Shown here piece after piece: positions 1 to 46,876 of a DNA stretch of 46,876 nt. The stretch lies in contig JAFTWC010000079.1 of NCBI GenBank assembly GCA_017465475.1, positions 1 through 46,876 on the forward strand, in the 5' to 3' direction. Under the pieces are notes generated by a model. The model made no database searches. It was not told the origin of the DNA and was given only the letters and a program-made list of their open reading frames with translations. The first letter of the stretch is position 1. Every line of letters starts with the position of its first letter. Source of the stretch: Lachnospiraceae bacterium (GTDB lineage: Bacteria > Bacillota > Clostridia > Lachnospirales > Lachnospiraceae). The position numbers and the translations under genes are program-made.

Positions 1-99
1 AAACTGTATAATCGTAGGGACTATAACAACTTTCCTATGAGACCCCTGGGATGGAAAACTCCCAGTCAGGTACTAAGGGAATATCGTATGTCAGTGTAA
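1..99 (+). CDS. C-terminal fragment of a DDE integrase-type transposase (cut by window edge)
   Basis: Frame 1 is open from the window edge to a TAA at 97-99 and encodes 32 residues. They include YNNFPMRPLGWKTP, which resembles the end of the DDE integrase core in IS3/IS481-like transposases, where a YN..RPH..LG.KTP segment closes the catalytic domain. The rest of the gene lies outside the window, so family and intactness cannot be judged. The element end just downstream supports a mobile-element origin. Confidence 0.65.
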   Translation, partial: KLYNRRDYNNFPMRPLGWKTPSQVLREYRMSV

Positions 100-120
100 C
101 AAATGTTTGACAAACCTACA
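97..120 (+). mobile_element. Putative right end of an insertion sequence
   Basis: Immediately after the transposase stop, the bases up to 120 read in reverse complement as TGTAGGTTTGTCAAAC followed by ATTTGTTA. A terminal TG and a TGTCAAA-like inner part are typical of IS3-group ends. The left end is outside the window, so the inverted repeat and target duplication cannot be confirmed. Confidence 0.45.
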
Positions 121-190
121 CGGCTTACAAAGGTTCTCTATCGGAACAGAACACATCAAAGGTTTGTTCCCTTCCATGCTATATCTTCCT

Positions 191-1024
191 CTACACATCC
201 TTCGTGGCAATCTCTACCCATGCCGGATAAAATCCGCTGCCAAGCGCCACATGCCAGGAACCTAAGTTGGACAAGCTTGTCCCGTAAAACGGAATTGCCC
301 CCCTCCGGAAAACTTCATTTTTCAAAAGCTTTACAAGCATCGTTGCAATTCCTTTTCCTCTCCATTCCGGCAATACATCAATTCCGATTTGCCAAAACAG
401 CTTCGTATCTGCGGAGCATCCCGCCAAACCAACAATTTGTCCTCCATGCACTGCTCCTACCGCCAACACATCCGGCCGTTCCGGCTTGAAGCAGTCACAC
501 AGCGCATTCGGGAACTCTTCCTTGCCATACAAAGGCTGAATATCTGCCTGTTCGAACCACTGTATCTCAAATTCGGTGTCCGCCGGTTTTACATCGACAT
601 CCTCATCAGCTCCTTGTTTTCCTTGCTCCCTACTATCCCTTTGTAAATCAAAGTTTCTGTCCACCTCTTCCATCCGTGCCTTCGGCAGAAACATATGATG
701 ACTCTGCCACAAGCTTTTTCCGTACTTTGAAAGCTTCCCTTCCAATTCCATCAGATTGTGATGCTCAAAGAGCCAGATACCTTCCCTGCCCTTGCACCAA
801 TTTCCCAACCACTCATGCAGCTCTTCCGGTGCATTGATCACCGTATTCTTTCCCATGGTAATCATGGAAAAAAACGCTTTCTTCGGCGTATACTCCCGTC
901 GTCCCGGATGCTCCTTGGGAAGTACAATGATGTTTTCTTTTTTGTCAAAGTCATCCGGGTCACAATTAAAATCAAGGGCCAACATATGTTTCAGTTCCGA
1001 TTCAATTACAGCTTTATCTACCAT
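191..1024 (-). CDS. GNAT-family N-acetyltransferase
   Basis: The 277-residue protein has an uncharacterised N-terminal half and a C-terminal GNAT fold. The acetyl-CoA binding segment reads IDVLPEWRGKGIATMLVKLL, matching the family's R/Q-x-x-G-x-G/A loop, and is followed by NLGSWHVALGSGFYPAW, typical of motif B. It should transfer an acetyl group to an unknown amine substrate in the cytoplasm. I chose the ATG at 1024 because GGAGG lies 7 nt upstream; an upstream in-frame ATG at 1045 has no ribosome site. It follows the phosphotransferase gene by 39 bp, so the two are probably co-transcribed. APH-like and GNAT genes together suggest small-molecule modification, but no antibiotic substrate can be inferred. 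Confidence 0.8.
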   Translation of the reverse strand: MVDKAVIESELKHMLALDFNCDPDDFDKKENIIVLPKEHPGRREYTPKKAFFSMITMGKNTVINAPEELHEWLGNWCKGREGIWLFEHHNLMELEGKLSKYGKSLWQSHHMFLPKARMEEVDRNFDLQRDSREQGKQGADEDVDVKPADTEFEIQWFEQADIQPLYGKEEFPNALCDCFKPERPDVLAVGAVHGGQIVGLAGCSADTKLFWQIGIDVLPEWRGKGIATMLVKLLKNEVFRRGAIPFYGTSLSNLGSWHVALGSGFYPAWVEIATKDV

Positions 1025-1063
1025 ACAATCGCCTCCGTTCCGCACATCTCCATAATAAGCTTT

Positions 1064-1987
1064 TCACATACTTCCCTCGACATTTATATATTCTTCCCAC
1101 AACCTCTCATAAATCCCGTTCATTGTTTTCACAATTTCTTCATTTACCGGTACCTGCTTGTCCATAAACCACATGCCCCGCTCTCCCATAAAGTCCACAC
1201 AAAACAGCAACGCATAGAATGTAAATGCTTTTTGCTCTAGCCCGTTCAAATGCATTTCTTCTAACAGATATGTCACATAATCCGTGTCACATCCCATATT
1301 CATCAGTGCCATTTTTGTCATTGCTGCAAAGGTCAGCTTATCTCCCACATCCATCCAATCAATGTCAATCACGCCGGAAACATGACCTTCATGAATCAAC
1401 AGATTTTTTGTGCTGATATCGTCCAGATACGCCACCGGTCTGATACTTGCGAAATAGTCTGCAAGCTCCGGTTTCGTTGACTCTTCCATAAGCCGATCCA
1501 CCTTCTCCGGCTCGAAATAACAACCATTTGCAATAATGCGCTCCTTCGCCCTGCTAAGCATATCATCCACAAAAGATTCCTTCCATGACCAGTCCTTCGG
1601 GATATCCTCCAACTGCACCGCGGACACTTTATTCTGAATATCCACCACTGCTCTTGCAATCTCCCTCTTTTCTTCAGCAGTCAGTTCCGTATATACAAGT
1701 CCGATGTCCTGTCCTTCAAAATAGGTTAATATCAGATATTCATAGCCTTCAAACATACCTTTTCCCAGTACTCTCGGCACAGGAATATCAATCGTCTCCA
1801 GCTTCTCCAGCCAGTAAATCGTGTCCTTATATGCTCCTGTCTCCTCACTGCAGCGAACTACGACTTTTCTATCCATAAGTTCTACGATATAAACATAGTT
1901 TCCATGACCCACGGTGCAGCGGGTAATCTTCTTTGGTTGCTCCGCCATACAGTTTTGGCAAAGACTTACTATCTTTTCTTCGTTCAC
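1064..1987 (-). CDS. APH/choline-kinase-like phosphotransferase
   Basis: The 307-residue protein has the small-kinase fold of the aminoglycoside phosphotransferase family. A catalytic loop reads YLDDISTKNLLI, where most relatives have HGDxxxxN; the catalytic Asp and Asn are kept but the His is Leu. A metal-binding segment GVIDIDWMDVGD follows. It should phosphorylate a small hydroxyl compound with ATP. Translation starts with GTG at 1987, preceded by GGAGG at 7 nt; the nearby ATG is out of frame. It lies upstream of the acetyltransferase in a likely two-gene unit. Calling it an aminoglycoside resistance enzyme would go beyond the evidence, because the family includes many metabolic kinases. 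Confidence 0.8.
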   Translation of the reverse strand: MNEEKIVSLCQNCMAEQPKKITRCTVGHGNYVYIVELMDRKVVVRCSEETGAYKDTIYWLEKLETIDIPVPRVLGKGMFEGYEYLILTYFEGQDIGLVYTELTAEEKREIARAVVDIQNKVSAVQLEDIPKDWSWKESFVDDMLSRAKERIIANGCYFEPEKVDRLMEESTKPELADYFASIRPVAYLDDISTKNLLIHEGHVSGVIDIDWMDVGDKLTFAAMTKMALMNMGCDTDYVTYLLEEMHLNGLEQKAFTFYALLFCVDFMGERGMWFMDKQVPVNEEIVKTMNGIYERLWEEYINVEGSM

Positions 1988-2005
1988 TTTCTTCCTCCAT
2001 CTTCC

Positions 2006-2040
2006 AAAGCGGCATGCCCCATTCAGAGCATACCGCCTTA
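2006..2040 (-). terminator. Possible terminator after the LRR surface protein
   Basis: GCGGCATGC at 2009-2017 pairs with GCATACCGC at 2028-2036 (one G-U pair), with an AA/TT extension, just past the stop of the LRR protein gene. The downstream U-tract on the minus strand is weak, so this may only partly separate it from the phosphotransferase gene. Confidence 0.45.
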
Positions 2041-2048
2041 TCTCATTC

Positions 2049-4958
2049 TTACTTATTCTTTCCTTTCATCATGCTAATGACGGTTCCCGCTCCGCCGACA
2101 AGTATAAGCATCGCAACTACGATAATAATCACTATAATCTTTCCATTGTCCTCCGGCTCCTTCTCCTCTGCGGAAGTCTCCGCATCCCCGGATTCTTGCG
2201 GACTCCGGGTCGGTGTCGCAGTAGGTTCCTGTACCTGTGATTCCGGCGATTCCGGTTTCATCGTAGGTGACACTGCTGCGGTCGTTTTCGGTGTTTCTGT
2301 CGGCACCGGAGTTGCCGTTGACTTCGGCACTTCTGTCGGCACCGGAGTTGCCGTTGACTTCGGCAGTTCTGTCGGAGCCGGGGTTGCCGTCGGTTTCGGG
2401 GCTTCCGTCGGCACCGGTGCAAGCATATCCACCCAACTTACACTTCCTTCATTCGCAAGTCGGTTCATTGCTTCTCTTGTCCAGTCACCGCGATTTCCCC
2501 AATAATATGCAGTTCCGAAAAACTGATGTAACGGCACATCCCCCGATGTAGCCGGCGGTGCTCCTTCGAAGAAAACCTTTTCCAACCCGTTCCATCCAAA
2601 GGCAACACTTTCCATTTTCGTAATCGACTTAGGTATCGTCACTTCCCTTAAGGATGTACATTCAGCAAAAGCTAATTCACAAATGGTTGTAACACCCTCT
2701 GAAAATACAACCGATTCCAATCCGGTGCATCCGTAAAACATTCCTTTTTCAACTGTTTTCAGCGTTCCCGGAATCACTACCTTCTCCAATGATTTACAGT
2801 CTGAAAAAGCATATTCTCCGACCTTTTCCAAATCTCCCTGCCATTCAACACTCTTTAAGCTGACACAGGTTGCAAAAGCACGATTACCAAGCTTCCTTAC
2901 CTTCTCTCCCAATACAAGTTTTTCAAGACACCGGCACTCAATAAACATCTCATCTACAATCTCCGCCGGCGAATTATAAATCAATTCCCTTACATTACAT
3001 AATCTAAAACACCAGTATCCGACTTCAGTGACACTTTCCGGTACTATTAATGATACATTTTTTTTGTATGAAAACGCAGCCTGAAACGCATAATCTCCCA
3101 GTTTTTTTACGGTACCCGGAAGAACCAGCTTCTCAAGTCCCGTACATTCCATAAAAGCTCCGTAGCCGATTTCTTCAATGCCTTCATACATTACTACCTC
3201 TCGAAGTTTTTCACTTCTCCAGAAGGTTTCTCTCTCAATCTTCTTCATTTTCTTACCAAGGACTACCCGCTCAAGATTATAACACATACGGAAAGCCCCT
3301 TCGCCGACGTATTCCACTCCTTCCGGTAAACTCACTTCCTTTAATGTATTACATCCTTCAAATGCCGAGGCTCCCACGGAAGTAAGTCCCTTTGGCAGGG
3401 ACACGCTCTTTAACCGGTCACAATAACAAAAAGCTCTGTCACCCAATATCGTTACGCTATCCGGAATCACCACTTCCTCTAATGCCGGGCAATAGGCAAA
3501 CGCATCCATCCCAATTTCGGTAACACCCTCTGCGATTACAACCTTTTTAATAAATCCCTTCCATTCCTGCCAGTACGGAAACTCAATTTTTCCTGCACCG
3601 CCCACTGTAAGAATGCCCTCCTTGGACAACTCCCATTGCATTCCGTCAGCACCAACTCCGTTTGCTGCCACGTCTCCCGTCTGTGGCAATGTTTTCCCGT
3701 AAGAGGTAAAAGATACCGGGTATTCTGCCCAGAATTCTTCCGTATGATACTGCGGGTCTTCCCAATGGGTCAGTCCTGCAAGCGCCCGAAACTCCGACAA
3801 TCCGGTTAAGAAATGCAAATAAGTTTCATTTCCCGCATCATTCGTTGCATCTACGCAATAGTACTTCCCGTCTAATTTCACGATATTCCATTCGTGAGCA
3901 CCTACCGTACCGGATACCGTTCTTGCATCAATACCTGCTTCCATCATCATCCGGTATACCAAATCTCCGTATCCGTCACAAATTGCATTCCCTGTCTTAA
4001 GCGCCCAATATGCATTCACAAGTTCATCCGTATGAGAGTTATTCCACTCCGGATTATAGATTTCAAATGCATAAGACACGTTATCACAGATGTATTTATA
4101 AATAGCACAAATCTTTTCATAATCTGTCATCGTATCGATTTTCAGTTTTTTAAAGATACGATGAATCTCTTCCGTTAACCATTGCTCCTGTTCCGCATTA
4201 GATGCATAGTTCGGAACCCAGTTCTTTACCGTAACATAATGAATCTTTCCGTCATAAATTTCTTCATCCTGGTAACTGCCTGTCCATGTGCTTCGTAAGA
4301 TATCTCCTTCCGTTGCCTTTCCGGTATGCTTACAAATCTCTTCAAACAAAGCAGTATGCGCTTCCCCTACCTGTAACTCTTTTTCTATCTCATAGTAATA
4401 ACGTACTTCCATCCCTATATTCCGTGCTACCAGATGTTCTCTGATATACGTGGCAGCTTCTTCTATAGACAAATATTCTGCTCCGTCTTTTGTCAGATGC
4501 TTTTCTTCCTTGTACCATGTCGGTTTCTTGTGACCGCAAACGGTACATTCCCCACCGGAATAGGTATGTAACACCTTTTCCGACAATACACCGCAATCAC
4601 ACACCTGCCAGTGATATAATTCATCTTGTCCGGTAACGGAAAAATCATGCTTTAATTCTCTTACATACCCGCAATAATAGCATTTCTTATCCGTTTCTAA
4701 TGCATACCAGTGTTTCCGGTAATCCCAAACCTTCCCACATTCACACTTTTTCCACGAATAATTCGCATCATAGCAAACCGTATCGTAATTGTGATCTGTC
4801 ACCCTGTATTTCTCGCACACATTACACTTGTGATCACATGCATAATCATACACATGCTGCGTGCAATCTGCCGCCCGGGCAATCTCTGCTTTTCCGGAGA
4901 ATAACACCGCAAAAGCAACTGCTACTGCTACCACGAAAAAACGACGCATTTTCTTCAT
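2049..4958 (-). CDS. BspA-like LRR surface protein with transglutaminase-like domain
   Basis: This 969-residue protein is probably exported and membrane-anchored. Visible in order: a signal peptide (about 1-29); a Cys-rich region (about 31-150) with repeated CxxC pairs such as CNVC, CYYC and CTVCGHKK; a transglutaminase-like domain with Cys in AICDGYG (near 326), His in GAHEWN (near 354) and Asp in VDATND (near 371); a run of about ten BspA-type leucine-rich repeats (about 450-800); a PTxTP-rich linker (850-910); and a final hydrophobic segment followed by Lys residues. The start is the third in-frame ATG, 8 nt from GGAGGG. The full Cys-His-Asp triad suggests an active thiol enzyme, perhaps a protease or crosslinker, while the LRRs are likely adhesive. 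The substrate is unknown. Confidence 0.85.
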   Translation of the reverse strand: MKKMRRFFVVAVAVAFAVLFSGKAEIARAADCTQHVYDYACDHKCNVCEKYRVTDHNYDTVCYDANYSWKKCECGKVWDYRKHWYALETDKKCYYCGYVRELKHDFSVTGQDELYHWQVCDCGVLSEKVLHTYSGGECTVCGHKKPTWYKEEKHLTKDGAEYLSIEEAATYIREHLVARNIGMEVRYYYEIEKELQVGEAHTALFEEICKHTGKATEGDILRSTWTGSYQDEEIYDGKIHYVTVKNWVPNYASNAEQEQWLTEEIHRIFKKLKIDTMTDYEKICAIYKYICDNVSYAFEIYNPEWNNSHTDELVNAYWALKTGNAICDGYGDLVYRMMMEAGIDARTVSGTVGAHEWNIVKLDGKYYCVDATNDAGNETYLHFLTGLSEFRALAGLTHWEDPQYHTEEFWAEYPVSFTSYGKTLPQTGDVAANGVGADGMQWELSKEGILTVGGAGKIEFPYWQEWKGFIKKVVIAEGVTEIGMDAFAYCPALEEVVIPDSVTILGDRAFCYCDRLKSVSLPKGLTSVGASAFEGCNTLKEVSLPEGVEYVGEGAFRMCYNLERVVLGKKMKKIERETFWRSEKLREVVMYEGIEEIGYGAFMECTGLEKLVLPGTVKKLGDYAFQAAFSYKKNVSLIVPESVTEVGYWCFRLCNVRELIYNSPAEIVDEMFIECRCLEKLVLGEKVRKLGNRAFATCVSLKSVEWQGDLEKVGEYAFSDCKSLEKVVIPGTLKTVEKGMFYGCTGLESVVFSEGVTTICELAFAECTSLREVTIPKSITKMESVAFGWNGLEKVFFEGAPPATSGDVPLHQFFGTAYYWGNRGDWTREAMNRLANEGSVSWVDMLAPVPTEAPKPTATPAPTELPKSTATPVPTEVPKSTATPVPTETPKTTAAVSPTMKPESPESQVQEPTATPTRSPQESGDAETSAEEKEPEDNGKIIVIIIVVAMLILVGGAGTVISMMKGKNK

Positions 4959-5054
4959 TTGCATACCCTCCATACCTTCAATATTCTTGCTACATTTCCT
5001 TGATAATAGGGAGTTTAACCCCTTGATGTTCCCCCTCTTTTTTAGTTTATCACA

Positions 5055-5861
5055 CTAAAAATAATGTAGCAACATCTTTTCCACAATTCGCATGTCCAGC
5101 GGATTCTCTGATGTTTCAAAGGTGCACAAAAAGTTATCTCCGAACCAAAATCCGTTTTCCTGATACTTTGCTATCTTCTTTATTGCTTTTGCGCTGTACT
5201 CCGGATAATCCATGATACCAAAATGCTCAAAATAGATAGTCTTTCGTTTTCTTTTATGTAACAACGCAAAGTCCGGGTACATCCGACTCCCGTCCGCAAG
5301 TTCCAATTCCGGCTCATAAATATACGGAATCCCCATCCGTAAAAAACCGTCTGCCAGAATTTTCTCTGATTTAGACCGTACACATTCTCCGGCTTCTGTG
5401 TAGAACTCGACCTCTTTCGGGAATTCATTTGTATTTCCTCGCATTTTTTCTTTCCACTTATTCACAAAAGTTTCTTCTGTTTCAATATAAGGAATTACCA
5501 ACTCTTTTTTCTCTTCCGGTAGCTTTTCAAAGATTGCTTCTATATCATTCTCCTGATACTCCTTCAGAAAAACAGAGATTGCATCTACTCTCTTCTTCGC
5601 ACACTCCAATACTTCAAATTCATATTGTTTTTGTGCCAGGCGTTGTACAAGTTTCAATTCTTTTTTTGGCAAATATCTCCCGTTCTTTCCTTTTTCTCTA
5701 TCGCCTTCTATGTAATGATAATACTGCGGATATCTGCCTCTTGCTTTCATTGTCACAAGACTTCCTTCCGGTGCTTTTGAAATTTCTTTCTCAATCTTTG
5801 GCATAAGCTTTACTAAATTATCTCTTTCCTGTTCTAATTCAAACCTACTTTCTCTGTCCAT
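5055..5861 (-). CDS. Uncharacterised protein with PD-(D/E)XK-like C-terminal domain
   Basis: The 268-residue protein has a charged helical N-terminal half (coiled-coil-like, about 1-25 and 65-120) with a basic GRYPQYYHYIEG segment (42-53). Its C-terminal half resembles a PD-(D/E)XK nuclease core: Glu166 in SEKILADGF, Asp197 in YPDFALL, and YFEHFG (210-215) on the next predicted strand, where a canonical enzyme would have ExK. I recall similar hypothetical proteins in Lachnospiraceae, but no function. The start at 5861 follows a GGGGTG sequence; the upstream in-frame ATG at 5894 lacks a ribosome site and falls in the repeat array. It is the first gene downstream of the array on the minus strand, 34 nt away, so a functional link is possible but unproven. 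Confidence 0.65.
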   Translation of the reverse strand: MDRESRFELEQERDNLVKLMPKIEKEISKAPEGSLVTMKARGRYPQYYHYIEGDREKGKNGRYLPKKELKLVQRLAQKQYEFEVLECAKKRVDAISVFLKEYQENDIEAIFEKLPEEKKELVIPYIETEETFVNKWKEKMRGNTNEFPKEVEFYTEAGECVRSKSEKILADGFLRMGIPYIYEPELELADGSRMYPDFALLHKRKRKTIYFEHFGIMDYPEYSAKAIKKIAKYQENGFWFGDNFLCTFETSENPLDMRIVEKMLLHYF

Positions 5862-5895
5862 ATTACACCCCAACCTTTCTTGTATGCAGAACATT

Positions 5896-6436
5896 TGCCA
5901 TGAGCATCTACCTTTCTTTATTTCTCATGGCACGTTCAAACCTCTCCTTCTCTTTATTACCATGAAATCCTATCTTGCAACTCTTCTCATGGCACGTCCA
6001 AAATTTCCTTTCTCTTCTTTACCATGAAATGCCCTCTTTCAATTCTTCTCATGGTACGCACAATCTCCCCTTTCTTCTCTATTACCATGAAATACTATTA
6101 TCCCGAGCATCTTCATGGTACACTTTTACAACTACATCTTTACCGTTACCATGATAAAAACGTCCAGACCATCATCTCATGGTACTCTTCAAAAATCACC
6201 TTACTATCCTTACCATGATATCCCCTCCTCTCCTTCTTCCTCATGGCAATATCCGAAAACCTTCTTTTTTTCATACCATGAGAAAGCCATTTTGTAGAGT
6301 TCTCATGGCAATCCCCCCCACGCACTTTGTATGAGTACCATGAAGAAACCATGTTTACTCTCATATCATGGTAATCTAGCAACCACACTTTATATATGTA
6401 CCATGAAGAAACCATGTTTTCCCTCACATCATGGCA
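5896..6436. repeat. Inverted-motif array 1: nine TACCATGA / TCATGGTA pairs, 62-64 nt period
   Basis: Nine units alternate D = T(A/G)CCATGA with its reverse complement U = TCATGG(T/C)A. D starts: 5896, 5958, 6020, 6083, 6147, 6211, 6274, 6336, 6399. U starts: 5925, 5987, 6049, 6113, 6177, 6241, 6303, 6366, 6429. D to U is always 29-30 nt and U to next D always 33-34 nt, leaving spacers of 21-22 and 25-26 nt. Spacers are mostly unrelated in sequence and pyrimidine-rich on the plus strand. Units 8 and 9 are near-duplicates. The array lies between ilvE and the PD-(D/E)XK-like gene. It is not a CRISPR, since repeats are 8 nt and alternate in orientation, and it is not convincingly coding because unit length changes by 1-2 nt. 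Confidence 0.93.
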
Positions 6437-6599
6437 ACCTGTCGTCATATACTTAAAAATTTCCCGTGTTCCTAATATAATTCTTTCCCATAACCCCCGT
6501 TTTTTATCTACATGAGAATCAGCGCCCGAACCGGGCATAACAAGTGAATTTAACCAGAATCAATTACAAAGAAGTTCCCAATCGCCCTTGTATTATACT
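6437..6599. other. Spacer between array 1 and the ilvE 3' hairpin
   Basis: No gene is supported here. A small hairpin GCCCG-GTT-CGGGC occurs near 6525-6537. Just past the ilvE hairpin the minus strand contains TATAAT (6592-6597) without a recognisable -35 box. If array 1 is transcribed on the minus strand, this is where its leader or promoter would be. Confidence 0.4.
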
Positions 6600-6630
6600 T
6601 TCGTCGCCACCTTTTTTAGGTGGCGACGAA
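6600..6630 (-). terminator. Strong hairpin after ilvE
   Basis: A perfect 13-bp stem, TTCGTCGCCACCT with its complement, encloses a TTTTT loop 22 nt past the ilvE stop. No U-tract follows on either strand, so it may act as an RNA 3'-end stabiliser or a weak terminator rather than a classic intrinsic terminator. Confidence 0.6.
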
Positions 6631-6652
6631 ATAATAACTTACTACAATTTTC

Positions 6653-7723
6653 TTACTTTACCTCAACTACCCAGCCCTTGCTCTCCTTAATCTTGCCAAG
6701 CTGGATACCGGTAATGGTATCATACAGCTTCTGGCTGTACTCACCGATGGAACCGTCCTTAATCTGCATTACGCGGTCACCGAAACGAAGTGCACCTACC
6801 GGAGAAATAACTGCTGCGGTACCGGTACCGAATACTTCCTCTAAAGTACCTGCCTCGTAAGCGTCCACCAGCTCCTGTGCAGATACGCGACGTTCCTCAA
6901 CAGGAAGTCCCCATTCCTTACAAAGCTCAATAACAGAGTTTCTGGTGATACCCGGTAAAATACTGCCGTTTAACATCGGGGTTACGATGGTGCCGTTAAT
7001 CTTAAAGAAGATGGTCATTGCACCTACTTCTTCGATATACTTACGCTCTACACCGTCAAGCCACAATACCTGGGAGTAGCCAGCATCATGTGCCTTCATC
7101 TGAGCTGCCATGGAAGCTACATAGTTACCACCGGTCTTTGCCTCACCGATACCGCCCTTTACGGCTCTTACGTAATCATCCTCAATCCAAATCTTAACCG
7201 GGTTAAGACCTTCCGGATAGTACGGACCAACCGGAGAAAGAATGATAATGAACTGATAGGTATCGGACGGACGCACACCAAGGAACGGGTCGGTTGCAAT
7301 GATGAACGGACGAATGTACAGAGAAGTACCCGGCTTATTCGGAACCCATGCTTCATCTACCTTAACCACAGCCTTTACAGCCTCCACGAAATCTTCAATC
7401 GGAAGCTCCGGAATGCACAGTCTCTTGTTGGTGTTGTTGGTACGCTTTGCATTCATGTCCGGACGGAACAAAAGCACTCTGCCGTCATCTGCACGGTAAG
7501 CCTTTAAGCCCTCGAACATTTCCTGACCGTAATGGAATACCATTGCAGACGGCTCGAGAACGATCGGCTGATACGGTACGACACGCGGATCAAACCAGCC
7601 CTTGCCGGTCTCATAATTCATAATAAACATGTGATCGGTAAAAATAGTACCGAACTTTAACGGGTCCTCCGGAGTCGGAAGCGGCTTCGGATTAGTAGTC
7701 TTCTCAATTCTGATGTTTAACAT
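6653..7723 (-). CDS. ilvE: Branched-chain amino acid aminotransferase
   Basis: The 356-residue protein is a class IV PLP aminotransferase that interconverts Val, Leu and Ile with their 2-oxo acids using glutamate/2-oxoglutarate. Family signatures include FHYGQEMFEGLKAYR near the N-terminus, the PLP-lysine region GGIGEAKTGGNYVAS, the substrate loop YIEEVGAMTIFF and the phosphate-binding GSILPGITRNSVIEL. Length fits the larger BCAT group. The longer open frame begins upstream, but the ATG at 7723 has AGGAGG about 8 nt away and gives the usual N-terminus MLNIRIEKT. It sits 35 bp downstream of folA and is probably co-transcribed with it. Confidence 0.96.
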   Translation of the reverse strand: MLNIRIEKTTNPKPLPTPEDPLKFGTIFTDHMFIMNYETGKGWFDPRVVPYQPIVLEPSAMVFHYGQEMFEGLKAYRADDGRVLLFRPDMNAKRTNNTNKRLCIPELPIEDFVEAVKAVVKVDEAWVPNKPGTSLYIRPFIIATDPFLGVRPSDTYQFIIILSPVGPYYPEGLNPVKIWIEDDYVRAVKGGIGEAKTGGNYVASMAAQMKAHDAGYSQVLWLDGVERKYIEEVGAMTIFFKINGTIVTPMLNGSILPGITRNSVIELCKEWGLPVEERRVSAQELVDAYEAGTLEEVFGTGTAAVISPVGALRFGDRVMQIKDGSIGEYSQKLYDTITGIQLGKIKESKGWVVEVK

Positions 7724-7758
7724 AATAACATCCTCCTTCTTATATTCATTTTCTTTCA

Positions 7759-8265
7759 TTAACTGACCCTCTTTTTGCGGACGTAACGGCAACGCTCATA
7801 AATCAGATCATAATAGGTCTGCTCATCAGAAACATCACTAAGCTCCCAATCCGGGTCTTTGTCCAAATTCAGGAAATACGTATCCGCATCATATTCATAA
7901 TCAATCTTTGTAATAAAGGCTTCATCGCAGTACGGCAAAAACTGCTCAAACACCGATGCCCCGCCAATGACATACACCTGATCGGTAGGGTACTGTGAGA
8001 TAACTTCCATTGCCTCGTCGAAACTGTGCACCACCGTCACATCGCTTAACTTCAAATCCTTCTTCTTCGTTAAGATGATGTTATTGCGGTCACGAGGCGG
8101 TTGTCCGGCGGAAAACTCCTCCTGTACACAACGTCCCATTACCACCGTCTTATACATGGTCTCAAAGCGGAAAAACTTCTCATCCGTAGGAATACGAACC
8201 AGTCGTCCTCCGTTCTTTCCGATGGCCCAATTGTTATCTACGGTCGCAATCAGTTTCATCTGCAT
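7759..8265 (-). CDS. folA: Dihydrofolate reductase
   Basis: The 168-residue protein reduces dihydrofolate to tetrahydrofolate with NADPH in one-carbon metabolism. Signatures are the N-terminal MKLIATVDNNWAIGKNG, the active-site acidic residue in IPTDEKFFR, the NADPH-binding VVMGRCVQEEF (relatives: MGRKTWES), and YVIGGASVFEQFLPYCDEAFITKI. Length is normal for chromosomal DHFR. Two in-frame starts are possible, ATG at 8265 or at 8259; an AAAGG lies 4 or 10 nt upstream respectively, so the choice is uncertain. It is the first gene of a folA-ilvE unit with its own promoter just after valS. Confidence 0.95.
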   Translation of the reverse strand: MQMKLIATVDNNWAIGKNGGRLVRIPTDEKFFRFETMYKTVVMGRCVQEEFSAGQPPRDRNNIILTKKKDLKLSDVTVVHSFDEAMEVISQYPTDQVYVIGGASVFEQFLPYCDEAFITKIDYEYDADTYFLNLDKDPDWELSDVSDEQTYYDLIYERCRYVRKKRVS

Positions 8266-8292
8266 CCAGCCTTTCTTACTAATATGACAAAT

Positions 8293-8321
8293 ATTGTAAC
8301 TCTTCTTTTCTTAGAATGCAA
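8293..8321 (-). promoter_or_regulatory. Likely sigma-A promoter for folA-ilvE
   Basis: On the minus strand TTGCAT and TACAAT are separated by exactly 17 nt, ending 28 nt before the folA start. The -10 box matches 5 of 6 consensus bases; the -35 box is weak. Confidence 0.5.
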
Positions 8322-8378
8322 GCACTTTTTTACAGTAACGTGAAGAAATACATACAAAACTCTGCTGAATTTCTCCCA

Positions 8379-10751
8379 TCAGTTTCTGAAAATAAGATTC
8401 TCCGCCCCGGTACATGCCTTAATATCTTTCTCGGACTTACGGTAAAGCTCCCGGAATTTTTTCGGGCAGGTAATGATAAGCTCCGGAATGGAATCCTTCA
8501 TGGACATCTGATGCTCTGTTTTGTTTTTACGTACCTCTGCTATAATCTCTTTCAGATGTTCACCGAACTCGATATAAATCCGTTCCTCCTTCTTTACCTC
8601 CCACTGTGTAGCATGCAAAGAAAGCTCCTGTTCCTGCTTCCTGTAAAAGTCCTGATAAATATATTCCGTAACATACGGCGTATAAATCGCATATAACTTT
8701 AGAATGCCAAGCAAACTGTAGTAAAGGGCTATCTGTCCCGAATAACGATTTTCGGCACCGTGCTTTTCCGGCTGATACAACCGTTCCTTTGCGATTTCAA
8801 TATAATAATCGCAGAAGTCTCTCCAGAATAACGTATCAATCTCATGTCTCGCCTGACCGATTTCATACTGTTCTAACAAAGCAGTCGCCCTCTTCGTGGT
8901 TTCATTTACCCTTTGCAATATCCAGCGATCAACCGGCAATAGCTCTGTTTCCTCGTACTGTTCCGGCTTTTTAAAATCTTCCAGCTGTAAAATTGCAAAC
9001 TTCGCGGCGTTATACAGCTTGTTAATGAACCGCCTGGAAATCTTCAATTCCTCTTCACTAAAGAACGTATCGGTCCCCAGCTTACTGCTTGCCGCCCAGT
9101 ACCGAATCACATCCGCAGAATGATTTTCTATCAACGCCATCGGGGAATCGGATGCATTACTCTTTGACTTACTTATCTTTTCACCCGGCTTTGCCAAAAC
9201 AAATCCGCTGATCATAATATCCTTCCACGGAATTTTGCCGGTATGATACAGGCTCTTTACAATGGAATAAAATGCCCATGTCCGAATAATTTCATGTGCC
9301 TGACACCGCATCCCCATCGGGAAAATTTCTTCTGTAATCTCATCCTGCTCTCCGTATTTTGCATTAATCAGTGTGGTTACGGAAGAAGTGGCCCAAGTAT
9401 CAAATACCGCTTCTTCCGGCACAAACTCCTTACATCCGCAAGCGCAAGCATGTAACGGTGAAGTCTCCAACGGATTTACCGGTAACTGTTCTTCTTCCGC
9501 AAATACCGGCTTCTTACAGTTCTTACAATACCAAACCGGGAACGGTACTCCGAAATACCGTTGTCTCGAGATACACCAGTCCCATTTCAGGTTTTCTACC
9601 CATAAGGTATACCGGTTCTTCATATGCTCCGGATACCAATTTATCTCATCGGCAGCCTTTAAGAAACGTTCCTTTTCCGTCAATACATCAATATACCACT
9701 GTTTGGATGGAATAAACTCAACCCCGTTTCCGCAGCGCTCATGGATTCCTATCATGTGATTGATGGTCTCTTGTTTAACCAAAAGATTACTTTCACGTAA
9801 AAGCTCTATCATGTGCTCTCTGGCTTTTTCAATCGTCATCCCGCCGATATAGCTTACACTATCCTCAATCTTACCGTTCAGCAAAATAATCTTTTTATAC
9901 GTCAACCCATGCTTCTGATACCATTCCACATCCGTTGCATCTCCGAAGGTGGCACACATTACCGCACCGGTCCCCTTTTCCATGGAAACCGTCTCATCTG
10001 TTAAAATCGGAATTTCAAATCCATATAACGGAACCGTTGCGGTTTTCCCTACATATGCCTTAAACCTCTCATCCTCCGGATGAACAAAAATGCAAACGCA
10101 CCCCGCAAGTAACTCCGGACGGGTAGTTGCAATGAGTAGACTTCCCAAAGGGGTTTTAAAATCCAAATAATTGAAGGTGGTCTCACACTCCTTTGTTTCC
10201 AGTTCTGCCTGTGCAATGGAGGTCCGACATTCCGTACACCACAATACCGGAGATTCTTTCATATAAGCTTTCTTGTTTTTCGCCAATTCAATAAAAGACT
10301 TCTGAGATATTCTCTGGGATAAATCCGATATGGTCTGATATTGCAAATTCCAATCCACACTAAAGCCCAACCGTTTCCAGAGATTTTTAAATTCACCTTC
10401 GTACTTGTCAATGGTACACATACATTTCCTGCGGAATTCACTCCGAGGAAGCATACTTGCATATACCTTTTCTTCTTTTTCTACCAATCGCTCTGTCGGT
10501 AAGCCGTTGTCATCAAATCCAAAAGGATAGAACACATCATACCCTTGCATTCGTTTAAATCTGGCAATCATCTCTGCCTGGGTATAGGAAAACACATGCC
10601 CGATATGCAGTTTCCCGCTTACCGTCGGCGGTGGCGTATCGATAGAAAATACTTTTCTGTCTGTTCCGTGCCGATACCGGTAAATCCCTTGTTCTTCCCA
10701 GAACTTCTCCAGTTCTGTTTCCGCGTTCTTAAAATCGTACTTCTTCTCCAT
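8379..10751 (-). CDS. valS: Valyl-tRNA synthetase, short archaeal-like form
   Basis: The 790-residue class Ia synthetase charges tRNA-Val with valine. The ATP site HIGH motif is in PPPTVSGKLHIGHVFSYTQ, a strong ValRS marker, and the second ATP motif is KISKS. An editing domain segment IATTRPELLAGCV and a Cys pair region CKNCKK / CACGC in the catalytic insertion are visible. Most bacterial ValRS are about 880 residues with a C-terminal coiled-coil arm; this one ends shortly after the anticodon-binding region and reads GMRCQAHEIIRTWAFYSI near the active site, which resembles archaeal-type ValRS. AAGGAGG lies upstream of the ATG. Expression is controlled by the T-box leader at 10794-11096. Confidence 0.95.
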   Translation of the reverse strand: MEKKYDFKNAETELEKFWEEQGIYRYRHGTDRKVFSIDTPPPTVSGKLHIGHVFSYTQAEMIARFKRMQGYDVFYPFGFDDNGLPTERLVEKEEKVYASMLPRSEFRRKCMCTIDKYEGEFKNLWKRLGFSVDWNLQYQTISDLSQRISQKSFIELAKNKKAYMKESPVLWCTECRTSIAQAELETKECETTFNYLDFKTPLGSLLIATTRPELLAGCVCIFVHPEDERFKAYVGKTATVPLYGFEIPILTDETVSMEKGTGAVMCATFGDATDVEWYQKHGLTYKKIILLNGKIEDSVSYIGGMTIEKAREHMIELLRESNLLVKQETINHMIGIHERCGNGVEFIPSKQWYIDVLTEKERFLKAADEINWYPEHMKNRYTLWVENLKWDWCISRQRYFGVPFPVWYCKNCKKPVFAEEEQLPVNPLETSPLHACACGCKEFVPEEAVFDTWATSSVTTLINAKYGEQDEITEEIFPMGMRCQAHEIIRTWAFYSIVKSLYHTGKIPWKDIMISGFVLAKPGEKISKSKSNASDSPMALIENHSADVIRYWAASSKLGTDTFFSEEELKISRRFINKLYNAAKFAILQLEDFKKPEQYEETELLPVDRWILQRVNETTKRATALLEQYEIGQARHEIDTLFWRDFCDYYIEIAKERLYQPEKHGAENRYSGQIALYYSLLGILKLYAIYTPYVTEYIYQDFYRKQEQELSLHATQWEVKKEERIYIEFGEHLKEIIAEVRKNKTEHQMSMKDSIPELIITCPKKFRELYRKSEKDIKACTGAENLIFRN

Positions 10752-10793
10752 GCGGATACCTCCTTATAAAATAAAATTATTTTACAAAACAGA

Positions 10794-11096
10794 CAAAAAA
10801 AGTCGCCCTAAGCAAATGCTTAGGGCGAACTAACATGTCCGTGGTACCACCTAAATTCAGAAATACTTCTGCACTCGCTACAATACGGGAATCATGTACG
10901 CATTCCGATATTGCTTCCCCTGATAACGGTGGGAATCTCCGTTGAAGCCTACTAAGAATCTACTGTTCGGTCCAAAGCTCAAAGGCTACTTCCATACACC
11001 CTTCACGAAAGTTTTCACCAACCACTTTCTCTCTGCCATCCGGAATTGTATGTACTCCTCCTCGTCAATGCTTTTTGTCTGTAATTGTTAATTCAT
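10794..11096 (-). ncRNA. T-box riboswitch leader of valS
   Basis: The minus strand carries the T-box core AGGTGGTACCACGG (10839-10852), whose UGGU bulge pairs with the uncharged tRNA acceptor end. It is followed by a terminator: CGCCCTAAGC (10818-10827), loop, GCTTAGGGCG (10804-10813) and a seven-U tract. The upstream segment has the length and AGTA/GA-rich character of stem I. A GTA triplet in GGAAGTAGCC is a candidate valine specifier, but I could not fold the stem to prove it. Uncharged tRNA-Val should favour the antiterminator and allow valS transcription. Confidence 0.93.
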
Positions 11097-11097
11097 G

Positions 11098-11126
11098 ATT
11101 ATAAAAGAAACTTCGCCTTTTGTCAA
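11098..11126 (-). promoter_or_regulatory. Consensus sigma-A promoter of the valS T-box transcript
   Basis: Perfect TTGACA (11121-11126) and perfect TATAAT (11098-11103) are spaced by 17 nt on the minus strand, immediately upstream of the T-box leader and 11 nt past the HD-protein stop codon. Confidence 0.92.
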
Positions 11127-11136
11127 TCATTTTCTT

Positions 11137-11796
11137 TTACATTAACTGCTGCCCGTTAATCACTAACCGGAATGCGTGTTCCAAACACTCCGCTGCCTTC
11201 TTACAAAGAATCATACGGTTTAGGAATATCTCAAAATAATTCGCCACCGAGCACTCCTTCGTATCAATGGTCAGCTTCAATTCGATACACTCACCTTTAC
11301 GTACAATCACTTCCGATTCCTTTACGGAATAATTCACACGGTCGTGTATATCAAAGGTTGCAAAGTCCTGATTGCGCACACGGGTATAACGCACGTCGGT
11401 TTTATCTGCCAAAATCAGTGCCGCAGCCACCGGATTCACCGGATAAGCCGTAGACTCGTCATGATTTCCGATGGCAGTAATGATGGTGGCAATATCCTCA
11501 TCATCCGCCCCCATCTTATCCAGAATACGGAACGCCATCACCGCACCGCTTTGCGCATGATCAATCCGGTTAATTACATTGCCGATGTCATGAAGATACC
11601 CGGCAATTTTCGCCAGCTCCACTTCACGTTCGCTATATCCTAACGTACTCAAAATGTCACTTGCCATCATAGCAACCTTAGTTACATGGGCAAAACTGTG
11701 CTCCGTATACCCAAGTGCCTTTAAGGATTCATCTGCCTTTTTAATATAAGTCTGCACGCTCGGGTTTGCCTTTACTGCTTCGTAAGTTATACTCAT
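11137..11796 (-). CDS. HD-domain phosphohydrolase
   Basis: The 219-residue protein has the metal-binding HD-superfamily pattern: His in SFAHVTKVA, the HD pair in GYLHDIGN, His residues in DHAQSGAVMA and GNHDES, and a late Asp in LILADKTDVRYTR. These proteins hydrolyse phosphate esters, often nucleotides or cyclic nucleotides; the substrate cannot be inferred here. GGAG lies 6 nt before the ATG. It lies 51 bp downstream of the GH115 gene on the same strand and just upstream of the valS promoter, but its function is not obviously linked to either. Confidence 0.85.
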   Translation of the reverse strand: MSITYEAVKANPSVQTYIKKADESLKALGYTEHSFAHVTKVAMMASDILSTLGYSEREVELAKIAGYLHDIGNVINRIDHAQSGAVMAFRILDKMGADDEDIATIITAIGNHDESTAYPVNPVAAALILADKTDVRYTRVRNQDFATFDIHDRVNYSVKESEVIVRKGECIELKLTIDTKECSVANYFEIFLNRMILCKKAAECLEHAFRLVINGQQLM

Positions 11797-11847
11797 AATC
11801 TCTCCGCTCCATTATTTCTTTTTACCGAATGGAAATACCCCACCGAA

Positions 11848-14697
11848 CTACTCCCCGCACGGTCCCAGGTACGACTCCTTAAGCACAGCTGCAGCCGGAT
11901 ATACTACCAACTTCTGTACAACCACGCCGGCATCTACCAAACCAACGGTCAGGCGGTTTTCCCCTTTCTTTAATGTCACTGTCAGCTTACACTGTCTAAT
12001 ATTATCCAATACGTTATTATTCCATTCCGGATTATGACAATTACCTGCCAGGAAATTATTCGGAAGGGTCGTAAATACTGCTGTCACATTATCATTTGCC
12101 GTAAGTGCAAGACGCTGAGCATCTCCCGGATACAACGGATTGGTCGGTGCCACATATACCACTACATTGTACTCACCGTCTTCCGCTGCTTCCAATAAAT
12201 ATGTAAGTTCTGCAGTCTCATGCTTTGCTGCCTGCTCCTCCGTAACACTTTCCGTGGTCGGATATGCTTTTACGGAATCCTTGGTACGACCGTAGTTGGT
12301 CAATAACCGATATTCAACACTTCCGCACCTCTTGCTCTCTACAAACTCTCCTGCTTCAAAGGCCACGTATTCACCTACGCCCTGTACCTGCTTTGCATAC
12401 TCCTTCATAAAGCTTTCCTTACGAAGCTTTACAAGCACCGGAGCCACACGCTCCACCTTCAGTTCAAACCATCTGCCGTTGGCATTGATGCGCACGGTTC
12501 CCGCCACTCCGGCTTCTCCGCCGGTTACCCTAACAGTGAGCCAGGTGTTCAACTCATAGGAACCGTTTTCCACACTTACGGAACATTCCCCTTCCGCACT
12601 TGCAGTAAAGGAAACCGTATCCACACCACCGTTTAACAATTCTACACGAACCTCGCCGCCGGCCCGCGGAGCCTTAAGTCTGATGCTTCCGCCAAGGTAG
12701 ATTCTCTCTTCACCGAAAATACGAACCGCCGGTCTGACACCCTTTACACCGTAAACGGTCTGTGCCACCGGATACTGCCAGCCCTCATCATTCCATGCAC
12801 GGAAACCGATATGTGCAGAAGACATCATATGATTCCACTTGCCGTCCGCTACGCTGTGATATTCCTCCGTAAGCTCCGTATCTCGCAAAATAGCACTTTC
12901 GATTTCCTTCGCATAACGATTTGCCACCGTCATACCCCAGAACGCATAATACTGATTCAATCCGGATGCGGTCTGCATCTGAATGATGTTGGCAGAAGCC
13001 ACCGCCGGGAAATAAATAAGCTGACAAAATGCTGCCTTATACTCTTTCTTACAGGACAAATACAGCTTTGTAGCTGTCTCTGCCATCTTCTGCGCTCTGG
13101 CACGGACTTTTTCCGTCTCTCCGTAGTGTACCGGATGATAAATATTCGCTGCCATTACCTCCGGACGACGGATGCCGTTTAATCTGGTATATTCCTTTAA
13201 AATATAAGAAATCTCATTTAATTCCTTTTCTTCAAATGCGCTGCCGAACTGCTGTCTTACGAATAAATCCGTAAACTCTTCCGTCTGATTCGGTGCCGCT
13301 GTACCGTTCTTCTCAAAGTCATAGGCAAGACTCATAAAGTAAGAAAGCGGGAACTCCTGTGGTTTTAAATCACCCACATTAACAATCCAGATATCACGAA
13401 TGCCGTAATCATAAGCCATGGACATCTGTTCCCAAACCTTTGCAATCGGGGTGGAATTCACCCACTCGTAGGACACCGGACCACCATGATAATCGAAATG
13501 GTAGTACATACCGTAACCGCCCTTGTGGTCGCGAACTTCCTTCTTCGGCAACGTACGCATATTCCCGAAGTTATCCTCACAAAGCATTAAGGTCACACCA
13601 TCCAGACCGTCCCAGTCCTTTAAGCCCGCCGTAGCAGCATCTCCGTAGAAATAATCCTCTACCTCCTTATAAAGTGCCAGCATCTGCGGAACCTGTGTGG
13701 TATCCTCGTTTACATACTTTGCAATCAGTTTACGCTGTTCTGTAATAATATCCTTCAAAAGACTGATATTCTGCTCTAACGTTGCATCCGGACCCAGCAT
13801 GGAAGTATCACGTTCCCCACGCATACCGATGGTAATAATATTCTCAAACTTACCGCTGCGGGCAAGACCTTCTTCCCAATATTTCAGAAGACCGTCTCTG
13901 TTGGTGTAATAATTCCACTCATTACCGAATCTGGTTTCCGGTCCTCTTACCTTGTCCCATTCCTCGCTGGCACGCAGGCACGGCTCATGATGGGAAGTTC
14001 CCATTACCACGCCGTAGGTATCCGCCAGCTCTGCGTTTGCAAGCCCCGGTCCGTCAAGCGGGAAGGATGCGGACCACATGGCCGGCCATAAATAGTTACC
14101 CTTCATACGAAGAAGAAGTTCAAACACATGCTCATATACCTTAGCATTGAAACCGCCGAACTTTTCACAGGTCCAACCGCCGAAGGACGGCCATTCATCA
14201 TTAATAAAGAAACCTCTATACTTTACGGACGGTTCTTTGGAGGTAATCATCTGTTTATCCGCAATCACCGGCTCCTTACACTTTGCCGGCACCACATCTG
14301 CCCAGTACACAAGATGAGACACCCCGATGCTTTCGGAAAGATGGAATAATCCGTAGATGGTACCGCGCTTATCACTGCCGGCAACCACAAGCACTGCCTT
14401 ATTCCCTTCCCCGACTACAGCAATCTTATACACCTCTCTCTTTCCCTTAATATCGGAAAGATCAAGCAAGCCTTCGCTTTCATATAAATCCAAAAGCGGA
14501 CTCTTTCCCACCGTTGCGGCCAAAACACAACCGGTAGGCTTCTTGCCCTTCTTCGGTTCCTCTACTTTCGGAAGCTTTCCGGATACCAACTGCACATCCT
14601 TACAAACCTTCTCCGCAATGAGGCGCACGCCCTCAAATGCCTCTTTTTCTACTACAAACGGGACCGCACTGCTCCCGTGAACCAGCTTAAAATCCAT
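11848..14697 (-). CDS. Glycoside hydrolase family 115 (xylan alpha-1,2-glucuronidase)
   Basis: The 949-residue protein matches GH115 in length and order: an N-terminal domain with GSDKRGTIYGLFHLSESIGVS, then the catalytic barrel with YRGFFINDEWPSFGGW, LRMKGNYLWPAMW, MGTSHHEPCLRA, and IITIGMRGERDTSM, then helical and C-terminal beta domains. GH115 enzymes remove (4-O-methyl)glucuronic acid side chains from xylan. No signal peptide is visible, so it probably acts inside the cell on imported oligosaccharides. The ATG at 14697 follows AAAGGAG by 8 nt; a longer frame upstream lacks a ribosome site. It is divergent from the CE15 lipoprotein, which acts on the same side chain. Confidence 0.92.
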   Translation of the reverse strand: MDFKLVHGSSAVPFVVEKEAFEGVRLIAEKVCKDVQLVSGKLPKVEEPKKGKKPTGCVLAATVGKSPLLDLYESEGLLDLSDIKGKREVYKIAVVGEGNKAVLVVAGSDKRGTIYGLFHLSESIGVSHLVYWADVVPAKCKEPVIADKQMITSKEPSVKYRGFFINDEWPSFGGWTCEKFGGFNAKVYEHVFELLLRMKGNYLWPAMWSASFPLDGPGLANAELADTYGVVMGTSHHEPCLRASEEWDKVRGPETRFGNEWNYYTNRDGLLKYWEEGLARSGKFENIITIGMRGERDTSMLGPDATLEQNISLLKDIITEQRKLIAKYVNEDTTQVPQMLALYKEVEDYFYGDAATAGLKDWDGLDGVTLMLCEDNFGNMRTLPKKEVRDHKGGYGMYYHFDYHGGPVSYEWVNSTPIAKVWEQMSMAYDYGIRDIWIVNVGDLKPQEFPLSYFMSLAYDFEKNGTAAPNQTEEFTDLFVRQQFGSAFEEKELNEISYILKEYTRLNGIRRPEVMAANIYHPVHYGETEKVRARAQKMAETATKLYLSCKKEYKAAFCQLIYFPAVASANIIQMQTASGLNQYYAFWGMTVANRYAKEIESAILRDTELTEEYHSVADGKWNHMMSSAHIGFRAWNDEGWQYPVAQTVYGVKGVRPAVRIFGEERIYLGGSIRLKAPRAGGEVRVELLNGGVDTVSFTASAEGECSVSVENGSYELNTWLTVRVTGGEAGVAGTVRINANGRWFELKVERVAPVLVKLRKESFMKEYAKQVQGVGEYVAFEAGEFVESKRCGSVEYRLLTNYGRTKDSVKAYPTTESVTEEQAAKHETAELTYLLEAAEDGEYNVVVYVAPTNPLYPGDAQRLALTANDNVTAVFTTLPNNFLAGNCHNPEWNNNVLDNIRQCKLTVTLKKGENRLTVGLVDAGVVVQKLVVYPAAAVLKESYLGPCGE

Positions 14698-14746
14698 GAC
14701 AAAATCTCCTTTCAATGCCATCTTCTGCACATACTATATTGTCTTT

Positions 14747-14775
14747 ATCATAGCACATTTAAGACGAGGAAACAA
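14747..14775 (-). promoter_or_regulatory. Promoter of the GH115 gene
   Basis: On the minus strand TTGTTT (14770-14775) and TATGAT (14747-14752) are 17 nt apart, and a TG extends the -10 box. The same TTGTTT / TG-TATGAT arrangement drives the ABC-F operon at 43341-43369. Confidence 0.7.
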
Positions 14776-14830
14776 CCGTATTTTCATATTACTCCAAAAT
14801 TAAAATCAGTATGTAAACAGAAAATACAAA

Positions 14831-14875
14831 AAAAAGTTGTATACTTTCGCAAAAAACAGTGGCAAAAAAGTTGTA
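14831..14875. repeat. Direct repeat in the GH115-CE15 divergent promoter region
   Basis: AAAAAGTTGTA occurs at 14831-14841 and again at 14865-14875, a 34-nt offset of roughly three helical turns, between the GH115 promoter and the CE15 start. It could be an operator for a shared regulator. Low AT-rich complexity makes chance possible. Confidence 0.35.
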
Positions 14876-14934
14876 AATATGATAAAATAGCACCGTAGTT
14901 TTTCCATAAAACACAAAGAAAGGATAAGAATGGG

Positions 14935-17211
14935 ATGAAACGCAAAAACAAATCACTACTAATGGCAATGTTCTCATTGCTGGCCTTATGCTTTATCGCA
15001 TGCGGCAAAACCGAGCCGGTGGATACACCGGACCCGACCGAGACCGTAACTCCGACAGAGGCTCCGGCTGCCACAGAGACACCGGACCCGACAAAAACCC
15101 CGGTACCGACGGAGGCTCCGGTTGCGACAGAAGCTCCGGCTGCCACAAGCACACCGGTTCCGAGTCAGGAAAAAACACCTGCTCTGGAGCTTCCGACCGA
15201 AGCAAAAATCGAAGCATTTGACGATGCAGGCAGAGTCAACGCAGTATACGGCTCTCCGAACATCGACGGTGAGTTGGATGACATTTGGAAAATCGCAGCA
15301 CCGATTTCTCCGGAAATAATCTCTTCTCCGTCTGTAAAAGCTTCTCCGGTGTTCAAGGTAATGTGGGACGAAGGATTCCTTTACACCTTAACCGTTGTGA
15401 CGGATGATGTACTGAATAAAGCCAGCGGAAATGCTTACGAGCAGGATTCCATGGAAGTATTCTTAGACGAATTGAATGACAAGGCAAGTACCTATCAGGC
15501 TGACGATGTTCATTACCGCGTAAACTTCGATAATGAAACAAGTACCGATGCGGGAGATCCGACCCGTTTTGTTACGGCATCCAAAGTACTTACCGATGAA
15601 AACGGAAAGCAAATCGGTTACCTGATTGAGGCCGGCGTTATGTGGAGTGCAATTCCGAATAACGGCACCGTAATGGGCTTTGATTTACAGGTAAATGAAG
15701 CAGGAGATTTCGGTATGCGTGTAGGTACCGTTAACATCTTCGACAAGTCCGGTACGGCATGGGAAAAGCCGTCTGCCATGGGCGAGTTGATTTTAACCTG
15801 CAAAGAAGGAACCGAAAACAAAGTCGTAAAGGGACAGCTTGACGGATTCTTAAAGTTAGTAAAGGGGTATAACCTTTCCCTTTACGGTAATCCGGAAGTA
15901 TTAGACGCTCCGGTAAAGGACGCAGAAGCTGTTTTAGCCAATGAAGCAGCTACCCAGGAAGAAGTTGATACCGCATTGGCAGCATTAAAGAGTGCTGTTG
16001 AGCTGTTAAATGACGGCAGCGGTTATGTATCCGCAAAGAACCTGGCCTCAAATGCAAATCTTCCGGATCCGTACCTTTTCTTAGACGGTTCCTATGTGGA
16101 AACCAAAGAGGATTGGGCAAAGCGTGCTGACGAAATCTATGACATGTACCAGTACTATATGTACGGTGTATGGCGTGACGGCACCGGCGAAACCTTATCC
16201 TACGATTTAAACGGCAACAGCTTAAAAATCACGGTGGAAAGAGAAGGCAGAACCGCTTCCTTTACCGTTACCGTTTCCGTTCCTGATGCAACCAAGTGTG
16301 AAATGCCGGAAGGCGGCTGGCCGGTTATCGTAGGCATGCACGGCGGTGTGCAGGAGCAGTTGGCCGTAGAAAAGGGATATGCTACCGTTATTTTAAATAC
16401 CTACGAAATCGCTTCTGATGATAACAAGCATGTAGGTGCTTTCTATGATTTGTATCCGTACGGCGAAAGCTGGAAGGAACAGACCGGCGTACTTATGGCT
16501 TGGTCCTGGGGTGCTTCCAAAGTATTGGATGCTTTAGAGGCAGGCCTTGGTGATGAATTACATATCAACGGTGCAAATTCCGTTATTACCGGTGTATCCC
16601 GTTGGGGTAAAGCAGCTGCTGTATGCGGTGCTTTTGAGCCGAGATTTAAGTTAGTAGCTCCGTCTTGCTCCGGTGCAGGCGGTTTGGCAGTATATCGTTA
16701 CACCTCTGCAGGAAACACCTATGACTTCACCTCCGAATCCGGTCCGGCATCCTATACCTACGGTGCAAATGAGCACTTAGGAAGCTTACAGTCCACCGGA
16801 GAACAGGGTTGGTTTAACGATATGTTCTTAAACTTCGCCGATGTAACCTATTTGCCGGTTGACCAGTATATGCTGGCATCCTTATGTGCCGACGAGGACC
16901 GTTACCTGTTCATCATCGGCTCCTGTGTCAGCGAGGACTGGGTAAATGCACCGTCCATGCACTTGTGCTATAAGGCAACCAAATCCATTTATGAATTCCT
17001 CGGAATCGAAGAAAACATTGCAATCAACATCCATAAGGAAGGACACGCTGTTATCGCGGAAGATATGAATTATCTCATTGATTATTTCAACTACCATGTA
17101 TACGGCAAGGAGCCGACTTTGGATTTGTCCGACTTAACCACTTCCGTATTCGAAGAGGAAAAGAACTACGATCCGATTTACGATGACTTCAACAAGGAAT
17201 GGCATCGTTAA
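14935..17211 (+). CDS. Lipoprotein glucuronoyl esterase (CE15) with CBM9-like domain
   Basis: The 758-residue protein begins with a lipoprotein signal ending in FIAC (Cys23), so it is probably anchored outside the membrane. A PT-rich linker (about 25-85) leads to a CBM9-like domain (about 95-285: NIDGELDDIWKIA, MEVFLDELND), a short helical linker, then a CE15 esterase (about 355-730). The catalytic serine motif is GVSRWGKA (Ser555), with a GxG after CS and His704 in KEGHAV. CE15 enzymes cut the ester between xylan glucuronic acid and lignin. The intracellular GH115 encoded next door would then remove the freed glucuronic acid from oligosaccharides. The start follows AAAGGA; an overlapping ATG at 14930 is out of frame. 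Confidence 0.9.
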   Translation: MKRKNKSLLMAMFSLLALCFIACGKTEPVDTPDPTETVTPTEAPAATETPDPTKTPVPTEAPVATEAPAATSTPVPSQEKTPALELPTEAKIEAFDDAGRVNAVYGSPNIDGELDDIWKIAAPISPEIISSPSVKASPVFKVMWDEGFLYTLTVVTDDVLNKASGNAYEQDSMEVFLDELNDKASTYQADDVHYRVNFDNETSTDAGDPTRFVTASKVLTDENGKQIGYLIEAGVMWSAIPNNGTVMGFDLQVNEAGDFGMRVGTVNIFDKSGTAWEKPSAMGELILTCKEGTENKVVKGQLDGFLKLVKGYNLSLYGNPEVLDAPVKDAEAVLANEAATQEEVDTALAALKSAVELLNDGSGYVSAKNLASNANLPDPYLFLDGSYVETKEDWAKRADEIYDMYQYYMYGVWRDGTGETLSYDLNGNSLKITVEREGRTASFTVTVSVPDATKCEMPEGGWPVIVGMHGGVQEQLAVEKGYATVILNTYEIASDDNKHVGAFYDLYPYGESWKEQTGVLMAWSWGASKVLDALEAGLGDELHINGANSVITGVSRWGKAAAVCGAFEPRFKLVAPSCSGAGGLAVYRYTSAGNTYDFTSESGPASYTYGANEHLGSLQSTGEQGWFNDMFLNFADVTYLPVDQYMLASLCADEDRYLFIIGSCVSEDWVNAPSMHLCYKATKSIYEFLGIEENIAINIHKEGHAVIAEDMNYLIDYFNYHVYGKEPTLDLSDLTTSVFEEEKNYDPIYDDFNKEWHR

Positions 17212-17257
17212 GAACGTACAATAACAAATTATATTCTCATATTAAAATAAGAGCTGA

Positions 17258-17641
17258 CGCACATAAGATGTGCGCCGGCTCGGGTGTGGCGAACTCTTGC
17301 GAATAATATTTTATTAGTCCAAAACAGTTGCCCTCCGAATAAAATGTTTTTTGAATTTGTCCGAAGGACCGCGCCTCGCAACAAAGTTGCGAGGTCGCGG
17401 GCGCGTTCGCATGGTAGTGCACCATTCGGTACACACATGCTCACTTTGCTTACGCGCATATTAGCTGAGTCGAAATCACCTCTTAGCGGTTCTAAGTCTC
17501 GAGGACGCTCCCGAGAGACGGTTAGAACCGGTTAGAGGAAGTTTGACGAAGCGTTGCGCTTTGAAAAAAACATTTTATTCGGAGGGCAACTGTTTTTTGA
17601 TATATTGTATTCGCAAGAGTGGGAGGCACATCTTATGTGCG
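17258..17641. repeat. Structured inverted-repeat element A
   Basis: A 384-bp intergenic element is bounded by inverted arms. CGCACATAAGATGTGC (17258-17273) matches 17626-17641 in reverse, ACTCTTGCGAATA recurs inverted, and a 32-bp block at 17321-17352 is perfectly inverted at 17565-17596. Inside are more stems: CCTCGCAAC-AAA-GTTGCGAGG (17374-17394), GCATG...CATGC (17409-17440), and a long stem spanning 17478-17538. It lies between two convergent genes and encodes no protein. A module at 17391-17455 is shared, inverted, with element B at 26497-26706, so it belongs to a dispersed family, mobile (MITE-like) or RNA-like. Confidence 0.85.
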
Positions 17642-17659
17642 ACAGCCTCTTCGCATCTC

Positions 17660-19087
17660 TTATCTTGCCGCCCTTTGGTTTTCGCTCTTCGGCAGCGGTA
17701 CCCGGAATAGCCTCTGCACTAACTGTCTCGGCTTTAACGGAAGCAGCGGATACAAATAGCTTCTGCCTCCGATGGTTTTATTAAAGGTAATGGCCAGTAC
17801 ATCCAAAATAATCCCGGCAATATACCCCCACAAACCAAAGCAATGCGTCAAAATCAAAAGGGTAATACGCATGAATTTCAGGGCATACCCAAGTTCCAGA
17901 CTGACCTGAGTGTAATTGGCAATGGCTACGAAGGCCATATATAACATTGCTTCTGAGTTGAACCACCCCGACTGCACCGTAAAGTCCCCGATAATCACAC
18001 CGGCAATGACACTAAGAGGTAAGCTTAACGTATTCGGTGTATTTAAAGATGCCAACCGCAATCCGTCCAGGGCAAATTCCAAAATCAAAAATTGAAGCAG
18101 CAACGGAATATTTAGCGGATCCTTCACCACAATAAACTGCCACCTGTCACTGATCCATTCGGGATGTTGCATCAAAAGCATAAAGGTAGGTGTCAGCACC
18201 AGCGCCAAAATATTGGTCACGAACCGGGTCAGACGCAGATAGGTTCCCGTAATCGGCGGGAAATAATAGTCGTCGGCCTCTTCAATAATATCAAAAATCG
18301 TGGTGGGCAATACCATGGCCTGAGGTGCATTATCCACCAAAATAATAATATCTCCCTCCAGTACTGCCGCTGCCGCCGCATCCGGACGCTCCGTAAATTT
18401 AAACTTCGGAAAGGGATTGAACCATTTTCCGTGATATAAACATTCCGCCAGGCTTTGCTGATTCATGGTCAGAGACTCCACAGATATCTTTTTAATTCGA
18501 CGTTTCAATTCCTCCAAAAACTTTTTCTCCACCCGGTCTTCCATATAACAAAGTACAATGTCCGTATGGGACACCGTACCCGCTTCCGTAATGTACATAG
18601 TAAGCCGCGGATCACGGATTCGTCTGCGGATTAACGCCGTATTAAATACCAAGGTTTCCACAAACCCGTCACGAGAGCCTCGCATAACCTTATCTTTTTC
18701 CGGCTCATCCACGCTTCGGGCAGGGTACGTTCTGGCATCAATGGAAATAATTTTCCCATATCCTTCCAAAATCAACACCGGCACACCGGATAAAATATTT
18801 CGGATTGCTTCGTCTGCAGACTCAATCAAGCCTACTTCCACATAGGGCATAAATTTCTTTAGCACCCCATGAATATCCTCCGGCATATCCTTTGCTTTTA
18901 ATCCGAAAAAATACTGCAACAGCTTCTGCATGACTTCATCCTTTACCATGCCGTCGATAAAGTACATGCAGGCCTTTTTTCCACCCATTTCAAAGGTATG
19001 ATACAATACGTCAAAATTTTCATTTACCCGCAACGTATCATTAAAATACGCAACGCTCTCTTCAAAATTCTCCTTTAAACCGGTCAA
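17660..19087 (-). CDS. GerA/SpoVAF-family spore germination protein
   Basis: The protein of about 475 residues has an N-terminal soluble domain and a C-terminal membrane domain, as in GerAA/SpoVAF-type subunits. Family signatures include GFVETLVFNTALIRRRIRDP, TKTxV-like IVLCYMEDRV, EGDIIILVDNAPQAMVLPTT, DDYYFPPITGTYLRLTRFV, and the membrane segments to GGRSYLYPLLPL. These proteins help form the nutrient-sensing germination channel in the spore inner membrane, which suggests a spore-forming host. A TTG start at 19087 is chosen because AGGAGG lies exactly 7 nt upstream; the longer frame has no ribosome site. No gerAB/AC partner genes are adjacent, so SpoVAF-like or orphan status is likely. Confidence 0.88.
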   Translation of the reverse strand: MTGLKENFEESVAYFNDTLRVNENFDVLYHTFEMGGKKACMYFIDGMVKDEVMQKLLQYFFGLKAKDMPEDIHGVLKKFMPYVEVGLIESADEAIRNILSGVPVLILEGYGKIISIDARTYPARSVDEPEKDKVMRGSRDGFVETLVFNTALIRRRIRDPRLTMYITEAGTVSHTDIVLCYMEDRVEKKFLEELKRRIKKISVESLTMNQQSLAECLYHGKWFNPFPKFKFTERPDAAAAAVLEGDIIILVDNAPQAMVLPTTIFDIIEEADDYYFPPITGTYLRLTRFVTNILALVLTPTFMLLMQHPEWISDRWQFIVVKDPLNIPLLLQFLILEFALDGLRLASLNTPNTLSLPLSVIAGVIIGDFTVQSGWFNSEAMLYMAFVAIANYTQVSLELGYALKFMRITLLILTHCFGLWGYIAGIILDVLAITFNKTIGGRSYLYPLLPLKPRQLVQRLFRVPLPKSENQRAAR

Positions 19088-19234
19088 GACACGTCCTCCT
19101 ATCTTTTTGTATTGTACTACATACAAAAATTTCTATAGGATAGCGTGTCTTGTTTTCCATAATTTATTCTTATTTTTTCCGATATGGAATATTCTCTTTC
19201 AAACAACGTCCCATTCCAAAGACATTCCCGACGA

Positions 19235-19708
19235 TTACTTAAGCTTTCCCTGCTCTCTTAAGTATTCCTCCAAAATATCCGCCGCATCCGCAATAATATC
19301 CGGACACGGACGTTTTTTATAGTACTCTGCCGTCCGCTCTTCCGGCACAGGCTCACTTACTTTCTCCGTTAAACCGAGCAGTTCCCTGCATACAATGGAA
19401 CCGTTCCTCTCCCGAAATCTTGCCGCCAGCTCCTGCACCCTGGCATATAAGTCCATCTTTTCCTCTTTCGCTTTCGGGTCTGCATAGCCATACAGCTTAC
19501 TTAACACAAAAAACATACCGCTTACGGCACCGCATACCTCACGAAGCCGTCCCATGCCGCCTCCAAAAGCCGACACCATCAGTGCCAATGTTTCCGGACT
19601 TTCCTCAAAATAATCTTCATAGGCAAGCACCACCGACTGTGCACAATTATATCCTTCTAAAAACAGCTCCTTTGCATGCTGTCCTCTGCTTCCGTATTCC
19701 CGCTCCAC
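19235..19708 (-). CDS. C_GCAxxG_C_C family putative redox protein
   Basis: The 157-residue protein carries the spaced cysteines that name the family: EGYNCAQSV, then GGGMGRLREVCGAVSGMF, then IVCRELLG and finally RPCPDII. Members are small soluble proteins proposed to bind a metal or Fe-S cluster; the function is unknown. It lies 92 bp downstream of the 5-formyl-THF cyclo-ligase gene on the same strand, and could be the last gene of that unit. Confidence 0.88.
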   Translation of the reverse strand: MEREYGSRGQHAKELFLEGYNCAQSVVLAYEDYFEESPETLALMVSAFGGGMGRLREVCGAVSGMFFVLSKLYGYADPKAKEEKMDLYARVQELAARFRERNGSIVCRELLGLTEKVSEPVPEERTAEYYKKRPCPDIIADAADILEEYLREQGKLK

Positions 19709-19800
19709 TGTTTTGTCCTTCCTTTCCTTGCGTCTATCTCGTTCCTTTTTCTCCGGTTGTTTCCGTTCTCTTCGTATCGTTCCGTTTTCTGCAAATCCCT

Positions 19801-20451
19801 CTATTTCCTTTTATTTACATGCAGGATTCTTTCTTCCGTCACTATTATATCCACGCACTTATCATGGACTTCTCTCGGAACTTCAGTAACCATCTGTTCT
19901 TCATAGGCCAGTGCAACCTTTAACACCTCCGGATACCTCTCCATAAACCGGTCATAAAAACCGCCGCCGTACCCCATACGTCCGCCCTTTTCATCAAAGG
20001 CACAGCCCGGTACAAACAGTATGGTGTGTTCCGGCAACAGTCGGAACTCCATCGTTTCCGTCTGCACATTCACCGTACCACCTTCCGTAGATGCCTTCTC
20101 CCTGCTATCAATCAAAACTTCTGCCTGTGCCCCATCCGGTTCCAAAATCCCCTTGTAGCCTTCTACAAGCTGGGACATGGACCGAATCCGGTAAAACACC
20201 ATATCTTGCCCCATCACCTTCGGAACTGCCACACACCGGCCTTCCGAAAGAGCCTCTTTTATCAGTTCCAGCGTATCCGCCTCACTGCGGTAGCTGACAT
20301 AAAACAGCAACACCTCTGCATTCCGATACTCATCCATCCTTCGGATAAGTCCGTTTCGCGATTCATCTGCTGCTTTACGTATTTCTGCCGGAACGGCATC
20401 CCGTTTTAAAAGCATCCCTTTCCGGAATGCCTTTTTATCATTTAGCTCCAT
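19801..20451 (-). CDS. 5-formyltetrahydrofolate cyclo-ligase
   Basis: The 216-residue protein should convert 5-formyl-THF to 5,10-methenyl-THF with ATP, feeding the folate pool. Signatures are the N-terminal KKAFRKGMLLKRDA basic segment, VAVPKVMGQDMVFYRI, and the diagnostic GRMGYGGGFYDRFM ATP/folate loop, followed by ALAYEEQMV and HDKCVDIIVTE. The ATG at 20451 has GGAG at 6 nt; a longer frame upstream overlaps the methyltransferase end and lacks a site. It follows the split methyltransferase gene by 26 bp. Confidence 0.93.
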   Translation of the reverse strand: MELNDKKAFRKGMLLKRDAVPAEIRKAADESRNGLIRRMDEYRNAEVLLFYVSYRSEADTLELIKEALSEGRCVAVPKVMGQDMVFYRIRSMSQLVEGYKGILEPDGAQAEVLIDSREKASTEGGTVNVQTETMEFRLLPEHTILFVPGCAFDEKGGRMGYGGGFYDRFMERYPEVLKVALAYEEQMVTEVPREVHDKCVDIIVTEERILHVNKRK

Positions 20452-20477
20452 ATTTACTCCAGTCCTGCATACTATTT

Positions 20478-21395
20478 CTAAAGGTACGTCTTTCCGCTCT
20501 GATGGCCTTCCTTTGCCACAATATACATCCGCTCGCACTCCGGTCCCGGTGCATCGTGGGTCAGCACATCATAAGCAGCCACAAAGGTCATGCCGGCTTC
20601 CGTAAGCAGCCTCTTTACTTCAGAAAGCGGATACGCCCGCTGCAAGTGTACTTCCTCAAACTTTTCATACAAAGGAGTACGTTCTTCTGCCTCCGCTTCT
20701 TCCTCATCTTCTTCTGTTTCTACTTTGGCAAACAGCGTCAGACAATATTCATTCAGACGCTTCTCCTCATCATAGAGATTCTCCCAAATGAAGCTGACAT
20801 CCTCTCTGTTCTCCGCAATGGTAGTATCTCCGATTAATTCTTTATACTTATATTCGGTGTTCATATCAAAAATAAACACGCCGTCTTTATCCAGATAATT
20901 GTTTACCAGACGGAATACCTGTAGCAAATCCTCATCTGTAGTCATATAATTCATGCTGTCACAAATGCTGACCACTGCCGATACGGTTCCGTACAACTCA
21001 AAGGAACGCATATCCTGCTGAAGGTAGAGGATAGAAGGTTCGGCAAATGTTCCGACAGGGTCTTCTCCGTTCTGTTCATCCGCGTATCCATCTTCCGGAG
21101 CAAATGTATCTTCCTCTTCTTCACACCCGTCATACTCTTAATACGCCCCGTACTCCTGCTCTCTGGCCACATCAAGCATTTCCTCGGATAAATCGATTCC
21201 GATCATATCATAGCCCACCGCAGCAAGACGTCTGGTCATCTGTCCGGTTCCGCAACCGAGCTCACAGACCAAACCGTCCATCACACCGTTTTCTTCAAGC
21301 AATTCTATTAAGTACTCCGCCCACGCATCATAGGGAACGTTGTCCATCAACTCATCATATACATACGCAAATGCGCTATAACTATACTTTTCCAT
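20478..21395 (-). pseudogene. Class I SAM methyltransferase interrupted by one in-frame TAA
   Basis: The N-terminal part (start 21395, GGGAGG ribosome site) has a Rossmann SAM site, VCELGCGTGQMTRRLA, then GIDLSEEMLDVARE, and stops at a TAA at 21138-21140. The same frame, with no shift, continues for 42 codons of acidic sequence into YLQQDMRSFELYGTVSAVV and ends at 20478. The combined protein would be about 305 residues with the domain order of small-molecule methyltransferases. The TAA lies in a Glu/Asp-rich insertion after beta-strand 2, not in a conserved block. A second acidic insertion (EEDEEEAEAEE) occurs later. It may be a recent pseudogene, two separately translated parts, or a sequencing error; the internal ATG at 21011 has only a poor ribosome site. 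Confidence 0.85.
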
Positions 21396-21433
21396 AAAAA
21401 ACCTCCCGAAAAGCGTTTGTAGAATCCAACAAC

Positions 21434-21462
21434 AGAATACCACAAAGCAGTTCGGGAGTCAA
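21434..21462 (-). promoter_or_regulatory. Promoter of the methyltransferase unit
   Basis: TTGACT (21457-21462) and TATTCT (21434-21439) are 17 nt apart on the minus strand, with TG before the -10 box. CTCCCGAA overlapping the -35 region is inverted at TTCGGGAG over the ribosome site, possibly an operator. Confidence 0.65.
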
Positions 21463-21487
21463 ATATTGTCAATATCCGGCATGTATC

Positions 21488-22249
21488 TCAGAAAACATCT
21501 ACTAATATAAACGAAATATTATCATTAGCACCTTGTCGGTACGCATGCTCCATGTAACGCTTTGCCACCTTCATCATGCTGCGTTCCGATTTTAGTTGTT
21601 TCAGAGTTCTCTTTAGGTAAGCATCGTCACAATATTTGTACAAACCGTCACTACATAACATAAACTTTTGTTTTTTCGCGAAACGTCCCGTCTGTACATG
21701 CAAACTTACCGTTTCTCCAATTCCCATGGCGCCAACAAGTCTGCCCCGGTTCACGTGATATTTGATTTCCTCTTCCGTGTACTGTTCCCGTGTCACCGAA
21801 AGATTATCCCAAATATCATCGGTGGTCAACAAAGACAATTCTCGTTCGCAGTAAGTATATATGTGGCTGTCCCCTACCGAAAGTACTCCATAACATCCCT
21901 CTGCCAGCAATAGTACTACCACCGTCGAGCCACATATGGCAGCTCTGTTATATTGAACGTAAATCTTATTGCTTGCTTCCTGCAATACCTGCTCCACCTC
22001 TTGCAGCAGTACGGAAAAAGATTTATCGCCTTTTGGGCTTACTTCCTGTTCCCAGTACCTCTTGCAGGCAGATACGATTTCACTGCTGGCATACTCGCCG
22101 TGACTGTGACCTCCCATACCGTCTGCCACCACAAAAAGAGCGGTTTCTCCTGCCTTTCGGGCAAGCACGGCATCCTGATTCACTTTTCGCTTTTTCCCGA
22201 TATCCGTTTTTTCCAAATATCTTATTTCTATCGCTTTGTTTTTCTTCAT
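21488..22249 (-). CDS. PP2C-type serine/threonine protein phosphatase
   Basis: The 253-residue protein has the PP2C metal-binding motifs in order: KVNQDAV, VVADGMGGHSHGEYAS, GVLSVGDSHIYTY, MLCSDGLYKY and ANDNISFILV. It should remove phosphate from Ser/Thr residues in the cytoplasm, as bacterial Stp/PrpC enzymes do. The reading frame overlaps the upstream vWA-FHA gene: an in-frame TTG at 22261 lies before its stop, and the ATG at 22249 lies just after it. I use the ATG, assuming re-initiation after the upstream stop, since neither start has a good ribosome site. Coupling to an FHA-domain protein, which binds phosphothreonine, supports a shared phosphosignalling role. No Ser/Thr kinase gene is in the window. 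Confidence 0.92.
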   Translation of the reverse strand: MKKNKAIEIRYLEKTDIGKKRKVNQDAVLARKAGETALFVVADGMGGHSHGEYASSEIVSACKRYWEQEVSPKGDKSFSVLLQEVEQVLQEASNKIYVQYNRAAICGSTVVVLLLAEGCYGVLSVGDSHIYTYCERELSLLTTDDIWDNLSVTREQYTEEEIKYHVNRGRLVGAMGIGETVSLHVQTGRFAKKQKFMLCSDGLYKYCDDAYLKRTLKQLKSERSMMKVAKRYMEHAYRQGANDNISFILVDVF

Positions 22250-22253
22250 CTCT

Positions 22254-23879
22254 TTAGCCAATTGTCACCCGATATTCCTTACTTCCGATTTTTACAATGC
22301 TACCGTTCTTTATCTCTGTTTCCATAGTAATCGTTGTTCCGTTTACCTGGGTTCCGTTTGTGGAACCGGCATCCTTAATGAAGAATCGATCATGAATCCT
22401 GAATACTTCACAATGAGAGGAGGATACCGTCCGGTCTCCGCTTATTGCAATGTTACAACGAAGTGCATCTCTACCGATTAAAATCTTCGTGGAAGAATTA
22501 CAACGATAGGTAACCGCCGCGTCCTCCACAGAGGTCAACTGCAACTGATATCCTTCCGTCTGTCTCCGTACCGCTATGGTCTCATCACCGGTGCCCTGTC
22601 CCAAAACAACCGTATCATCTAATGGGTCTTTGTCGTTGGTATTATCGTAAAACGTCGTTACATTTTCTGTCATTTTGTCATAATCAAAATAACTGCTGAC
22701 CGGTTCCTCTTCAAAAGCCCTCTCATTTTCCTTCTTCCTTTTACGAAGCACCAAAACCAATACAATAACGGCAACCACTAAAAGCAGTCCGCCCGCTCCG
22801 AACAAAATGACATAGGTCACATCTATATCTAACGACTCAAACCATCCTTCCTCCTCGTCTTCGTCGTCTTCATTTTCTTCGGTATTCCCGTTATCTTCTC
22901 CCTCTACATCCTGCTCAAAGTCCGGCGTTTCCGCAGGATTCTGCTCTTCCGTTGGATCTGTTACCACTCCTTCAGTCCCTGATTCCGCCGACAAAAACGG
23001 TAATTTCACCTGGCATTCCGCCTGGTAAGCACCCTCTTCCGCTTCCACGGTAACTCGGGAATTTCTTGTACTTCCGTCACGAAGTTCTTCCGGAAGCAAC
23101 ACTTTTACCTGAATTGCCTCGTAATCTTCAGCAACCTGTTCCGACACTTCCAGTTTGTCCTTTATCTTATCTAAATGAAATGCACCTGCCCCTGTCGTTC
23201 TTGCCAAAGAAAATAAATTCTGCAGGTCCTTCTCATCAGTTCCCACGCCAATGGTATGTATCGGATATGGATGTTCCGCCAGCAGCGCATCCAACTCCGA
23301 CATGGTGTACCCGGTATTATCCTCACCGATACCGTCGGAAATCACTATCACTCTCTTAAAATCGCAAGTATCCATCTCATTAAATGCTTCCAGACAACGA
23401 TACAAGTTATTGACAATGTAAACCGACTTATTGATTCCGTTCACATCGTTTATAAGTTTCTTAAGCGTAGCATAATCATTGGTATACTCACTTTGCACCG
23501 CAACATCCCTCTCTAAGGTTGCCACTGCAATCAATTCATTGGCTGCCCGATTAGCCACAATATCAAGCAACACTTCCTTTATATCGGCACTATACTCCTT
23601 CATTACCGATATGGAATTGTCCCATAAAATCAACGTATAAATCGGTTCTTCCGTGGCAGACAACTTACTATACTCCGCCACGTCACAAGCCGTGTTTCCA
23701 ATCTGATAGGAAACTGCTTTTACCTCACCGGAGACCCCTTTCACATACAATACCAGCTGTTCTTCGGCCGTGTAATTTTCAAACACTGCCGCGCTCTCTG
23801 CTGCCGATGCTTTCACATTCGGAAAACAAAGAACTACAAAACACATCATTGCAACGAACTTCAATAAGATTTTTTTCAT
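22254..23879 (-). CDS. Membrane protein with extracellular vWA and cytoplasmic FHA domains
   Basis: The 541-residue protein begins with a signal peptide (about 1-27). An extracellular von Willebrand A-like domain follows (about 80-255), with a DxSxS metal site reading DNSIS and RVIVISDGIGED. An acidic linker (about 300-345) leads to one membrane segment (about 350-375) ending in RKRKKE. The C-terminal FHA domain (about 460-535) has IGRDALRCNI, SSHCEVF and STNGTQVNG, the usual phosphothreonine-binding residues. It probably relays an outside binding event to phosphoprotein partners inside. The adjoining PP2C gene is translationally coupled. Confidence 0.88.
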   Translation of the reverse strand: MKKILLKFVAMMCFVVLCFPNVKASAAESAAVFENYTAEEQLVLYVKGVSGEVKAVSYQIGNTACDVAEYSKLSATEEPIYTLILWDNSISVMKEYSADIKEVLLDIVANRAANELIAVATLERDVAVQSEYTNDYATLKKLINDVNGINKSVYIVNNLYRCLEAFNEMDTCDFKRVIVISDGIGEDNTGYTMSELDALLAEHPYPIHTIGVGTDEKDLQNLFSLARTTGAGAFHLDKIKDKLEVSEQVAEDYEAIQVKVLLPEELRDGSTRNSRVTVEAEEGAYQAECQVKLPFLSAESGTEGVVTDPTEEQNPAETPDFEQDVEGEDNGNTEENEDDEDEEEGWFESLDIDVTYVILFGAGGLLLVVAVIVLVLVLRKRKKENERAFEEEPVSSYFDYDKMTENVTTFYDNTNDKDPLDDTVVLGQGTGDETIAVRRQTEGYQLQLTSVEDAAVTYRCNSSTKILIGRDALRCNIAISGDRTVSSSHCEVFRIHDRFFIKDAGSTNGTQVNGTTITMETEIKNGSIVKIGSKEYRVTIG

Positions 23880-23941
23880 ATCAAACGCCCCTTATCTATT
23901 GTAGAACTATGTAACACATAAAATCCTGTCTCAGTTCATTA

Positions 23942-23970
23942 ATTATACTACAGTTTCCTTTTCTCTTCAA
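23942..23970 (-). promoter_or_regulatory. Promoter of the vWA-FHA / PP2C unit
   Basis: On the minus strand TTGAAG (23965-23970) and a perfect TATAAT (23942-23947) are 17 nt apart, about 60 nt before the start codon. Confidence 0.7.
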
Positions 23971-24233
23971 TATTTTTCAAAAAATAGGAAGAAAAACAGC
24001 TTCTCTCTGAGTAAAATTCCACTCGAAAAACAACCAAATTCAATACTTTGTTTTTGGTTACTTTTCACAAACTTTTCGTCGGCTTGCATATGGTCCCAAC
24101 CCTTGATTTTAGCGAGTTTTAGCGTCGAATTAGTTCTTAACTCACCTCTGGTTTTGTCATATTTTTACTTGTTGTTTTTATTATTTCCTGTTATACTAAA
24201 CATTGTAGATTCTACTATATCAATTTTAGTTTC
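23971..24233. other. AT-rich intergenic region upstream of the truncated Rpn gene
   Basis: I see no gene here. A small GTGAC-ACTTC-GTCAC hairpin at 24234-24248 overlaps the beginning of the Rpn frame. I find no sequence for the missing Rpn N-terminus, so this is probably where the truncation junction lies. Confidence 0.4.
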
Positions 24234-24926
24234 GTGACACTTCGTCACTTTATCCCCGTGCGCACAACGTATATTTCAACACTAAGGGAGGAATTCATTC
24301 TTGATTTAAAAGTCATGCTGGATGACAACCGTATCCTTAATTTCGAAGTTCAGGTCATGGATGAAAATAACTGGCCGGAGCGTTCCTTAAGCTATGCCTG
24401 TCGCACCTTCGACCAATTAAAAAGCGGACAAACCTATCTGGACATAAAGCCTGTCTATCACATCGGATTCCTGGACTACAATTTAAAAGGATTTACCCCG
24501 GAATTTTATGCCACTTATAAACTCCTGAACATAAAAAATCACGAAATGTATAGTGACAAATTCGTTCTTTCTGTGGTAAACTTAAAACAGATAGACAAGG
24601 CCACAGAGGAAGACCGCCACTACGGCATCGATCACTGGGCCCGGTTATTTAAAGCAACCACATGGGAGGCGATTAAAATGTTGGCTACCGAAAACGAATA
24701 CATTGCAGAAGCATCCGAAACTATGCTTCAATCCTACCGCGATGCCTGTGTCCGCACCTACTGCGAAGCGGTGGAAGAAGCACGCCGGTGCCGCCGCGGT
24801 CTTGAAATTCGTTTGGAACAGGCAGAGGCACAGTTGCATGAGAAAGATAACGAGCTCCAAGCAAAAGATGCTGAAATCGCTCGCTTAAAAGCGCTGTTAG
24901 ATAAAACCACATCGGAAAACAATTAA
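24234..24926 (+). pseudogene. 5'-truncated Rpn-family nuclease/transposase (PDDEXK_2)
   Basis: The frame encodes 230 residues resembling the middle and end of Rpn (recombination-promoting nuclease) proteins. REEFILDLKVMLDD and ILNFEVQVMDENNWPERSLSYACR contain the Asp and ExQ of the PD-(D/E)XK core; KSGQTYLDIKPVYHIGFLDY follows, and the end is a heptad-like coiled coil with KDNELQAKDAEIARLKALL. Family members normally have about 50-80 more N-terminal residues. The first possible codon is a GTG in a hairpin without a ribosome site; an AGGGAGG occurs inside coding sequence. It is probably a remnant of a mobile or selfish nuclease gene. Confidence 0.7.
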
Positions 24927-24928
24927 AC

Positions 24929-24969
24929 AACATACCGGGGCATTGCATATCGCAATGCCCCGGTATGTT
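24929..24969. terminator. Bidirectional terminator between Rpn remnant and WG-like pseudogene
   Basis: A perfect 18-bp stem, AACATACCGGGGCATTGC (24929-24946) with its complement (24952-24969), encloses a 5-nt loop. T-rich stretches flank both sides, and the hairpin sits between convergent genes. Confidence 0.85.
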
Positions 24970-24990
24970 CTGAATCTACGCGTTTCTTTT

Positions 24991-26282
24991 CTACTTCGTC
25001 ACATACAATAACGTAGTTTTACCGTCTTTCGAAAAACCAAGTGCTTCCTTTGCCCCGAACACGCTATCTGCCGGATAGCCTTCGGATAACTTATTGAACT
25101 TCTTGTCTACCACATAGGCCAGACCGTCATCCTCCAGTACCATCGCATAATTTCCTACAAAGTCAGAACAATCTTCGTAATCTGCTACAATCTTGCCCTT
25201 TGCATTGATATAGAACCAATCATCTCCCATAGCAGCCAGATAATTACCGGTCGGGCTAAGCACGATATAATCGTACTGTGCCACCACCACATCGTCTAAA
25301 TTGGAAACCATTTCATAGCTTGCCTCTCCGTAAGATCCACGTGCTTCCCTTTTCTCCTGTTTTGCCTTGGAAAAATCAAGTAACAGATACTTAGTCTCGT
25401 CATCCGTCGTAAGCTGCGCTACAACCTGTTCTCCCAGATTATAGTACCAACCGCCATTGGTATAATATCCCTTCGGCGAATAGCTACATCCCACCTCTTC
25501 CGGAATACCACACAGTTCCATCAGTTCAAAAAGATCTGCTCTGTATTCTTTGGTTCCGTCCTCACTGAGAAGTCCGATCCAATGTCCGCTAAAGCAATTT
25601 GCGGTGATAGCACCATAACCACCATTTAAATCGCGAAGAACACACCATCTGTCCGCATAAATCTCATTTACTTCAAGGGTATCTACATCAATCTGAGAAA
25701 TACGGGAACGCCACCAGTCATACCCCGGATTCCAAGTCACATAAAACTTCCCGTCTTTCACTCCTGTTACTCGTTCCGCACTCCAGTCCAATGCCGGAGA
25801 TTCCCCCATAAAGAGATAAATTCCCGCCGGATACGGAATCTTTTCCACCGGAAGATTTTTCTTTTTATTGATGTCATAGATTCCCAAACGGTTTAGAGTC
25901 CAGTTATGTTCCTCGTCATAATACTCATAGGAATATGTGATGTATCCTTCACTGATTCTTGCCGAGTACGCATTCTCGATGGTAAGCAAGAGTGTTCCTT
26001 TATTATCAAAACAGTGGGCGATATCATCCTTCATTAAGATGAACTGGCCGTCCACATTCGGAGACAACCATAAGGAAGGATACTCATTTTTTACAATCTG
26101 CTTTCCCTTCTCATTTACCGCTCCGTATAATCCGTCTTTCTTTGTGATAATGACTCCGCCGGCCCACTACACAAGAGCACTTCCATCATCCAAGTCAGAC
26201 ATCTCTTTTATCTTTACCGTCGGCTTTGGCGTTGCGGTCGGCTCCTGCATCGGATTGTTGAGATTCCGGTTGTGTTTTCCTT
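24991..26282 (-). pseudogene. WG-repeat-like surface protein, broken by TAG and lacking its signal peptide
   Basis: The largest open part starts with TTG at 26067 and encodes 358 residues containing WG/beta-propeller-like stretches such as LSEDGTKEYRAD, YINAKGKIVADY and YVVDKKFNKLSEGYP. The same frame continues upstream without a shift through KKDGLYGAVNEKGKQIV to a TAG at 26167-26169, and beyond it to a PTATPKPTVK linker typical of local lipoproteins. Before the linker the lipoprotein-like sequence shifts frame and no signal peptide is found. A gene that lost its 5' end and gained a nonsense mutation explains this best; one-base sequencing error could explain the TAG alone. Confidence 0.8.
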
Positions 26283-26496
26283 TCGCATTTTTCTTAGCAC
26301 CCCCTTAACATAAAAAGTACTAGCTTTTTTTATGAAATTAATATATAATTAATATATTAGGTACTCAAAAGGGAGTAGCCGGCACAAAAAGGTGCATTCC
26401 GTTGCGTCAAAACGATTGGAAACAATCCGCTCGGAATTGAAATGGCAAGACTTTTGTTACAACTTCGGATTAGTTGTAATGGAAGTCTTATTTTTC

Positions 26497-26601
26497 GTGA
26501 AGGCAAAGTGAGCATGCGAGTAAATCGCGGGAACTTGTTCACAAGCGATTACACAGTCATGCGAACGCGCCCACGACGTAATGACCGCAGGTCACGGAGT
26601 T
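26497..26601 (+). repeat. 105-bp direct repeat, copy 1 (element B)
   Basis: This copy begins GTGAAGGCAAAGTGAGCATG and ends GGTCACGGAGTT. It contains nested stems: GCATG/CATGC outside, AATCGC/GCGATT inside, GAAC-TT-GTTC within that, and a TGACC-GCA-GGTCA hairpin. It differs from copy 2 at five positions. GCAAAGTGAGCATG and CATGCGAACGCGCCC are also present, inverted, in element A. Confidence 0.92.
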
Positions 26602-26706
26602 GTGAAGGCAAAGTGAGCATGCGGGTAAATCGCGGGAACTTGTTCCCAAGCGATTACACAGTCATGCGAACGCACCCACGACGTAGTGACCACAGGTCAC
26701 GGAGTT
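26602..26706 (+). repeat. 105-bp direct repeat, copy 2 (element B)
   Basis: It directly abuts copy 1. Two of its five substitutions lengthen stems: GGGAAC-TT-GTTCCC becomes a perfect 6-bp pair, and GTGACC-ACA-GGTCAC becomes perfect. Duplication was probably tandem and fairly recent. Confidence 0.92.
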
Positions 26707-26784
26707 GGTGATGCGCATTGCCACCCGAAAAAGCACTCGGCTTACTCTACAATTTTACTTAAATTTACTTAAAGGAGAGAAACT

Positions 26785-27918
26785 ATGGATTTCTTAATCG
26801 AAGGCATTCTGAATGTCACTTGGCAGCAGTGTGTCATGTACGTAATCGGTGCCTTGCTCATCTGGCTCGGTATCAAAAAGGAATACGAACCGTCCCTCTT
26901 GGTTCCGATGGGATTCGGTGCGATTTTAGTGAACTTCCCGTTCACATCCGTTCTCAATCAGACCATTGAAGGCGTAGATGCAGCCGGTATTATCGAGTGG
27001 TTATTTGATATCGGTATTCATGCTTCCGAAGCAATGCCGATTCTTTTGTTCATCGGTATCGGTGCTATGATTGACTTCGGACCGCTTTTGTCCAACCCGT
27101 CCATGTTCCTGTACGGCGGTGCGGCGCAGTTCGGTATTTTCTTTGCCATTACCCTTGCTGCCATTTTCGGTTTCGACTTAAAGGACGCCGCTTCCATCGG
27201 TATCATCGGTGCTGCAGACGGCCCGACCGCTATTTTGGTATCTCAGGTATTGGATTCCAAGTACGTAGGCGCAATCGCTGTTGCTGCTTACTCCTACATG
27301 GCTCTTGTACCGATTATCCAGCCGGCAGTTATTAAGCTCAGCACAACGAAGAAAGAACGTTGCATCCACATGGAATACAATCCGAAGAACGTTTCCAAGA
27401 CAACTCGTATTTTATTCCCGATTATCGTTACCTTCGTAGTAGGTTTCATTTCTCCGCAGTCCGTTTCCCTCGTTGGATTCTTAATGTTCGGTAACTTACT
27501 GCGTGAGTGTGGCGTATTAGGAACTCTGTCCGATACCGCACAGAATAACCTTGCAAACTTAATCACCCTGCTTCTCGGACTTACCATTTCCTTCAGCATG
27601 AAGGCAGAGGACTTTGTACAGTGGGACACCATTTTAATCATGGGTATCGGCTTGGTTGCATTTATCTTCGATACCTTCGCCGGTGTTATGTTTGTTAAGT
27701 TCCTGAACCTGTTCCGTAAGAAAAAAGTCAACCCGATGGTTGGTGCAGCAGGTATTTCCGCATTCCCGATGGCTTCCCGTGTCGTTCAGAAGTTAGCGCA
27801 GAAGGAAGAGCCGGGTAACATCATCCTGATGCATGCAGCAGGCGCAAACGTTGCAGGTCAGATTGCTTCCGCAGTTGCCGGCGGTCTTGTTATCAAGTTA
27901 GTTCTTGGAATGTTATAA
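26785..27918 (+). CDS. oadB: Sodium-translocating decarboxylase beta subunit
   Basis: The 377-residue integral membrane protein matches OadB/GcdB/MmdB. Beta subunits couple decarboxylation of a biotin-bound carboxyl group to sodium export. Family segments are EAMPILLFIGIGAMIDFGPLL, the conserved GIIGAADGPTAILVSQ (region IIIa), KLSTTKKERCIHM, and GISAFPMASRVVQKLAQKE / MHAAGANVAGQIASAVAGG at the end. AAAGGAGAG precedes the ATG. The alpha (carboxyltransferase) and biotin-carrier genes are not in the window; only a small gamma-like gene follows, so the substrate could be oxaloacetate, methylmalonyl-CoA or glutaconyl-CoA. Confidence 0.94.
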   Translation: MDFLIEGILNVTWQQCVMYVIGALLIWLGIKKEYEPSLLVPMGFGAILVNFPFTSVLNQTIEGVDAAGIIEWLFDIGIHASEAMPILLFIGIGAMIDFGPLLSNPSMFLYGGAAQFGIFFAITLAAIFGFDLKDAASIGIIGAADGPTAILVSQVLDSKYVGAIAVAAYSYMALVPIIQPAVIKLSTTKKERCIHMEYNPKNVSKTTRILFPIIVTFVVGFISPQSVSLVGFLMFGNLLRECGVLGTLSDTAQNNLANLITLLLGLTISFSMKAEDFVQWDTILIMGIGLVAFIFDTFAGVMFVKFLNLFRKKKVNPMVGAAGISAFPMASRVVQKLAQKEEPGNIILMHAAGANVAGQIASAVAGGLVIKLVLGML

Positions 27919-27930
27919 GGAGGTGCTGTG

Positions 27931-28074
27931 ATGAATATCAATTGGGATAATGTAATGGCCACCCTTGAAATCATGGGCAAAGGAATGCTTGGTATTTTCG
28001 CTACCATCATCATCGTTATGATTGTTGTATTTTTACTTTCCAAGACCGGAAAGAAGAAAACAGACGCTGAATAA
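27931..28074 (+). CDS. Small OadG-like gamma subunit
   Basis: A 47-residue ORF follows oadB by 12 nt, with a TAAGGAGGTG ribosome site overlapping the oadB stop. It has one membrane helix (GMLGIFATIIIVMIVVFLLS) and a basic end SKTGKKK. Gamma subunits of sodium-pump decarboxylases are small single-span anchors that help assemble alpha with beta; this one is shorter than most, lacking the longer Pro-rich tail. The context supports the call more than the sequence does. Confidence 0.75.
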   Translation: MNINWDNVMATLEIMGKGMLGIFATIIIVMIVVFLLSKTGKKKTDAE

Positions 28075-28116
28075 GAACGGTTTATTTTTCCGACCCAGTT
28101 CTTTTATTTGATCCTA

Positions 28117-28160
28117 AAGAACCGGAGCTGCACTCATGTGTAGCTCCGGTTCTTGTTTTC
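28117..28160 (+). terminator. Terminator of the oadB unit
   Basis: A perfect 13-bp stem, AAGAACCGGAGCT (28117-28129) with 28142-28154, can extend by four inner pairs and is followed by GTTTTC. Confidence 0.88.
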
Positions 28161-28275
28161 GCCAACATCCTTTTTGGGGCTGCCCGACTGATTCTTGCTT
28201 TTCTTGTTTTAGTCGGACTCCGTTGCCCTACCTGCTCCATGTAAATCAACAACCAACAGAGGCCTCAAACTATTT

Positions 28276-28626
28276 TACCCTCAAAAAAACGTTTCCGTAT
28301 GTTCCAATGGTAAAATTAAAAGGCTTCTATCCTCTTGTACCATTGAAACTCTTCTTTTCATCTACTCAATGGTAAGATAGTATAGTTCCGTAACCCTCCG
28401 TACCATTAAAACACCAACTTTCGCATCTCCAATGGTAAATCCGCGGTACACCTCAAACTTCTATACCTTTGAAATCCTTATTGCCCAATTTCCAATGGTA
28501 AATTAACAAAACAACTAAAATAATTATACCATTGAAAAACTCTAATTTCACATTCCCAATGGCAAAACCCAAGGACAGCACAATAATTATGCCATTGAAA
28601 AGATAATTCCATACAGTTCAATGGTA
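28276..28626. repeat. Inverted-motif array 2: six TACCATTG / CAATGGTA pairs, 62-64 nt period
   Basis: Six units alternate D = TACCATTG(AAA) and U = (Y)CAATGGTA(AA). D starts: 28276 (degenerate, TACCCTCA), 28338, 28401 (TACCATTA), 28464 (TACCTTTG), 28527, 28590 (TGCCATTG). U starts: 28305, 28367, 28430, 28493, 28557 (CAATGGCA), 28619. D to U is 29-30 nt and U to D 33-34 nt, exactly as in array 1, with spacers of 21-22 and 25-26 nt. The motif equals that of array 1 with one extra T. Spacers share no obvious sequence with array 1. The array lies between the oadB terminator and the stop of DUF368. Confidence 0.93.
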
Positions 28627-28664
28627 AAAGTACAAATTATCTGCCGTCTCATCCACGGACCAAA

Positions 28665-29594
28665 TCACAAAAGCCAATAAAAGAAGGTTGCCTCGTCAAC
28701 TCTCTTTCCTTCTCTCTTCCCTATCCAATATGCCAACAAAAATCCTACTGCTGCGCACAGGCCACACAACAGATAATTGCCTTCCGTATTCCGCGGAAAC
28801 AGCTCCGGCAAAGACCCTAAAATAAATCCGAATATAATTAAGAAGGTCTGCTCCGGATATTTCGTCATAAGAGTATCTAAGGTCTTCGTAATGAACAAGA
28901 TTCCAAGCACCGTGCCGATTCCCAAAGGAATTAACGGCAATACCCGGAAGTCACTGATACAGGACAACAGTTCTTCATAAATGCCCAGCGTATAGAGCAT
29001 TTGGGAAGCACTGACTCCCGGAAGTACCAATGCCACGGCAAGGATAATACCCCCTGCCAATTTAAGCAGAAATGCACCTGCCCCTCCTGCCGTTTCCAAA
29101 GAAAACATTTCCTCCGGCAAAAAGGTCAGTCCGTACACAAGTCCCGCACCGATGACCGGCAGAAGCAGCAACCATACCGAAAACTTCTTTACCCGGGCTG
29201 ACGAGATAATAAGCGGAATTCCGCCTGCCACCGCACCAAGGAAGAAAAAACGTACATATCCTCCGGCTACCGGCTGATCCAAAAGTCCGGAAATGACCTT
29301 GGCAAACAAAAGCATCCCAAGTCCCGCACCAAGTAAAAATACCATTAAGAACAGAATATTGTGCAAGGCATTCTTTCGATATTCTTTCCAACACACCGTT
29401 CTTTTTTGCCCCGTGACAGAAGACTCACTGACCGCCTCATCCGAACCGTTTTCACTGCTTTTCCCGGGAACCAGCCCGCTGACCGCCCCGATAAGCCGGT
29501 CATAGATTCCAAGTAAAATCGCCATGGTTCCGCCGGATACTCCCGGCACAGTCATGGTTCCACCAATCCATAGCCCTTTAAAAAACACTTCCAA
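28665..29594 (-). CDS. DUF368 membrane protein (PopT-type polyprenyl-phosphate transporter family)
   Basis: The 309-residue protein has about eight hydrophobic segments and the DUF368 hallmark GGTMTVPGVSGGTMAILLGIYDRLI at the start, repeated in variant form as GGIILAVALVLPGVSASQM, consistent with an internally duplicated fold. Some DUF368 members were shown to recycle undecaprenyl phosphate across the membrane; that role is plausible but not visible here. A TTG at 29594 is the likely start, with GAGGTGG 9 nt upstream. It is the last gene of a Pit-DUF47-DUF368 run with gaps of 55 and 86 bp, which may tie it to phosphate supply. Confidence 0.88.
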   Translation of the reverse strand: MEVFFKGLWIGGTMTVPGVSGGTMAILLGIYDRLIGAVSGLVPGKSSENGSDEAVSESSVTGQKRTVCWKEYRKNALHNILFLMVFLLGAGLGMLLFAKVISGLLDQPVAGGYVRFFFLGAVAGGIPLIISSARVKKFSVWLLLLPVIGAGLVYGLTFLPEEMFSLETAGGAGAFLLKLAGGIILAVALVLPGVSASQMLYTLGIYEELLSCISDFRVLPLIPLGIGTVLGILFITKTLDTLMTKYPEQTFLIIFGFILGSLPELFPRNTEGNYLLCGLCAAVGFLLAYWIGKREGKRVDEATFFYWLL

Positions 29595-29680
29595 CTGATT
29601 TTACCACCTCTCTAAAAACTGTCCTTTTTCTCATAATTTCCTGCCAACACTCCTATAAAGAATGATATTACCCGCCTACA

Positions 29681-30304
29681 TTACGAATTCTTCATAATCA
29701 CAGCTTCCACGATGTCCGCCGCATGCTCGCAAGCATCCATACAACGTTCCAAATAAGAATAAATGTCACGCCATGCAATTACCGTAAGCGCATCCTCTCC
29801 ACCGGTATGAAGAGTTCTCATTCCTTCAATATACAACCGGTCACCCTGTTCTTCCAAATCATTGATACGAATTAAATGCTCTTTTAATTTTGTAGACTTT
29901 CGAAACTCCGGAAACTCTTCCATGGCATCCTTTAACGCCTCACAAGCAGAAATAACCAAGTCCGTCATCTCAATTGCATTTTGTTTTACCGTATCAATAT
30001 CACAAATGTAAATCCGCAAAAATACATCCTCAATTGTGTCTGTAATATCATCTAAATTCTGTGCCAAAGACACGATATCCTCTCGCTCAATCGGAGTAAT
30101 AAAAGCCTTATTTAACATATTCATCAGCTCATGCTTCTTCATGTCAGCTTCATGTTCGATTTCATGAATGACCTGACGGTTCTTCGCCATCTCATCCTTC
30201 TTATAATTTTTCAACGTTTCTCCCAAAAGTTCTGCCGCACGATGAGAACACTCCACACATGCAATAAAATTATCGAAATAATAACGGTCACCTTTCTTTG
30301 CCAT
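29681..30304 (-). CDS. DUF47/PhoU-like phosphate transport regulator
   Basis: The 207-residue, largely helical protein matches the DUF47 (PhoU-related) family: NFIACVECSHRAAELLGETL, IEHEADMKKHELMNML, FITPIEREDIVSLAQNLDDITDTIED and a late E/D-rich helix near CMDACEHAADIVE. Such proteins are usually encoded beside Pit transporters and are thought to bind metal through acidic ExxxD motifs and tune phosphate uptake. It lies 55 bp downstream of pit, supporting this role. Confidence 0.92.
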   Translation of the reverse strand: MAKKGDRYYFDNFIACVECSHRAAELLGETLKNYKKDEMAKNRQVIHEIEHEADMKKHELMNMLNKAFITPIEREDIVSLAQNLDDITDTIEDVFLRIYICDIDTVKQNAIEMTDLVISACEALKDAMEEFPEFRKSTKLKEHLIRINDLEEQGDRLYIEGMRTLHTGGEDALTVIAWRDIYSYLERCMDACEHAADIVEAVIMKNS

Positions 30305-30359
30305 ACCTTACTCTCCTTTTTAAACTATGTATTTATTCTTCGTCTTATTCTCAAATTAC

Positions 30360-31412
30360 TTACGCCAACAACATAAACAGCTGTGCCATCAAAAAACCGA
30401 TGAGACCACAGCCCGGAAATGTCAGTACCCAGGTCAGCACCATCTCCCGTACCACACCAAAATTAATGGCCGAGAGACGCTTCACCGCACCCACACCCAT
30501 GATTGCAGTCGTTTTTGTATGGGTGGTACTCACAGGAATGCCGAAGGTAGAGGATAAGAACAAGCAGAAGCTTGCCGCAATATCTGCAGAGAACCCTTGG
30601 AACTTCTCCAAGCGAACCATATCCATACCCACGGACTTAATAATCTTCTTTCCGCCGATGGAAGTACCAAGCCCCATCACTACAGAACAAAGAAGCATCA
30701 TCCAAAAGGGAGGTGCTACTGCTGTACTCGTATCGGAGCCGTTTACCAAAAACAAAGCAAGCAAGAGTACACCCATAAACTTCTGTCCGTCCTGGGCACC
30801 GTGCATGAACGATGTTGCCGCACTACCTACGATCTGTGCTCCCGTAAAGAACTTGTTTGTCTTCTTACGCTCCATGTTCTTACACAAAAACACCGTCATT
30901 TTAGACGCTCCGTATCCCGAGGCAAAGCCCAACACGCTGGACAGTCCCAAGCCGTAAATAACCTTCATCCATTCTGCCGGATTAATACCGGAAAGACCTC
31001 CCTGAAGAGAAATTGCTGCACCGGACAAACCTGCAATCAGCGCATGGCTTTCACTGGTAGGAATTCCGAAGTACCATGCTGCCACAGCCCAAACCACAAT
31101 CGCAAACATGGCCGCACATAAAGCGATTAACGCCTTTTTATTATCCCCGTTAAAATTCACCATGTTTTTAATGGTCATGGCTACCGTCGTATTCACCATG
31201 GACATCACCAGTACGCCTAAAAAGTTACATACTGCCGACATCAAAATAGCAATTCCCGCCGGCATACTTCTGGTGGCTACACAAGTGGCAATGGCGTTCG
31301 GTGCATCGGTCCATCCGTTTACAAAAATAACACCTAACGTCAGCAGTACCGCAATTAGCAGTACCGGATTTGCCAGCATCTGCTCCCAAAAGTAGGAAAA
31401 CGAAATATTCAT
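30360..31412 (-). CDS. pit: Inorganic phosphate transporter, Pit family
   Basis: The 350-residue membrane protein resembles low-affinity Pit transporters. Both halves carry the family signature: VNGWTDAPNAIATCVATRSM in the first and SFMHGAQDGQKFMGV in the second, along with GIPTSESHALIAGLSGA and GIPVSTTHTKTTAIMGVG. It moves phosphate (often as a metal complex) with ions into the cell. The ATG at 31412 has AGGAGG at 8 nt; an upstream extension of the frame has no site. A PhoP-box-like promoter precedes it, which suggests control by phosphate limitation. Confidence 0.94.
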   Translation of the reverse strand: MNISFSYFWEQMLANPVLLIAVLLTLGVIFVNGWTDAPNAIATCVATRSMPAGIAILMSAVCNFLGVLVMSMVNTTVAMTIKNMVNFNGDNKKALIALCAAMFAIVVWAVAAWYFGIPTSESHALIAGLSGAAISLQGGLSGINPAEWMKVIYGLGLSSVLGFASGYGASKMTVFLCKNMERKKTNKFFTGAQIVGSAATSFMHGAQDGQKFMGVLLLALFLVNGSDTSTAVAPPFWMMLLCSVVMGLGTSIGGKKIIKSVGMDMVRLEKFQGFSADIAASFCLFLSSTFGIPVSTTHTKTTAIMGVGAVKRLSAINFGVVREMVLTWVLTFPGCGLIGFLMAQLFMLLA

Positions 31413-31482
31413 GTACAATCCTCCTAAAGCCGGTCTGAAACCGGTTTTTATATCCCCGCTTTCGTCATACAGGGACAACTTA

Positions 31483-31548
31483 AGTATACAGGAAAAAGCT
31501 GTTAAGACTCTGTAAAGTTCAAATGAGAATCTGCTAAAAAAATGTAAA
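31483..31548 (-). promoter_or_regulatory. PhoP-box-like sites and -10 element of the pit operon
   Basis: On the minus strand two pairs of TTAACA-like hexamers occur at 11-nt steps: TTTACA (31543-31548) and TTAGCA (31532-31537), then TTTACA (31511-31516) and TTAACA (31500-31505). TATACT (31483-31488) follows at the -10 place with no good -35 box. This resembles PhoP-activated promoters of Bacillus, which use TT(A/T)ACA repeats at 11-nt spacing. Confidence 0.65.
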
Positions 31549-31927
31549 GAGTGCTATATAAAATATCTGAATATGAAAACATTTTCTCAAAAAACAGCTT
31601 TTTTACACGAGCTGACCCAAACTGCATACTTTGCCGATTAAAGAAGACGTTATTCTGATGCCTTTTGAGTACAAATTTTCTCAATACTGTTCACCTTAAT
31701 TGTTTGGTTCCAAGAAAAATGCATAAAATATATCAAATATATCTTTAAATTTTAATTTGAGAAACTGTAATAGACACATACCAAAAAAGCAGTCAAAATC
31801 ATACTTAAAATAATAAGAGACCCCGTAACAATGGGTCAGATATTACGAAAACAAATGATTTAGCCCAAATATGCCCGCCTTCTCGTGCGGTGGCCTCGGA
31901 TGTGACGGAGTGTTGCGCTTAGCAAAA
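31549..31927. other. Intergenic region with a possible element-A-like fragment
   Basis: No gene is supported. Near 31903-31926 the sequence TGACGGAGTGTTGCGCTT is very close to TGACGAAGCGTTGCGCTT in element A (around 17544-17561) and is followed by A-rich sequence in both. This may be a remnant of the same repeat family. The rest is AT-rich and featureless. Confidence 0.4.
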
Positions 31928-31969
31928 AGGGAATGAACCAACGGTCACTGAACCGTTCGAACATTCCCT
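31928..31969 (-). terminator. Terminator of the GH2 gene
   Basis: AGGGAATG (31928-31935) pairs with CATTCCCT (31962-31969), and an inner AACGG/CCGTT stem follows an internal loop. On the minus strand it is followed by TTTTTGC, 26 nt past the GH2 stop. Confidence 0.8.
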
Positions 31970-31994
31970 CAAATCACAAGAATGGGATGCCGCT

Positions 31995-34900
31995 CTATTC
32001 AAAGCGGAACCACTTAAAGTCAAAGTCACATCCCGGCAGGAACACAAAGTTTACCGTAGCTTTTCCGGTCACTTTCGGAAGAGTAAACACTCTTTCCGTA
32101 TATTCCTCCGCACCGGCAAACTCCGCCACTTCATTGATATCCCCGTTTTCCGTATTAAACCGGATATGAATGGAATTCATCGGGAGCTTACTCTTGCCGC
32201 AGATAGTCACCTTTGTAGTTCCGGCTTCTCCGAACTCCATCTCTTCAAACACTATAGTTACATTATTACCGATACCGGTAATGGCATCCTCTTCCACCGT
32301 AAAGGTATCTCCATAAATGGAAGTATTGTCTTTTACGGAAAGAGTCTCAAAGGCTTTTTCCTTCTTAGCAAATACAAAGCCCTTCAAATGAATCTTGTCT
32401 TCCGTCACAAAGCTGATGCTTGTGACTCCCTTAAACTTTCTCGGTAATGTATAGGTACGCTCCTGGTAAGTATTCCAGATAGACGGTACGTGGTAGGTTA
32501 TCACGTCCACAAGTTCGCTTCCCACATCTTCCGGCGCTCCTTCCCAAATCTCGATTTTGATTGCATTCCCGCCAAGTTCAAAAATCGGCAGGGTAATTTC
32601 ATCGGACCCGAATGCACCGAAATCCACATTATCATAGGTTACTGTCGTTTTTCCGTCTCTGGCCGTGGCTACACCTCGCTCGTTTCCGTTGGTCACCGTA
32701 CCTGTCTGTCTGCTGAAAAGACTTCCCGATATCAGTTCATACGGATTGAAAAATGCAGTTCCTACCCCTTCGATGGAAAAATCCATATCGGAAATCACAC
32801 GAATCTGCTCTGCTCCGTTCTTCGCATTACAACGAACCCGTACTGCTCCGTCTCCCAATGCGGTAAGTACTACTTTTTCGCCGAATGCCAGACCATCCGG
32901 TTTACTGAAGGAAGATGCCCCCGTTTCTGTATCCGTCAGCTTAGCTATGTTGGAATCTACACCACCGTTATTGGTCACTCGCCATAAAACATCCCGGTAA
33001 GTTGCATTTTCCGGGTAAATTTTTGCGGTAAGGGCCACTTCGTTGTGCTCCCCATCCAAACGGTTAGCGCCTTCCGTCACAATATCAATCCGGCGCACCG
33101 GCACTTCCTCTGCCATGCGCTTCTTCCATTGCGCCACGGTATCCGCCGTCTCCCGGCTCTCCATTTTCTGAAGCCACATTGCCTCCGCTGCCACGTTATC
33201 TTCTGTTGCGGACACACCCTCCGGTACCCGGCAACCTACGGTTCTTAACGTTACCGTCGTCTCCGGAAGCCCTACGGAACTTGCTTTCACCACAATTTCC
33301 CCCGGCTCCGTCTTCGCCGCAATCACAGCCAAAAGCTTCCCGGAAAACAATCTCCGGCTCGTGGCTTTATAGTTGTCAAAATCCGTACTGTCGCCGTTAT
33401 CCAAACCAACCAGACGACCGGCTCCGTCCACAGAAATATGAATCCGATTTCTGGCATTTTTTACCGGATAACCGTCTTTGTCTACCGTTTCAATTTCCAC
33501 AAAGATAAGATCCGTACCGTCAGCACGCATCTGCTCCGTTTCCGGCTTTAACACGATTTTTGCCGGGTCACCGAAGGAATGCTCCGTATCTCTTGCAACT
33601 TCCTTTCCGTTCTCATCATAGGCCACTGCCGTAATCTCTCCCGGTACATACGGCACCTGCCAGTGTCCTAAAAGCTGTTTTCCGTTTTCATGGTCAATGT
33701 CATAGGTTCCCTGTGACACACCGTTTACAAACAATTCTACCTTCGGCGCATTGGAGCACACACGGATATCCACCGTCTGCCCTTCGGAAAAATCCCAATA
33801 CGGGAATACATGCACCATCGGTGCTTTCTTATAATCCGTCCACTCTGCCTGATACATATACGCCTGGTCCTTAAAAAATCCCGCTGTATCAATCTGACCG
33901 AAATAGGAATTCTTTGTATGGTACGGAGTAGGCTCTCCGATATAGTCAAATCCGGTCCAGATAAACTGTCCCATGGAAAACTTCGCATCTCTGTCGGAAA
34001 AAATGCATTGCTCCGTAGATTTTGCACCCCAGCTGGTGGTAGCGTTGCCAAGAGAAGAACATTGTTCGTCATCATCACACAACACAGACTGCGTAAGCGG
34101 GAAGCGATAGATTCCGCGGCTCTGTACCGTAGAACATGTTTCACTGCCGTACATATACCAGTCCGGATGTTCCTTGTGGTGTGCATCGTAGTACATCTCT
34201 CCGTAGTTATATCCGGCATACTTTACATAATCCGCACACTTTTGCGCATTCTCCCACGGCATATAATTAGAACCGATGGTCACCGGCGCATTCTTCTGCG
34301 GATCATGGAGTTCCACCGCCTCCGTCAGATACTTCGTAATCTCCAAACCGTGAGCATCCGCGTGAGTATCATAAATCTCATTGCCGATACTCCACATAAT
34401 CACAGACGGATGATTTCTGTCACGACGAATCCAACTTGCCACATCCGCCGGATGCCATTCCTTCATAAATCTTGCATAATCGTAGGTAGTCTTCGGACGT
34501 TCCCACATATCAAAGGCTTCCGCCACCACTAAAAAGCCCATCTCATCTGCCAAGTCCATAAACTCCGCCGCCGGCATATTATGAGACGTACGAATAGCAT
34601 TGACACCCATTTTGCGCAGCTTTTCAAACTGTCTGCGAAGTGCATTTTTATTAAAAGCAGCTCCCAGACATCCCAAATCATGATGTTCACAAACACCATA
34701 CAGCTTTACATGTCGGTCATTTAAGAAAAATCCCCGCTCCGTGTCAAAGGACACCTTTCGGAACCCAATGGATTGCTGCATCGCATCCACTACGACTCCG
34801 TCTTTTTCCAATTCCGTTATCAACGTATAAAGCACCGGGTTCTCAATATCCCACCGTTTCGGCTGTTTTGCAAAAAACTCCTGGCTATCTGTAGCAAAGT

Positions 34901-35606
34901 TTCCAAACAACCCGCTTCCTTTACTTTCAGCTATAACATCCCCGTCAGGTGATACCACCTTATGTCTGACGCAAACGCCTCCCAGTTCCCCCTCTGCCCT
35001 TAAAGAAGACAAGGCCGCATCACGCTCTGCGCCTGCGTTCTTTTCTACAGACAAACATCCCAGATTGGTGCCGGCACCGCACTCCGCTTCTGTCTTTACC
35101 CGGATGACATAGTCACCGTTGTGCTCAAAGGAATGCACGTAAACACCGTCACTTGCTAAATGTACTTCCGGTCGTGTTATAAACCATACATTACGATAAA
35201 TTCCCGCACCGGAATACCAACGGGAATTAGGACTTTGGTGACGTACCTGAACATACACCTCGTTTTCTCCCTCATGCAACGCCTCCGTAACATCAAATTC
35301 AAAGGCAGAATACCCGTACTTCCAATCATACACACGTTTCTTATTGACATACACGGTACAATTCATGTACACACCGTCAAACCGCAGGGAAACCCGATTA
35401 CCGTCAGGACTATAAGAAAAGGTCTTCCGATACCACCCTTCTCCGTCCCGGTACAGTTCCTTTGCATCGTAAATCAACCAGTCATGAGGCAAATCCACAG
35501 GATTCCATGCTACATTTCCTTCCAATACGTCATTTGCCTCTGTCCCAATCGGCATCTCGCAGAATCCCCACCCGTCATTCCATAAGCGTTTCTTTGTCAT
35601 CCGCAC
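31995..35606 (-). CDS. Glycoside hydrolase family 2 (beta-galactosidase-like) with C-terminal carbohydrate-binding domains
   Basis: The 1203-residue protein has the GH2 sugar-binding, Ig-like and barrel domains (about 1-560). Glu409 in MWSIGNEI is the likely acid/base and Glu489 in MYGSETCS the nucleophile. DUF4982-like and Big domains follow (about 600-800), then two beta domains resembling CBM6-type modules (about 925-1050 and 1075-1203: DNVDFGAFGSDEITLPIFE, VTIVFEEMEFGEAG). No signal peptide is visible, so it probably acts in the cytoplasm. GH2 members cleave beta-galactosides, glucuronides or mannosides; this one cannot be assigned with certainty. AAAGGAGAG precedes a GTG start. Confidence 0.92.
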   Translation of the reverse strand: MRMTKKRLWNDGWGFCEMPIGTEANDVLEGNVAWNPVDLPHDWLIYDAKELYRDGEGWYRKTFSYSPDGNRVSLRFDGVYMNCTVYVNKKRVYDWKYGYSAFEFDVTEALHEGENEVYVQVRHQSPNSRWYSGAGIYRNVWFITRPEVHLASDGVYVHSFEHNGDYVIRVKTEAECGAGTNLGCLSVEKNAGAERDAALSSLRAEGELGGVCVRHKVVSPDGDVIAESKGSGLFGNFATDSQEFFAKQPKRWDIENPVLYTLITELEKDGVVVDAMQQSIGFRKVSFDTERGFFLNDRHVKLYGVCEHHDLGCLGAAFNKNALRRQFEKLRKMGVNAIRTSHNMPAAEFMDLADEMGFLVVAEAFDMWERPKTTYDYARFMKEWHPADVASWIRRDRNHPSVIMWSIGNEIYDTHADAHGLEITKYLTEAVELHDPQKNAPVTIGSNYMPWENAQKCADYVKYAGYNYGEMYYDAHHKEHPDWYMYGSETCSTVQSRGIYRFPLTQSVLCDDDEQCSSLGNATTSWGAKSTEQCIFSDRDAKFSMGQFIWTGFDYIGEPTPYHTKNSYFGQIDTAGFFKDQAYMYQAEWTDYKKAPMVHVFPYWDFSEGQTVDIRVCSNAPKVELFVNGVSQGTYDIDHENGKQLLGHWQVPYVPGEITAVAYDENGKEVARDTEHSFGDPAKIVLKPETEQMRADGTDLIFVEIETVDKDGYPVKNARNRIHISVDGAGRLVGLDNGDSTDFDNYKATSRRLFSGKLLAVIAAKTEPGEIVVKASSVGLPETTVTLRTVGCRVPEGVSATEDNVAAEAMWLQKMESRETADTVAQWKKRMAEEVPVRRIDIVTEGANRLDGEHNEVALTAKIYPENATYRDVLWRVTNNGGVDSNIAKLTDTETGASSFSKPDGLAFGEKVVLTALGDGAVRVRCNAKNGAEQIRVISDMDFSIEGVGTAFFNPYELISGSLFSRQTGTVTNGNERGVATARDGKTTVTYDNVDFGAFGSDEITLPIFELGGNAIKIEIWEGAPEDVGSELVDVITYHVPSIWNTYQERTYTLPRKFKGVTSISFVTEDKIHLKGFVFAKKEKAFETLSVKDNTSIYGDTFTVEEDAITGIGNNVTIVFEEMEFGEAGTTKVTICGKSKLPMNSIHIRFNTENGDINEVAEFAGAEEYTERVFTLPKVTGKATVNFVFLPGCDFDFKWFRFE

Positions 35607-35865
35607 ATTACTCTCCTTTTGTTTTTATATCTTTTTTCTTCTCGTATTATCGCATTTTTACAGCAATCCTCTCACATGGCATTGCTCTCTGTTCTCATTC
35701 TTTCATTTGCCCTTATTGTATCATTTTTTCCGCCTTATTTCAATGTTACCGCTTAAAATTTGTAACATTTTCATGACATAAATGACATCTAAATTGTATT
35801 ATTATTTTCAAATGATGCTATACTGGAAGAAAAGATTATGTTACCCCTAAGAAAGGAGCATCTTT
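35607..35865. promoter_or_regulatory. Divergent GH2-GH5 intergenic region
   Basis: On the plus strand an extended -10 element, TGC-TATACT (box at 35819-35824), lies about 40 nt before the GH5 ATG; a good -35 box is not visible. AT-rich sequence precedes GH2. I see no clear operator, although two AATGACAT/CATGACAT-like stretches occur near 35771-35790. Confidence 0.5.
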
Positions 35866-36894
35866 ATGAGACAGTTGGAAGGTTATTTAAAAGGAGTTAA
35901 TTTAGGCGGTTGGTTATCCCAGTGCGGCAGAAATTATACAGAGGAACACTACAATACATTCATTACCGAAAAAGATATTGATTTAATTTCATCCTGGGGA
36001 CTGGACCATGTCCGCCTTCCGGTGGATTACAATGTGGTGCAGGAAGAAAACGGAAATTTCATCGAATCCGGCTTTCGTCACATCGACGATTGCATCCGTT
36101 GGTGTGAAGCAAGAAATTTAAAGATTGTTTTGGACTTACATAAGGCCTGCGGCTTTGTATTTGATGATAAGAACTACTGCGATTTCTTTACGGATCGCAG
36201 TCTGCAGGAAATGTTTATCAAGCTTTGGATGGAATTTACAAGACGATACGGAGACAATGATAATATTGCCTTCGAATTATTAAATGAAGTAACCGCAGCA
36301 TACATGGCTGAACCGTGGAACAAGATTTCCGCAGAAACCATTGCTGCCATCCGTACCTTAGCACCGCAAAAAACGATTATTATCGGCGGAATCTACAACA
36401 GCAGCATCTACGGCTTGACCTTATTGGAACAGCCGGCAGATGAGAACGTGGTATTTACCTTCCACTGCTACAGCCCGATGATTTTTACCCATCAGAATGC
36501 AGGCTGGATTGAGCAGATGCCAAAGGGCTACAGCACCTCCTATCCTCTTCCGGCTTCTACCGTCCGCACGGAATCTTTTAATGTATTCGGCATGGACTAT
36601 GACGGCGAGTTTGGTTCTCTCGGTGACGATATGATGTCTCCGGAGTATTTCCGCAGACTGTTTGCCACCGCCGTTGCAGTTTCCGAAAAATACAATGTTC
36701 CGATGTATTGCGGTGAGTACGGTGTTATTGAGGGTGCAGACCGTGACAGTACCTTGGCCTGGTATAAAGATATCCATACAGCTCTTGAGGAGCTTTCCAT
36801 TCCGAGAGCCGCATGGACTTACAAGGAAATGAACTTCGGCCTTTCCGATGACCTGAACAAGGACATCCTAAATGAGCTTATTTCTAATTTATAG
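35866..36894 (+). CDS. Glycoside hydrolase family 5 (cellulase-like), cytoplasmic
   Basis: The 342-residue single-domain enzyme has the GH5 barrel signatures: GVNLGGWLSQ, HVRLPVDYNVV, KIVLDLHKACG, the acid/base Glu141 in FELLNEV, HCYSPMIFTHQ, the nucleophile Glu284 in YCGEYGV, and WTYKEMNFGL. It should cleave beta-1,4 or beta-1,3-linked glucans or oligosaccharides. The lack of a signal peptide suggests action on imported oligosaccharides. AAAGGAG precedes the ATG. It is divergent from the GH2 gene, a common arrangement for sugar-utilisation loci, although no transporter genes accompany them here. Confidence 0.93.
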   Translation: MRQLEGYLKGVNLGGWLSQCGRNYTEEHYNTFITEKDIDLISSWGLDHVRLPVDYNVVQEENGNFIESGFRHIDDCIRWCEARNLKIVLDLHKACGFVFDDKNYCDFFTDRSLQEMFIKLWMEFTRRYGDNDNIAFELLNEVTAAYMAEPWNKISAETIAAIRTLAPQKTIIIGGIYNSSIYGLTLLEQPADENVVFTFHCYSPMIFTHQNAGWIEQMPKGYSTSYPLPASTVRTESFNVFGMDYDGEFGSLGDDMMSPEYFRRLFATAVAVSEKYNVPMYCGEYGVIEGADRDSTLAWYKDIHTALEELSIPRAAWTYKEMNFGLSDDLNKDILNELISNL

Positions 36895-36908
36895 ATAAAT
36901 CCCCCCTC

Positions 36909-37005
36909 CGAGAGTCCCACGGGGACTCTCGCGCCCAGTGCGCGAATCACAAACAAAGCTGCCACGGTTCCGTTTTATCCGTAACCTGCGACAGCTTTTT
37001 CTGTT
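36909..37005. terminator. Hairpins between the convergent GH5 and AraC-GGDEF genes
   Basis: A perfect 10-bp stem, CGAGAGTCCC-ACG-GGGACTCTCG (36909-36931), is followed by a second hairpin starting AAGCTG near 36958 and ending CAGCTTTTT. The second has a U-tract on the plus strand and a weaker one on the minus strand. Confidence 0.75.
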
Positions 37006-37012
37006 ACTCTTA

Positions 37013-37810
37013 TTACTTCACTTCCTGAATTGCTTCATATAACTGTTCAAACAAATCTCTGTAACGAACCGGCTCCAAAGACAATTTTGTTACCGCAATA
37101 TGGACTCCCAAAGGGATCTCTCTTCCCTCATACACAATAGGAGTCCCGTTCTTTTCGCGAATCCGTTCCGCAATGTTTTCTGCGTAAGTAACATCCTCGC
37201 TGTTGGTCAACAATGCGAACTCATCCCCTCCGATGCGAAAAATCACATCCTCTTCTCCCGCTTCCGCTTCCATTCGGCGTAGCGACTCTAAAATAGCCAA
37301 ATCTCCTGCCTTATGGGAAATCTCGTTAATCGGAACCAAATGGTCCACATCACAGCACACAAAATAACAATTCTTTCTGCTTTGAAACACCTCATATAAC
37401 TCACTGATATCCACGTTCTTCCGAAAAAAATCCTCCCCTTCCTGTTGTCTCGGCGTATATAACCGCGGAAACAATGCAAAATGTCTCGGATTTTCTTTAA
37501 ACTCTGACGGATTGCACTCCCATGCTTTCTTAAAAGCTCTGGAAAAGGACTCGTTGGTGCTGTAACCGCAGGCAAGAGCCACCTCCAACACACTCATCTC
37601 CGGTCGTTCCCGCATCATCCGGGCAGCCAGCGTCATCCGCCTTCGAATCACATAATCATGAACACTCATGTGATTAAGACACCGGAACAACTTCTCTAAT
37701 GCTGCTTTGGAACAGTAACAGGCTTTTGCCACGTCCTCCGTCTTAATATCCGAAAACAGATTTGACTCAATATATTCAAATGCCGCCGTTAACAGTTCCA
37801 TCTTATTCAT
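37013..37810 (-). CDS. AraC-type regulator fused to a GGDEF domain
   Basis: The 265-residue protein has an N-terminal AraC DNA-binding domain (about 1-105) with two helix-turn-helix units: KTEDVAKACYCSKAALEKLF and VLEVALACGYSTNESFSRAFKK. A degenerate-looking GGDEF domain fills the C-terminal half (about 140-262): CCDVDHLVPINEISHKAGD and RIGGDEFALLTNSED keep the GGDEF signature. It could couple cyclic-di-GMP synthesis or nucleotide binding to transcription. The ATG at 37810 follows AGGAGGGG and is 3 nt past the stop of the ABC exporter gene, so translation is coupled. It may regulate the upstream exporter operon. Confidence 0.88.
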   Translation of the reverse strand: MNKMELLTAAFEYIESNLFSDIKTEDVAKACYCSKAALEKLFRCLNHMSVHDYVIRRRMTLAARMMRERPEMSVLEVALACGYSTNESFSRAFKKAWECNPSEFKENPRHFALFPRLYTPRQQEGEDFFRKNVDISELYEVFQSRKNCYFVCCDVDHLVPINEISHKAGDLAILESLRRMEAEAGEEDVIFRIGGDEFALLTNSEDVTYAENIAERIREKNGTPIVYEGREIPLGVHIAVTKLSLEPVRYRDLFEQLYEAIQEVK

Positions 37811-37813
37811 ATC

Positions 37814-39589
37814 CTATGTCCCCTCCTGATACCAATTTGCCTGTAGTGCAAACATCCGGGCATACTCCCCTCCCCGGTTCATCAATGCATCATGACTTCC
37901 TTCCTCTGCAAGCTCACCCGACTTCATAAATACTATGTAATCGCAAATTGCCGTACTTTGTAATCGGTGAGAAATCATCAGCATGGTTCTTTGATTCATC
38001 ATAGAATATATTTTATCATATAATTTCTTTTCTGCAATAGGGTCTAAGGCGGATGTGGGTTCATCCAATATCATAATGGGCGCATTCTTAAACTCTGCTC
38101 TTGCAATGGAAAGCTTTTGACGTTCTCCTCCCGAGAAATTGACACCATCCGGAGAATACTCCTTGGTAATAGGCGTATCCATCCCCTTCGGCAACTTTTC
38201 GATTTTCTCCCAAAGGTCCAACTGCTCCAATACCTGTCGTACCCGTTCCTTATCCTCCGGATTCTCCGTTAGTCCGATATTCTCTCCGATTGTAAATGCC
38301 ATCAGATTAAAGTCCTGAAACACCGTGGAGAACAACCCGTAATAGTCGTCCTGACGAAGAGTCAAATAATCTTTTCCGTCCACCAGAATACGTCCCATGG
38401 TAGGTGTATAAAAACGCATCAAAAGCTTAATGAGCGTAGTTTTTCCGGAACCGTTTTCCCCTACAATTGCAAACTTATCTCCCTCTTTGATTACCAGATT
38501 AATATCTTTTAACGTATACTCTTTTGCCCCCTCATATCGGAACCACACATGTTCGAATTCGATGGTGTGAAAGTGTTCCGCTACCGGCTCCGTTTCCAAC
38601 TCCTTCTCCGTATCTTCCAGTGCCAGATACTCTTTAAAATCCCTTAAACGCTCTCCCTGCCAGTTTACTGCCGCAAAGCTGGTAAACATTCCTGCAAAAG
38701 CGCCGGAAAATATCAGCACCAGATTAATATACAAACTAATATCTCCGATATTTACCTTTCCGTTAAAATACTCCCTTCCTACCAAAAGATACAAAAATAA
38801 CAACTGCACCACCACAATTCCCACACCAATCAAACGGTCCGCCAAAGAGTAGGTCTGTTTTTGTTTTTGAATGTAAAAAATCTCTTCTTCCCTATCACAG
38901 TATTTCTCTTTGAAAAAGTCGGTGGCAGAAAACACCCGTATTTCCTTTCCCGCCACATAATCCAACATGGTATCCAAAAAATAATCAATCCGTCGTTGCG
39001 GCTGATAGCTTTTTTGTTCCTGCTCATAATTTTTCTTTTGAAAATAATTGCTGCTGACATAGTTTAGTGCCGCAAAAGGTACTACCACCAGCAAAATCAG
39101 AGGATTGACCATGGTAAATACCGTAGCACAACTAATCATTTTTATCAGATTGGAACCGAAATCCGTCACGGATTCTCCTACCAACTGTACCGCCGAAGCA
39201 CCTCGGGCCGCCCGCATGCGCAGTTCCGCCATTTGGGGACTCTCTGCTTTTTCATACCGCATCCCCAGTGTCTTATCTGCCAGCATTACATCAAAGGTAT
39301 TGCACATGGAAAGATAATGCCTGCTACGATGCCACATCACATAAGCATCCGCAATTTGTAACACGGTCAGCACCACCAGCAAAATGCCGGCTGTAAGCAC
39401 CGCCCTTTGCCCCTCCTTCTCCGAAACAGTCAGATTAATCACCTCACTGACCAGATTCGCATTTACAAAGGGAATCAATGCCATAATAACCATGGAAGAA
39501 AGCAAAAAGAACAAATAGGGCTTATCCATGCGAAACAAAATTTTTATGCTGTCCGCCATAACCGAAACAATTCTGTTATACTTCTTCAT
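37814..39589 (-). CDS. ABC exporter, permease-ATPase fusion (second subunit)
   Basis: The 591-residue protein has six predicted membrane helices followed by an ATPase with Walker A VGENGSGKTT, signature NFSGGERQ, Walker B MILDEPTSALD with the catalytic Glu, and switch ISHRLQST. The ATG at 39589, preceded by GGGAGGGG, starts 14 nt before the stop of the previous ABC gene, so the two are coupled and probably form a heterodimer. The substrate is unknown; this group often exports peptides or drugs. Confidence 0.93.
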   Translation of the reverse strand: MKKYNRIVSVMADSIKILFRMDKPYLFFLLSSMVIMALIPFVNANLVSEVINLTVSEKEGQRAVLTAGILLVVLTVLQIADAYVMWHRSRHYLSMCNTFDVMLADKTLGMRYEKAESPQMAELRMRAARGASAVQLVGESVTDFGSNLIKMISCATVFTMVNPLILLVVVPFAALNYVSSNYFQKKNYEQEQKSYQPQRRIDYFLDTMLDYVAGKEIRVFSATDFFKEKYCDREEEIFYIQKQKQTYSLADRLIGVGIVVVQLLFLYLLVGREYFNGKVNIGDISLYINLVLIFSGAFAGMFTSFAAVNWQGERLRDFKEYLALEDTEKELETEPVAEHFHTIEFEHVWFRYEGAKEYTLKDINLVIKEGDKFAIVGENGSGKTTLIKLLMRFYTPTMGRILVDGKDYLTLRQDDYYGLFSTVFQDFNLMAFTIGENIGLTENPEDKERVRQVLEQLDLWEKIEKLPKGMDTPITKEYSPDGVNFSGGERQKLSIARAEFKNAPIMILDEPTSALDPIAEKKLYDKIYSMMNQRTMLMISHRLQSTAICDYIVFMKSGELAEEGSHDALMNRGGEYARMFALQANWYQEGT

Positions 39590-41417
39590 AGGCACCCCTC
39601 CCGTTAAACTTTTCTGCCTGTACATTCCACATTTCGTAATAGCAGCCCTTTCGTGCAAGCAGTTCCTGATGCCCACCCTCTTCAATGATTTCACCGGAAT
39701 CAAACACCAAAATCCGGTCGCAGAACCGGGCACTGGCCAAACGATGGGAAATAAACAAAATCATTTCATCCTTTGCCCGCTCCATAACACTTTTATACAT
39801 TTTATCTTCGGAAACCACATCCAAGGCAGATGTTGGTTCATCTAAAGCAATCACCGGTGTCTTTCTGAAAAAGCTCCGGGCCATGGCAATCTTTTGGGAT
39901 TCTCCGCCGGACAGGAGCAAATCACCCTCTTCAAAAAATCCTCCAATGACCGCTTTCTCCCCCTTCGGCAGTCTCTTGATCCGTTCCCGGATTCCTGCCC
40001 GTTCCATGCTTTCTGTCAGACACTGTTCCGAACCGCTCATTCCCAGGGTAATGTTTTCCTCCACACTCATGGCAAAAATTTTATAATCCTGAAATACTGC
40101 ACTCATATAACGTTTTATGCTCGAAGGAGAATACTCCTTTCTGTTCTTTCCGTTAAGTAAAATCTCACCTTTTGTAGGTTCGTACAACCCCAAAAGCAAC
40201 TTGATAAAGGTAGTCTTTCCCGCACCGTTAAACCCAACCACGGAAATCTTTTCACCGGGTTTCAGAACCACATTGATATTTTTTAGCGCATAGGCCTCTT
40301 CCCCGGTTCCGTTGTAATGATACCACACATTCTTAAACTCGATTTCATATGCTTCCTCTGTAAGCTCCTCTCTATCGTCCTTCTCTTCACCGTCCGGCAA
40401 CTGCATGCACTTTCTGTAATCCGTCATAAATCCGGAAAAAATATTCATTGCCAGTACTGCCTGCAACAAATCCTGTGCCGTATCGGAAAAGGTAAGAATC
40501 GCAGTAAAAATCATGGTGAAATCACCTACGGAAATTGCCCCGTCCTTCAATTTAAAAATCAAGCTGACCAGCAGAAAAAAACGCATTCCGTTATTTACAA
40601 TAAAAAAAAGAATAGAAGCAATCCAACAACGTTTCTGGTAATAATCCCGCACCCGCAAAAACTCATCGGTACACTCCCGCCACTTGGAAACCACCAGCTT
40701 ATTCATTCCGAACACACGGAACTCTTTTCCGTATTCAAAGGTACGTAACAACCGATTACAGTACCTTCTTCTTTCATGGGCCGGCGCTGCTTTGTCTCGT
40801 ACCGCTATTTTTGCCCGCATCTGTATCATACTGAATACCGTATTCAATGCAATACAGACGAGTACCAACAAAAGTGTGGTCCACTCCATATAACGAAACA
40901 CATAAAACATTCCAAACAACAAAATGATATCCTTAATCAACCGGTATAACTGTTCGAAATACCCGGAAATCCCCTGTTCTTCTATCACACCAAAGGTCTG
41001 CAAATCACTGATACCTCCGGAAATGGCAGTCTTTGCCCGTTCAAACATCTCCACCGCTTTGTGTTCTTCCAGAAAGCTGTAATCCGCTTTCATAAACTTC
41101 TCTCCCAGTTTTACGTTTAAACGCACCTTTAACTTCATCTCCATAACCTTTTTTCCGTAGGTCAGGCCATATAGGGCGCCGTGCATCAACAAATAAATTG
41201 CCAGATACACAAAAACCGGCAATAGGATTGCCTGAAAGGAGCCGCCGAATTGCATTGCATCAAAAATATACTTGGGTGCTACCACCAGAGCAATCTCTTT
41301 TATGTTTGCCACTAAAATAGCCGCAAAAAACACAAAAAAGTAAAGCTTGCTCTGCTTTAAGGCAGTCCCAAGTATAAATCCGTGATTCTTCAAACTATCA
41401 CATACTCTTGTCTTCAT
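39576..41417 (-). CDS. ABC exporter, permease-ATPase fusion (first subunit)
   Basis: The 613-residue protein has an N-terminal exporter membrane domain (about 1-330) and an ATPase with Walker A VGFNGAGKTT, signature LLSGGESQK, Walker B VIALDEPTSALD and switch ISHRLASA. The ATG at 41417 follows an AAGGTG. It lies 78 bp downstream of the ABC-F gene and overlaps its partner by 14 nt. Both catalytic Glu residues are kept, so neither subunit looks degenerate. Co-transcription with an ABC-F ribosome-protection-type gene suggests an antibiotic- or peptide-defence role, by inference only. Confidence 0.93.
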   Translation of the reverse strand: MKTRVCDSLKNHGFILGTALKQSKLYFFVFFAAILVANIKEIALVVAPKYIFDAMQFGGSFQAILLPVFVYLAIYLLMHGALYGLTYGKKVMEMKLKVRLNVKLGEKFMKADYSFLEEHKAVEMFERAKTAISGGISDLQTFGVIEEQGISGYFEQLYRLIKDIILLFGMFYVFRYMEWTTLLLVLVCIALNTVFSMIQMRAKIAVRDKAAPAHERRRYCNRLLRTFEYGKEFRVFGMNKLVVSKWRECTDEFLRVRDYYQKRCWIASILFFIVNNGMRFFLLVSLIFKLKDGAISVGDFTMIFTAILTFSDTAQDLLQAVLAMNIFSGFMTDYRKCMQLPDGEEKDDREELTEEAYEIEFKNVWYHYNGTGEEAYALKNINVVLKPGEKISVVGFNGAGKTTFIKLLLGLYEPTKGEILLNGKNRKEYSPSSIKRYMSAVFQDYKIFAMSVEENITLGMSGSEQCLTESMERAGIRERIKRLPKGEKAVIGGFFEEGDLLLSGGESQKIAMARSFFRKTPVIALDEPTSALDVVSEDKMYKSVMERAKDEMILFISHRLASARFCDRILVFDSGEIIEEGGHQELLARKGCYYEMWNVQAEKFNGRGAYEEV

Positions 41418-41495
41418 GCCGCACCTTCTTTCGTAACCAAAATCCTTTACTTCCACTATAGCACGACAAAAATACAATCTCTTGACTTTTTGAAT

Positions 41496-43043
41496 TTATT
41501 CTCTCTCTTTTACCAACCCGCCTTCTGTCAGCCGGTAAATGGTATCGCATACTTCCTCCATGTACTTTCGGTCATGGGAAATACTTAAAATTGCTCCCGG
41601 AAACTCCGCTAAAATATTTCGGATTACTCCACCTGATAACGGAGAAAAGTTTCTGGTAGGCTCGTCCAATATCAATACATTGGCTTTGGACAAACTCATT
41701 TTAAGAAGCAACACCTTCGCCTTCTGTCCCCCGGACAATTCCGCCATAGGATGATCCATTTCATCCGCCGTATACTTTAAAGAACCGAGATAGGTACGAA
41801 TCCTGGTTCGTTCCTCCTTTCCTCCCGTGGTATCCAAAAAATCAACAGGTGTCTTCTTTAAGTCCAGTAAATCCTCGTAATTTTGCGGCATATATTCTGC
41901 ATGGATATCGGTCCGGGAAAGTAACTCTTCCGCCATTTTCCGAAGTAGTGTCGTCTTCCCTGCCCCGTTTTTCCCGATAAAGCAGATTTTTTCCGAGCCC
42001 CGCACAAGCAGTTCAATATTTCTTGCCAGCACCCGTTCTCCGTCCGGAGTTTTAAGACAATCCAACTTGTACTCAATGACGGTTTTCCCTGCCGGCACCT
42101 TAGACTCCTTATCCCCCAGCTTAAAAAAGATAGCTTCCTCCGTCTCCGGCATCTCCGTCATGCTCTCATCTTCTCTCTCAAACCGCTTTTCCATGCTTTT
42201 CACGGCTTTCATTTTCTTCTTCATCATTTGACCGATAGAATCTCGCTCTGCTTTGGAAATATTGTCCAAAGCACTTCCCACCTTCTGCTCCAGCTTCCGT
42301 ATCTTCTCATCCCGGATTTCCTTTTCCCTCTTGTCGTTTTGCGCCAGACGCTCCTGCCTTGCAAGTCCTGCCTTCCGCTCTGTAATATACTGCTCATAAG
42401 GAACCTTCGCCACCGTATATTTACTTTCGGTCTTCCGCTTTAGCTGCTCCATGTGAATGACCATATTGGCGGTACGCTCAATAAGGGTTTCGTCATGGGA
42501 AATATACAGCACACTGTGCTCCCACCCGAGAATAAACCTTTCCAACCACTCTAAGGTCTCAATGTCGATATCATTACTTGGTTCATCCAGAAGCAACACC
42601 GTGGGTTCCTCCAGCAAAAGCCGAAGCAGCTGCGCCTTAATCTTTTCTCCGCCGGACAACGTGGAAAGCGTTTGCTCCCCGTAGAAAAACTCCGTGGAAA
42701 GTCCAAACTCCCCCGCCATTTTACTTAATTCTTTCGGTGTCTGTTCCCAAAAGGCCGGTTCTTCAGAAAAGAATTCATACAAGGTCTTTTCCCTATGTTC
42801 TGCCGGAAGCTCCTGGGCAAGATATCCCAAACGCTCCCTGTTTAAAATGCGTTCTCCTGTCCCTTCTGCATACGCTTCAATCAATTCCGGGTCATAAATC
42901 CACTTTAACACCGTGGACTTTCCGTTGCCCTCCTCGCCAATCATTACTGCCTTATCACCGTCGTTAAGTACAAGGGAAAAATCCTGAATAATGGTCCGTA
43001 AATCTTTTTTATGAGATATGGTTAAATTTCTTATCTGTAACAT
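41496..43043 (-). CDS. ABC-F family ATPase, probable ribosome-protection type
   Basis: The 515-residue soluble protein has two ATPase domains and no membrane segments. First domain: IGEEGNGKST, TLSTLSGGEKIKAQ, VLLLDEPSNDID. A charged linker (about 225-325, rich in Lys/Arg/Glu) is the region that reaches into the ribosome in antibiotic-protecting ABC-F proteins. Second domain: IGKNGAGKTT, MAELSGGQKAK, and LDEPTRNFSPLSG in place of the usual EPTNHLD, a variant found in some resistance ABC-F proteins. The ATG at 43043 follows AGGAGG. Its leader contains an upstream ORF and a terminator-like hairpin, fitting drug-induced attenuation. The exact resistance, if any, is unknown. Confidence 0.9.
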   Translation of the reverse strand: MLQIRNLTISHKKDLRTIIQDFSLVLNDGDKAVMIGEEGNGKSTVLKWIYDPELIEAYAEGTGERILNRERLGYLAQELPAEHREKTLYEFFSEEPAFWEQTPKELSKMAGEFGLSTEFFYGEQTLSTLSGGEKIKAQLLRLLLEEPTVLLLDEPSNDIDIETLEWLERFILGWEHSVLYISHDETLIERTANMVIHMEQLKRKTESKYTVAKVPYEQYITERKAGLARQERLAQNDKREKEIRDEKIRKLEQKVGSALDNISKAERDSIGQMMKKKMKAVKSMEKRFEREDESMTEMPETEEAIFFKLGDKESKVPAGKTVIEYKLDCLKTPDGERVLARNIELLVRGSEKICFIGKNGAGKTTLLRKMAEELLSRTDIHAEYMPQNYEDLLDLKKTPVDFLDTTGGKEERTRIRTYLGSLKYTADEMDHPMAELSGGQKAKVLLLKMSLSKANVLILDEPTRNFSPLSGGVIRNILAEFPGAILSISHDRKYMEEVCDTIYRLTEGGLVKERE

Positions 43044-43071
43044 ACTGCCTCCTAACCGAAGCCCATAGGAA

Positions 43072-43100
43072 AGGTCTGCTCTCTTACCGAAAGCAGACCT
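43072..43100 (-). promoter_or_regulatory. Terminator-like hairpin in the ABC-F leader
   Basis: AGGTCTGCT (43092-43100) pairs with AGCAGACCT (43072-43080) around an 11-nt loop and is followed by TTCC, some 25-35 nt before the ABC-F ribosome site. Upstream, CCGAAA-TCAG and CTGA-G-TTTCGG can form a competing stem. This is a plausible attenuator. Confidence 0.6.
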
Positions 43101-43282
43101 ACACAAATCTAACCTATGTATGTGTCTGTGGCCCGAAACTCAGCTGAATTTCTTACGTAACACGCTCCGCATGACACATTATAAAGGTTCGGCATCTTAA
43201 GTGCGATAGTCTGATTTCGGCATACACAAACAAACCTAATACCTAGGCTTCTATCTATCCTGTTTGTCATGTCCAAAATAAA

Positions 43283-43297
43283 CTATCTGTTACTCAT
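43283..43297 (-). CDS. Four-codon leader ORF (MSNR) of the ABC-F operon
   Basis: ATG AGT AAC AGA TAG on the minus strand is preceded by AAGGTGAGG at a good distance, about 44 nt from the promoter -10 box. Very short leader ORFs control several antibiotic-inducible ABC-F and methyltransferase genes through ribosome stalling. The peptide itself is not a recognised stalling sequence. Confidence 0.6.
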   Translation of the reverse strand: MSNR

Positions 43298-43340
43298 TGC
43301 CTCACCTTACGCAAATTGCGCCTTTCTTTTTGTTATCTTT

Positions 43341-43369
43341 ATCATAGCATAAGGATTTTGAAAAAACAA
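43341..43369 (-). promoter_or_regulatory. Promoter of the ABC-F / exporter operon
   Basis: TTGTTT (43364-43369) and TATGAT (43341-43346) are 17 nt apart on the minus strand, with a TG-extended -10, giving a leader of about 290 nt. Confidence 0.75.
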
Positions 43370-43410
43370 GCACATTTTTTACCACCCTATCTACGTTATA
43401 TTATATCCTA

Positions 43411-44793
43411 TTATCGCAAGAACACCAAATCAGACTCTCCGTGTTCTAAATCACGAATCGAAAACGCCTCAGCTTTCTTCGAATAATCCACCTCTTCCGT
43501 CATATAATTTCCTGTCAGATAAAAGACGAGATCATCATATTCTTCCGGGCAAATCACGGAGATTGTAACCTCAACATATACGTTTTCCCCTTCTGCTTCT
43601 TCCATATATTCTCTTCCGACCAATATAGAAAATTGCTCTCCGTCCTTCTCTAACACATAGGAATTTGCCAAATTATAGGTTTGCGTAGGATATATCAAGC
43701 CTGTCTGCTTATCCATAACACCCGCTTTGCTGGAGGTGCCCCGATACTCATTTTCACTTATATCGTCATTATCATAGCGAAAGGTCCCTCTGATCTGTTT
43801 GGTTCCGTCGCCTAATGACTCTTCCGTTACAGAGAACCCAACTTCTACTTCCTTCGTCTCCACCGTAACCGTCTCCCACAAGCCGGTCTCATGATTCCTT
43901 TTCTGGAATAGTTCCGTTCCGAGATAACGAACCCGTCCTTCTCCCCTTGTAGTCAGATCGTTTACCTCAAAATAGTTCTCCTCAGCCAGTTCCGCTCCGT
44001 CTGCCGTTTTTGTCACCGGCTCGGTTGCCAATCCCTTATTCACACCAAATACCAGCATATCCGATTCTCCGTGACGGATAAAATTCAACTTTTTCCAAAA
44101 ACCTTTCCGCTCCGTATATGCTTCCCAATCCCCATTAACATCAAGTCCGGTGATAAAAAATCCTGCATCCTCATACTCCGACGGACAAACCAGCGTATAC
44201 CGCTCCGTGTAACACGGATACGTTGCAGACGGATATATACGCTCCACTGCCAACTGCAACTCGTATTCGTTCTCTTCCTGCTTTAACAAAGTAACCTGCG
44301 CCACATTTCCCACCGTTGGCAAAAAAGACTTTCCTGTCTGCAAATCCACAAATCCTCCCATGGACCATGCACTCCAGCTACCACCTTCGTTTACATACGG
44401 AACCTGGTTTATCGTTCCGCAGATTGTCTTCGTTCCGTCAGCGTTATCCGTTTCTGTCACTTCAAAGCTGTATTCCACATCGGCATTCCCTGCGATTTTC
44501 TCACCATTTTCATCCCATCCCGTTACTACAATGCCTTTACAGGTGTACTGTCCTGCTCCCAATACCTCAATCCCGTTGGCTTCCATATAGTTCGTCGGAA
44601 CCGGTGTAGCTGTCGGTGTCGGTGTGGCCGTCGGTGTCGGTGTGGCTGTGGATTCCGGTGTCTCCGGTACTTCTGTCGGCAGCACTGCCTCTGTTACCTG
44701 ATTGTCCGTATTTTTTACTTCGTCACTTCCGCAGCCTGCTGCCAATGCTAACAAAGCTACCGTTGCCAATACATAAAGTCCCTTGCGTTTCAT
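43411..44793 (-). CDS. Lipoprotein with two tandem copies of an unknown domain
   Basis: The 460-residue protein has a lipoprotein signal ending in LAAGC (Cys21) and a PTATPTP-rich linker, so it is anchored outside the membrane. Two related domains follow (about 70-255 and 270-460): each has a GxY-C/R start, a target such as MGGFVDLQTGKS or KAGVMDKQTGLIYP, then an ICPEEYDD / VCPSEYED region and a final HGESD(M/L)VF. The domain is unknown to me. The first copy is closely related to the whole of the next lipoprotein. GGAGAGAGG precedes the ATG. Confidence 0.85.
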   Translation of the reverse strand: MKRKGLYVLATVALLALAAGCGSDEVKNTDNQVTEAVLPTEVPETPESTATPTPTATPTPTATPVPTNYMEANGIEVLGAGQYTCKGIVVTGWDENGEKIAGNADVEYSFEVTETDNADGTKTICGTINQVPYVNEGGSWSAWSMGGFVDLQTGKSFLPTVGNVAQVTLLKQEENEYELQLAVERIYPSATYPCYTERYTLVCPSEYEDAGFFITGLDVNGDWEAYTERKGFWKKLNFIRHGESDMLVFGVNKGLATEPVTKTADGAELAEENYFEVNDLTTRGEGRVRYLGTELFQKRNHETGLWETVTVETKEVEVGFSVTEESLGDGTKQIRGTFRYDNDDISENEYRGTSSKAGVMDKQTGLIYPTQTYNLANSYVLEKDGEQFSILVGREYMEEAEGENVYVEVTISVICPEEYDDLVFYLTGNYMTEEVDYSKKAEAFSIRDLEHGESDLVFLR

Positions 44794-44823
44794 AATACCT
44801 CTCTCCTTTGTCTTATGTTTTTA

Positions 44824-45594
44824 CTATTTTTCCTGCATATCTTCCAACGCCTTATTCACACCGAATACCAGTAGATCCGCTTTCCCGCGCTTAATATAAT
44901 TTAACAGCCTCCACTCTCCGACCCATTCCCAAAACATATCTCCTTCCATCCTGTTTCCGGTGATATAAAATCCTGCATCTTTATAATCCGCCGGACACAC
45001 CAGGGTATAGATCTCCTTGTAATACGGATTGGTTACAGACGGAAGTTCCGTTTCTACCGAAAGTTGTAATTCAATGTCACCCTCTTCCCGGGTTAGCAAA
45101 GTGGTCTGTGACATATCACTCTCCATCAGACAGAACGACTTTCCTGTCTGCAAATCCACAAACCCGCTGGTGCCATATGCACTCCAACCGGCTTGCGACA
45201 CATGGGGAAGCGTCTTTATGGTCGCGCGGATTATCTTCGTCCCTCCTTCGATTTCCTCTCCTCCAAATTCAAATCGGTACTCACAATCCGCAAGTTCTAC
45301 AATCGCCTCACCATTCTCATCCCATTGTTCTGCCACATACCCCTTACAAGTGTATTTGCCCGCTCCCAGTACCTCAATTCCATTCGCTTCCATATAATTT
45401 GCCGGCTTCGGTGTGACTGTCGGTTCCGGTGTGACTGTGGGCTCCGGTGTCGGCGTTGCTTCCTGTGTTTCTGTTGGCGATGCTGCCTCTGCCACCTGAT
45501 TTTCCGGATTTTTTCCTTCCTTACCCCTGCAACCTGCTACCAAGGCTAACATTGCTGCTGTTCCCAATACATAAATTCCTTTGCGTTTCCTCAT
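44824..45594 (-). CDS. Lipoprotein paralogue with one copy of the unknown domain
   Basis: The 256-residue protein has a lipoprotein signal ending in LVAGC, a PTxTPEP linker, then YMEANGIEVLGAGKYTCKG, SGFVDLQTGKSF, LVCPADYKDAG and LLVFGVNKAL, all shared with the next gene. It differs by having one domain copy. The 30-bp gap and shared strand indicate tandem duplication and co-transcription. Function is unknown. AAAGGGGG precedes the ATG. Confidence 0.85.
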   Translation of the reverse strand: MRKRKGIYVLGTAAMLALVAGCRGKEGKNPENQVAEAASPTETQEATPTPEPTVTPEPTVTPKPANYMEANGIEVLGAGKYTCKGYVAEQWDENGEAIVELADCEYRFEFGGEEIEGGTKIIRATIKTLPHVSQAGWSAYGTSGFVDLQTGKSFCLMESDMSQTTLLTREEGDIELQLSVETELPSVTNPYYKEIYTLVCPADYKDAGFYITGNRMEGDMFWEWVGEWRLLNYIKRGKADLLVFGVNKALEDMQEK

Positions 45595-45608
45595 GCCATC
45601 CCCCTTTG

Positions 45609-45667
45609 TAAAATATAAGTAAATTTAACTTACCTATATATTAACACACATTTACCCATATTGTCAA
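45609..45667 (-). promoter_or_regulatory. Promoter and possible operator of the lipoprotein pair
   Basis: TTGACA (45662-45667) and TAATAT (45638-45643) are 18 nt apart on the minus strand. Just downstream, TAAGTAAATTTAACTTA (about 45616-45632) is a near-perfect palindrome that could bind a dimeric repressor. Confidence 0.55.
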
Positions 45668-45767
45668 TGTTATTTACTTTCTCTTTTTACTTTTTTTCGT
45701 TTAGTAAATGCCCTCTATCCTGTCCTTTCATACAAAACGCATCTCCCACGACTTCCATACAATTCCG

Positions 45768-46283
45768 TTATCGCCTTCCTTCCGGCGGCGGTACCTGAAA
45801 CAGTCCGATTTCCGGCGGATATACCGTAAATATCATAAACGCTGCTACCAGCACGTACATGGCAATTCGTAATACTTTTGAATCTGCATTCTTACAGTTC
45901 AGTGCCGTCCGATATACCACAACATATGCTACCAATACACTTAGCACATACGCCGCAATGTTTGCCCACGCCACATGATATCCTAAGATACCGGAATAAG
46001 TATAAAACAGTGTCGGAATCATCGCCAACCCCACTAATATCCCCGTAAACATGGCATTATAGATACAAGGATACTGCCGCTCCATCCTCTTTCCCGCCAC
46101 CAATGCAAATAAAAACATAGGGAAAAACAAAAGCTTCATATGCTCCCACGTGGATTCATTCACCGGAAAGAACAAGCCTACAAGGAACCCTCTCCCGGTC
46201 CAGTCATAGACAAAATGAGAGAGGATGCCCAACACCGTAGTTACAAAGAACCCTATGACACAAAACTTTTTTAAGTCATTCAT
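45768..46283 (-). CDS. DUF6512-like membrane protein
   Basis: The 171-residue protein has about five hydrophobic helices. Features include FVTTVLGILSHFVYDW near the start and FFPVNESTWEHMKLLFFPMF, where the NESTWEH box is typical of a small uncharacterised family in Clostridia. The function is unknown. The ATG at 46283 follows GGGGGT; the upstream in-frame start lies inside the leader hairpin. Confidence 0.78.
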   Translation of the reverse strand: MNDLKKFCVIGFFVTTVLGILSHFVYDWTGRGFLVGLFFPVNESTWEHMKLLFFPMFLFALVAGKRMERQYPCIYNAMFTGILVGLAMIPTLFYTYSGILGYHVAWANIAAYVLSVLVAYVVVYRTALNCKNADSKVLRIAMYVLVAAFMIFTVYPPEIGLFQVPPPEGRR

Positions 46284-46286
46284 AAA

Positions 46287-46345
46287 AAATACCCCCGTTC
46301 TGCGCAAACTGTAATAATAACATTTTACGCAGGTCGGGGGTATTT
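46287..46345 (-). promoter_or_regulatory. Leader hairpin over the DUF6512 ribosome site
   Basis: AAATACCCCCG and its exact complement (46287-46297 and 46335-46345) form an 11-bp stem, extended past an internal loop by CTGCG/CGCAG. On the minus strand the 3' arm includes the GGGGG ribosome site and is followed by TTTTTT and the ATG. It could act as an attenuator, a ribosome-site lock, or both. Confidence 0.7.
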
Positions 46346-46370
46346 ATTCCGCACTTTAACAACTTACAAA

Positions 46371-46398
46371 AAGAAGGATGACCGAAGCCATCCTTCTT
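46371..46398 (-). terminator. Terminator of the GGGtGRT gene
   Basis: AAGAAGGATG and CATCCTTCTT form a 10-bp stem with an 8-nt loop; TTTG follows on the minus strand, 20 nt past the stop. Confidence 0.85.
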
Positions 46399-46418
46399 CA
46401 AAAAACTCCATATTAAAC

Positions 46419-46876
46419 TTAGAACTTACCAGCCTCTGCTGCTTCCTGGATAGAAACTGCAACAGCTACGGTCATACCAACCATCGGGTTGTTACCTGCA
46501 CCGATAAGACCCATCATTTCTACGTGAGCCGGAACGGAAGAGGAACCTGCGAACTGTGCATCAGAGTGCATACGACCAAGGGTATCGGTCATACCGTAGG
46601 AAGCCGGACCTGCTGCCATGTTATCCGGATGAAGGGTACGTCCGGTACCACCACCGCTTGCTACGGAGAAGTACTTCTTACCGGCTTCATTTCTTTCCTT
46701 CTTGTAGGTACCTGCTACCGGATGCTGGAAACGTGTCGGGTTTGTGGAGTTACCTGTGATGGAAACGTCTACGCCCTCTTTCCACATGATAGCAACGCCT
46801 TCTGTTACGTCGTTAGCGCCGTAGCAGTTAACTTTTGAACGAAGTCCTGTAGAGTAAGCTGTTCTGCTGATTTCTT
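46419..46876 (-). CDS. GGGtGRT family protein (5' end beyond the window)
   Basis: The open frame runs from the window edge and gives about 150 C-terminal residues. It contains the family's name motif in VASGGGTGRTLHPDNMAAGP, then YGMTDTLGRMHSDAQFAG and GLIGAGNNPMVGMTVAVA. The frame upstream of the internal ATG at 46787 continues as RTAYSTGLRSKVNCYGAND, so that ATG is not the start. GGGtGRT proteins occur in anaerobes and have no known biochemical role that I can state. Only the C-terminal part is visible. Confidence 0.9.
   Translation of the reverse strand, partial: EISRTAYSTGLRSKVNCYGANDVTEGVAIMWKEGVDVSITGNSTNPTRFQHPVAGTYKKERNEAGKKYFSVASGGGTGRTLHPDNMAAGPASYGMTDTLGRMHSDAQFAGSSSVPAHVEMMGLIGAGNNPMVGMTVAVAVSIQEAAEAGKF

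Follow-up and report, generated by a model that had tools for sequence, protein, structure and literature searches.

What might a run of short, alternately inverted motifs, held at almost constant distance, be doing just upstream of a small gene in the genome of a gut Lachnospiraceae bacterium? The array in question occupies positions 5896..6436, without assigned strand, of the window (i.e. the whole 46,876-nucleotide stretch of DNA analysed here), which belongs to an 81-contig Lachnospiraceae MAG (G000). The first-pass annotation had put it forward as a candidate undescribed system. Our results suggest that it does lead to what looks like one, an undescribed two-part genetic system made up of the array and a gene of the P0001 family.

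Sites and spacing of the window array

The 8-mers TRCCATGA and TCATGGYA alternate strictly over 5896–6436, and all 18 sites (nine pairs) were found where they had been annotated: 12 read exactly TACCATGA/TCATGGTA and six read TGCCATGA/TCATGGCA. With up to one mismatch allowed, the window contains 54 matches to the 8-mer, against a mean of 34.4 and a largest value of 46 in 100 shuffles (0/100 reaching 54). Starts of the 8-mers lie 29–30 or 33–34 nt apart and the spacers between them measure 21–26 nt, as first described. The two-step spacing read from these distances, however, is an artefact of the way the 8-mer was cut, because the 8-mer is asymmetric and both of its orientations were counted; neighbouring copies of the 6-bp core TACCAT/ATGGTA, the part that sister species retain, follow each other at 31 or 32 bp in either direction.

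Over the arrays of seven genomes, the core step has a mean of 31.37 and a standard deviation of 0.54 (n = 297 regular steps), a regularity that is partly by construction because the chaining script seeded arrays only from alternating partners 30–33 bp apart. A raw scan of nine own-genome arrays without this rule yields the same 31–32 bp regularity. Three turns of B-DNA measure 31.4 bp. The remark that the spacing is close to three DNA turns, and the suggestion of a putative array of protein sites, are the best-supported parts of the earlier reading. Elsewhere in the window, a 105-bp sequence is present as a tandem duplicate at 26497–26707 (95% matching), and the 974-aa product encoded at 2049–4973 has transglutaminase-like and BspA-type leucine-rich repeat matches.

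Distribution, inheritance and form of the arrays

On the plus strand of the whole own genome, the pair pattern TRCCATGA-N21..26-TCATGGYA has 56 matches, compared with 0 for the reversed control pattern, and the 50 of these 56 that were listed all fall within nine arrays. A tenth array, found via a cluster of single sites, has TACCATTG sites facing one way and TACCATGA sites facing the other. The own genome holds ten intergenic array loci including the window's; the nine others are solo arrays, of which eight use the same motif as the gene-linked array and the ninth is mixed. A single-site search with TACCATGANAA gave 47 places (34 in the nine arrays, four in the tenth and nine scattered) and its reversed control 18, so that isolated operator sites are rejected. 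The arrays occupy gaps between unrelated housekeeping genes, at positions some of which are conserved across species. No common neighbour gene was seen at the solo arrays, and no P0001-type gene was seen beside any of them, several ending at contig edges.

Arrays of at least four sites are present in six of the ten searched genomes of the genus; G004, G006 and G008 stay at the control level with a single core pair each, and G002 lacks even that. Relatives that carry the same arrays bear the title Lachnospiraceae; MAGs from water-buffalo cecum and sheep colon are among them. Most arrays of G001 and G009 read TACCATT(G), G005 has both kinds, and core-based chaining missed at least one further array of G007 (C10, L106). 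In a 397-genome sample of the family, the core pattern occurs in two genomes of the genus and as a single match elsewhere, probably by chance; the reversed control is void for this sample since the core pattern reads identically backwards. In viruses, the strict pattern gives 0 stretches and the core pattern 12, which amount to no array because each holds a single match.

Some contig ends carry other sequences. The array L010 (C48 of the own genome, at a contig end) is cut by an apparent IS3-type insertion, the contig ends at L147 and L116 have an insertion-like sequence in common (94% over 133 bp), and the start of the left flank of the window (1–120) matches the start of L116 (93% over 120 bp). 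An insertion sequence probably breaks the assembly at the L147 and L116 contig ends and at the window start.

Flanking sequences identify six of the ten own loci (ilvE, rplA, pheT, purL, L011 and L012) as orthologous between species. In aligned orthologous arrays, the sites are nearly unchanged and spacer sequence drifts at almost constant length, with occasional single-base indels; copy number changes between species in 63-bp units. The annotation had named two observations that would speak against it, loosely spaced motifs without a period in other strains and codon-by-codon conservation of the spacers. Related species keep the period, and a coding reading is rejected in view of single-base indels between orthologous spacers, although overlapping ORFs exist at the array (e.g. 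6146–6538, minus strand). Its option of a guide array has not survived: the spacers are inherited vertically, copy number changes in 63-bp units, and searches against phages and plasmids returned only short, weak, chance-like matches (5% of the query for phages and, among the matches listed, 9% for plasmids). Guide arrays are therefore unsupported and this reading is rejected.

G000, G003, G005 and G007 carry the rplA array, whereas G001, G002, G004, G006, G008 and G009 lack it; the distribution therefore indicates clade-wise gain or loss of an array long kept in place. No target-site duplication was seen in this gap, the single one compared by eye. The rplA–rplJ gap (L113, L115, L120 and L123) contains an array, a long inverted repeat or other repeats depending on the congener, in the manner of a hot spot.

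A common form of an array is three pairs, a 73–75 bp gap and three more pairs; elsewhere the gap measures 43, 63 or 84 bp or is absent. The six distinct gap lengths (43, 63, 73, 74, 75 and 84) are multiples of 10.47 (P = 3e-4; P = 1e-3 by four classes) and not of 31.4, with the L036 gap taken as 84 after an odd site at 1049 was dropped and with L005, which has an odd extra site, left out. Gaps within TACCAT arrays are whole helical turns.

Site subtypes are arranged as mirror images in many arrays. In eight gapped loci pooled, the letter preceding the sites that read towards the centre is T in 37, G in three and A in seven cases, while sites reading away from it are preceded by G in 25, T in 18 and A in five (Fisher P = 7e-7). 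In the window array, low-side sites read T> <g and high-side sites G> <t (letter before TACCAT), with one A>; the best-fit mirror centre falls after site 11, a fit reached by 0/500 shuffles, and the inferred centre is at 6211..6248 (no strand), the switch lying within the pair 6211/6241. Among the 12 ungapped arrays tested, five support a mirror centre (≤12/500 shuffles) and represent two loci, ilvE (the window's array, L034 and L037) and purL (L005 and L108); L040 has one polarity throughout, and six other ungapped arrays show no mirror support. Mirror-image halves are thus common but not universal.

The adjacent gene and the arrays of its relatives

The presumed partner gene, P0001 (5055..5894, minus strand), codes for 279 aa with an N-terminal part and a C-terminal nuclease-like domain. 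Its ORF begins 2 bp from the array, the likelier start codon being at 5861, 35 bp away. The conserved neighbour ilvE (branched-chain aminotransferase, 6653..7792, minus strand) serves as synteny anchor for this array in the congeners G001, G003, G005, G007 and G009. Pfam and NCBIfam profiles give no match to P0001 at 0.001; their best sub-threshold match is 5-formyltetrahydrofolate cyclo-ligase (0.003 and 0.0015) over the middle part, and no transposase matches in Pfam up to E = 5. Residues 158–274 match PADLOC PDC-S68 (E = 3e-22), and the C-terminus also matches HEAT_CxxC_PDDEXK (4e-4) and a phage endonuclease family (8e-6). PD-(D/E)XK nucleases have a conserved E...PD...ExK core. In 11 sequences, E177, P207-D208-F209, E223 and K240 are invariant, while the ExK position reads E-H (E223-H224 invariant), the canonical lysine not being in place. 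The predicted structure has a mean pLDDT of 39.9, which makes the fold model unusable, and the best match to solved structures (E 0.14) is not convincing. Plasmid-borne AAA-ATPase or RecD-like proteins contain domains similar to the C-terminus. P0001 evolves faster than its neighbour ilvE (83% vs 99% identity between G000 and G007).

Relatives of P0001 are present in 12 of the 31 genomes searched. In viral contigs, 29 pattern matches yielded no confirmed relative, and three contigs labelled phage have no array upstream of their P0001-like match, which in two of the three covers the C-terminal part only. Clear periodic arrays were found in 13 of 23 regions upstream of relatives and a borderline one in another (L094); nine relatives, five of them in the distant genome G043, have no clear array. 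Two fragments of the broken G003 copy, which also has an array (L037), were matched but are not among the 23 regions. The 13 clear arrays correspond to nine independent loci because four are ilvE orthologs and two share a comEC-like locus. At the same self-match level (0.039, a threshold set after the relatives were seen), only two of 152 control upstream regions were found, one being a TACCAT array that slipped the filter, after nine upstream regions with TACCAT arrays or P0001-like genes had been removed beforehand. Downstream regions of the 23 relatives reach at most 0.038, and one 650-bp control stretch within the window reaches 0.146.

The unit of two inverted sites upstream of relatives measures 52–54, 62–64 or 72–73 bp (5, 6 or 7 turns). 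With L088 and L092 counted as a single locus and the four ilvE orthologs as another, unit lengths are multiples of 10.5 bp at P = 4e-5 for the seven loci without the TACCAT one, P = 1e-5 for eight loci and 0/400,000 draws for ten. As in helically phased protein-binding arrays, multiples of about 10.5 bp are kept even where the unit length has changed. The motifs (period in brackets) include CAGTTGTAA (53), AGGTGAA (73), GGCCCACGG (72), GTAGTACGTAA (64), TGACYGC (53) and others, and paralogs within G018 carry different ones (CAGTTGTAA, AGGTGAA and TTACTAGGGA). From these sequence comparisons, we conclude as our main new result that the window array exemplifies a gene-plus-array arrangement in which the helical rule is shared and the motif varies. 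P0001-family genes and helically quantised arrays very probably belong together.

The paralog beside a comEC-like gene (L014, L088 and L092) has motifs that are related but not the same, TTGGTA in G007 and TTRGTMGGG in G003, and has no array in G000. The borderline case (L094, G043) has GCATGC-containing sites with a period of about 54, 200–400 bp upstream of the P0001-like gene. In the own genome, L008 (C17, at a contig end) holds at 6716–6928, directly after a TACCATGA array, a second array with a period of 53 and the motif CCCAACGA/TCGTTGGG. Since this motif resembles those upstream of the paralogs L088 and L092, their type of system may have solo arrays too.

We then compared the two protein halves with the motif. 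G000 and G007 have the same motif, and P0001 is 83% identical in its N-terminal and 88% in its C-terminal part. Against G005, whose gene-linked array reads TACCATT, the values are 53% and 92%; against G009, whose gene-linked array keeps little beyond TACCAT, they are 46% and 62%. The link between motif and N-terminus rests mainly on G005, because both halves differ in G009. In G003, which has arrays, the P0001 copy at the ilvE locus reads as a broken gene, and sites that depart from the TRCCATGA consensus number 3/28, compared with 3/120 in G000 (without L147) and 2/88 in G007, a weak trend. In G001 (97% complete), three small arrays were found, one of them truncated at a contig end, and no P0001 relative. 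Arrays in G001, and in G003 with its broken gene, can be products of decay after loss of P0001, but they leave the link imperfect. The TACCATGA array at rplA in G005 (L116) has four sites and stops at the insertion-like sequence near a contig edge; it is not counted as evidence of decay because that insertion leaves its length undefined.

A candidate two-part system and its rivals

We lean towards the P0001 protein binding the array. It would do so cooperatively, on one face of the helix, probably via its faster-evolving N-terminal part, so that the gene-linked array would be the operator and home site of the protein. Solo arrays may be extra binding sites seeded by copying, in the REP/RAYT manner with unrelated parts, and bound arrays could serve chromosome organization, regulation or nuclease storage, or be selfish. 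With the window array as the DNA half and the adjacent nuclease-family gene as the protein half, we regard the full mechanism as evenly balanced between right and wrong. In its most far-reaching form the proposal is tentative, and we judge it slightly more doubtful than not: a new class of prokaryotic two-part element with a small nuclease-family protein, lineage-specific site reading by the N-terminus, a helix-quantised home-operator array (5, 6 or 7 turns per unit) and, in some lineages, solo arrays at about ten loci, which persist with the cognate protein and decay after its loss or a change in its specificity.

The arrays might instead work as a folded strand, in the form of transcribed tandem stem-loops (a 5′ UTR or read-through RNA) or ssDNA hairpins of the coding strand that a protein or ribonuclease recognizes; we consider this unlikely. 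The coding strand is indeed C-poor (10% C in the window array, 9% in L090 and 7% in L040) and many arrays are rich in purines on the strand sense to codirectional genes, yet L011, L117, L098 and L103 are exceptions and L009 and L107 near-neutral. Neighbour directions in the strand and mismatch tests were assigned by hand, with one neighbour known for L007 and L008. In 17 arrays, which were chosen for known neighbour direction and are not all independent, the non-Watson–Crick pairs of the core are 14 G-T, one A-C and three A-G. This excess of G-T over A-C (14 to 1) on the presumed coding strand speaks for the hairpin RNA mentioned in the first-pass annotation, but the purine-rich strand differs from the G-T strand in L011 and L012, and a C-A mismatch persists in L089. 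In 8/13 arrays the sense strand has a more negative MFE z than the antisense strand; in the other five, z does not mark the sense strand as the more structured one, and sense z lies above −1 in three arrays. Gene-linked arrays do lie just upstream of a start codon, and two motif positions show mild positive pairing (z 2.2 and 2.4), but there is no clear covariation beside the motif, where pairing is below expectation at −1, −2 and +10 (z −4.0, −3.2 and −3.0 in the TACCATGA genomes). Nor does the array match a described RNA family: in a scan of the window, only the T-box leader upstream of valS (RF00230, 10818–11077, minus strand), elsewhere than the array, reached the gathering score. Stems of 6–8 bp with loops of 21–26 nt are weak, and a single strand has no need of unit lengths and gaps that follow 10.5 bp. 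Because of the helical phasing and the lack of clear covariation beside the motif, duplex recognition is favoured. The strand asymmetry (purine-rich, C-poor coding strand; G-T 14:1) is unexplained by duplex sites alone; it could arise where a long untranslated leader has to avoid Rho-type termination, or from stem selection.

Some mobile elements carry multiple subterminal transposase sites, and the solo arrays could be remnants of such elements, their mirror-image halves being transposase-binding ends. The symmetry about a centre and the clade-specific presence (e.g. in the rplA–rplJ gap) would fit, as would an array in G009 (L102, 2535–3102) that lies within 32-bp terminal inverted repeats containing GGGKCTGTCGCAT and shares the array plus 103 bp of flank (95%) with L101. 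Against this, no similar inverted repeat was found within 400 bp around the other tested arrays (best 10–11 vs 23, some flanks being short), the repeat GGGNCTGTCGCAT is found apart from arrays too, as well as in the array-less G004, ends have no need of helical phase across the centre, and the rplA gap lacks a visible target-site duplication; we hold this origin to be quite improbable. BIME-2 is bound by gyrase, and the arrays might likewise bind an unrelated chromosome-organizing host protein, with the place upstream of the P0001 family merely a favoured site. Such a protein would account for arrays between unrelated housekeeping genes, at partly conserved positions, and for those that G001 keeps without P0001. 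One host protein, however, leaves unexplained that the motif differs between family members, even between the G018 paralogs, and the motif change in G005 accompanies divergence of the N-terminal and not the C-terminal part, so that we find this reading very doubtful.

Among described systems, the closest in logic is REP/RAYT. As described in PMC2817692, it combines short, alternating extragenic clusters, a fast-evolving gene adjacent to some and dispersed non-autonomous copies, and REPs are imperfect palindromes and RAYTs IS200/IS605-type transposases. As read from sequence, the present arrangement would share that logic, with a gene beside some clusters that evolves faster than its neighbour and with dispersed alternating copies, but not the parts: its sites are 6–11 nt long, mostly not palindromic and spaced by helical turns, and P0001 has no transposase match and resembles nuclease profiles. 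Lrp/AsnC operators have a centre spacing of two or three turns on one DNA face, cooperative binding and wrapping (PMC2995911). Spacing by whole turns is likewise seen here, putatively on one face, but with more sites, alternately inverted, with a nuclease-family gene instead of Lrp and with dispersed solo copies. TIGR-Tas arrays combine alternating 8–12-nt repeats with spacers of about 9 nt (at most 12), RNAs of 36 nt and a protein with a Nop domain (PMC12045711). The window array is also an alternating short-repeat array next to a gene, but its spacers are 21–26 nt long and inherited, and the neighbour is similar to nuclease domains and matches nothing in Pfam at 0.001.

The PADLOC candidate defence proteins PDC-S68 resemble P0001 in the C-terminal domain (residues 158–274), but their profiles span 1,202–1,273 positions, whereas P0001 has 279 aa, another N-terminus and an upstream array. 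Plasmid centromeres (sopC, parC) are regular arrays of repeated sites bound cooperatively; the arrays here, by contrast, are chromosomal and in ten copies, one beside a nuclease-family gene, and no partition genes were noticed among the partly annotated neighbours. CRISPR arrays consist of direct repeats of about 25–36 nt with unique spacers of foreign origin, whereas this one has 8-nt alternating inverted motifs, orthologous spacers and only weak foreign matches. The earlier view that the window array is neither CRISPR nor TIGR is thus confirmed. A partial coverage of the literature yielded no published description of the gene–array association, which is weak evidence of novelty.

If the proposed system is real, it would parallel REP-RAYT without being related to it, and comparative genomics alone would have sufficed to reveal that DNA-binding sites are helically phased. 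A single protein family would offer many natural protein–site pairs with diverging specificity, and these could be taken straight from the genome, gene and array being neighbours. With both a predicted protein and its predicted sites in hand, a puzzling repeat would become testable biochemistry.
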